NCBI GenBank assembly: GCA_028288765.1 | Contig: JAQGHQ010000038.1 | Coordinates: forward strand, 1 to 34,051 | Direction: 5' to 3' | Source: Gemmataceae bacterium | GTDB taxonomy: Bacteria; Planctomycetota; Planctomycetia; Gemmatales; Gemmataceae | DNA length: 34,051 bases | Part shown: positions 1 through 34,051 of the stretch, in pieces | Position numbering within the stretch: the first letter of the stretch is position 1 | How the letters are laid out: every line of letters begins with the position of its first letter | Notes under the pieces: generated by a model | The model's database searches: none | Seen by the model: only the letters and a program-made list of their open reading frames with translations | What the model was told of the DNA's origin: nothing | Translations under genes and position numbers: made by a program

Positions 1-555
1 TTTCCACAGGGCGAAGTCGCCGGGGTTCCGTTTCTTGTCGCTCACCTCGACCCGGGAGCCCGCTTCCAGCTGCTCCGGGTCGCGGTTGCAAAGCTTGCCG
101 TAGTCGTGGTCCTTCGCCACGTCGAAGTACACGTCCCCGCCGGCCGGGTAGGCGTACCCCTTCTCGATCAGCCTGGAGATCATCGCGATCATCCCGGGGA
201 TGTGGTCGGTCGCCTTCGGGAACTGGTCGATCCCGGTGACGTTCAGCTTCTTCAGGCAGTCGAGGTAGTCGGCCGTCATCTGCCCGGCGAGCGCCGGGAC
301 GGTGGTGTGCAGCTCGCCGGCCCGTTTGATGAGCTTGTCGTCCACGTCCGTGATGTTGACGACCCACGTGACCTTGTACCCGAGGTACGTGAGATACCGC
401 TTGACCGTGTCGAAGATGACCGGCCCGACCATGTGCCCGATGTGGCTCGGCTTGTACACCGTCGGCCCGCAGACGTACATCGTCACCGACTCGCCCGGCT
501 GCTTGTGGAACGGCTCCTTCTTGCGGGTCAGCGTGCTGTACACCTGCAAGGGCAT
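1..555 (-). CDS. cysS: cysteinyl-tRNA synthetase, N-terminal part (runs off the window)
   Basis: Charges tRNA-Cys with cysteine in the cytoplasm. The 185 visible residues begin MPLQVYSTLTRKKEPF and contain the zinc-ligand and nucleotide-binding stretch MYVCGPTVYKPSHIGHMVGP, with the class I signature HIGH, followed by the conserved VVNITDVDDKLIKRA block and the YFDVAKDHDYGKL block. The frame stays open to base 1, so the rest of the catalytic core (including KMSKS) and the anticodon-binding domain lie outside the window. The ATG at 553-555 fits the usual N-terminus of the family. The gene lies downstream of ispF on the same strand, but about 108 bp containing an inverted repeat separates them, so co-transcription is uncertain. 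The identification itself is secure. Confidence 0.97.
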   Translation of the reverse strand, partial: MPLQVYSTLTRKKEPFHKQPGESVTMYVCGPTVYKPSHIGHMVGPVIFDTVKRYLTYLGYKVTWVVNITDVDDKLIKRAGELHTTVPALAGQMTADYLDCLKKLNVTGIDQFPKATDHIPGMIAMISRLIEKGYAYPAGGDVYFDVAKDHDYGKLCNRDPEQLEAGSRVEVSDKKRNPGDFALWK

Positions 556-569
556 GACGAAATCCTTTC

Positions 570-664
570 ACCACAAAGGCACAAAGATTACACAAAGATC
601 ACAAATGAAAGCACAACGTCGGGTCTCTTCGTGGCCCTTTGTGTGCCCTTCGTGCCTGTGTGGT
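570..664. repeat. imperfect inverted repeat between ispF and cysS
   Basis: The arms at about 570-600 and 633-664 both read ACCACAxAGGCAC followed by AAAG-rich sequence when the right arm is reverse-complemented, with roughly 25 of 31 positions matching. The 32-base loop is A-rich. The right arm abuts the ispF stop codon and the left arm ends about 15 bases from the cysS start. It could act as an attenuator or terminator between the two genes, or be a dispersed palindromic repeat. Similar CACAAAGGCACAAAG strings are common between genes in several phyla (general knowledge, not searched). Confidence 0.75.
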
Positions 665-1149
665 TATTCTTCCTTCTTCTCGATCAGAACAATAGCGTGG
701 CAGCCGATCGCCTCGCCGCGGCCGATGTGGCCGACCTGCTCCCCGGTCTTGGCCTTCACGTTCACCGCGTCGGCAGACAGCCCGAGCAGCTCGGCGAGCT
801 TCGCCCGGATCGCCGCCTTGACCGGGCCGAGCTTCGGCTCCTGGGCGAACACCGTCACGTCCAGATTGACCGCCCACCAGCCGAGCTGGTTCAGGCGGGC
901 AAGGCTTTCGGTCAGGAAGAGCGTCGAGTCGGCGTCCTTCCAGCGGGGGTCGGTGTCCGGGTACAGGTCGCCGATGTCGCCGAGCCCGGCGGCCCCGAGC
1001 AGGGCGTCCGTGACGGCGTGCAGGACCGCATCGGCGTCGGAGTGCCCGACCAGCCCTTTCGGGTAGTCGACCCGCACCCCGCCGAGGATCAGCGGCCGGC
1101 CCTCCGCCAGCCGGTGCGTATCATGCCCGCTACCGACCCGGAATGACAC
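664..1149 (-). CDS. ispF: 2-C-methyl-D-erythritol 2,4-cyclodiphosphate synthase
   Basis: MEP-pathway enzyme that converts 4-diphosphocytidyl-methylerythritol 2-phosphate to the 2,4-cyclodiphosphate with loss of CMP. It normally works as a zinc-dependent trimer in the cytoplasm. The N-terminal GSGHDTHRL supplies the metal-ligand Asp and His, GHSDADAVLHAVTDALLGA is the family signature with the third His ligand, and TGEQVGHIGRGEAIGCHA is the conserved C-terminal block. I chose the GTG at 1149 because it gives 161 residues, the usual family length, starting right at SFRVGSGHD, with GGAG about 10 bases upstream. An in-frame ATG at 1260 would add 37 Arg-rich residues that the family lacks. cysS follows on the same strand. 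Confidence 0.95.
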   Translation of the reverse strand: MSFRVGSGHDTHRLAEGRPLILGGVRVDYPKGLVGHSDADAVLHAVTDALLGAAGLGDIGDLYPDTDPRWKDADSTLFLTESLARLNQLGWWAVNLDVTVFAQEPKLGPVKAAIRAKLAELLGLSADAVNVKAKTGEQVGHIGRGEAIGCHAIVLIEKKEE

Positions 1150-1230
1150 CGTGGTGGCTCTCCAGACGAACCCGGGAAACCTGCGGGGATTGTAGCGGCG
1201 GACGGGGAAACGGCACAACGCCGACTCGCA

Positions 1231-1250
1231 CCCGGCCCGGTGCGGCCGGG
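1231..1250. terminator. GC-rich hairpin, possible weak terminator
   Basis: CCCGGCC, a six-base loop, then GGCCGGG form a perfect 7-bp stem between the end of the secreted-protein gene (stop at 1278) and ispF, both on the minus strand. No T-run follows on that strand, so intrinsic termination is doubtful. Confidence 0.35.
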
Positions 1251-1277
1251 GGTGGATCAAAAACCATCGGGGGTGAA

Positions 1278-2057
1278 TTACTTCTTCGGTCGAAGCGAGC
1301 CGGTCAATGCGCCGCCGTTTGTGGCGGTGGCGTTGATCTCAAGTGCGCCTTGGTTCCATTTCGCGCCGACTTCGTTTAAGCCTTCGAGGTCGCCCTTGTA
1401 TTTCAGATTTAACCCGTCAATTTCCCCCTCGATGTCGTAGATCGCCTTTCGCTTCGGCTCGCCGGACGGGCCGTAGTCCAGACGGGCGATTCCCTTGAAC
1501 GTTTTTCCCGCCCGCTCCGTGATGACGAACAGATAGTTGTGGTTGCCGGGATCTCCGTTCCACTTCAATTCGCCCGCCCAGATGGTCCCGATTTGGTACG
1601 GGTCCTTGGCCGCCGCGTTCGGCGTGACCCCGCCGGGTTTCGCGGCGAGGAATTCCTTCATCTCTTGTTCGACCGCGTCGGACTCGGCATCTTTCTTCGC
1701 CTTGACGTACTCCACGGCGGCCTGCTTGTATGCGGCCTCCAGCTTATGTCGGGCGGCCAAAAGGCCCTTGTTGTAGCTCGCCCCCGCGGTCGTGCCCGGC
1801 GCCCTACCGGACTCCTCGAACACCTTCCGGTCGGCCTTTACCTTGTCCACCACCGGTTTGTTCCCGGTCGCCCGGGCCGCGTCCTCGGCCTTGGTCATGC
1901 TTTCCCGTAATACGGTCCGGAGCCGGAGGAGTTCCATTTCGTACTCGGTCTTCGCCGCGGCCAGTTTGTCCCGGATCGGGTCGTCATCGGCCCGGGCGAC
2001 CGCGACCGGCGCGGCGAGCGTCGCAACGGCCCATACGAGCGCGAACGTGTGGGCCAT
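1278..2057 (-). CDS. secreted protein with coiled-coil region and C-terminal beta-rich domain, function unknown
   Basis: 259 residues from the ATG at 2057. That start has GGGAGGGA just upstream and opens a clean signal peptide (MAHTFALVWAVATLAAPVAVARA, cleavage probably after ARA). A longer frame to 2120 would add 21 residues ahead of the signal peptide and is less likely. Residues about 27-150 are charged and helical with heptad character (RDKLAAAKTEYEMELLRL, KLEAAYKQAAVEYVKAKK). The C-terminal part, from about WAGELKWNGDPGN on, alternates hydrophobic and polar residues like a small beta-barrel and ends in GSLRPKK. I do not recognise a named family, although planctomycete secreted proteins of this layout are common. 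A TTGACA-type promoter and an SOS-box-like palindrome lie upstream. Confidence 0.75.
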   Translation of the reverse strand: MAHTFALVWAVATLAAPVAVARADDDPIRDKLAAAKTEYEMELLRLRTVLRESMTKAEDAARATGNKPVVDKVKADRKVFEESGRAPGTTAGASYNKGLLAARHKLEAAYKQAAVEYVKAKKDAESDAVEQEMKEFLAAKPGGVTPNAAAKDPYQIGTIWAGELKWNGDPGNHNYLFVITERAGKTFKGIARLDYGPSGEPKRKAIYDIEGEIDGLNLKYKGDLEGLNEVGAKWNQGALEINATATNGGALTGSLRPKK

Positions 2058-2091
2058 CGCCGTCCCTCCCGTGGTCTCCCCTGGTGAAAAT

Positions 2092-2120
2092 AGTTCACCG
2101 AGCCGCGCGTCACGTGTCAA
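2092..2120 (-). promoter_or_regulatory. sigma-70-like promoter for the secreted coiled-coil protein gene
   Basis: On the minus strand a perfect TTGACA (2115-2120) is followed after 17 bases by TGAACT (2092-2097), within the AT-rich TGAACTATTTT. Transcription would start about 25-30 bases before the ribosome-binding site of the gene that begins at 2057. The -10 match is only moderate. Confidence 0.5.
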
Positions 2121-2140
2121 TAGAATTTTCTCGGATTTGT

Positions 2141-2156
2141 TCGAACGTTTGTTCGA
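2141..2156. promoter_or_regulatory. SOS-box-like palindrome TCGAAC-N4-GTTCGA
   Basis: The sequence TCGAACGTTTGTTCGA is a perfect 6+6 palindrome with a 4-base centre. It matches the form of the LexA box known from Actinobacteria and Firmicutes (CGAAC-N4-GTTCG). It lies about 20 bases upstream of the -35 hexamer at 2115-2120. A LexA role in this organism is inferred, because the planctomycete LexA motif is not certain to me. Confidence 0.45.
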
Positions 2157-2235
2157 AACCCACGAGTCCTGGGCGGTGAGGGCCAGCCGGCGCCAAGCCC
2201 GGCATGATTAGATGGTCGTATCCTGTCCGGACCTG

Positions 2236-3297
2236 CTACCCCCCGATCGCGTGCATCGTCCGGTCCGGCTTCACGAACCGGGCGGAATTGATCTCGTGCC
2301 CCTCCCACTTCGCCCAGACCGAGCGGCGGAGGGCGTCGGCGATCGCGGCGTCGTCCGGCGTCGGGCGCCGGAGGAAGTCCTTCACGTCCGTCTCGTCCAG
2401 GGCGAAGAGACAGTTGCGGACCTTCCCCTCGGCCGTCAGGCGGAGCCGGTTGCAGCTCCGGCAGAACGGCCGGCTCACGGACGCGATGATCCCGACCCGC
2501 CCGCCGCCATCGGCGTAGAGGAAGTCCGTCGCCGGGGCGCGGGGGTCGTTGTCCGGGGCCGGGGCGAGCGGCGCGACCTCGCGGCCGAGCAGCTCCAGGA
2601 TCTCGTGGGCGAAGAAGACCTTCTCCCGCTCCCACGCGTCCGCCCCGATCGGCATGTACTCGATGAACCGCAGCTCGAACCCGTGGTCGCGGCAGTACCG
2701 GGCGAGCGGGGCCGCGTCCTGGTCGTTGACCCCGCGGATCGCGACCGCGTTCACCTTCACCCGGTCGAACCCGGCCCGTTTCACCGCCGCCAGCCCGTCC
2801 AGAACCCGGTCCAGCCCGTCGCGGCGGGTGAGTTCGCGGAACCGGCCGGGGTCGAGCGTGTCGAGCGACACGTTCAGCCGCCGCAGCCCGGCGGCGAACA
2901 GATCCCCGGCCTGGTCCGCCAGGAGCACGCCGTTCGTGGTCAACCCGATGTCCTTGATCCCGGGAATCCCGACGAGCATCCGGACCAGCTTGTGCAGGTC
3001 TTTCCGGACCAGCGGCTCCCCGCCGGTGAGTCGAACCTTGTCCACACCCAACCCGGCCGCCACCCGCACGAAGTGAGCCATCTCCTCGAACGTGAGCAGC
3101 TCCGACCGGTCCCGAAAGACCACGTCCTCGGGCATGCAGTAGGTACACCGGAGGTTGCACCGGTCGGTGACGCTGATCCGCAGGTTGTTGTGGACGCGGC
3201 CGAACGTATCCACCAAATGCGGAATGGGGAATGCGGAATGCGGAATATCAGACGAGGCCACATCGCCCAGTAGCTTGAGAGGGTGTTTCGCACTCAT
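2236..3297 (-). CDS. moaA: GTP 3',8-cyclase (molybdopterin precursor synthesis)
   Basis: Radical-SAM enzyme that turns GTP into 3',8-cyclo-GTP, the first step of molybdenum-cofactor synthesis. Of 353 residues, C47-x3-C51-x2-C54 (CNLRCTYC) binds the SAM cluster, LTGGEPLVRKDL follows, and the C-terminal cluster has C279-x2-C282-x13-C296 as in MoaA. The protein ends in the Gly-Gly tail that the enzyme needs. The ATG overlaps the moaE stop as ATGA, suggesting translational coupling. Residues about 18-27 (HSAFPIPH-type) are encoded by four copies of a 7-bp tandem repeat and replace the usual short N-terminal lead before VDTFGRVHNNLRISVTDRC. They lie outside the catalytic barrel, so the enzyme is probably intact. 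Confidence 0.97.
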   Translation of the reverse strand: MSAKHPLKLLGDVASSDIPHSAFPIPHLVDTFGRVHNNLRISVTDRCNLRCTYCMPEDVVFRDRSELLTFEEMAHFVRVAAGLGVDKVRLTGGEPLVRKDLHKLVRMLVGIPGIKDIGLTTNGVLLADQAGDLFAAGLRRLNVSLDTLDPGRFRELTRRDGLDRVLDGLAAVKRAGFDRVKVNAVAIRGVNDQDAAPLARYCRDHGFELRFIEYMPIGADAWEREKVFFAHEILELLGREVAPLAPAPDNDPRAPATDFLYADGGGRVGIIASVSRPFCRSCNRLRLTAEGKVRNCLFALDETDVKDFLRRPTPDDAAIADALRRSVWAKWEGHEINSARFVKPDRTMHAIGG

Positions 3298-3351
3298 TGC
3301 GCGTCCCCCTCAATCGTGTCTTTATTCCGCATTCCGCATTCCGCATTCCGC
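3217..3351. repeat. paired inverted arrays of a 7-bp tandem repeat across the moaE-moaA junction
   Basis: The left array at 3217-3244 is four copies of ATGCGGA (one copy ATGGGGA). The right array at 3324-3351 is four copies of ATTCCGC, the same unit inverted. The 79-base spacer carries the moaE stop and moaA start. As RNA the two arrays could pair over about 28 bp and sequester the junction. The left array encodes moaA residues 18-27 and the right array encodes the moaE C-terminus. Confidence 0.85.
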
Positions 3352-3767
3352 AATTCTGACGTGGGGTGGACCCACCCGCCCACGCCGTCCGGGGCGGTCT
3401 CCTTCTTCCAGATCGGGACGAGCTCCTTGAGCGTGTCGATCGCGTACCGGCAGGCGTCGAACGCGGCGGCCCGGTGCAGGGCGCTCACCGCCACCGCCAC
3501 GCTCACCTCCCCGACCCCGAGCCGGCCGATCCGGTGGACCAGCGCCACCTCCCCGACCGTCCACCGCCGCCGCACCTCGGCCTCGATCTCGGCCATTTTC
3601 TTCTCCGCCATCGGCGGGTAAGCCTCGTAGACGAGGAACTCTGTCACCTGGTCGCCGGTCAGGTCGCGGACGGTGCCGAGGAACAGGGCTACCGCTCCGT
3701 AATGCGGGCCGCGGACGGCCTCGGTCAGGGCGTGGTAGTCGATCGGGTTGTGGGTGAGCCGGACCAT
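3294..3767 (-). CDS. moaE: molybdopterin synthase catalytic subunit
   Basis: Large subunit of molybdopterin synthase, which transfers sulfur from the MoaD thiocarboxylate to precursor Z. Of 157 residues, the family core is clear: GAVALFLGTVRD, FLVYEAYPPMAEKKM, VALVHRIGRLGVGEVSVAVAVSALHR, and the catalytic-loop lysines in ELVPIWKKETAPDG. After GGWVHP the C-terminus has an odd tail, SELRNAECGMRNKDTIEGDAQ, part of which is translated 7-bp tandem repeat (3324-3351). The stop overlaps the moaA ATG by four bases. moaD lies 82 bp upstream on the same strand. No moaC, moaB or moeA is seen here. Confidence 0.96.
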   Translation of the reverse strand: MVRLTHNPIDYHALTEAVRGPHYGAVALFLGTVRDLTGDQVTEFLVYEAYPPMAEKKMAEIEAEVRRRWTVGEVALVHRIGRLGVGEVSVAVAVSALHRAAAFDACRYAIDTLKELVPIWKKETAPDGVGGWVHPTSELRNAECGMRNKDTIEGDAQ

Positions 3768-3781
3768 GACGATATTGTACC

Positions 3782-3800
3782 GCCTGACGGTGGGTCAGGC
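3782..3800. terminator. perfect 7-bp hairpin between moaD and moaE
   Basis: GCCTGAC, loop GGTGG, GTCAGGC. It stands in the 82-bp gap between moaD and moaE. There is no T-run, so it more probably tunes expression or marks a processing site than ends transcription. Confidence 0.4.
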
Positions 3801-3849
3801 GTCCTCGGCGAACGCGATCGTGTACCCGTCGCGGGGTGTGGTCACGGGC

Positions 3850-4095
3850 TCAGCCTCCGCTGACCGGGGGGATGACGGCGACCTCGTCGCCCGCGGAAAG
3901 GGGTCGCAAGTCGTCCGCGAAGTCGTGGTTCACGGCGACCGCGGACCGGGCCAGAAGATCTCCGAGGGCCGGGAACCGGTGGGTAAGTGCGAGGCGGAGA
4001 TCGGCCACCGTCGCGACGGCGGGCACGTCGATGCTCACGGCATCGCTTCCGGCCAGGTCCCGCGCGCGGGCGAACAGGTGAACGGTCAGGGTCAT
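3850..4095 (-). CDS. moaD: molybdopterin synthase sulfur-carrier subunit
   Basis: 81-residue ubiquitin-like protein that carries the thiocarboxylate sulfur used by MoaE. It has TLTVHLFARARDLAGSD at the start of the beta-grasp fold, the ALTHRFPAL helix, AVAVNHDFADD, and the obligatory C-terminus DEVAVIPPVSGG, whose last glycine is adenylated and thiolated. The ATG at 4095 gives the usual family length. An upstream in-frame start at 4182 would run through the inverted repeat at 4107-4197 and is rejected. It is the first of three moa genes on the minus strand (moaD, moaE, moaA). Confidence 0.95.
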   Translation of the reverse strand: MTLTVHLFARARDLAGSDAVSIDVPAVATVADLRLALTHRFPALGDLLARSAVAVNHDFADDLRPLSAGDEVAVIPPVSGG

Positions 4096-4106
4096 GTTCG
4101 ACTTCC

Positions 4107-4197
4107 GGGCGAGCGGGGGGCGTGAGCCCCCCGAGTAAACGCGAAGCACCCCACAGACGTCAACCGCACTCGGGGGGCTCACGCCCCCCGCTCGCCC
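4107..4197. repeat. perfect 30-bp inverted repeat with nested palindromes
   Basis: The arms at 4107-4136 and 4168-4197 are exact reverse complements, separated by 31 bases. Each arm contains its own hairpin, GGGGGC-GTGA-GCCCCC, so the element can form one long stem or two smaller ones. It occupies nearly all of the gap between the FAD/Fe-S oxidoreductase stop (4214) and the moaD start (4095). It may act as a terminator or transcript-processing element, or be a dispersed palindromic repeat. Confidence 0.9.
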
Positions 4198-4213
4198 AGA
4201 ATGCCCCGTTCGC

Positions 4214-7200
4214 CTAATCGCTCACCAACTTGCCGAGCGGTTTGCGGAGCTTCGCCCCGAGCTCGGGGAGCAGCCCGTAGGCGTGGGCGAGGTACTGGAC
4301 CGGGTGCAGGGACCGCTTCCCGGTCCCCTCCTGCATCTGCATCCGGCACGCGCTGCACTCGGTCGAGCCGAACAACACCCCGGGCCGGTTCAGCTCCTCC
4401 AGCATCCGCCGGCCGGCGGCCAGCGAGGTCTCGTAATTCGCCGCCTTCAGTCCCCACGTCCCGGCCATCCCGGAACAGCTCACGTCGATCGTATGGACCC
4501 TCACCCCGGGAATGAGCGCCAACAACTGGGGGCCCGCGGCCGGGCCGTGGAGGGCCTTCAGGTGACACGGGACGTGGTGCCCGAGCGTGACGTCGAGCCG
4601 GCGGAAATCGGTCTTCAGCCGGCCGGCCTGGTGGAGCTCCCACAGGAAGGTGGTGAGCTCGACCGTGTTCGCGGCCAGGGTGGCGGCGTCCGGGTCGGTC
4701 AGGATGTTCAGATAGTCCTGGGACAGCATCAGGGCGGCGGTCGGCTCGGAGCACACGACCCGGTAGCCCTCGCGGACGAGGTCGGCGAGCGCCCGGACGT
4801 TCCGGACCGCGACCTCCCGGGCGGTTTCCACGTCCCCCACCGCGAGCGGGGCCATCCCGCACCCGACCTGCCGCGGCGGGACGTACACCTCGACCCCGTG
4901 GTGCCGCAGCACCGCGACCGTCGCCTCGCCGATGAGCGGGTCGTTGTAGTTCGCGAACACGTCGACGAAATAGGCAACTTTGGGAACGCGGAATGCGGAA
5001 TGTGGAATGCGGAGTGAAGACGAGGGATCTTCCGGTCCGCGGTCCGCGGTCCGCGCTCCGTACTTCTTCGTCAGGCCCATTCCCCGGGCCCGGCGGTAGA
5101 AGCTGCGGAGGGAGAACGCCTGAAGGCGGCGGCGGCGGGACAGGCCGAACACCTTCTCGATCAGCCAGCGGACCGACCGGCGGGACAGCAGCCCGTTCAC
5201 CAGCGGGGCGAAGTTGCTCCCGAGGGTGGCGAACATCTCGGTCCGGGCGAGGACCCAGTCGGCCCGGGTGAGCCCGTGCTCCGCCTGCCGGGCGGCCTTG
5301 GCCTCCAGCATCAGCTTCGACACGTCGACCCGGGCCGGGCACTCGTCCCGGCACATCTTGCAGTTCACACACCCGTCGGCGATCGCCTTCACGTCGTCGC
5401 CGGCCAGCGCCGCCGGGTCGGTCAGCAGCCGGACGAGGTTCGCCATCGCCCGCGGCGACGCCTCCTCCGCCCCGGTCGCGCGGAAGACCGGGCACATCCG
5501 CCCGCGGGGGGAGCGCGACCGGCAGTCCCCGCACCCGGTACACTTCGTCGCCTCGGCGACGGGACCGCCGTCGGGCCACACGAGCAGTGGGGTCAGGAGT
5601 CGGGAGTCCGGGGTCGGCGGAGATACAGAGTCGCCAGGCTTGCTCCCGGTGTCCTGGTCCAGGTTCGGGCTGACCCCTGACCCCTGACCACTGACCACTG
5701 ACCGGAGCGGCCACGCCGGCCGGCTCGGGTCGGGGCCGATGATCTTCCCCGGGTTCAGGATGCCCTTCGGGTCGAAGATCCGCTTCACCTCGCGGAACAC
5801 CGGCAGCACCGGGCCGTACTGCTTCTCCACCCACGGGGTGCGGGCGATCCCGGTCCCGTGCTGGGTGCTGACCGTCCCCCCGAGGGCGAGGGCGAGCCCG
5901 TGGACCGCCTCCGCGACCGGCCAGAGCTTCGCCCGGTCGGCCGGGTCGTCCAGGTCGACGAGCGGGCGGGTGTGGACCTGGCCGGCAAGAGTGTGGACGA
6001 GGAACGACGCGCTCAGCTCGAACCGCTGGAGGACGTCCTGGGTCTGGGCGACGAACTCGGCCAGGGCCTCGGTCGGGACGCCGACGTCCTCGATGAAGGC
6101 GACCGGCCGCGGCCCCTTGCCGAGCCCGTACAGCCCGGCCACCGCCGCCTCCCGCACCCCGCGGACCCGGGCGGTCCCTTCCGGGTCGCAGGTCGGCTCG
6201 GCCAGCACCCCGAGCCGGTGCGTCGCCCTGAGCTGGTCGATCGCCCCCCACGCCCGGTCCGCCGCTTCCCGCTCGGTGTCCCCCTCGAACGTGACCACCA
6301 GCGCCGCCCCGACCGACGGCGGGACCAGCCCGACCGCCTGGGCCGGGCCCGGCGAGCGGGTGCGGGAGAGGAGCCGGCGGTCGAGCAGGTCGCAGCCGAC
6401 CGGGCCGGCCGCCCGGACGTCGAGCCCCGCGCGGAGGGCCGCGTCCAGGGTCGCGAACCCGAGCAGGGTGATGCACACGCCGCCGGGCAGCGGGACCGTC
6501 CGGAGGGTGGCGGCGGTGACGAACCCGAGCGTACCTTCCGACCCGGCGAGCAGCTTCGCCAGGTCGAGCCCGGCGTCGGTCAGCACGTCGTGCAGCAGGT
6601 ATCCGCACCGGTTGAACGCCGTCTGCGGGCGGGTCAGGTGGACCAGCTCCCGGTTGGCTTTCAGCAGGGCTTCGGTCGCGCTCAGGATGTCCCTGGTCCT
6701 TGGTCCCTGGTCCCTGGTCCCTGGTCCTTCGCCCGTCGGCGGGTCGAGCTGGTCGGGCCACCCGGGGGGAAGACCGGAGGACGAAGGACGAAGGACGAAG
6801 GACGATTCCCCGTTATCCCACACCACCCCCAACCCCGAGACGTAGTCCCGCGTGTACCCGTACCGGGAGGCGTTCCCGCCGGAGGCGTTGGTGGCGACCA
6901 TCCCGCCGACCGTACAGCTGCCCCCGCTCGCCGGGTCCGGGCCGAACCGCCGGCCGTGCTTCGCCAGCGCGGCGTTGAGCTCGACCAGCACGACCCCGGG
7001 CTCGACGGTGACGGCGTCGGACGAGATGTCGAGGACGCGGCGGAAGTGGACGCTCAGGTCGACGACCAGCCCCGGCCCGAGCGACTCGCCGGCGACCCCG
7101 GTCCCGGCCCCGCGGGGGATGAGGGGGATCTGGTGCTCGAAGCAGTACCGGACGAGCACGGCCAGGTCGTCGGCGTCCTGCGGGATCGCGACCCCGAGCG

Positions 7201-7318
7201 GGGTGACCTGGAACGGGCTGGCGTCGGTCGAGTAGAGCCCGCGGACCAGCCCGTCGAACGTGAGCCGGCCGCGGAACGAGTTCCGGAGGTCGTCGGCAAT
7301 CTGGTCGGAGTCGGGCAC
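4214..7318 (-). CDS. FAD-linked oxidase / Fe-S oxidoreductase fusion (GlcD-GlcF type 2-hydroxyacid dehydrogenase)
   Basis: 1034 residues. Residues about 45-230 form the FAD-binding PCMH domain (IPLIPRGAGTGVAGES, PASGGSCTVGGMVATNASGG) and about 265-535 the FAD-oxidase C domain (AGQVHTRPLVDL, STQHGTGIARTPWVEKQYGP, FDPKGILNPGKI). Two cysteine motifs follow at about 593-610 (CTGCGDC...CP) and 648-660 (CVNCKMCRDECP), the second a full 4Fe-4S set. The C-terminal CCG cysteine-rich repeats include VPCHLKAL and ECSACRMQMQ. The family oxidises glycolate, D-lactate or 2-hydroxyglutarate and feeds electrons to the quinone pool. The substrate here is unknown. Three linker segments, at residues about 171-210, 539-577 and 753-777, are translated from 7-bp tandem-repeat arrays and lie between domains. 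The first cluster has an atypical spacing (CRSRSPRGRMCP). Confidence 0.93.
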   Translation of the reverse strand: MPDSDQIADDLRNSFRGRLTFDGLVRGLYSTDASPFQVTPLGVAIPQDADDLAVLVRYCFEHQIPLIPRGAGTGVAGESLGPGLVVDLSVHFRRVLDISSDAVTVEPGVVLVELNAALAKHGRRFGPDPASGGSCTVGGMVATNASGGNASRYGYTRDYVSGLGVVWDNGESSFVLRPSSSGLPPGWPDQLDPPTGEGPGTRDQGPRTRDILSATEALLKANRELVHLTRPQTAFNRCGYLLHDVLTDAGLDLAKLLAGSEGTLGFVTAATLRTVPLPGGVCITLLGFATLDAALRAGLDVRAAGPVGCDLLDRRLLSRTRSPGPAQAVGLVPPSVGAALVVTFEGDTEREAADRAWGAIDQLRATHRLGVLAEPTCDPEGTARVRGVREAAVAGLYGLGKGPRPVAFIEDVGVPTEALAEFVAQTQDVLQRFELSASFLVHTLAGQVHTRPLVDLDDPADRAKLWPVAEAVHGLALALGGTVSTQHGTGIARTPWVEKQYGPVLPVFREVKRIFDPKGILNPGKIIGPDPSRPAWPLRSVVSGQGSGVSPNLDQDTGSKPGDSVSPPTPDSRLLTPLLVWPDGGPVAEATKCTGCGDCRSRSPRGRMCPVFRATGAEEASPRAMANLVRLLTDPAALAGDDVKAIADGCVNCKMCRDECPARVDVSKLMLEAKAARQAEHGLTRADWVLARTEMFATLGSNFAPLVNGLLSRRSVRWLIEKVFGLSRRRRLQAFSLRSFYRRARGMGLTKKYGARTADRGPEDPSSSLRIPHSAFRVPKVAYFVDVFANYNDPLIGEATVAVLRHHGVEVYVPPRQVGCGMAPLAVGDVETAREVAVRNVRALADLVREGYRVVCSEPTAALMLSQDYLNILTDPDAATLAANTVELTTFLWELHQAGRLKTDFRRLDVTLGHHVPCHLKALHGPAAGPQLLALIPGVRVHTIDVSCSGMAGTWGLKAANYETSLAAGRRMLEELNRPGVLFGSTECSACRMQMQEGTGKRSLHPVQYLAHAYGLLPELGAKLRKPLGKLVSD
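4988..5061. repeat. paired 7-bp tandem-repeat arrays inside the FAD/Fe-S oxidoreductase gene (third linker)
   Basis: Four copies of GCGGAAT-type heptamers at 4988-5015 and four of GGTCCGC-type at 5034-5061, separated by 18 bases. The second array, reverse-complemented, reads GCGGACC, so the two arrays are inverted relatives of each other. They encode a SSSLRIPHSAFRVP-like and a TADRGPED-like stretch between the ferredoxin-like part and the CCG domains. Confidence 0.85.
5589..5704. repeat. paired 7-bp tandem-repeat arrays inside the FAD/Fe-S oxidoreductase gene (second linker)
   Basis: Four degenerate heptamers of the form GGxGTCx at 5589-5616 and five of CTGACCx at 5670-5704, with a 53-base spacer. 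Reverse-complemented, the second array is GGGTCAG-like, again an inverted relative of the first. Translated on the minus strand they give a SVVSGQGSGVSP-type and a PDSRLLTPLL-type linker between the FAD domain and the iron-sulfur domain. Confidence 0.8.
6689..6806. repeat. paired 7-bp tandem-repeat arrays inside the FAD/Fe-S oxidoreductase gene (first linker)
   Basis: Six copies of GTCC(C/T)TG at 6689-6730 and four of GGACGAA (last copy GGACGAT) at 6779-6806, with a 48-base spacer. Here the C-rich array is on the left and the G-rich array on the right, the reverse of the other three pairs. They encode GPGTRDQGPRTRD and SSFVLRPSSS stretches inside the FAD-binding domain, apparently in a surface loop. 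Confidence 0.85.
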
Positions 7319-7368
7319 GGGTGAGTGCGCAGTGGGTAGTGTTCAGAGAATCAACGTATCCGAGCACG

Positions 7369-7493
7369 GGGTCGGCCCGCCCAGGGCTCCCGCCCTGGGC
7401 TACAGACGGTCGCCGCTCCGCGGCTTCAGACTTCTTCGCCCCGGAGGGGCATTCGTCCGTAGCCCAGGGCGGGAGCCCTGGGCGGGCCGACCC
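7369..7493. repeat. perfect 35-bp inverted repeat, palindromic intergenic element
   Basis: The arms at 7369-7403 and 7459-7493 are exact reverse complements, and pairing continues inward with one mismatch. The loop holds CGCCGCTCCGCGGCT (7411-7425), which occurs again at 26642-26656 next to another GGGCTAC-ended hairpin, so this is one member of a dispersed repeat family. It fills the gap between folE (stop at 7503) and the start of the FAD/Fe-S oxidoreductase (7318), both minus strand. Confidence 0.92.
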
Positions 7494-7502
7494 GGGTCTC
7501 CA

Positions 7503-8177
7503 TTACCGTTGCCCGAACACCAGCGACATCAGTTCCGCCCGGGAGGCCGGGTTCGTCCGGAACAGCCCGCGGACCGCGCTGGTGATGGTCATCGACCCGG
7601 GCTTGCGGACCCCGCGGATGGTCATGCAGCTGTGGCTCGCCTCGACGATCACCCCGACCCCGCGGGGCTGGAGCTCGGTCATGATCAGGTCGGCGAGGCC
7701 CTCGGTCATCCGCTCCTGCACCTGCGGCCGGCGGGCGACCGCGTCCACCACCCGGGCGAGCTTCGACAGCCCGACCACCTTCCCGTCCGGCACGTACCCG
7801 ACGTGGGCCTTCCCGGTGAACGGCAGGAGGTGGTGCTCGCAGCAGCTGGCGAACTCGATGTCCTTCACCAGCACCATCTCGTCGGCGTGCTGGGTGAACG
7901 TCTTCTGAAGGTGGACGGCCGGGTCGAGGTGCAGCCCGGCGAAGATCTCGGCGTACATCCGGGCGACCCGGTCGGGGGTCTCCTGGAGTCCCTCGCGGTC
8001 CGGGTCCTCGCCGACGGCGTACAGGATCTCCCGGACCGCCCGGCGGATGCGGTCGTGGTCGACCGGGGCGGCCGGCATGGCCGCCGCCGCCGCCAGGTCC
8101 GCCAGCGACGGAGGCCCGTCGTGGTTCGGGCCGGCGGTCGACGGCTTGTGGTGTCCGTGACGGGAGGACGTGCCCAA
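7503..8177 (-). CDS. folE: GTP cyclohydrolase I
   Basis: Converts GTP to 7,8-dihydroneopterin triphosphate, the entry to folate, queuosine and pterin synthesis. It normally forms a zinc-dependent decamer. Visible motifs are [20 protein letters not shown], the zinc and active-site segment [40 protein letters not shown], and [15 protein letters not shown] with the second Cys ligand. The start is uncertain. A TTG at 8177 gives 224 residues with an unusual His- and Ala-rich lead. The in-frame ATG at 8078 gives 191 residues ([19 protein letters not shown]), close to the bacterial norm. A strong AAGGAG lies near 8205 but is about 28 bases from the TTG. The palindromic element at 7369-7493 follows the stop. 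Confidence 0.94.
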
Positions 8178-8225
8178 GTCAACGCTCCGGGACGCGGGGG
8201 CAGAAACAACTCCTTCATTCTATGC

Positions 8226-8239
8226 CGGTTCCGGAACCG
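8226..8239. promoter_or_regulatory. 14-bp perfect palindrome between divergent folE and acyl-CoA dehydrogenase genes
   Basis: CGGTTCCGGAACCG reads the same on both strands and stands in the shared upstream region of two divergent genes, the layout expected of an operator. No regulator can be assigned. A TAGAAT -10-like hexamer for the rightward gene is at 8284-8289 without a clear -35. Confidence 0.35.
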
Positions 8240-8337
8240 ACTAAAGCCCCGGGGCCGCAGGCGTGAGGGTTTTACCCGTGGTGTAGAATGAGGTAGCTGG
8301 TCAATCCCGTTGCCGTTCGGTCCCGGAGGGGTCTCCC

Positions 8338-10146
8338 ATGGCGCTCACCGCCGCCCAGGTCGCCGAGCAGAAGAAGCAGGTCGAAGAACTCATCGCCGGG
8401 TCGGACGTCGGGTTCGCCAAGGCCCTGTTCTATGGCAAGTTCAAGGGAGACCTACTCTTCCCGTACCCGACACTGCCGCCCGAACAGCAGGCGAAGGCCG
8501 ACGAGATGGCGGACAAGGTCCGCGATTACGCCAACCTCGCGATCGACCACATGAAGATCGACCGCGAGGCCCGCATCCCCGATTCCGTTATCCACGGGCT
8601 CGCGGAACTCGGGGTCTACCGGCTGACGATCCCGACCGAGTACGGCGGGCTCGGATTCAACCAGCAGATGTATCTAAAGACGATGGAGGTGCTCGGCGGG
8701 CACGACGCGAGCGTCGCCGTGTTCGTGAACGCGCACCACAGCATCGGGTGTCGGGCGCTGGTCCTGTTCGGGTCGAAGGAGCAGCAGGCGCAGTGGCTCC
8801 CGGGCCTGCTCGACGGGTCGAAGCTGTGCGCGTTCGCCCTGACCGAGCCGGAGGCCGGGTCCGACGCCGGGAACGTCCAGACGATGGCCAAACCGACGGC
8901 CGATGGCGCGGCGTACATCCTCAACGGTACGAAGCACTACATCACGAACGGCGGGATCGCGGACGTCCTCACGGTCATGGCCCGCACCCCGGCCCCGACC
9001 CCCGAAAAGCCTGATGCCACGAAGATTACGGCGTTCCTGGTGACGCCCGACCTGCCGGGGTTCGAGGTGGTCGAGGCCCGGGCCGAGAAGTGCGGCATTC
9101 GCGGGACGGCGACGGGCAAGCTTCGGTTCACGAACATGCGGGTGCCGAAGGCGAACATCCTCGGCCCGGTCGGGAAGGGGCTGAAGGTCGCGCTGACGGT
9201 CCTCGACTTCGGGCGGACGACGTTCGGGGCGAGTTGTGCCGGTCACGCGAAGGCGTGCATCAAGGCGATGGTGGAGCACGCGAAGCGGCGGGTGCAGTTC
9301 CAGCAGCCGCTGGCGGAGTTCCAGCTGGTGCAGAAGAAGGTGGCGTTCGCGGCGGCCCACACGTTCGCGATGGAGGCGGCGACGGCCCAGTGCGCGGCCT
9401 TCATCGACCGCGGGTTCGAAGACTACATGCTCGAAACCGCGATCCTGAAAGTGTTTGCGACCGAGCACCTGTGGACGATCGTGAACGACACGATCCAGGT
9501 CTGGGGCGGGAAGGGGTACTTCTGCGACCAGCCGTTGGAACGGTGGATGCGGGACGCCCGGATCAACACGATCGGGGAGGGGGCGAACGACGTCCTGAAG
9601 GCATTCGTGGCGGTGGTGGGGTGTCGGGGGCCGGGCGAGTACCTGAAGGGCCTCCGCGACGACGTGATGGGCGGGCGCTGGAGCCTGCGGAAGCTGGGGG
9701 CGGCGATCGGGGTCGGGGCGAGCATGGTCCTCCCGTGGACGGTGGGCACGCCGGCGGTGCCGGTGCATTCGCCGGAGCTCCGGGACGACGCCCACGCGCT
9801 CGCGAAGCTGATCCGCGAGTTCGGGCTGAAGCTCCCGCACGTGTTCCTGGGCCTCAAGGACGAATCGAAGTTCGTGCAAGCCCAGCTCGTTCACGAGCGG
9901 ATCGCGGACATCGCCATCGACCTGTACGTGGGCAGCTGTGTGCTGAGCCGGCTCGACCACCTGTTGAGCAAGCCGACGAGCAACGGGCACGCGGGTGGGA
10001 AGACGGACCCGTACGCGGACGCGACGGCGGGCAAGTACTTCCTGGAGCTGGCGTTCCGCCGCATCCGGGAGCGGTTCGCCGCCCTCGACGACAACGACGA
10101 CTCGGGATGTTTGGAGGCGGCGAAGTCGGTGCTGGGGAAGTTCTGA
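8338..10146 (+). CDS. acyl-CoA dehydrogenase, very-long-chain type
   Basis: 602-residue FAD flavoenzyme that introduces the trans-2 double bond in fatty acyl-CoA beta-oxidation. The ATG has GGAGGGG six bases upstream. Order of domains: N-terminal helical domain, middle beta domain with ALTEPEAGSDAG at about 166-177 and the NGTKHYITNGG strand, a C-terminal helical domain, and an extra 150-residue C-terminal helical extension as in VLCAD/ACAD9. IGEGANDVLKAF places the likely catalytic Glu at 414, where VLCAD has it. Because of the extension the enzyme probably prefers long chains and may be membrane-associated (inference). No ETF or thiolase gene is nearby. Confidence 0.94.
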   Translation: MALTAAQVAEQKKQVEELIAGSDVGFAKALFYGKFKGDLLFPYPTLPPEQQAKADEMADKVRDYANLAIDHMKIDREARIPDSVIHGLAELGVYRLTIPTEYGGLGFNQQMYLKTMEVLGGHDASVAVFVNAHHSIGCRALVLFGSKEQQAQWLPGLLDGSKLCAFALTEPEAGSDAGNVQTMAKPTADGAAYILNGTKHYITNGGIADVLTVMARTPAPTPEKPDATKITAFLVTPDLPGFEVVEARAEKCGIRGTATGKLRFTNMRVPKANILGPVGKGLKVALTVLDFGRTTFGASCAGHAKACIKAMVEHAKRRVQFQQPLAEFQLVQKKVAFAAAHTFAMEAATAQCAAFIDRGFEDYMLETAILKVFATEHLWTIVNDTIQVWGGKGYFCDQPLERWMRDARINTIGEGANDVLKAFVAVVGCRGPGEYLKGLRDDVMGGRWSLRKLGAAIGVGASMVLPWTVGTPAVPVHSPELRDDAHALAKLIREFGLKLPHVFLGLKDESKFVQAQLVHERIADIAIDLYVGSCVLSRLDHLLSKPTSNGHAGGKTDPYADATAGKYFLELAFRRIRERFAALDDNDDSGCLEAAKSVLGKF

Positions 10147-10168
10147 TGCCTCCTGACGAGGTCAGGTC

Positions 10169-10462
10169 ATGCCGCGGACGACTGGGCATTTTTGGTTCCG
10201 GCGGGGCATCCTCGTTACTACCCTCCTGAGCGTTCTTCTGGCCGGATACTTCGGCAGTTACGCGGTCCTCTCCCGTCGTGGGATGGCCGAGATGGGGGAG
10301 CACGATTTCGTGTTCTTTTACGTCCCGGTGGCTGAGATCGGGCCGGAATCAGCTGGGTTATCCCGACACTATTGGCTGCGGGATTTCTATCACCCGATCA
10401 ATCAAGTCGATCATGAGTGGTTCGGGGGTGGAACCCCGTGCGGTGGGATCACCTGGGGCTGA
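10169..10462 (+). CDS. small membrane protein, function unknown
   Basis: 97 residues with one N-terminal membrane segment (about residues 13-33, ILVTTLLSVLLAGYFGSYAV) followed by an external SRRGMAEMGEHDFVFFYVPV stretch. Proteins with a membrane anchor and an SRRGxAE motif ending in a short polar tail are a recurring planctomycete type (general recollection, not searched). GAGGTCAG precedes the ATG. It starts 23 bp after the acyl-CoA dehydrogenase stop and could be read from the same promoter. Confidence 0.65.
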   Translation: MPRTTGHFWFRRGILVTTLLSVLLAGYFGSYAVLSRRGMAEMGEHDFVFFYVPVAEIGPESAGLSRHYWLRDFYHPINQVDHEWFGGGTPCGGITWG

Positions 10463-10529
10463 GCCGGGAGGCACCGCAGGAGTGAGTCGCTCGGATTTCG
10501 CGCAGGAATTGACAGCGAGGACAACGGAT

Positions 10530-10889
10530 ATGGCCCCGAAGAAGAGTGGCCCCGAGGTGCCTGCGGAGGTTCGAGCGCGCGCAAGGGAGATTCAGGCAAA
10601 GCTGGCTCATAAACCCGGCCCGGACGAATTCCTGACCCCACAGGAGCGAGCCGACCCCACCCCGTTTTATTTCGTGCTGCGGGGATTTGTGAAGCAGCTC
10701 AAAGACGCCCGGGAGGCGGCCGGGCTCCCGCTGGCCCAGATCGCCGAGCGAACCGGGATGGCCCCGGAAAGTTTGTCGCGGCTGGAAACCGGCGCATTGA
10801 CCAACCCGACCTTCCAGACGCTCGCCCGGTACGCACTGGCGGTCGGCCGGAAGCCGGTCATGACGAGTGAACCGATCGACGGCTGCTGA
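10530..10889 (+). CDS. XRE-family helix-turn-helix transcriptional regulator
   Basis: 119 residues. The C-terminal half is a typical XRE helix-turn-helix: LKDAREAAGLPLAQIAERTG, then MAPESLSRLETGALTNPTFQTLARYALAVGR. The N-terminal 50 residues are charged and helical (VPAEVRARAREIQAKLAHKPG). The ATG at 10530 has GAGG nine bases upstream. A longer frame back to 10278 overlaps the small membrane protein in another phase and is rejected. No toxin-like ORF adjoins it, so I see it as a stand-alone regulator rather than an antitoxin. Its targets are unknown. Confidence 0.85.
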   Translation: MAPKKSGPEVPAEVRARAREIQAKLAHKPGPDEFLTPQERADPTPFYFVLRGFVKQLKDAREAAGLPLAQIAERTGMAPESLSRLETGALTNPTFQTLARYALAVGRKPVMTSEPIDGC

Positions 10890-11095
10890 CTCTTGGCTGT
10901 AACATAGCAACCGGCCGTCATTCCGCGCCCAACTGGCCCGCGAAATCCTCTTCGTTGTGGGTGAACGAGAGGGTATTCATTTCCATAACACTGCGAAAAC
11001 GCTTATTCTCAACCGCTTGATCAGCTCACTGGGCGAGTGCCCGACTCCGAAGTCGGCCCGGGGGGTGAATGGTTACTCTTCCGAAAGGTGCCTTC
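10890..11095. other. intergenic region upstream of the secreted hydrolase
   Basis: About 200 bp without a supported gene. A CCGACT-CCGA-AGTCGG hairpin lies at about 11042-11057. No clear -35/-10 pair was found. Confidence 0.4.
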
Positions 11096-12037
11096 ATGCC
11101 GCGCGCGGACTCGGCGGTTCGTAACACGCTATTTTTCGCGTTGACCCTCGGCGGAATGGCTCTTGCGGCCGGCACCATCGGTTTGGCCGCCGACCCCCCC
11201 AAGCCCGTACCCACGCACGCGGATGTATCCTACGGGCCCAGCCCGAATCAGCTGATCGACATTTACCTGCCGCCGAACGGCAGCAAGCCGTATCCGGTCG
11301 TCCTCTGGTTCGGCGGGATCTGGAAACCGGCCAAGCACCCGGCAAGACTCGATTACTTTGGGAAGGCGAATTGCGCGGTGATCGCCGTGCAGACGCGGAC
11401 GCTGACCGAGGCGATGGAAGACAAGGTGAGTGCGCCGATTTCGTACGTCGCCAACGACGCCTGCCGGGTCGTGCAATTCGTCCGCCTGAACGCGGCCAAG
11501 TGGGACCTGGACCCGCGGCGGATTGCCGTGGGCGGAGGCTCGCAGGGGGCGTTGCCGGCCCTGTACGTCGCCTGCGCCGGCGACCGGGCCGACCCAAAGT
11601 CGAGCGACCCAGTGGAGCGAGTGTCGACGAAGGTGACGTGTGCCGCGGCCTACCGCAGCCAGCCCACCATCGACCCGAAGAGGATGCAGGAGTGGGTCCC
11701 GGGGGTCGAGTGGGGGGCTCCGGCGCTGGGTTGCAGTTTTAAGGAGTCGTTGAAGCGGCGCGACGAGTTGCTGCCGGTCATTTCGAAGTGGTCTCCCGAC
11801 GCCTTGCTGCACGCGGGCACCCCGCCCCTCTATTTCGAGAACGAGTGGGGGCTGACAAAGCCCGAGACGGTCGAGGAAACGAACTACAAGGTTCATTCAC
11901 CCGCCTGGGGGCTGGGCTTTCAAAAGCTGGCCCAGAAAGCGGGCGTCGTGTGCCACGTCAAATACCCCGGTCATCCGACGGAGAAGTATCAGGACATCTG
12001 GGACTTCATCGTCCGGGAATTGAAAGCCGCCCCGTGA
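11096..12037 (+). CDS. secreted alpha/beta-hydrolase (esterase/lipase-like)
   Basis: 313 residues from the ATG at 11096. An N-terminal signal peptide (NTLFFALTLGGMALAAGTIGLAA) leads to the BD-FAE/esterase pattern: DVSYGPSPNQLIDIYLP, PYPVVLWFGGIW, a GGGSQGALPALY nucleophile elbow (GxSxG, Ser nucleophile), and a C-terminal VKYPGHPTEKYQDIWDFI that should carry the catalytic His. The substrate is unknown. Carbohydrate esters are common for this group. The in-frame ATG at 11069 has GGGGGTG too close to it, whereas 11096 has GAAAGG at better spacing, but the choice is not certain. A small membrane protein follows 19 bp later. Confidence 0.85.
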   Translation: MPRADSAVRNTLFFALTLGGMALAAGTIGLAADPPKPVPTHADVSYGPSPNQLIDIYLPPNGSKPYPVVLWFGGIWKPAKHPARLDYFGKANCAVIAVQTRTLTEAMEDKVSAPISYVANDACRVVQFVRLNAAKWDLDPRRIAVGGGSQGALPALYVACAGDRADPKSSDPVERVSTKVTCAAAYRSQPTIDPKRMQEWVPGVEWGAPALGCSFKESLKRRDELLPVISKWSPDALLHAGTPPLYFENEWGLTKPETVEETNYKVHSPAWGLGFQKLAQKAGVVCHVKYPGHPTEKYQDIWDFIVRELKAAP

Positions 12038-12056
12038 GGACCGCGGAGACGAACCG

Positions 12057-12446
12057 ATGTCGGCGATCTACCGATGGCTGATCCGGCGCCGGCTGTTGCT
12101 CACCGGGGCGATGCTCGTCATCCTTGCTGTTGGATGGTGGTTTTCCGCATACCCTCGCGGGATGCTTGCCGCCTGGGCCGATCACTCCCGCGGGCATTAC
12201 GAGCTCAAGGGGATCGGGCTGCCTCCGCCGTGGGCCGGGGAGTACGCCAGGCTCGTCCTCGACCGGTACGGGGTGGCGGTCAACTCGGTCGCCGGCTGCG
12301 TGGTCACCCAGGACTTGGTCTGGTACGTGGACGGATACAACGTCGTCTCCAAGTCGCGGATCCAGGCGCGGTTCGGCAAGGACATCTTTGCCGAGTGTGC
12401 GGAAGAGGCGCGGGCCGCGTGGGAGCGGGAGCACGGCATGGAGTGA
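12057..12446 (+). CDS. small membrane-anchored protein, function unknown
   Basis: 129 residues. A basic N-terminus (YRWLIRRRLL) precedes one membrane segment (TGAMLVILAVGWWFSAYP), then a soluble domain with GVAVNSVAGCVVTQDLVWYVDGYN and a charged C-terminal helix (ECAEEARAAWEREHGME). It starts 19 bp after the hydrolase stop, so it is probably co-transcribed. I do not recognise the family. Confidence 0.6.
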   Translation: MSAIYRWLIRRRLLLTGAMLVILAVGWWFSAYPRGMLAAWADHSRGHYELKGIGLPPPWAGEYARLVLDRYGVAVNSVAGCVVTQDLVWYVDGYNVVSKSRIQARFGKDIFAECAEEARAAWEREHGME

Positions 12447-12503
12447 AGCAGTCCGGGTCCGACCGTCCGTGGGCGCTGACCCCGGCCGCGATACGACTCG
12501 TGT

Positions 12504-13265
12504 TCACTCCGGCGGCCATTTCTTTCGCGGGGCTTTGTCAGCCGGGGCCGACTTCTTCTTTTTCTTCTTCTTCTTCCGCTCCGGCTCGCGCTTCTCGCCG
12601 ACCGTCCCGGACATGACCGAGAACAGGTCCCACCCCTCGCAGTCGACCCAGTTGAGCTTCACGAAGGCCGTGCCCACGAGCAGCCCGATCACGGCGCCGC
12701 TGATGTGAAGCACCGCGGTCGAGACGGTGAAGCCGACCAGCCCGGCCAGGATCAGCTCCCAGATAAACATCAGCCCGCAGAACACCACGATGGGAGCATC
12801 GAAGTTGACCGGCCGGAAGACGAGCAGCCCGGCGACGCCCACGTCGTTTCGCGGCGACCAGATCAGCGCGATCGCCATCAGCCCGAACAGGATGGCCGAC
12901 GCCCCGAACGACCCGCCGTGACCCGCCCCCGACATCACCGCCTGCTCCAGCCCGCACTGCACGAACCCCATCCCGAGGTACAGTGGCAGGAACACCAGCG
13001 GCCCGACCTTCCCTTCGACCAGGAACCCGAATGTCCACAGGGCGATCATGTTCCCGAATAGATGCATCAGCCCACCGTGGACGAAGTTCGACGTCACCCA
13101 CTGGAGCGGCTTGAGGCCCTCCCCGTACTGAAGGATGTAACTCTGCACGTCTCCCGACGAGCCGAGGAGGGCGACGAATGCAATGACGTTCACCACGATC
13201 AGCCCGATCGTGGCAACCGGGAAGTGGTAGACCGGGGCGTCGGTCCGGTACGGAAATAGAAGCAT
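12504..13265 (-). CDS. rhomboid-family intramembrane serine protease
   Basis: 253 residues from the ATG at 13265, which has GGAG at good spacing. A longer frame to a TTG at 13346 is less likely. Membrane segments follow the rhomboid order: VATIGLIVVNVIAFVALL, then the conserved loop helix TSNFVHGGLMHLFGNMIALW (HxxxxHxxxN), the catalytic-serine segment GSFGASAILFGLMA, and the last helix with the catalytic His in VLHISGAVIGLLVG. The usual GxSG is GASA here, a tolerated variant. The C-terminus is a soluble tail with eight consecutive lysines, probably cytoplasmic. Rhomboids cut membrane proteins within the bilayer. The substrate is unknown. Confidence 0.88.
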   Translation of the reverse strand: MLLFPYRTDAPVYHFPVATIGLIVVNVIAFVALLGSSGDVQSYILQYGEGLKPLQWVTSNFVHGGLMHLFGNMIALWTFGFLVEGKVGPLVFLPLYLGMGFVQCGLEQAVMSGAGHGGSFGASAILFGLMAIALIWSPRNDVGVAGLLVFRPVNFDAPIVVFCGLMFIWELILAGLVGFTVSTAVLHISGAVIGLLVGTAFVKLNWVDCEGWDLFSVMSGTVGEKREPERKKKKKKKKSAPADKAPRKKWPPE

Positions 13266-13456
13266 GGCCGGCTCCGTGGGCGGCGGCTCGAACAGGTGTT
13301 CGCTGCCGGGAAGGGAATATTCCGTCAGCTCGGGCAGAGCCGTCAAGCCTGGTTGCGGTCGAAAGCATCGCGCGGGTATTAAATTGTTACCTGGCTCATA
13401 ACGAAGACATCCGACGACCTCCTGCCGTGTTGAAACCGCGGGAGGTTCTGGGAACC
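13266..13456. other. upstream region of the rhomboid gene, no gene seen
   Basis: About 190 bp without a supported ORF. I see no clear promoter. It leads directly into the long inverted repeat. Confidence 0.35.
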
Positions 13457-13662
13457 GGTCTTCAGCCCGAAGGGCTGGGACAACATAGCCCAGGGCAACG
13501 CCCTGGGTCGGCTAACTCCGGTCACCCCGGCCTCTCCGATGGGTCCGCCGGACGGACTCCCCGGCCTTCCGGTCCCAGCCCTTCAGGCTGGGCGGCGGTT
13601 CGATCTCGCTCCCCAGGGCGTTGCCCTGGGCTATGATGTCCCAGCCCTTCGGGCTGAAGACC
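13457..13662. repeat. 206-bp element bounded by a 51-bp near-perfect inverted repeat
   Basis: The arms at 13457-13507 and 13612-13662 differ at one position. Each arm is two smaller hairpins in a row: CAGCCCGAAGGGCTG and GCCCAGGGC-xxx-GCCCTGGGC. The interior carries a further CAGCC-TTCA-GGCTG hairpin. The right-arm sequence CCCAGGGCGTTGCCCTGGG occurs again at 33990-34008, and a related CCCAGGGC unit bounds the element at 7369-7493. No ORF inside it is supported. Confidence 0.9.
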
Positions 13663-13818
13663 TGGCCGAATCGCTGGGGGGATTTCAACAAATCAACGAC
13701 CTTCCTGACAGGCAAACGCGCGGGGTAGAATCAACCACTGCGTACCTGAGTCGTCTTATGTCGTTGGCGATGACGACGTCCTCGTCAGAAGGCGGCAGGT
13801 AAAAGAAAACGGCCCGAG
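13663..13818. other. intergenic sequence between two repeat elements
   Basis: No gene is seen. A CTGACA hexamer (13705-13710) is followed after 15 bases by TAGAAT (13726-13731), a promoter-like pair with a short spacer, pointing toward the cytochrome gene about 500 bp downstream. Confidence 0.3.
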
Positions 13819-14111
13819 GGACTGTCAAAACCTGCCAAACACTGCCACCGGTCAGATAACCCGGTTGCCTGACGACAGAAATACGCTCCGGGGGCTGTCA
13901 AAACCTGCCAAACACTGCCACCGGTCGTTTTTTCGTCAATTGATGAGATATTTGAGGAACATTCGGATTGCTCACACACGACATTGGGGATCGGAGCCTG
14001 GGGACTGTCAGAACCTGCCAGACGCTGCCACGGTCAGACAACCGCACGACCGGAGGCCGGAGGCCGGAGAAAGCCTCCGGGGACTGCCAAAACCTGCCAA
14101 ACACTGCCACC
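13819..14111 (+). repeat. four direct repeats of a ~34-bp unit upstream of the PVC-type cytochrome gene
   Basis: The units begin at about 13819, 13890, 14000 and 14079. They share CTGTCAAAACCTGCCAAA followed by CACTGCCACCGGTC. The third copy has four base changes and the fourth diverges at its end. Start-to-start distances are 71, 110 and 79 bp. The spacers are unequal and not unique-spacer-like: some repeat GGAGGC-type sequence and one contains the hairpin CCGGAGGC-xxxxxxxx-GCCTCCGG at 14057-14080. It is not a CRISPR. No coding use is supported. Confidence 0.88.
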
Positions 14112-14228
14112 GCGCCGACCAGTCGTAACCCCCCTTGGCGTTGCCGTGTTCGGCTGTCTGCGGTAGCCTCAAGAATACCTCCTGCCTCACCCGACTCCGC
14201 AATCGACCTGCTCCGGAGCTCCCTCCTA

Positions 14229-17200
14229 ATGTCCCATCTGTTCCGGCTGTTCGCCGCCCTCCCGGTGTTCATCCTGGGCGCCGTCCTCGTCGCTTCCGCC
14301 GTACCGCCCGACGGGGCCAAGGACGACAAAAGTAAGCCCAAGGCCGCCGCCAAGGGCTCGCCCGAAGAGACACTCGCCCAGGTGCAGGTCGAGAAGGGGC
14401 TGAAGGTCGAGGTGTGGGCCTCGGAACCGCTCATGCAGAACCCGGTTGCGTTCTGCTTCGACGAGCAGGGCCGGGCCTACGTCGCCGAGACGAACCGGCT
14501 CCACACCGGCGTCCCGGACACCCGCGGCCACATGAACTGGCTCGACGAGGACCTCGCCTGCCGGACCTCCGCCGACCGGGTGGCGATGTACAAGAAACAC
14601 AACTACACGGGGTTCGAGAAATACTCGGACCAGGTCCGGATGGTCTTCGATAGCACCGGGAGCGGCAAGGCGGACAAGAGCACCGTGTTCTCCGCCGGCT
14701 ACAACCGCCCCGAAGACGGCCTCGCCGCCGGCGTCCTCGCCCGGAAGGGGACCGTTTACCTCGCCAACATCCCCGACCTGTACGCCCTTCGGGACACGAA
14801 GGGCGAGGGCAAGGCGGACGAGAAGAAGTCTCTCTTCACCGGGTTCGGCCCGACTGCCCAGTTCATCGGGCACGACCTCCACGGGCTGCGGATGGGGCCG
14901 GACGGGAAGCTGTACTTCAGCATCGGCGACCGCGGGTTCAACGTCACCACGAAGGAGGGCAAACAGCTCCTCTACCCGAATACCGGGGCCGTGTTGCGGT
15001 GCGACCCGGACGGGGCAAACCTCGAAGTGGTCCACTACGGTCTGCGGAACCCGCAGGAGCTGGCGTTCGACGATTCCGGCAACCTCTTCACCTTCGACAA
15101 CAACTCCGACAGCGGCGACCGGGCCCGCTGGGTGTACATCGTCGAGGGCGGCGACAGCGGCTGGCGTGGCGGCTATCAGTACGGCACCCTGTACCACCCG
15201 CCGGGCGTCCCGCAGGGGAACCGGGGGCCGTGGAACGCCGAGAAGATCTGGCACGTCCCCGGCCCGGACGGCGGCCCGCCCGCTTACGTCGTCCCGCCGC
15301 TCGCGCACTTCGGCAACGGCCCGGCCGGGATGACCCACTACCCCGGCGTCGGGCTGAATGACAAGTACAAGGACCACTTCTTCGCGTGCGATTTCACCGC
15401 CAGCCCCGGGGGTAGCGTGATCTGGTCGGTGGCGGTCAAGCCGAAGGGGGCGAGTTTCGAGGTGGCGAAGCACGAGCCGTTCGTCCGCGGGATGGTGCCG
15501 ACGGACTGCGAGTTCGGCCCGGACGGGGCGTTCTACTGGTCCGACTGGGTCGGCGGCTGGGACATGCCCCGGAAGGGCCGGATCTTCAAGCTCACCGACC
15601 CCGAGGCGATGAAGAACCCGGCCGTCGGCGAGGCGAGGAAGCTGATCGCCGAGGGGTTCGGGAAGAAGACGGCTGACGAGCTGGAAAAGCTGCTCGAACA
15701 CCCGCACCAGCAGGTCCGGCTCGATGCGCAGTACGAGCTAGTCCACCTGAAGGCGGACGGCCGGCTGGCGAAGGTGGCGAAGGGGTCGAGCCACCGCCTC
15801 GCCCGGCTGCACGCGATCTGGGGGCTCGGGATGATCGCCCGGAAGCACCACCCCCGGATCGCCCGGACGAACCCCCCGGGGGCCGTTTTCACACTCGCCG
15901 AACTGGCCCGCCATGACGACGCGGAAGTCCGGGCGCAGGCGTTGAAGGTGCTCGGTGCGCTGCCCCTGCTCCCGCGCACCCTCCGGCCGGTGGTCCTCAA
16001 AGACCTGGCCGATCCGGAACCCCGGGTGAAGTACTTCGCCGCGATCGCGTACGGCAAACTCGATTGGCTGCTAACCTCTCGGCTTCCGGTCGCGGAGATC
16101 GAGAAGTACCTCCCGCTCTTCGAACTGCTCAAGGCGAATAACGACCAGGACGCCTATCTGCGGCATGCGGCCGTCGTCACACTGGAGGCGCTCGCCGTCA
16201 ACCCGGTCGACCTGTGGAACGTCTGGACGCGGGCGAAGGATAAGTACGACGTCCAGGCGGTCCGGCTCGGCGTCCTCCTCGCCCTCCGGCGGCACAAGAG
16301 CGATAAGGTCGGCGAGTTCCTGAAGGACCCCGACCCGAAGATCGCTGACGAGGCGGCCCGGGCGGTCCACGACGAGCGGATCGAGGGGGCGATGGCGAAG
16401 CTCGCGGAGCTGGCCGATTCGCGGATGGAATCTGATCCGGTGGCGTACCGGGCGCTGTCGGCGAACTTCAAGCTCGGCACGCCCGCGGCAGCTGCGCGGG
16501 TGGCGAAGGTCGCGGCCCGGCCGAGCGACCCCGACCACGTCCGCGTCTTCGCCTTGAAGCTCCTGGCCGACTGGGCGAACCCGCCCCGGCGCGACCCGAT
16601 CACGGGCCTCATCCACGACCTGCCGAAGCGGGACGGAACGATCGCCGCGGACGCCCTGAAGCCGGTGATCGCCGGGGCGTTCAGCGGGTCGGACGCCGTG
16701 CGGTCCGAGGCCGCGCAGGTATCGGCGAAGCTCGGGATCAAGGAGGTCGGGCCGCTCCTGACCGAGTTGATGAAGGATGCCAGGGCCCCGGCGTCGACGC
16801 GGGCGGAAGCGCTGTACGCGCTCGCCGCGGTGAAAGACCCCGGGCTCGCCGGGGCGGCACAGTTCGCCCTCTCGACGACCGAGCCGAGGCTCCGGGCCGC
16901 CGGCCTGGCCGTGAAGGCGAAACTCGACCCGGACGCGGTCCTGAAAGTCCTCCCGGGGCTGCTCAAGGACGAGAAGGTGTCCGCCGTCGAGAAACAGGCG
17001 GGGTTGGCAGCACTGGGTCGGTTCGGGCCGTCGGTCGACGTGGACGAGCTGCTCGCCGGCTGGCTCGACGCGGCGGTCGCCGGGACGGTCCCACCCGAAC
17101 TCGTGCTCGACGTGCTCGACGCGGCCGAGGCGCGGACGAAGACCCCGAACCTGAAGCTGCTCGCGCCGCTCGGGAAGAAGGTCGATGCGTACCGGACGGC

Positions 17201-17699
17201 GCGGGCGAAATCGACCGACAAGCTGGCCCCGTGGGCCGATACGCTCGCCGGCGGCGACGCGGAGAAGGGGTGGAACATCCTCCTGAACAACAACGCCGTT
17301 TACTGCCAGCGGTGCCACAAGCTCGACGGGCAGGGCGGTGAAGTCGGCCCGCCGCTCAACGGGATTGCGGGGCAAATGGGGAAAGACCGGCGGTATCTGC
17401 TGGAGTCGGTCGTGATGCCCTCGGCCCAGATCGCCAGGGGGTACGAGACGGTAATCCTGTCGCTCGCGGACGGGCGGACTGTGTCCGGGGTGGTGAAGGA
17501 GGACACCAAGAAGCAGATCAAGTTGCTGACCCCGGAGGGCAAGGAGCTGCTGATCCCGGCGGACGAGGTGGAGGCCCGGCGGACCGGCCCCTCGGCCATG
17601 CCCGACGACCTGCACAAGAAGCTCTCTCACCGCGAGCTCCGCGACCTCGTCGAGTTTCTCGCGAGCCTCAAGGACCCGGAGAAGAAGGGGGGTCCGTGA
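14229..17699 (+). CDS. PVC-type cytochrome c protein with beta-propeller and HEAT repeats
   Basis: 1156 residues from the ATG at 14229, which opens a signal peptide (LFRLFAALPVFILGAVLVASA). A longer frame to 13968 runs through the repeats and is rejected. Residues about 50-440 form the TIGR02604-like soluble-dehydrogenase propeller (GLKVEVWASEPLMQNPVAF, FIGHDLHGLRMGPDGKLYFS, CDFTASPGGSVIWS). About 460-970 are HEAT-like alpha repeats. The C-terminal TIGR02603-like domain binds one haem c through C1026-Q-R-C1029-H1030, followed by GGEVGPPLNGI, VVMPSAQIARGYE and LRDLVEFLASLKD. The class is specific to planctomycetes and relatives and is thought to act in the periplasm, possibly in carbohydrate oxidation. 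The substrate is unproven. Its TGA overlaps the next ATG. Confidence 0.93.
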   Translation: MSHLFRLFAALPVFILGAVLVASAVPPDGAKDDKSKPKAAAKGSPEETLAQVQVEKGLKVEVWASEPLMQNPVAFCFDEQGRAYVAETNRLHTGVPDTRGHMNWLDEDLACRTSADRVAMYKKHNYTGFEKYSDQVRMVFDSTGSGKADKSTVFSAGYNRPEDGLAAGVLARKGTVYLANIPDLYALRDTKGEGKADEKKSLFTGFGPTAQFIGHDLHGLRMGPDGKLYFSIGDRGFNVTTKEGKQLLYPNTGAVLRCDPDGANLEVVHYGLRNPQELAFDDSGNLFTFDNNSDSGDRARWVYIVEGGDSGWRGGYQYGTLYHPPGVPQGNRGPWNAEKIWHVPGPDGGPPAYVVPPLAHFGNGPAGMTHYPGVGLNDKYKDHFFACDFTASPGGSVIWSVAVKPKGASFEVAKHEPFVRGMVPTDCEFGPDGAFYWSDWVGGWDMPRKGRIFKLTDPEAMKNPAVGEARKLIAEGFGKKTADELEKLLEHPHQQVRLDAQYELVHLKADGRLAKVAKGSSHRLARLHAIWGLGMIARKHHPRIARTNPPGAVFTLAELARHDDAEVRAQALKVLGALPLLPRTLRPVVLKDLADPEPRVKYFAAIAYGKLDWLLTSRLPVAEIEKYLPLFELLKANNDQDAYLRHAAVVTLEALAVNPVDLWNVWTRAKDKYDVQAVRLGVLLALRRHKSDKVGEFLKDPDPKIADEAARAVHDERIEGAMAKLAELADSRMESDPVAYRALSANFKLGTPAAAARVAKVAARPSDPDHVRVFALKLLADWANPPRRDPITGLIHDLPKRDGTIAADALKPVIAGAFSGSDAVRSEAAQVSAKLGIKEVGPLLTELMKDARAPASTRAEALYALAAVKDPGLAGAAQFALSTTEPRLRAAGLAVKAKLDPDAVLKVLPGLLKDEKVSAVEKQAGLAALGRFGPSVDVDELLAGWLDAAVAGTVPPELVLDVLDAAEARTKTPNLKLLAPLGKKVDAYRTARAKSTDKLAPWADTLAGGDAEKGWNILLNNNAVYCQRCHKLDGQGGEVGPPLNGIAGQMGKDRRYLLESVVMPSAQIARGYETVILSLADGRTVSGVVKEDTKKQIKLLTPEGKELLIPADEVEARRTGPSAMPDDLHKKLSHRELRDLVEFLASLKDPEKKGGP

Positions 17700-18313
17700 T
17701 GACCGTGCTGATTCTCGATCCGGTATTCGAGCAAATAATCAAGGATGATCGAGAGAAGCACGGCCTGGATCGGTGGGACGAGGTCTGGGACGGAGTTCTG
17801 GTCGTGCCCCCGGCACCAGACAACGAGCAGCGGCGACTGGTACTCGAGTTCGCTATCGCGTTTGTGGAGGCGACCGACCGAGGTCGAGGGGATCAGGTAC
17901 TCCCGGGGGCGAACGTCAGCGACCGGGAGGAGGGCTGGACCGAGAACTACCGTATCCCGGACGTCCTGGTCCGTCTCGCCGGCGGCCGGGCGAAGGACTG
18001 CGGCACTCACTGGGTCGGTGGTCCGGACGTGGCGGTCGAGATCCCGAGCCCGGGAGAAGACCCCCGGCAGAAGCTCGACTTTTATTCGAAGGTCGGGACG
18101 CGCGAGGTGCTGATTGTCGAGCGCGAGCCGTGGGCCATCGAGCTGTACCAGCTCGTCGGCGGCATGCTCCAACCGGCCGGCCGCTCCGACCTGTCGAACC
18201 CGGCGATTCTGGCGAGCGGGGTGCTCCCGCTGACGTTCCAACTGCGGGACGAATCGCCGCGGCCTACGATCCTGGTAAGCCACACGGCCACTGGGCAGAC
18301 GTGGGTCGTCTGA
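17699..18313 (+). CDS. Uma2-family (DUF820) PD-(D/E)XK nuclease-like protein
   Basis: 204 residues. WDEVWDGVLVV and the central block YRIPDVLVRL, then GGPDVAVEIPSPGEDPRQKL and FYSKVGTREVLIVERE, carry the Asp, Glu and Lys positions of the restriction-endonuclease fold that defines Uma2. The family is greatly expanded in Planctomycetota and Cyanobacteria, usually outside restriction systems, and its role is unknown. The ATG at 17699 shares its first base with the stop of the cytochrome gene (TGATG), so translation is probably coupled. A GTG directly before it (17696) is the alternative start. The multi-hairpin element begins at its stop codon. Confidence 0.85.
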   Translation: MTVLILDPVFEQIIKDDREKHGLDRWDEVWDGVLVVPPAPDNEQRRLVLEFAIAFVEATDRGRGDQVLPGANVSDREEGWTENYRIPDVLVRLAGGRAKDCGTHWVGGPDVAVEIPSPGEDPRQKLDFYSKVGTREVLIVEREPWAIELYQLVGGMLQPAGRSDLSNPAILASGVLPLTFQLRDESPRPTILVSHTATGQTWVV

Positions 18314-18559
18314 TACAGGAACCCGGTGAGACGGTCGCTTTTTCGTCGGTGCGGGGGGTACCCGCTCGCGGGTCCGTGGCACCGACCCGACCGAGCCGGA
18401 TGGCCCAGTTTCTGGGTAGGTCCGGCGAGCCGAGCCGGACTGCCTGTGCCGCTCGGCTCGCGGCACCTACCCCGACTCGGGCCGGACGGCTCAACTGCCG
18501 AGTCGGTCCGGCGCGACACGGATCAAACCGAATGCGACCGTCACATCGGGTTCCTGTAT
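18313..18559. repeat. 247-bp multi-hairpin element with 26-bp terminal inverted repeats
   Basis: The terminal arms at 18313-18338 and 18534-18559 pair at 24 of 26 positions (ATACAGGAACCCGxTGxGACGGTCGC). Inside are three more stems: 18345-18352 with 18379-18386 (GTCGGTGC/GCACCGAC), 18415-18435 with 18451-18471 (19 of 21 pairs), and 18474-18480 with 18498-18504 (GACTCGG/CCGAGTC). The whole can fold as a closing stem with three side hairpins. The left arm starts at the last base of the Uma2 stop. No ORF inside is supported. It could be a miniature transposable element or a structured RNA. Confidence 0.8.
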
Positions 18560-18684
18560 GAGTGACCGGAAACCCGGCCAAGCAGTCCGATGCCAGGAAC
18601 GAGAGCCAGTGGCACCGATCGGGGACCTGTCCGCGAAGGACGCCGGGTGGTAGCCGACCAACAGGTCGCACGGGAGACGCTGCC

Positions 18685-20544
18685 GTGATAACCCTCTGGA
18701 TCGCCGTCTGCGTGGGCAGCTTCCTCCCGCTGGCCAAGATACCGGACCTGAAACCGCTCGTGGACTTCGCGACCCGCCACCGCATCCCCATGCCCCCGCG
18801 GGACGCGCCCCTGGTCTTTGCCCACGACGGCGTTTGGAGCGGTGACGTCGGTGTTTACTCCCCGGCATTTCTGCTCGAACAGAAGTCGGATGGGAGTATC
18901 GTCATCCTGCGGGGGCTGGACCGTGAGACCCTGAAGCCGACCACCGGGTTCCACAAGGGTGAGCGGTTGTGGCTGAAGTTCACTCCTGTTTGGGTGGACG
19001 ACGTACGTGGTGGCTTCGAGACGGAGTATGGCTTTATCTCCACTTTCGTCTGCGCTGTTCAACTTGCCGCCCGCGGGGACTTCGCAACTGCCCGCGGTCT
19101 TCTGATGCGGTTCGCCGAGGGCCACGTGGGGAACGGCGAGGATCCGTTCAAGGATGCCCCACTCACCCTCGCCCGTTGCTACGCCGACCACCTGGAACAC
19201 CGAGTTCTACAGGGGGCTGCAAACTGGCGGGACGTCCGAGCCCGGATGGAGGTTTTGTTCGACGACGTCCCGGACCTCAAGATCGGGCAGCGGAAAGCCC
19301 TGCTCACCGACCTGGCAGCGACGCTCGACGCCAAGCCCCCACCGGAGGGCTCGGTGGAAGCGTTCCTCCTGGACTGGGCCGGCCGGCCGGCCGGCTCGAC
19401 CGATTCCCTGCTCCCCGACTGGGCGGCTGGGCCGGAAGAACCAGTGTGGGTCCACTTGCTGTTCAACTTCGAGGCGGGTGCGGGGAATGCCCCCGCCCGG
19501 GAAATTGTCCTGCGCGGGTTCGACGCCGTTCCGGCCCTGCTCGCCCTGCTCGAGGACCGACGGGTAACGGCTCACGACGCGTTTATCGGTGACATCGAGC
19601 GAGTCGGCGACCTGGCCGGCGAACTTCTCCAGGAGATCGCCGGGATACCGCCCGAAAACGACCCGCTGACGTTTCGACCGGCGAAACGGTCTCCTGCCTA
19701 CTGGCGGACATGGTGGGAGAGGACGCGCGGGGTCAAGGAGCGAGGCTACTACACCAGTCGGGTCTTTCGGACGAACTGGGTGGGGCGGGTCACCGGCGTC
19801 AACCCCCCGGCCGCCCAGATCATCGCCCACAAGTTCCCGGACCTGCTTCCGGCGCTCTGCGAGGAGTTCTCGAAGCGGGCGGGCTCGGACGCCGACTCGT
19901 CCGGACTGGCGGACGCCGTGGCCGCCGCCCCGCGGGCGAAGGAGGAGCGGGTCAAGATCCTCGCGGCGTTCGCCGGGCGGGAGCCCGTGGCCCGGCGCCT
20001 GGATCTGCTCGGGACTCTGGCCCGCGTCGACGTGGAGGCCAGCACCCAACTCCTCCTGCCGATCCTGGCTCCCATGCCCCGGGCCGCGGAGGGCCCGTAC
20101 GGCGGATACCCGGAGGTGACCGCTGCCTGGGTGGTGGCGGAGGTTCCGGACGACCGGGTTTGGAAGGAATACCTCCGGATCGCGCGGCGGGCCGACGTCG
20201 GGCTCCGGCTGGAGATGATCGACCGGTTGACGGACGCGCCCGTCGGGAAGAAGAATCGCGAGCGACTACTGGCCTACCTGGCCGCGTTCCTCAATGATGA
20301 AGCCGTCCGGGATTACTGGGCCGAACCGAAGAAGTACGGGAAGGGGTCTCCGGCGGCCGACTTCGAGAAGATCGCGGTCCGGGACTTCGCGGCGATGAAG
20401 CTGGCCGACATTCTGGGCCTGGACGACGAGCCCGATCCCGCCTGGGACGCGATCCAGTGGGCCAAGCTCCGCAACGCGGTGCGGCGGAAGCTGGCGGGCG
20501 AGCAGTGGCCGGAACTCGGGCCGCCCGGATCTGGTAATCGATGA
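18685..20544 (+). CDS. large HEAT-like secreted or membrane-anchored protein, function unknown
   Basis: 619 residues from the GTG at 18685, which has GGGAG eight bases upstream and opens a hydrophobic segment (ITLWIAVCVGSFLPLAKIP). An in-frame GTG at 18562 would add 41 hydrophilic residues beginning next to the right terminal repeat and is less likely. Residues about 45-160 hold a DGVWSGDVGVYSPAFLLEQK beta-type part and WLKFTPVWVDDVRGGFETEYG. From about 170 onward the protein is alpha-helical with HEAT-like units (ALLALLEDRRVTAHDAFIGD, LLGTLARVDVEAST, LADILGLDDEPDPAWDAI). Gemmataceae carry many proteins of this style with no assigned role. It is probably convergent with the TIGR03067 gene. 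Confidence 0.75.
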   Translation: MITLWIAVCVGSFLPLAKIPDLKPLVDFATRHRIPMPPRDAPLVFAHDGVWSGDVGVYSPAFLLEQKSDGSIVILRGLDRETLKPTTGFHKGERLWLKFTPVWVDDVRGGFETEYGFISTFVCAVQLAARGDFATARGLLMRFAEGHVGNGEDPFKDAPLTLARCYADHLEHRVLQGAANWRDVRARMEVLFDDVPDLKIGQRKALLTDLAATLDAKPPPEGSVEAFLLDWAGRPAGSTDSLLPDWAAGPEEPVWVHLLFNFEAGAGNAPAREIVLRGFDAVPALLALLEDRRVTAHDAFIGDIERVGDLAGELLQEIAGIPPENDPLTFRPAKRSPAYWRTWWERTRGVKERGYYTSRVFRTNWVGRVTGVNPPAAQIIAHKFPDLLPALCEEFSKRAGSDADSSGLADAVAAAPRAKEERVKILAAFAGREPVARRLDLLGTLARVDVEASTQLLLPILAPMPRAAEGPYGGYPEVTAAWVVAEVPDDRVWKEYLRIARRADVGLRLEMIDRLTDAPVGKKNRERLLAYLAAFLNDEAVRDYWAEPKKYGKGSPAADFEKIAVRDFAAMKLADILGLDDEPDPAWDAIQWAKLRNAVRRKLAGEQWPELGPPGSGNR

Positions 20545-20565
20545 AATAATGTACGATAAACAGTT

Positions 20566-20598
20566 GGGCGAGTCCGAGACTCAGCCGCGGGCTCGCCC
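20566..20598. terminator. hairpin between convergent genes
   Basis: GGGCGAG (20566-20572) pairs with CTCGCCC (20592-20598), with a partly paired 19-base centre. It lies between the HEAT-like gene (plus strand, stop at 20544) and the TIGR03067 gene (minus strand, stop at 20616), where a shared terminator is expected. There is no clear T-run on either side. Confidence 0.45.
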
Positions 20599-20615
20599 GT
20601 CCCGTGGTGAGCGAA

Positions 20616-21041
20616 TTACTTCGCCTTCTTGAACACGGCCACGACCACGCCGGTCCCGGGCTTGCTCTCGAAGTCGGTCGGCCGGTCCTTGCCGGGCTCG
20701 GTGAACGCGATCGTGAGCGTGTCCCCGTCGACCTTCACGATCCCCTGCAGGGTCTTGCCCTTGTACTGCCCGCCGTCCGGCTTCATGTCGATCGCGCCCG
20801 GGGTCTTGGCCGCGTCGACGGTGTAGGTCCCGGTCAGCAGGGCCTCGGTCTGGCCCGGGGGCGTCATGGTGTACTTCCCGGCGGTGTGAACCCGGGTCGC
20901 GCCCGTCAGGTTGGCGTCCGCCTTCCCGTCGCGGGTGACGGACTCGACCACCCACTTCCCGGCGGTCGGGTCCTTCTTGGCGTCGGCGGTCGCCACGCTC
21001 AGCACCCCGGCCAGCAGACCCAGCGACAGCAGCATTCGCAT
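20616..21041 (-). CDS. TIGR03067-type secreted protein
   Basis: 141 residues with a signal peptide (MRMLLSLGLLAGVLSVATA) then the planctomycete TIGR03067 lipocalin-like pattern: GKWVVESVTRDGK, KYTMTPPGQTEALLTGTYTVDAAKTPGAIDM, YKGKTLQGIVKVDGDTLTIAFTEPGKDRPTDF, ending in VVVAVFKKAK. This family occurs as tens of copies per planctomycete genome. Its function is unknown, but a beta-barrel lipid- or ligand-binding role is plausible. The start is clear, with GGAGGA just upstream. Confidence 0.9.
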   Translation of the reverse strand: MRMLLSLGLLAGVLSVATADAKKDPTAGKWVVESVTRDGKADANLTGATRVHTAGKYTMTPPGQTEALLTGTYTVDAAKTPGAIDMKPDGGQYKGKTLQGIVKVDGDTLTIAFTEPGKDRPTDFESKPGTGVVVAVFKKAK

Positions 21042-21210
21042 CGGACATCCTCCATAGTGTCGGATACCACCCCGGGGCAGCCCGCGGGCTGATCGTTCTA
21101 CGACCCGACCGGGGCGGGTTCACCCCCGCCCGGCCCCGCTCCGATCGGCGAAAAGCCGACCATCGAGCGGGGGCCCTCGCCGCCCCGCCCCCCGCCGGGA
21201 CTAACGCGGG

Positions 21211-21240
21211 TTGACAGGCGGAAGGGGGCCAGGGTAAGGA
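21211..21240 (+). promoter_or_regulatory. sigma-70-like promoter for the TylF-type methyltransferase gene
   Basis: A perfect TTGACA at 21211-21216 is followed after 18 bases by TAAGGA at 21235-21240. The predicted start of transcription is about 30 bases before the ATG at 21280, where AAGGGTG serves as the ribosome-binding site. Confidence 0.45.
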
Positions 21241-21279
21241 TTCCAAGGTCGCGTCACTGTCCGATCAAAGGGTGTCGTC

Positions 21280-22290
21280 ATGTTGATCCTGGACGGGATG
21301 GTCAAGCGCCTCCTCAAGAAGACGCGGAACCACCTACTCCGGGGCCTCCTGGCCGACACCGCCGAGAACCGGGCCAGGCTCGCTGCCGTTCAGGCGCAGC
21401 TGGCCGGAACCCAGTCCCAGCTCACCGACACCCTGGCCCGCCTCGAGGCGGCCGTCCGGGATCTCGACGCCGCGCGGGCCGAAATCCAGGGGGTCCGGGA
21501 GGAATTCGGGCCTCGCGGGGTTCTGGGGGCCCGGGCGAACAAGGTCCTTGCCGAGACCGGGGTTCTCGTCAACCTGAGCCCGGAGGACCGGTGCGGGGAC
21601 GGAACATTGATGGGGGCAATGGGGTATCTCAGCTGGGAGACGAGCGTCGCGGCGTACCGGCCGGCCTTCCAGACCGCGATCGACCTCCTCCGGTCGGGCG
21701 GGGTCGTCGGCCCCGTCGTCGAGTTCGGGACCTGCACCGGCTTCACCTCCCGGATCATCTGCGAACTCCTGGCCGCCCGCCAGTTCGATGTGGAGTTCTA
21801 CATGTACGACTCCTTCCTCGGACTCCCGGAGATGACCGGGACCCCGGACGAGACCAGTTACGACGTGAGTGTCAACCGGTGGTGGTACAAGGGGGCGATG
21901 GCTGTCCCGGAGGGGTACGAGGAGCACGTGCGGGCGGTCACCGGCGCGATCCGGTCGGCGTCAAAGGTGCGGGTCGTGAAGGGGTTCTTTGAAGAGACCC
22001 TCGACGCCCACCTGCCGACCGTGCCGTGCTCGCTGATTCACGTCGATTGCGACATCTATTCATCCGCGAAGTACGTCCTGACCAAGCTGGGCCAGCGGGA
22101 CCTGTTCCAGGACGGGTGTGTGGTGATGTTCGACGACTGGAACTGCAACCGGGCGAACCCGAACATGGGCGAACGGCGCGCGTGGGCCGAGTTTCTCCGC
22201 GAGAATCCGCGCTGGACGTGTACCCCGTGGTTCGCCTACGGATGGAATGCCCAGGCCTTCATCCTGCACGACTCGCGGGTCGGGCTCTGA
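21280..22290 (+). CDS. TylF/MycF-family class I SAM methyltransferase with N-terminal coiled coil
   Basis: 336 residues. Residues about 15-80 are a coiled coil (VQAQLAGTQSQLTDTLARLE). The catalytic part has the SAM motif GPVVEFGTCTGFTSR at about 145-160, MYDSFLGLPEMTGTPDE, and the metal-binding acidic segments SLIHVDCDIYSSAKYVL and GCVVMFDDWNCN. This is the pattern of the TylF/macrocin O-methyltransferase group (Pfam 05711), metal-dependent enzymes that act on sugars and small molecules. The substrate is unknown. No other glycosyl or polyketide gene is adjacent, so a secondary-metabolite role is not supported. Confidence 0.85.
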   Translation: MLILDGMVKRLLKKTRNHLLRGLLADTAENRARLAAVQAQLAGTQSQLTDTLARLEAAVRDLDAARAEIQGVREEFGPRGVLGARANKVLAETGVLVNLSPEDRCGDGTLMGAMGYLSWETSVAAYRPAFQTAIDLLRSGGVVGPVVEFGTCTGFTSRIICELLAARQFDVEFYMYDSFLGLPEMTGTPDETSYDVSVNRWWYKGAMAVPEGYEEHVRAVTGAIRSASKVRVVKGFFEETLDAHLPTVPCSLIHVDCDIYSSAKYVLTKLGQRDLFQDGCVVMFDDWNCNRANPNMGERRAWAEFLRENPRWTCTPWFAYGWNAQAFILHDSRVGL

Positions 22291-22310
22291 CCAGTCTGCC
22301 GGGGTGTCGG

Positions 22311-23141
22311 TTACGCGGACTGGAGCGTGACGAGAGTGAGTTCCGGCCGGCTGTTGTACCGCATCGGGGGGGTGACCGTACCGAGGCCGCGGGAGACGTA
22401 CACCCGCGTCGCGGGGGCCTCGACCAGCCCGTGCAGGTACTTCTGTCCGTACCGGCTCGGGACGATCGGCGCCCCATACCCGGGGACGTAGACCTGCCCG
22501 CCGTGCGTGTGCCCGCTCAGGATCAGGCCGACCCGCGAGTCCCGGAGCTTCTCGGCGAAGTCCGGGTTGTGGCTCACGATCAGGCAGGCGTCGGCCGGGG
22601 TCGCGTCCCCGACGGCCGGGAGCACGTCCGGCTGCCCGTACCAGAGGTCGTCCACCCCGCCCAGCCGGACCCGGCTTGTGCCGCGGGTGAGCCAGACGCC
22701 CGCGTTCGTCAACTCAGTGATGCCCGCCGCCCGGAACCCGGCGTGCGTCTCGTCGATCCCGTGCCGGTAGTCGTGGTTGCCCAGGACCCCGAACACCCCG
22801 AGCGGGGCCTTCAGCCCGGCGAGCACGTCGAAGCACGGACCGATGTACTTCGCGTCCTTGCTCGAATAGTCGCCGCCGAGGAGGATCAGGTCGGGGGTCA
22901 ACGCCAGGGTGGTCCGGACCACCGAGGCGATGTAGTCGAGCCCGATGAACGGGCCGTGGTGGATGTCGGTCAGGAACGCGACCCGAAGGCCTTCGAACGC
23001 GGACGGGAGGTTGGGGAGGGGGATCGTCGGCCGTTCAATCTTGACCGACCCGGCCTCGTACAACCCGTAAGACGCGGCCGTGATCGGGGTTATCGGGACG
23101 GCGGTGGCAAGCGCGGCCTTCAGGAACGAGCGGCGGTTCAT
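22311..23141 (-). CDS. Tat-exported calcineurin-like metallophosphoesterase (YkuE/YaeI type)
   Basis: 276 residues from the ATG at 23141. MNRRSFLKAALATAVPI is a twin-arginine signal. Dimetal-site motifs in order are FLTDIHHGPF, LGGDYSSKDA, VLGNHDYRHG, LIVSHNPDF and LILSGHTHGGQVY. These match the YkuE/YaeI group, membrane- or envelope-associated phosphoesterases, some of which hydrolyse UDP-2,3-diacylglucosamine or related phospholipid phosphates. The substrate here is not known. A longer frame to 23192 would place 17 extra residues ahead of the Tat motif and is rejected. Confidence 0.93.
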   Translation of the reverse strand: MNRRSFLKAALATAVPITPITAASYGLYEAGSVKIERPTIPLPNLPSAFEGLRVAFLTDIHHGPFIGLDYIASVVRTTLALTPDLILLGGDYSSKDAKYIGPCFDVLAGLKAPLGVFGVLGNHDYRHGIDETHAGFRAAGITELTNAGVWLTRGTSRVRLGGVDDLWYGQPDVLPAVGDATPADACLIVSHNPDFAEKLRDSRVGLILSGHTHGGQVYVPGYGAPIVPSRYGQKYLHGLVEAPATRVYVSRGLGTVTPPMRYNSRPELTLVTLQSA

Positions 23142-23432
23142 ATGCGACTGGCTCCGGAGACGGTGCGAAGGCCGTCGTCGTACCGGAAGCATAGGCGCGA
23201 TGAGGGGCGGAAATCTAGATCAGAAATCATGGATGTGCAAGGATTTTCGTCGGGAATTCGTTGAAAAAAAGTAGCGCATGCCGGCTTTGCGCTCGGCCCG
23301 GTTAGCGCCGGCAGGGCCGCCCCAATGCTCGTGAGGGTGTGAAATCGGCTCCGGGTTGGGCTTGTGACCGGGCTGACGAGCGGGGTAAGACAGGTTGACG
23401 GCATTGACGCCATCGGGGCAGGGAGGATAGGA
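23142..23432. other. divergent intergenic region
   Basis: 290 bp between the metallophosphoesterase (minus) and a methyltransferase (plus). It is AT-richer near 23215-23275, with an A7 run after GTTGA. It probably holds both promoters, but no convincing -35/-10 pair was found. Confidence 0.35.
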
Positions 23433-24209
23433 ATGGTCGGGCTGCCCGCTGTCCGGAACTACTGGCCGGACACGAAGTGTGCGAAAGCGTTCTGGTCGCA
23501 GCAGGAAGTGCGGCCGTATCGCCAGCTGCTCGCCGACACGGTCGGGTGGTGTGCCCCGGCCCCCGGCGATCGGTGGCTCGACCTGGGGTGCGGGAGTGGC
23601 CCACTCTCCCGGGCCCTGTGGGAGCGGACGCAGGGCACCGTCGACGAAGTCCTCGGCCTCGACTGCGCGACGGCGAACGAAGAGGCATACGCGCAGCTGC
23701 GCGCCGGGCTGAGCCCGCCCCCGGAGAGCCGACTCCGGTTCCTCTGCCACAACTTCAGCGACGGGCTCGACATCCTCCCGGACGAGTCGTTCGACCACGC
23801 GGTCTCGGGGCTCTCGATCAGCTACGCGGAGTCGTACTCCGAGGCCGAGGGCTGCTGGACGGCCGCCGCCTACGACCGAATCCTGGGGGAAGTGATCCGG
23901 GTGATCCGGCCGGGCGGGCGGTTCGTGTTCTCGGTGAACGTGCCCGAACCGAAGTGGTGGTGGGTCGGGGTACTGTCGCTCGGCGACATGTTCCGCGCCG
24001 GCCGCCCCCTCCGGTTCCTCAGGCGGGCCCGGCGGATGATGCGGTACGGGGGCTGGCTGAAGCGCGAGGCCCGCACGGGGCGGTTCCATTACCTCCCTGC
24101 CGCACAGGTGACCGAAAAGCTCCTCGCCGCCGGGTTCGAGCGGGTGGAACACCGCACTAGTTATGCGGGCCAGGCGTTCATCTTCCGGGCGTATAAGCCC
24201 GGGGCGTGA
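23433..24209 (+). CDS. class I SAM-dependent methyltransferase
   Basis: 258 residues from the ATG at 23433, preceded by GGGAGGATAGG at ideal spacing. A GTG at 23364 is an inferior alternative. Motif I is WLDLGCGSGPLSRALW, motif II region SFDHAVSGLSISYAES, and motif III VIRVIRPGGRFVFSVN, the Methyltransf_11 pattern. The C-terminal part is amphipathic and Arg-rich (FLRRARRMMRYGGWLKREAR), possibly membrane-associated. It overlaps the next gene by GTGA, which suggests the two proteins work together. The substrate is unknown. A quinone, lipid or small metabolite is possible. Confidence 0.88.
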   Translation: MVGLPAVRNYWPDTKCAKAFWSQQEVRPYRQLLADTVGWCAPAPGDRWLDLGCGSGPLSRALWERTQGTVDEVLGLDCATANEEAYAQLRAGLSPPPESRLRFLCHNFSDGLDILPDESFDHAVSGLSISYAESYSEAEGCWTAAAYDRILGEVIRVIRPGGRFVFSVNVPEPKWWWVGVLSLGDMFRAGRPLRFLRRARRMMRYGGWLKREARTGRFHYLPAAQVTEKLLAAGFERVEHRTSYAGQAFIFRAYKPGA

Positions 24210-25099
24210 GCCGGGGCCGCGACCTACTGTTCGTCGCCCATCCGACGCGAGACGTGCCCATGCGTGGCCGCTCCCTTCCGCTCTCCCGGCCGCGGCGGAT
24301 CATCTGCGACCTGATGCACTTCTCGGCCGGGGTGCCGACCGTCCCGGTCCAGCGGCGGATGGCCCTTGCGCCGGTGGTCGCCGCGCGGGCGGAGAGTGCC
24401 GACCGGCCGCCGTGGACGGCCGTTTTCACCAAGGCATTCGCCCTGGTCGCGGCCGAGTTCCCCGACCTCCGCCGGGCGTACTGCAAGTTCCCCTGGCCCC
24501 ATCTCTACGAATACCCCGCGAGCGTGGCCCAGATCACGATCGAGCGCGAGTACGCCGGGGAGCAGGCGGTTTTCGGCGTCAAGGTGAAGGACCCGGCCCG
24601 GCTCCCGGTGACCGAGATCGGGGCGCAGCTCCGGGAGGCGACGACCGTACCGGTGGAGTCCTCGAAAAGCTTCCGGCGGACGCTCCGGATCGCCGGCTGG
24701 CCCCGGCCGCTCCGCCGCCTGATGTGGTGGGTCGCGCTCAACGTCGGGCGGCAGCGGGCGAACTACTTCGGGACGTTCGGGGTGTCGGTCTACTCGGCCC
24801 TCGGGGCCGAGTCGCTCCACCCGCTCTCCCCGCTCACCTGTACGCTGAACTACGGTCCGATCTCGGCCGACGGGGGGGTGGACGTGCGGGTGGTCTACGA
24901 CCACCGGGTGATGGACGGGGCGACAGTGGCCCGGGCGCTGGCCCGGCTGGAAGAGGTGCTGAACGGTACCATCCGCGACGAACTCGCCAGCCCCCCGCTG
25001 TCCGCCGGGGTGTGGGCAACGCGGGTCGGGGTGGCCGATCGAAGCCGGGTCGGGGAGCGAATTCCGGCGGCCGAGAACCGGCGGGCGGCCGCCGGCTGA
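24206..25099 (+). CDS. stand-alone E2-type (2-oxoacid dehydrogenase) acyltransferase catalytic domain
   Basis: 297 residues from a GTG at 24206 that overlaps the methyltransferase stop. An ATG at 24260 is the alternative start. The protein has the CAT/E2 fold signature near the C-terminus, YDHRVMDGATVARALARLEE, with the catalytic His and the DG pair. Earlier segments (PVVAARAESADRPPWTAVF, FGTFGVSVYSALGAESLHPL) fit the same fold. No lipoyl or E1/E3-binding domain is present, so it is not a normal E2 subunit. It more probably transfers acyl groups from CoA to another acceptor. Coupling to a methyltransferase suggests a shared small-molecule pathway (inference). Confidence 0.8.
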   Translation: MSRGRDLLFVAHPTRDVPMRGRSLPLSRPRRIICDLMHFSAGVPTVPVQRRMALAPVVAARAESADRPPWTAVFTKAFALVAAEFPDLRRAYCKFPWPHLYEYPASVAQITIEREYAGEQAVFGVKVKDPARLPVTEIGAQLREATTVPVESSKSFRRTLRIAGWPRPLRRLMWWVALNVGRQRANYFGTFGVSVYSALGAESLHPLSPLTCTLNYGPISADGGVDVRVVYDHRVMDGATVARALARLEEVLNGTIRDELASPPLSAGVWATRVGVADRSRVGERIPAAENRRAAAG

Positions 25100-25109
25100 A
25101 CCGGTCCGC

Positions 25110-26201
25110 TCAATGGGCAAGGCTGCCGGCCAGCGTGATTGCCAGCGCCGCGGCGCCCGAGAGTACCACCACCGCGGCACTGATTACGGGCGCCCGCCGC
25201 GACAGCCACGCGAATCGGCCCTGGGCTCCCAGGGCGTTCAGGCCCGTCACCACCGCCAGTCCGATCCCCACGAGGGTGATTGCCAGCCCGATGCTGAACC
25301 CCAGAACCATGAGCAGGCCGTTACCCGTGCGGCTCACCGAGATGGCAAGGAGCATGACGGTGACCGCGGCGGGACACGGGACCAGTCCGCCGGCCGCCCC
25401 GAACGCGATGATCTGGCCGACCGTCGGGCGCTCGCCGCGGCGGGCGTAGTCCGGCAACGTCGCGGCGTGGGCCCGCGCGTGGGCCAGTTCGTCGGCGTCA
25501 AGGCCGTGGTCATCATGAAGGGCGTGGGCGTGGCCCTTCGGCTCGGTCATACTGAACACCAGCTCCTGGCGTTGCCCCTCCCATTCCAGTTCGAGCAGTG
25601 CGTCGAACTCGTGCGGCTCGGCCGGTTCTTTCTCGCCCGCCCACGCGCCGTCCGGCTGCCGGACCAGGGCGTGCTCCTCCACCACGTTGTGGGGTCGGAT
25701 GATCCGGACGGTCGCGCCCGAGACGGGTGCGGGCGATGACACTTCCAGCCGGAACCGCTCGCCCTCGGGCGTGTCCGCGACGGCCAGCGTCCCGGACGCC
25801 GTGCTCCCGCTGAAACGGAACGGGTCCGGGGCGTGGTGGTGCGCCGGGTGAGCATGGTGGTGTGCGTCCGGGTGTAGGCCAAGGGAAGCTTTCCGCGGCC
25901 AGCGCCGGTAGAGAAGGTAGCAGCCCAGCAGGATGACGATCCCGCTGCTGGCGGCCTGGAGCCAGTACGTCGCCTGGTCCGTAAAAGCTTCCCGGCCGAG
26001 CCACACCCCGGCGACGGCGAGCAGGATCACGACGATGCTGTGGGTGAACGCGACCGAGACGCCCAGGAGGACGGCGTCGCGCTTGGTGCCCTTGGTGCCG
26101 ATCAGGTAAGCGGCGGTGAGGGTCTTGGCATGGCCGGGCTCCAGGGCGTGCAGCGCGCCGAGTCCGATGGCGGAGGGGAGATACAGGATCGAGGCGTCCA
26201 T
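25110..26201 (-). CDS. rcnA: nickel/cobalt efflux permease, RcnA/NicO family
   Basis: 363 residues from the ATG at 26201 (a longer frame to 26267 is rejected). Membrane segments include the metal-site motif LGALHALEPGHAKTLTAAYL, then AFTHSIVVILLAVAGVWLG and SSGIVILLGCYLLY. A His-rich cytoplasmic segment (HPDAHHHAHPAHHH) follows, then a soluble insertion of about 90 residues. The C-terminal half has the NicO motif GLVPCPAAVTVMLLAISV and further helices. E. coli RcnA is about 270 residues, so the insertion is the main difference. Its strict divergence from rcnR with shared operators supports Ni/Co export. Confidence 0.9.
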   Translation of the reverse strand: MDASILYLPSAIGLGALHALEPGHAKTLTAAYLIGTKGTKRDAVLLGVSVAFTHSIVVILLAVAGVWLGREAFTDQATYWLQAASSGIVILLGCYLLYRRWPRKASLGLHPDAHHHAHPAHHHAPDPFRFSGSTASGTLAVADTPEGERFRLEVSSPAPVSGATVRIIRPHNVVEEHALVRQPDGAWAGEKEPAEPHEFDALLELEWEGQRQELVFSMTEPKGHAHALHDDHGLDADELAHARAHAATLPDYARRGERPTVGQIIAFGAAGGLVPCPAAVTVMLLAISVSRTGNGLLMVLGFSIGLAITLVGIGLAVVTGLNALGAQGRFAWLSRRAPVISAAVVVLSGAAALAITLAGSLAH

Positions 26202-26228
26202 GTGCGGGTCTTCTGGAGCAGGATAGGG

Positions 26229-26258
26229 TACTCCCCTATAGTATACCGGGGGAGGGTA
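26229..26258. promoter_or_regulatory. two abutting RcnR-type operators between rcnA and rcnR
   Basis: TACT-CCCCTAT-AGTA at 26229-26243 and TACC-GGGGGAG-GGTA at 26244-26258 are 15-bp sites placed end to end. Each has the TACx-N7-xGTA form of the known RcnR site (TACT-G6-N-AGTA). The first contains TATAGT/TATACT sequence usable as a -10 in both directions, and the second overlaps the rcnR ribosome-binding site. Binding would shut both promoters. The protein-site link is inferred. Confidence 0.75.
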
Positions 26259-26265
26259 GCCTGAC

Positions 26266-26541
26266 ATGCCTCACACGTACCGCGACCGCGACAAGCTCAA
26301 GGCCCGTCTGTCGCGCATCCGGGGCCAAATCGACGCAGTGGAGAGGGCCCTGGACGAGCACCAGGCGTGCGGAGACGTGCTGCAACAAATCGCTGCCATT
26401 CGAGGTGCCGTGGCGGGACTTCTCGCCGAGGTGCTCGAGGGGCATGTCCGAGAACACCTCGCCGGACCCCGACTTTCGGCGGCCGACCGGGAGACCGCCG
26501 CGGACGAGCTGATCGAGGTGTTGCGCCGGTATCTGAAGTGA
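26266..26541 (+). CDS. rcnR: Ni/Co-responsive repressor of the RcnR/CsoR family
   Basis: 91-residue all-helical DUF156 repressor. It has exactly the RcnR metal-ligand set: H3, C35, H60 and H64 (MPH...QACGD...EGHVREH). CsoR uses Cys-His-Cys, and FrmR lacks His3 and His64, so nickel/cobalt sensing is the best reading. KARLSRIRGQIDAVERAL is the DNA-binding first helix. The start overlaps the second operator's ribosome-binding site by close spacing. In the metal-free state it should bind the two abutting operators and repress both itself and rcnA. Confidence 0.93.
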   Translation: MPHTYRDRDKLKARLSRIRGQIDAVERALDEHQACGDVLQQIAAIRGAVAGLLAEVLEGHVREHLAGPRLSAADRETAADELIEVLRRYLK

Positions 26542-26836
26542 ATGAGGGCCACCCCGTTCTCCGGGTGCCGGACGCCCATCCGGCCCGACTTTGGAGAACC
26601 GGCCCGCGCCGCCCGGGGTTTCACCCCGGGCTACCGGCCGGCGCCGCTCCGCGGCTCCCGAGCCGGGCCGCCCCGCGGCCCAAAAGGGGACAAAAACCAC
26701 CCGCACGAGCCCGACCGGTTACACCCTATTGCATTTCGGGGCTGGTGCGGGGCGGGCGACGCCGTCGCGCGGCGACGCCGGGCACCTCCAGACCCCCTGC
26801 CAGCTCGGATCGTCCGTGCCGCCGTTTCCGAGGGAC
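26542..26836. other. gene-free region between rcnR and arsR with a palindromic element
   Basis: About 295 bp. It holds the palindromic repeat described next and GC-rich sequence with no supported ORF. An apparent long frame leading into ArsR is chance. Confidence 0.5.
26611..26656. repeat. palindromic repeat related to the element at 7369-7493
   Basis: GCCCGGGGT-TTC-ACCCCGGGC is a perfect 9-bp stem (26611-26631), followed by TACC and then CGCCGCTCCGCGGCT (26642-26656). The same 15-mer follows a GGGCTAC hairpin at 7411-7425. The pairing and the order of parts show a shared repeat family. Confidence 0.8.
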
Positions 26837-26865
26837 TTGACGGTCGCGTCGGCATAAATTATAAC
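26837..26865 (+). promoter_or_regulatory. sigma-70-like promoter of the ArsR gene
   Basis: TTGACG at 26837-26842, a spacer of exactly 17 bases, and TATAAC at 26860-26865. The predicted start of transcription is near 26872, so the mRNA is almost leaderless if ArsR starts at 26875, or has a leader of about 24 bases if it starts at 26896. Confidence 0.7.
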
Positions 26866-26876
26866 CATATAGTTAT
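26861..26876. promoter_or_regulatory. ArsR-type operator ATAAC-N6-GTTAT
   Basis: A perfect 5+5 inverted repeat that covers the -10 hexamer and the transcription start of the gene downstream. Autoregulation by the adjacent ArsR protein is the natural inference. Similar ATAACxATATGGTTAT-type sites are typical of ArsR genes paired with SRPBCC genes (general recollection). Confidence 0.7.
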
Positions 26877-27228
26877 GAAACCTACTGGTTATGCAATGAC
26901 GCCGTCCGCTCGTCTCGATGCCACATTCGCCGCGCTCGCCGACCCAACGCGACGGGCGATCCTCGCCCGGCTCGCGGCGGGCGAGGCGTCGGTAACGGAA
27001 CTGGCCAAACCGTTCGCGATGAGTCAGCCCGCGATCTCCAAACACCTCAAGGTGCTGGAGCGAGCGGGCCTGATTTCGCGCGGCCGTGACGCACAGCGCC
27101 GCCCGCGCCGGATTGAAACCAAGCCGCTCGCGGAAGTCAACGAATGGTTGGAGGGCTACCGCCGTATTTGGGAGGGCAACTTCCAGCGCCTCGACGCCCT
27201 GCTCGATGAGATGAAAACCCAGGAGTAG
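26875..27228 (+). CDS. ArsR-family transcriptional regulator
   Basis: 117 residues from the ATG at 26875. The in-frame ATG at 26896 is an alternative that starts right at TPSARLDATFAALADPTRR, and neither has a clear ribosome-binding site. The winged helix is complete: FAALADPTRRAILARLAAGE, SVTELAKPFAMSQPAISKHL (recognition helix), KVLERAGLISRGRDAQRRPR. No Cys pair for metal binding is present, so it belongs to the metal-independent ArsR branch that is usually paired with SRPBCC proteins. Such a protein is encoded 36 bp downstream. The AT-rich operator and promoter upstream indicate autoregulation. Confidence 0.92.
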   Translation: MKPTGYAMTPSARLDATFAALADPTRRAILARLAAGEASVTELAKPFAMSQPAISKHLKVLERAGLISRGRDAQRRPRRIETKPLAEVNEWLEGYRRIWEGNFQRLDALLDEMKTQE

Positions 27229-27264
27229 AACCGAGGTCACACCAAACGCCCGAGGGAACCACCG

Positions 27265-28149
27265 ATGAATAACCGTGAGACTCTGAAAATCACGACGCCC
27301 ACCGACCGCGAGATCGTGATGACCCGCGTCTTCGACGCCCCGCGCAGCCTGGTCTTCGACTGCTGGACCAAGCCCGCACTGCTCAAGCGCTGGATGACCG
27401 GGCCGGACGGCTGGTCGTTTGTGGTTTGCGAGATCGATCTGAGAGTGGGCGGTGCCTACCGCTTCGTGTGGCGCGGTACGGACGGAACCGAAATAGGCCT
27501 GGGCGGTGTGTATCGCGAAGTCTTGCCCCCGGAGCGGGTCGTCAGCACTGAGTTGTTCGACCAGGATTGGACGGGCGGCGAGACGATTGGGACGCTCGTG
27601 CTCACCGAGCAAGGCGGCAAAACCACGGCGACGAACACGGTCCTCTACTCTTCGAAAGAGGCCCGGGACGGCGCGCTGCGCTCCGGTATGGAGCAAGGCA
27701 TGGCCGCAGGCTACGACCGGCTCGACGAGTTGTTGGCGTCGGCCGTGAGCGCCGGCATGCCGCCCAACGGCTTCAGAACGTCTGTCACCGCGACGCTGTC
27801 CGTCAGGACCTGGGCGCGAGCGGTCGACTTCTACAAGACGGCATTCGGCGCCAGCGAGCTGTATCGCGTCGACGGCGGCGGGGTTGCTCAACTGTCCGTG
27901 TCCGGCGCCGAGTTCTGGGTGGCCGAAGAGTCCCCGCGGCACCTCAATTTCAGTCCCGAGTATTTGGGCGGCTGCTCGGTTCGAATGCTGCTAATCGTGG
28001 AAGACCCTGCGGCGGTCTGTGAGCAGGCTGTCGCGGCAGGCGCGACTCAAGTTTCACCAGTTTGTGACGCCCACGGATGGCGGATCGGGCGGATCGTGGA
28101 TCCATTCGGGCACCACTGGGAGGTCGCCCGACAGGTGACGTGCTCCTGA
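27265..28149 (+). CDS. SRPBCC (AHSA1-like) and VOC (PhnB/glyoxalase-like) domain fusion protein
   Basis: 294 residues in one uninterrupted frame. Residues about 1-155 are an AHSA1-type SRPBCC domain (TRVFDAPRSLVFDCWTKP, GGVYREVLPPERVVSTELFD, EQGMAAGYDRLDELLAS). Residues about 168-292 are a VOC domain (TSVTATLSVRTWARAVDFYK, AEFWVAEESPRHLNFSPE, DPFGHHWEVA). In other genomes these domains are often neighbouring separate genes behind an ArsR regulator. Here they are joined by a short linker around GMPPNGFR. A ligand-binding or detoxifying role is likely, but the substrate is unknown. Its codon choice is less GC3-rich than the neighbours', hinting at transfer. Confidence 0.9.
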   Translation: MNNRETLKITTPTDREIVMTRVFDAPRSLVFDCWTKPALLKRWMTGPDGWSFVVCEIDLRVGGAYRFVWRGTDGTEIGLGGVYREVLPPERVVSTELFDQDWTGGETIGTLVLTEQGGKTTATNTVLYSSKEARDGALRSGMEQGMAAGYDRLDELLASAVSAGMPPNGFRTSVTATLSVRTWARAVDFYKTAFGASELYRVDGGGVAQLSVSGAEFWVAEESPRHLNFSPEYLGGCSVRMLLIVEDPAAVCEQAVAAGATQVSPVCDAHGWRIGRIVDPFGHHWEVARQVTCS

Positions 28150-28360
28150 AGTACCGCAGCCGGCCCGGCCAGACCCCGCGGAACGTGATCTGCTCCGAGA
28201 TGTGCATGCTAGCCTTCCAGCTGTCGATGGCCGAGACAGACCCCGGGTTCATCCTGCTGGACGCCAAGCACTCGCTCCCGCTCACTCAGATGAAGTACAT
28301 GCAGGCCAACCCGACGTACTGGGAGCTGGTGTCGGTGAAGCGGGGCGAGAACGACGTGCG
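28137..28360 (+). pseudogene. 3' remnant of an unidentified protein gene
   Basis: Reading in phase from 28137 gives strongly GC3-biased codons and a protein-like sequence (DVLLKYRSRPGQTPRNVICS, EMCMLAFQLSMAETDPGFIL, MKYMQANPTYWELVSVKRGE) with no start codon or promoter of its own and a 5' edge that overlaps the end of the SRPBCC-VOC gene. After about 28360 the frame turns to non-coding-like sequence. It looks like the C-terminal end of a gene cut off when the ArsR cassette arrived. The family is not recognised. Confidence 0.45.
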
Positions 28361-28419
28361 ATGCGGGATGGGAGAAGCCGCCGGGGCCCCTTGTGAAACT
28401 GGCCCGTTCCCGCATCCTT

Positions 28420-28567
28420 TCAGGTGGATGCGCCAGCGGAACTCGTCGCGGGCAGTTCAGACAGCAACCGCCTCGCGAACAGCTGGTCGAGGGCGAACAG
28501 AATCCGGGTCGGCGGTCACCGCTGCCGCCTTCTCCAGCGATTCGTGCCGGACAGCCACATCGGTCAT
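28420..28567 (-). pseudogene. short frameshifted gene remnant
   Basis: From the ATG at 28567 the minus strand reads MTDVAVRHESLEKAAAVTAD. A one-base shift near 28500 is then needed to continue as FALDQLFARRLLSELPATSS to a TGA at 28420-28422. Both halves have coding-like codon use, and the total length (148 nt) is not a multiple of three. It is probably a decayed small gene. The family is not recognised. Confidence 0.35.
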
Positions 28568-28640
28568 CCCGGCCGCCGAATCCCGCATGCGCGTCAATTA
28601 CGCGACCAGTGGGATCGGTCAAGCCGTCGCCATAAACGAC

Positions 28641-28667
28641 ACAAACCCCGGAACTTCCGGGGTTTGT
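28641..28667 (-). terminator. intrinsic terminator after tRNA-Pro
   Basis: A perfect 11-bp stem (ACAAACCCCGG / CCGGGGTTTGT) with a five-base loop lies just downstream of the tRNA on its strand, followed by the T-rich GTGTCGTTTAT. This is a good match to a factor-independent terminator, although the T-run is interrupted. Confidence 0.75.
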
Positions 28668-28672
28668 GTATG

Positions 28673-28747
28673 TCGGGGCGGCCGGATTCGAACCGGCGGC
28701 CTCCTGCTCCCAAGGCAGGCGCGCTAACCAGGCTGCGCTACGCCCCG
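28673..28747 (-). tRNA. tRNA-Pro (anticodon UGG)
   Basis: On the minus strand the acceptor stem CGGGGCG/CGCCCCG, the D-arm with GCGC stems, the anticodon arm CCTGC-CTTGGGA-GCAGG (anticodon TGG) and the T-arm GCCGG-TTCGAAT-CCGGC all pair. The length is 75 with the discriminator A. CCA is not encoded (the genome reads ACA), so it is added after transcription. Confidence 0.97.
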
Positions 28748-28821
28748 TACCGGCGGGCCGCTGACGGCCCGCTCGCGACTATCCTATCTACCGGTAAGGA
28801 CTGGAGGAAGGCCGGACGGGT

Positions 28822-29328
28822 TCACTTGGTGATCTCGAACGAATCGAAGAACGCCTGGGCTTCCTTTCCGGAGGCATAGTCCTTCGGGCCGCCCACCAGC
28901 ACGACGTAGATCCGGGTGTCGGTGTAGATGATCCAGGTCCGGACCTTGTTCCCGTCTTTCTCGACGAGGATATCCCGCCCCGGGTGTTTCGCTTTGCCGA
29001 ACTCGATCTCCTTCGACTTGATCAGCTTGCCCCCACTCTTGTCGATGGCGCCTTTCTCGGCCCCGTCGAGGATGTTCTTCGCCGGGACGTCTTTCGCGGC
29101 CTCCGGCAGGGACATGAACATCACGGAGTAGGCCCTGTCTTTGCCCTCGGCGACGACCATGTTGATCGTCAGCCCGCCGCCGACTTCCTGCTTGGTCGTC
29201 TTCACCTTCCCGTCGGTCGGGAACGCGACCGCGAACTTCCCGTCCTTCGACGTGTACTTCTTTTCGTCGTCCGCGCCCGCGGTCAGCGTCGCGCCCGCGA
29301 ACACTACCACCGCCAGTACGCCGCGCAT
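28822..29328 (-). CDS. small secreted protein, paralogue 1 of 4 in a tandem cluster
   Basis: 168 residues. Signal peptide MRGVLAVVVFAGATLTAGA, then YTSKDGKFAVAFPTDGKVKT, a central AYSVMFMSLPEAAKDVPA, KHPGRDILVEKDGNKVRTWI and the C-terminal FFDSFEITK. The same frame of motifs (SKDGKF...FP, PGR(D/E), FFDSFE) occurs in the next three genes upstream. The stop at 28822 leaves 75 bp to the tRNA. It lies 14 bp after the stop of the next paralogue upstream, so it is the last gene of an operon. Function unknown. I know no experimentally studied member. Confidence 0.85.
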   Translation of the reverse strand: MRGVLAVVVFAGATLTAGADDEKKYTSKDGKFAVAFPTDGKVKTTKQEVGGGLTINMVVAEGKDRAYSVMFMSLPEAAKDVPAKNILDGAEKGAIDKSGGKLIKSKEIEFGKAKHPGRDILVEKDGNKVRTWIIYTDTRIYVVLVGGPKDYASGKEAQAFFDSFEITK

Positions 29329-29342
29329 GAGACACCTCGGGG

Positions 29343-29861
29343 TTACTTGGCGAACTCGAAGGAGTCGAAGAACGCGGTGGCGGCGGGGCCGGTCACGAAT
29401 TCGCCGGGCCCGACGGCCGCGAGCTGGTACAGGCGGTGGTCCCGGACCACTACCCGGAACCGGGTCTGCTGCCTTCCCTTGTCGACCAGGATCTCGCGGC
29501 CCGGGAGCTGGTCGGGCCCGACCGTGATCTCCTTCTCGGACACGAGCTTCCCGTCCTTCCCTTTGATCCCCTCCCGGACGGCGTCGTACATCGGCCCGCG
29601 GCCGTCCGGCTTGACCGCCCCGGGCGGGAAGTCGGTGTAGCTGACGAGGTAGACGGCCCCGTCGGCAGTCGCGTAGGTGGCGGTGTAGACCTTCAGTTCG
29701 CCGAGGTCGGTCCGGGTCGACTGCGTGTGTTCCTTGGGCATGCCCGGCAGCCGGACCGCGAACCGCCCCCCCTTCGGGGCGTGAATCTCGCCCGCCGGCT
29801 GGGCGCCAGCCGAGGTCGGAAGTGCGAAGAGTGCCAGGACAACAGATACGGCGAACGGCAT
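29343..29861 (-). CDS. small secreted protein, paralogue 2 of 4
   Basis: 172 residues with a signal peptide (MPFAVSVVLALFALPTSAGA), then APKGGRFAVRLPGMPKEHTQ, VYTATYATADGAVYLVSYTD, ITVGPDQLPGREILVDKGRQ and the end AFFDSFEFAK. It diverges more than the others in its first third. It begins 21 bp after paralogue 3 and ends 14 bp before paralogue 1, on the same strand, so co-transcription is likely. Confidence 0.85.
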   Translation of the reverse strand: MPFAVSVVLALFALPTSAGAQPAGEIHAPKGGRFAVRLPGMPKEHTQSTRTDLGELKVYTATYATADGAVYLVSYTDFPPGAVKPDGRGPMYDAVREGIKGKDGKLVSEKEITVGPDQLPGREILVDKGRQQTRFRVVVRDHRLYQLAAVGPGEFVTGPAATAFFDSFEFAK

Positions 29862-29882
29862 GGTGACACCCTCACGGGCGGG

Positions 29883-30413
29883 CTACCTGGTGACCTCGAA
29901 CGAGTCGAAGAACCGGTCGGCGTCCTTCGAGGTTACGAACTCCTTCGGCCCCTGGATGAGGACCTGGTACAACCGGTTCCCGGCGATCACGACCCGGTTC
30001 CGGACGAACGTGGTCGGCTTCTCGATCAACAGGTCCCGGCCGGGGTATTTCTCCGCCCCGACCTCGATCTCCTTGTCGGTCTGGACCTTCCCGTCGGCCC
30101 CCTTGTTCCCGTCCCGGACCTTGTCGAGCCGCGGGCCGGGCGGGGCCTTGGCCACCGCGTCCGAGGCGTCGACGTAGGTGACCATGAAGATCACCCCGTC
30201 GGCGGGTTGCACCGTGTCGAGCGTCAGCTTGAGCGTGCCGGCGGCGGCCTTCACGTCCGTCGTTTCGGTCTTCACCGGGCCCGGGAACAGGACCTTGTAC
30301 CGCCCGTCCGAGGACGCGAACAGCTTGTACTCGATGGCCGGGTCTGGCCTGGCCTGGGCCGCCGTCCCGATCCCCGCGACCAGCCCGAGCAGGGCGAACG
30401 TCCGTGTCCGCAT
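29883..30413 (-). CDS. small secreted protein, paralogue 3 of 4
   Basis: 176 residues from the ATG at 30413, which opens a signal peptide (MRTRTFALLGLVAGIGTAAQA). A frame back to 30518 crosses the terminator-like hairpin and is rejected. Motifs: LFASSDGRYKVLFPGPVKTE, GVIFMVTYVDASDAVAKAPP, EVGAEKYPGRDLLIEKPTTF, YQVLIQGPKEFVTSKDADRF, ending FFDSFEVTR. It is the first gene of the three tightly packed copies. AGGAG stands just before the start. Confidence 0.87.
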   Translation of the reverse strand: MRTRTFALLGLVAGIGTAAQARPDPAIEYKLFASSDGRYKVLFPGPVKTETTDVKAAAGTLKLTLDTVQPADGVIFMVTYVDASDAVAKAPPGPRLDKVRDGNKGADGKVQTDKEIEVGAEKYPGRDLLIEKPTTFVRNRVVIAGNRLYQVLIQGPKEFVTSKDADRFFDSFEVTR

Positions 30414-30489
30414 CACATCTCCTCCGTGACCTTCTGACCCCCGACACGGTATCCGATCCGGCCCGCGCCCACAAGGCGACCAGAACGAC

Positions 30490-30516
30490 GCGGCCTCCCT
30501 CATGAAGGGAGGCCGC
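30490..30516 (-). terminator. hairpin after paralogue 4
   Basis: GCGGCCTCCCT, loop CATGA, AGGGAGGCCGC: a perfect 11-bp stem in the 135-bp gap below the stop of paralogue 4 (30549). The T-run is missing, but the position and strength suggest it separates paralogue 4 from the downstream trio. Confidence 0.6.
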
Positions 30517-30548
30517 ACCAGAGGCCGGGTCCGCCGCCGGGCCGCCGG

Positions 30549-31064
30549 CTATTTGGTGACCTCGAAGGACCCGACGAACGCGTCCGCCTCCTTGGAGGTG
30601 ACGGACTCCCTTGTCGGCCCGCCGACGAGCACCTGGTACACCCGTTTCCCGTCGAGGACCATGAGCTGACGGATGACGGCCTTGTCCAGGCTGTACACCA
30701 CCTCCCGGCCGGGCAGCTTGTCCTTCCCCAGGGACACGTCCTTCTCGGATTCGACCTTACCCTTGATCCCGGCCCCGAACTTCTTGAGCATCTCCTTGGC
30801 CTGGCCGGCCGGGATCTCAACCAGCAGGTCGAAGTAGACGACGGTGAGGGCTTCCCCCGACCTGGGCGCCAACATGGTCGTGTGGATGGTCATCCCGCCG
30901 GCCGTGGTCTCGGTCGATTTCGGCTCACCCGGAAACTTGGTCCTGTACTTCCCGTCCTTCGAAACGAACTCCCTGGCCTCGCCCTTCGGGGCGTCGGCGG
31001 CGGGCAGCGGGGCGAGCCCGAGGCCGGCGAGGAGGCCGAGGGCGGCGATCGTGCGGGGCAACAT
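30549..31064 (-). CDS. small secreted protein, paralogue 4 of 4
   Basis: 171 residues from the ATG at 31064 with a signal peptide (LPRTIAALGLLAGLGLAPLPAADA), then FVSKDGKYRTKFPGEPKSTE, LTVVYFDLLVEIPAGQAKEM, LGKDKLPGREVVYSLDKAVI, RVYQVLVGGPTRESVTSKEA and the end FVGSFEVTK, where VG replaces the FD of the other copies. It is separated from them by 135 bp and a hairpin, so it has its own transcript or is the first gene of a partly attenuated operon. Function unknown. Confidence 0.86.
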   Translation of the reverse strand: MLPRTIAALGLLAGLGLAPLPAADAPKGEAREFVSKDGKYRTKFPGEPKSTETTAGGMTIHTTMLAPRSGEALTVVYFDLLVEIPAGQAKEMLKKFGAGIKGKVESEKDVSLGKDKLPGREVVYSLDKAVIRQLMVLDGKRVYQVLVGGPTRESVTSKEADAFVGSFEVTK

Positions 31065-31133
31065 ACGGGGTCCTCTCGGGGTCTCGGCCGGGGCCGATCG
31101 GCCACCGGGCCCGGAACGAGTCTCAAGCATAGG

Positions 31134-31165
31134 ACGAAAAAGACCCCCGGTTCGGGCCGGGGGTC
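31134..31165 (-). terminator. intrinsic terminator of parB
   Basis: On the minus strand GACCCCCGG-CCCGAA-CCGGGGGTC (9-bp stem, 31142-31165) is followed by CTTTTTCGTC, a real T-run, 30 bases after the parB stop at 31195. It is the best intrinsic terminator in the window. Confidence 0.85.
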
Positions 31166-31194
31166 GGGTCGGGTGCCGGGGTGGACCGGGGGAG

Positions 31195-32076
31195 TCATTT
31201 CCGGAGGGCGTCGACGATTCGCTCGAAGTCGTCGTTCGACTCGAACCCGATCAGGATCTGGCCCTTGTCCCTCGCCTTCACCTTGATCTCGATCTTCACC
31301 GCGAGCTTCTGGCGGAGGTCGTCCTCGATCCCCTTGACGTGGGCGGTCTTCTCGGCCGGCTCGCGGCGGGCGGCGGGTTCGGCCGCCCCCGTCGCGGCCT
31401 CCAGCTTCTGCTGCTTGACCATCAGTTCGAGGGCGTGGACCGAGTAGTTCTTCAGGATCGTCTCGCGGCAGAGGGCGACCTGCCGCTCGGGTTCCGGCAC
31501 CCCCTTGAGCACCTTCGCGTGTCCGAGACTGATCTGCCCGAACCGGACCGCGTCCTGCACCTCCGCCGGCAGGTTCAGGAGCCCGAGCAGGTTGCTGATG
31601 GTCGTCCGGTCGAGCCCGAGCTTGGCCCCGAGCTGTTCCTGGGTCAGCCCGAACCGGTCCAGGTATTCCTTGAACCCTTGAGCCTTCTCGACCGGGTTCA
31701 GGTCGGTCCGCTGGATGTTCTCGACGAGGGCGGCCTCGAACACCTGCTGGTCGTCGAACGCGACCAGGTGGACCGGCACCTCGGCCAGGCCCGCCCCCTG
31801 GGCCGCCCGCAGCCGGCGCTCGCCGGCGATGAGCTGATACGTCTCCCCGACCTGGCGGACGACCAGCGGCTGGAGCACCCCGTGCATCCGGACGCTGTCG
31901 GTCAGGCCCTTGAGCTCGTCCTCGTCGAACCGCTTCCGCGGCTGGTACGGGTTGTTTTGAATTTTCGCCACGGCCAGCCGGGCGACGGGCGCGGCCTCGA
32001 CCCCGGCATGGGGCGACCCGGCGTCCCCGAGCAATGCGTTCAATCCGCGGCCGAGACGAGGCTTCGTCGCTTCCAT
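31195..32076 (-). CDS. parB: chromosome-partitioning protein ParB
   Basis: 293 residues from the ATG at 32076, preceded by GGAGGGG at good spacing (an ATG at 32115 would add 13 residues without a site). The N-terminus is MEATKPRLGRGLNALLGD, the usual ParB lead. The CTPase/ParB domain has NPYQPRKRFDEDELKGLTDS, the box II signature GERRLRAAQ, and VENIQRTDLNPVEKAQGFKE. The KorB helix-turn-helix is LTQEQLGAKLGLDRTTISNL. The C-terminal dimer domain ends GFESNDDFERIVDALRK. It binds parS and loads SMC. No parA gene adjoins it in this window, although two parS-like sites lie just upstream. Confidence 0.95.
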   Translation of the reverse strand: MEATKPRLGRGLNALLGDAGSPHAGVEAAPVARLAVAKIQNNPYQPRKRFDEDELKGLTDSVRMHGVLQPLVVRQVGETYQLIAGERRLRAAQGAGLAEVPVHLVAFDDQQVFEAALVENIQRTDLNPVEKAQGFKEYLDRFGLTQEQLGAKLGLDRTTISNLLGLLNLPAEVQDAVRFGQISLGHAKVLKGVPEPERQVALCRETILKNYSVHALELMVKQQKLEAATGAAEPAARREPAEKTAHVKGIEDDLRQKLAVKIEIKVKARDKGQILIGFESNDDFERIVDALRK

Positions 32077-32167
32077 CTGAATCCCCTCCGCACTCGTGTG
32101 AGCTGGCCAGCTCATACCAAGATCCCGGCCCGGGTGAAGTCGAACTCACGGGGATGGGTCGTAGGGA

Positions 32168-32183
32168 TGTTCCATGTGGAACC
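32168..32183. promoter_or_regulatory. parS-like site upstream of parB
   Basis: TGTTCCATGTGGAACC has the GTTCC-xxxx-GGAAC core and matches the canonical TGTTTCACGTGAAACA at 12 of 16 positions. It is 92 bases upstream of the parB start. A site so close to parB fits centromere placement and parB autoregulation (inference). Confidence 0.7.
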
Positions 32184-32300
32184 ATCGGACCCGTTCGCGA
32201 CCGGGCCCGCCCAGTGCTCCCGCCCGGGGCCGCGGAGCGATCCCCGCCTGCTGCGGCCGTCACAGGGCCGATCCGGCGGCAGCCGCAGCCCCACCGCCAC

Positions 32301-32316
32301 CGTTCCACGTGGAACG
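32301..32316. promoter_or_regulatory. second parS-like site, perfect palindrome
   Basis: CGTTCCACGTGGAACG is a perfect 16-bp palindrome matching the canonical parS at 12 of 16 positions, with the same GTTCCACGTGGAAC core. It lies 118 bases beyond the first site, in the gap between parB and the PseG/SpsG-like gene. Confidence 0.75.
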
Positions 32317-32821
32317 ATCCACGAGACCCGCACGATTCGTAGAGTTCTCGCGCCTGGAACAAAGTGACCTTGTTCGCGCCGAGAAAACTCCATTACGATC
32401 CCGCCCGTTCGGACGGCGGACCGGAACCCGCCGCCCGGACCCGACGGACTCGCGGACCGGAACCCGCGGGCGAGTCGGACGGGCCGTCGGAACGGCCCGC
32501 CGGAGAAGAGGTGTCGATGTTCGGACTCGCCCCGCGCTCAGCTCGTCCTGCACCATCGTTGTTTCCCCCGCGGCGATCCCTTCACACCAATCCGGTTCGC
32601 GCGACGACTCCGAGCCGCCGAAGCGGCTGACCTCTGGCTGTGTCCCTCCGGGTGCCCCGGGCGTTCCTCCGCCCGTGGGTTCGGTCGCGGCGCATGACGC
32701 GCCCGCGACACCTCCCGGAAAGGGCCCGGCCGGCGGTCGATCACTCCGGGCGGGGGACCAGTCCCCCGGCCCGGCGGGTCTCGCGCCGTCCTACCCTACC
32801 GGTTGTGCAGGAGCATCGCGC
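32317..32821. other. gene-free region between the parS-like sites and the PseG-like gene
   Basis: About 500 bp. The only frames are low-quality extensions of the downstream gene or shadows. The region is GC-rich with short repeats such as the twice-used GCGGACCGGAACCCGC. I see no supported gene or RNA. Confidence 0.5.
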
Positions 32822-33925
32822 ATGGACGCGACACGTGGGCCTATTCTGTTTCGCTGCGACGGCACCCCGGAGCAGGGCTGGGAGCCCTTCTACCAGTGCC
32901 TGTCGCTGGCCGCCGCCCTCCAGCGGAGACGCCGGGGGACACACTTCCTCAGCTACCTCGACCCCCTCTCGCTCGCGACCGTGATCAACCGGGGGAACAA
33001 CGACTGGGTGCCGGCCGAGCAGCCGCTCGGGTCGCCGGGGGACCTGGAGGCGACCGTCGCCCAGGTCCGGCGGCTGAACGCGGCGGCCGTCGTGGTGGCG
33101 GGGGAAGGGGTGACGGCGGAATACCTCGACGGGATCCGCAAGACCGGCACGCTGGTGGTGGTGTTCGACTCCGCCGCCGGGTTCACCTTCCCGGCCCACG
33201 TCCTGGTGAACCCGCTCCTGGCCCCGGGCCGGAAGGCGTACCGGTTCGGCCCCGGCTCCCAGCTGCTGCTCGGCCACAAGTTCGCCCTCTGCCGCGGGGT
33301 GTTCCGCCGGCAGCGGACGATCCGGGCCACCGAACCGCCGCCGCCGTACCGGGCGCTCGTCGCGTTCGGGGACGACGACCTCGCCGGGCAGGCCTTCGAC
33401 CGGACGAATCAGCTCCTCGAACTGGCCGCGGTGGCAAAGGTGGCGGTCGCCGTCCGCACGCACCACCCGCGGTATGACGACCTGAAGGACCTGGCGGCCG
33501 GGTCCGCCGGGCGGGTCGAGGTGCTGACCGAGACCAAGGAACTGATGACCAGGCTGGTGCGGGCACACTTCGCCCTGACGAGCGGCGACGGGTGGGGGCT
33601 GGAGCTCTGCGTCGTCGGCATCCCCCAGTTCGTTCTGTCCCAGACGAAGCGGCACGCCGCGAGCGCGAAGCGGATGGACGAGGAGGGGGTCGCGACGTAC
33701 CTCGGCGACGCGGCGGACGTGACCTTCGACCAGCTGAGGGAGGCGGTGGAGCAGCTCCTCGACGACCCGATGGAGCGGAAGGGGATGACGCGGTGTGCCC
33801 GGAACCTGGTCGACGGGCGGGGCCCGGACCGGATCGTGAACGGGCTGGAGATCCTGCTCCACGCCCCGAGCCGGAAGCGGGCTGCCCAGGCCGTGCCGGT
33901 GGGCCACCTCAGGCTCGTGGCGTGA
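32822..33925 (+). CDS. PseG/SpsG-like (UDP-sugar hydrolase / glycosyltransferase-fold) protein
   Basis: 367 residues from the ATG at 32822, with CAGGAG eight bases upstream. The frame is open back to 32174 but without coding character. The N-terminus ILFRCDGTPEQGWEPFYQCL resembles the PseG/SpsG opening (IRADAS...GHxxRCLxLA), followed by AALQRRRRGTHFLSYLDPLS, VVVFDSAAGFTFPAHVLVNP and a C-terminal donor-like region DGWGLELCVVGIPQFVLSQT. PseG removes UDP in pseudaminic-acid synthesis, and SpsG acts in spore-coat polysaccharide synthesis. The substrate here is uncertain, because the usual catalytic His region is not clearly conserved and no other nonulosonate genes are present. Confidence 0.75.
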   Translation: MDATRGPILFRCDGTPEQGWEPFYQCLSLAAALQRRRRGTHFLSYLDPLSLATVINRGNNDWVPAEQPLGSPGDLEATVAQVRRLNAAAVVVAGEGVTAEYLDGIRKTGTLVVVFDSAAGFTFPAHVLVNPLLAPGRKAYRFGPGSQLLLGHKFALCRGVFRRQRTIRATEPPPPYRALVAFGDDDLAGQAFDRTNQLLELAAVAKVAVAVRTHHPRYDDLKDLAAGSAGRVEVLTETKELMTRLVRAHFALTSGDGWGLELCVVGIPQFVLSQTKRHAASAKRMDEEGVATYLGDAADVTFDQLREAVEQLLDDPMERKGMTRCARNLVDGRGPDRIVNGLEILLHAPSRKRAAQAVPVGHLRLVA

Positions 33926-33939
33926 GGGCGGCCCGCCGA

Positions 33940-33962
33940 CCCCGGGCACATTCGGCCCGGGG
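33940..33962. terminator. hairpin after the PseG-like gene
   Basis: CCCCGGGC-ACATTCG-GCCCGGGG, a perfect 8-bp stem 15 bases after the stop at 33925. No T-run follows, so it is a weak or Rho-assisted terminator at best. Confidence 0.5.
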
Positions 33963-33989
33963 CGGTGCCGCCGGATGCCCAGCCGGACG

Positions 33990-34033
33990 CCCAGGGCGTT
34001 GCCCTGGGCTAAGCGCTGTCAGTCCTTCGGACT
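33990..34033. repeat. copy of the dispersed GCCCAGGGC palindromic element, cut by the window edge
   Basis: GCCCAGGGC-GTT-GCCCTGGGC is followed by a second hairpin, AGTCC-TTC-GGACT. The first hairpin and the next three bases (CTA) equal the right arm of the element at 13457-13662. This looks like one arm of a similar bipartite element whose other part lies beyond the window. Confidence 0.8.
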
Positions 34034-34051
34034 GCAAAACCCGAACGACCG

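What the first reader, a model, noticed from the sequence alone, without database searches (positions are those of the whole stretch)
3217..6806. Four paired, inverted arrays of 7-bp tandem repeats with different heptamers but one layout
Seen directly: arrays at 3217-3244/3324-3351 (ATGCGGA vs ATTCCGC), 4988-5015/5034-5061 (GCGGAAT vs GGTCCGC), 5589-5616/5670-5704 (GGxGTCx vs CTGACCx) and 6689-6730/6779-6806 (GTCCCTG vs GGACGAA). Every array is exactly 7-bp periodic with 4-6 copies. In each pair the second array is an inverted relative of the first, with an 18-79 bp spacer. The heptamers differ between pairs, so this is a conserved architecture with variable sequence, unlike an ordinary microsatellite. 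It could be a mobile or replication-slippage-driven element, or a hairpin-forming class of repeat. Four within 3.6 kb is striking, and none is obvious in the rest of the window.
Basis: partly seen in the sequence, partly recalled or inferred. Interest (0 to 1): 0.78.

Follow-up and report, generated by a model that had tools for sequence, protein, structure and literature searches.

The report
In-gene hairpins with swappable repeat arms
The four repeat pairs look like copies of a small hairpin-forming DNA element scattered through this planctomycete genome, often sitting in frame inside ordinary enzymes at tolerant loops, and related species can keep a hairpin at the same loop while its repeat sequence differs.

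Summary
Period-7 arrays lie at the stated places and form inverted pairs; pair 3 is degenerate and folds weakly. They are not local oddities: the layout (heptamer array, short core, inverted heptamer array) recurs through this genome, in 39 of 294 Planctomycetota genomes searched, and in many other phyla.

Pairs 2-4 sit in frame in one FAD/FeS oxidoreductase, in loops AlphaFold models with low confidence. Pair 1 spans the moaE/moaA junction. Of 31 pairs classified in this genome, 16 are in frame and open inside genes, including RecD2, CarB, QueG and homoserine dehydrogenase.

In same-genus genomes the same loops are short, or filled by another heptamer, a hexamer hairpin, a non-repeat palindrome, or sequence with no array. 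Some keep a GAAGAC-like core.

Best reading: a Rickettsia-palindrome-like in-gene element whose arms are tandem arrays that turn over quickly. Mobility and its agent are inferred. Inverted heptamer pairs (Xanthomonas) and in-gene palindromes (Rickettsia) are known separately; their combination, with different arms at fixed sites, is the new part.

The parts
3216..3246 (+). pair 1, left arm: GCGGAAT x4.4, inside the N-terminal extension of moaA
   Evidence: ORF 2236-3297; Pfam Radical_SAM + Mob_synth_C
3324..3352 (-). pair 1, right arm: ATTCCGC x4.1, inside the C-terminal tail of moaE
   Evidence: ORF 3294-3767, Pfam MoaE
3247..3323 (.). pair 1 spacer, 77 bp, holds the moaE stop / moaA start; AAAGAC next to the moaE-side arm on the coding strand
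4983..5013 (+). pair 2, left arm: GCGGAAT x4.4 (protein loop site 2)
5033..5060 (-). pair 2, right arm: CGGTCCG x4
5014..5032 (.). pair 2 core GTGAAGACGAGGGATCTTC (GAAGAC / TCTTC inner inverted motif)
5589..5617 (+). pair 3, left arm: degenerate GGGGTCR-type heptamers (loop site 3)
   Evidence: 5592-5617, score 31; by eye
5670..5703 (-). pair 3, right arm: CTGACCM x4.9
6689..6727 (+). pair 4, left arm: GTCCCTG x5.6 (pyrimidine-rich arm first, opposite to most pairs; loop site 4)
6778..6805 (-). pair 4, right arm: AGGACGA x4
4214..7318 (-). FAD/FeS oxidoreductase, 1034 aa; pairs 4, 3 and 2 encode residues about 172-210, 539-577 and 753-779 (coordinate arithmetic)
   Evidence: Pfam FAD_binding_4, FAD-oxidase_C, Fer4_8, CCG; AlphaFold segments below pLDDT 50: 181-202, 542-574, 766-776
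2236..3297 (-). moaA
3294..3767 (-). moaE

Best explanation
Each pair is one copy of a small dispersed palindromic element: arm of tandem heptamers, short core, inverted arm. The genome holds many copies. In this genus it has repeatedly ended up inside reading frames, at loops, turns and gene ends where an in-frame addition is tolerated, and is read as a low-complexity loop, much as Rickettsia palindromic elements are. After arrival the arms evolve fast: each arm tends to one unit (slippage or unequal exchange), so orthologous loops carry different units, sometimes a different period, or another palindrome, while position, frame and sometimes a RAAGAC core remain. Shown: architecture, recurrence, in-frame location, short and filled orthologous loops, unit differences at the same place. 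Inferred: insertion as the source, slippage as the homogeniser, translation into protein, absence of a host function.
For: Inverted pairing genome-wide (57 matches at 27 loci vs 1 control match; opposite polarity 10 matches at 5 loci, control 0). Outer ends are phase-locked in 20 loci: -1 C 35/40, -2 G 34/40, -3 T 27/40, near random from -7 outward. Inner boundary motif in 27 loci: GAAGA in 19 of 54 half-flanks against shuffled mean 1.25, max 5. In-frame: of 19 pairs with coding flanks on one strand, 16 are in frame and open; P = 7e-6 if frame were random. Non-repeat hairpins of the same genome: 3 of 60 non-edge ones in frame and open. Orthologous loops are short in G001 and G004 (PALP and homoserine-DH genes), G004 (QueG), and G001/G003/G004 (CarB), and elsewhere filled, in 11 of 12 filled loops of other species listed with a stem above the shuffled maximum or a period-7 array, by other heptamers, an AGTG[TC]G hexamer hairpin or non-repeat palindromes; the exception is the AIRS gene of G002. 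Site 3 carries a period-7 array in 5 of 6 same-genus genomes and in none of the 5 outgroup genomes where both anchors matched. RAAGAC occurs in 9 of 30 orthologous loops or junctions against 1.35 expected.
Against: No excess of flanking direct repeats (3.55 vs 3.56 shuffled, 31 loci), though one locus (C203:11402) has an 8-bp direct repeat near both ends. No mover identified. Unit order is not mirrored between arms, so arms are not simple inverted copies. In 25 other planctomycete genomes GAAGAC is not enriched (1 of 124; the shorter GAAGA is mildly so, 7 of 124, shuffled mean 1.45, max 6). At sites 3 and 4 relatives show single arrays without a hairpin, G002 shows neither at sites 2-4 nor in its AIRS gene, and only a 9-bp stem in homoserine DH. 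Pair 3 folds weakly. In other genomes elements mostly avoid genes (35 of 76 vs 75% for random positions; G004 1 of 5 vs 90%), so in-gene placement belongs to this genus, not to the class.
Confidence: 0.6

Rival explanations
1. Local origin without mobility: polymerase slippage in 7-bp steps makes an array from local sequence, and template switching at the fork makes the inverted arm. Different loci are not copies of one element.
For: Units differ between loci and species; arms of one locus resemble each other more than arms of other loci in G000 (0.884 vs 0.820, max of 300 shuffles 0.865; 21 pairs, one locus counted twice) without mirrored unit order; single-arm arrays exist; period can be 6, 7 or 8.
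Against: Phase-locked outer ends and a shared inner motif at unrelated loci; repeated cores within single genomes such as G304, G177 and G094; perfect non-repeat palindromes at the same loop in relatives.
Confidence: 0.25
2. Recurrent independent insertion: several unrelated palindromic families in each species land in the few loops a protein can tolerate, so shared positions reflect tolerance, not descent with arm turnover.
For: Non-heptamer palindromes at the same loops in G003 and G005; three kinase-like genes of one genome carry a copy at the same turn before the DFG motif; about 115 hairpins with arms of 18 bp or more per Mb in this genome sample.
Against: Residual core similarity (RAAGAC, 9 of 30 vs 1.35 expected), for example homoserine DH in G000, G003 and G005; orthologous units at sites 3 and 4 slightly more alike than unrelated ones (4.5 and 4.3 of 7 vs 3.8; no significance test made).
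Confidence: 0.4
3. Functional nucleic-acid elements (regulatory RNA hairpins, G-quadruplexes, protein-binding arrays), as proposed for Xanthomonas/Nostoc and Geobacter.
For: Those papers propose such roles for similar heptamer arrays (PMC4692102, PMC2700814, passages read); stable folds for pairs 1, 2 and 4.
Against: The unit sequence is not kept between species; about half of the classified copies lie inside coding sequence of unrelated genes; short loops in relatives.
Confidence: 0.1
4. They are REPINs moved by RAYT (Y1_Tnp) transposases.
For: PF01797 found in 34 of 39 pair-bearing genomes vs 151 of 255 others (hand-tallied; Fisher p 4e-4); not corrected for relatedness or genome size.
Against: No heptamer array in the flanks (up to 1.5 kb, shorter at one contig end) of the six PF01797 genes of this genome; pair-bearing G059, G079, G169, G224 and G284 show no PF01797 match; other hairpins here begin with GTAG and are better REP candidates (the GTAG tag is recalled from the title of PMC3733652).
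Confidence: 0.08
5. Assembly artefact or chance.
For: Draft genome of 615 contigs.
Against: Independent same-genus assemblies, one of them a single contig (G004), carry arrays at the same sites or elsewhere; shuffled controls give none.
Confidence: 0.01

Closest known systems
Rickettsia (and Wolbachia) palindromic elements, RPE (reviews PMC10969869 and PMC2229807, passages read)
   Same: Palindromes of about 105-150 bp, in frame inside protein genes and also between genes; inserts can be tolerated.
   Different: RPE families share sequence and encode conserved peptides; here arms are tandem heptamers that differ between loci and between species at the same site.
Convergent GGGAATC heptamer pairs of Xanthomonas and GGGGA(C/T)T repeats of Nostoc (PMC4692102, passages and section 10 read)
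   Same: Heptamer arrays, mostly four units; 70 and 75 convergent inverted cases in two Xanthomonas genomes.
   Different: 89-93% intergenic and the paper treats one heptamer family; here several heptamers, often intragenic and in frame.
Geobacter metallireducens four-heptamer elements, 49 copies (PMC2700814, passages read)
   Same: Four tandem heptamers, within and between genes.
   Different: Single consensus GGACCGG; inverted pairing not stated in the passages read; proposed as regulatory RNA.
Nostoc tRNA-Leu(UAA) intron P6b heptanucleotide hairpin (PMC3488679, passage read)
   Same: Degenerate heptamers base-pair into a hairpin; copy number varies.
   Different: One locus, in an intron.
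TAACTGA direct repeats of marine Beggiatoaceae (PMC4679880, passages read)
   Same: Heptamer arrays of 2-6 copies dispersed in a genome.
   Different: One heptamer, mostly intergenic, one inverted repeat only.
Nostoc small dispersed repeats embedded in heptamers (Elhai 2008, recalled only)
   Same: Short dispersed core within tandem heptamers.
   Different: Not compared here.

Membership tests
Rickettsia palindromic element-like in-gene palindromes | Palindrome inserted in frame in protein genes with the reading frame kept | tested here: met
   16 of 31 classified pairs in frame and open; pairs 2-4 in one enzyme
Rickettsia palindromic element-like in-gene palindromes | Conserved element sequence within a family | tested here: not met
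   Arms differ by locus and species; only a short inner motif is shared
Convergent heptamer inverted repeats (Xanthomonas type) | Two heptamer arrays in close convergent orientation | tested here: met
Convergent heptamer inverted repeats (Xanthomonas type) | Mostly intergenic | tested here: not met
   22 of 30 spanned by an open frame, like random positions (0.73 vs 0.76)
MITE | Terminal inverted repeats | tested here: met
   arms form inverted repeats
MITE | Target-site duplication | tested here: not met
   no excess over shuffles in 31 loci; one locus with an 8-bp direct repeat
MITE | Parent transposon with matching ends | not tested
   only PF01797 genes were examined
REPIN/RAYT | Repeat adjacent to the RAYT gene | tested here: not met
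   0 of 6 loci

The most novel reading that the evidence does not exclude
The loop is a long-lived hairpin site whose arms are rewritten: heptamer to another heptamer, to a hexamer, to a non-repeat palindrome, around a retained core and in a kept reading frame. That would imply an active process that copies or exchanges hairpin arms as a unit, seeding fast-evolving loops in housekeeping proteins.
Probability: 0.25. Interest if true: 0.85.

Novelty: new variant of a known kind. Interest (0 to 1): 0.62.

Why it matters
Over-represented heptamer arrays in bacteria have been reported (PMC4692102, passages read), but I know of no accepted origin. This genus offers a natural experiment: same loops, same frame, short and filled states, and different arms in each species. 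It makes mobility versus slippage testable and suggests a route by which palindromic DNA adds loops to core enzymes such as CarB, RecD2 and homoserine dehydrogenase. It may also account for some low-complexity inserts seen in annotated proteins (inference).

Tried and rejected
Target-site duplication: no excess, one 8-bp exception at C203:11402. Outer inverted flank beyond the arms: none (199 of 500 shuffles as good). Mirrored unit order between arms: none, apart from one G004 pair seen by eye (L123). GAAGAC as a phylum-wide core: not supported (1 of 124), though GAAGA is mildly enriched (7 of 124). RAYT as neighbour: not found. Array-array recombination after moaE as the cause of the neighbour gene's loss: no array after moaE in the relatives read. 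Selection for stop-free heptamers: 16 of 16 in-frame elements have arms stop-free in six frames against 76% expected for random heptamers, but 17 of 20 arrays of the G000 sample are stop-free anyway, so this is weak (4 of 11 in G004).

Searches for prior print on planctomycete heptamer pairs or in-gene palindromes. None of the listed titles or abstracts reports them, but several listings were capped (for example 20 of 567 and 10 of 381 papers) and most subscription papers are not in that library.
Full report
What is there. The window carries four inverted pairs of period-7 arrays, as stated. At a fixed threshold there are eight period-7 arrays in 34 kb (seven of the eight arms plus a single array at 14050-14069), one period-4 array, none at periods 5, 6 and 8-16, and none at periods 6-8 after local shuffling. 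Pairs 1, 2 and 4 fold better than 200, 199 and 199 of 200 shuffles; pair 3 does not stand out (13 of 200 as good).

Where they sit. Pairs 2, 3 and 4 are inside ORF 4214-7318 (minus strand), an FAD/FeS oxidoreductase by Pfam. Pair 1 has one arm in the moaE tail and one in the moaA head. The AlphaFold model of the oxidoreductase (22-row alignment, mean pLDDT 84) has three segments of ten or more residues below pLDDT 50: 181-202, 542-574 and 766-776. By coordinate arithmetic these fall within the three elements (residues about 172-210, 539-577 and 753-779). Low confidence is also what a poorly aligned insert would give, so this shows loops, not disorder.

Genome-wide. GCGGAAT 21-mers with up to one mismatch hit 58 places, reversed control 0. 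A generic inverted-pair pattern with GGA-type units gives 57 matches at 27 loci, control 1; the opposite polarity gives 10 matches at 5 loci, control 0. In contigs C1-C40 (507 kb) period 7 leads with 14 arrays, against at most 4 for any other period from 4 to 16; in 400 kb of the single-contig relative G004 it leads with 11 against at most 4. Samples of G006, G013, G015 and G038 (400 kb in all) have no period-7 array.

Anatomy. In this genome the arm starts in a fixed phase (RAATGC-GGA; 20 loci). It is followed inward by a purine motif near SRAAGAC on both sides (GAAGAC in 9 and GAAGA in 19 of 54 half-flanks; shuffled maxima 3 and 5), then a variable loop. In 25 other planctomycete genomes GAAGAC is not enriched (1 of 124) and GAAGA only mildly (7 of 124, shuffled max 6); single genomes there have their own repeated cores. 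Units of the two arms are alike in consensus but their order is not mirrored.

In-frame location. Of 31 distinct pairs classified (window pair 3 was not among them), 16 are in frame and open inside a gene, 3 have flanks on one strand in different frames (one is window pair 1, a gene junction), 4 lie between opposite strands, 6 are unclear and 2 are at edges. The pairs come partly from loci fetched by heptamer patterns, so this is not a random sample. In-frame hosts include RecD2, CarB, QueG, homoserine dehydrogenase, an ABC ATPase, and PALP and AIRS domain enzymes (Pfam; I read the last two as threonine synthase and PurL). Three genes that I read as kinases from their HRDLKP and DFG motifs (no Pfam test) carry a copy at the same turn. 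Of 16 matches to a kinase DNA pattern 15 were readable and 2 carried it; the third, on contig C216, was found through its pair. Non-repeat hairpins in the same genome rarely lie in frame (3 of 60 non-edge, 16 more at edges). Elements elsewhere mostly avoid genes (35 of 76 evaluated in an open frame vs 75% for random positions; G004 1 of 5 vs 90%), while here they do not (22 of 30 vs 76%).

Relatives. The same loops were read in same-genus genomes. Site 3: arrays begin within about ten bases after the conserved PAWP(L/I)R motif in G000, G001, G003, G004 and G005, with units GGTCAGT/GGGGTCA, GGGGACA, GGGCGGT, GGAGCC(G/T) and AGTGGAC; G002 has none. moaA junction: G001 has GCAGCGT followed by GAAGAC, G003 GCGGAAC-type followed by AAAGAC, G041 of another genus a long AGAACCC array; the scan prints no array for G002, G004, G013 or G017, though G004 has a stem above shuffles; no moaA ortholog was found in G005. 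In G001-G004 and G041 a phosphatase-like gene (my reading of its RHGET motif, not Pfam-tested) lies between moaE and moaA; it is missing in G000.

PALP enzyme: short turn in G001 and G004, heptamer hairpins in G000 (GGAATGC) and G002 (GGAACGC), a 24-bp perfect non-repeat palindrome in G003, a G/C-rich palindrome with GAAGAC in G005. Homoserine dehydrogenase: short in G001 and G004; heptamers in G000 and G003; in G005 an AGTG[TC]G hexamer hairpin around AAAGACA...ACGG...CTTCTTC, which resembles the G000 core; in G002 a long loop with no array and a 9-bp stem. QueG (G002 not read): short in G004; heptamers in G000 and G001; non-repeat palindromes in G003 and G005. CarB: short in G001, G003 and G004; heptamers in G000 and G002; a palindrome with GAAGAC in G005. 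AIRS enzyme, read only in G002: a long loop with no array and no stem above shuffles. Sites 2-4 in G002: neither. In 30 filled or unfilled loops and junctions of other species RAAGAC is found in 9, 1.35 expected; the eight short loops named above and site 2 of G004 were not in that count, and the hit in G002 homoserine dehydrogenase lies at the loop's edge. Units also form loose species dialects: most listed G002 arrays are GGAACGC.

Distribution. The exact GGAATGC 20-mer occurs in 7 of 59 genomes: the six of this genus and G041. The generic GGA-type inverted pair occurs in 39 of 294 Planctomycetota genomes; the reversed control hits 5 of 294. No reversed control was run for that scan.

Reading. 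The parts match two known kinds at once: convergent heptamer pairs (Xanthomonas, 89-93% intergenic) and in-gene palindromes (Rickettsia). A membership claim fails for each on one defining feature, so I call it a new variant. I favour an inserted palindromic element whose arms turn over. Whether the orthologous copies descend from one insertion with rewritten arms or from repeated landings in tolerant loops is open; shared RAAGAC favours the former in part. The mover is unknown: Y1_Tnp genes are commoner in pair-bearing genomes (34 of 39 vs 151 of 255, hand-tallied, Fisher), but no array lies in the fetched flanks of the six in this genome.

Noticed in passing
window 4103-4201: Non-repeat hairpin (34-bp arms, GAGCGGGGGGCGTGAGCCCCCCGAGT type); very similar arms recur in L042, L052 and L058, so this looks like another dispersed palindrome family.
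   Followed up: partly
window 7369-7493 and 13457-13662: Two further long hairpins with arms holding GCCCAGGGC / CGCCCTGGG, a type that recurs across the genome sample.
   Followed up: no
genome sample L031-L070, L195-L210: 80 hairpins with arms of 18 bp or more in 698 kb (about 115 per Mb; 60 of them printed), 0 after shuffling, against 35 in 400 kb of G004, 0 in 240 kb of G006 and G013, 2 in 40 kb of G015 and 1 in 120 kb of G038. Five start at base 1 of a contig, suggesting assembly breaks at hairpins. Some begin with GTAG, like REP elements.
   Followed up: partly
window 3294-3300: moaE and moaA overlap by ATGA here, and a phosphatase-like gene found between them in G001-G004 and G041 is absent: probably a deletion ending at the array, though the outgroups G013 and G017 also show no such gene in the stretch between.
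   Followed up: partly
window 13821-13847 and 14083-14109: Two copies of an ACTGCCAAAA tandem repeat near the start of the ORF of a DUF7133/HEAT/cytochrome c protein.
   Followed up: no
L123:4165-4259 (G004): One pair in which a variant unit (GGGAGGA) is mirrored in both arms, unlike the general rule.
   Followed up: no
L071:11402-11489 (contig C203): The one element of 31 with an 8-bp direct repeat (TGGTTCTC) near both ends, a possible target-site duplication.
   Followed up: no
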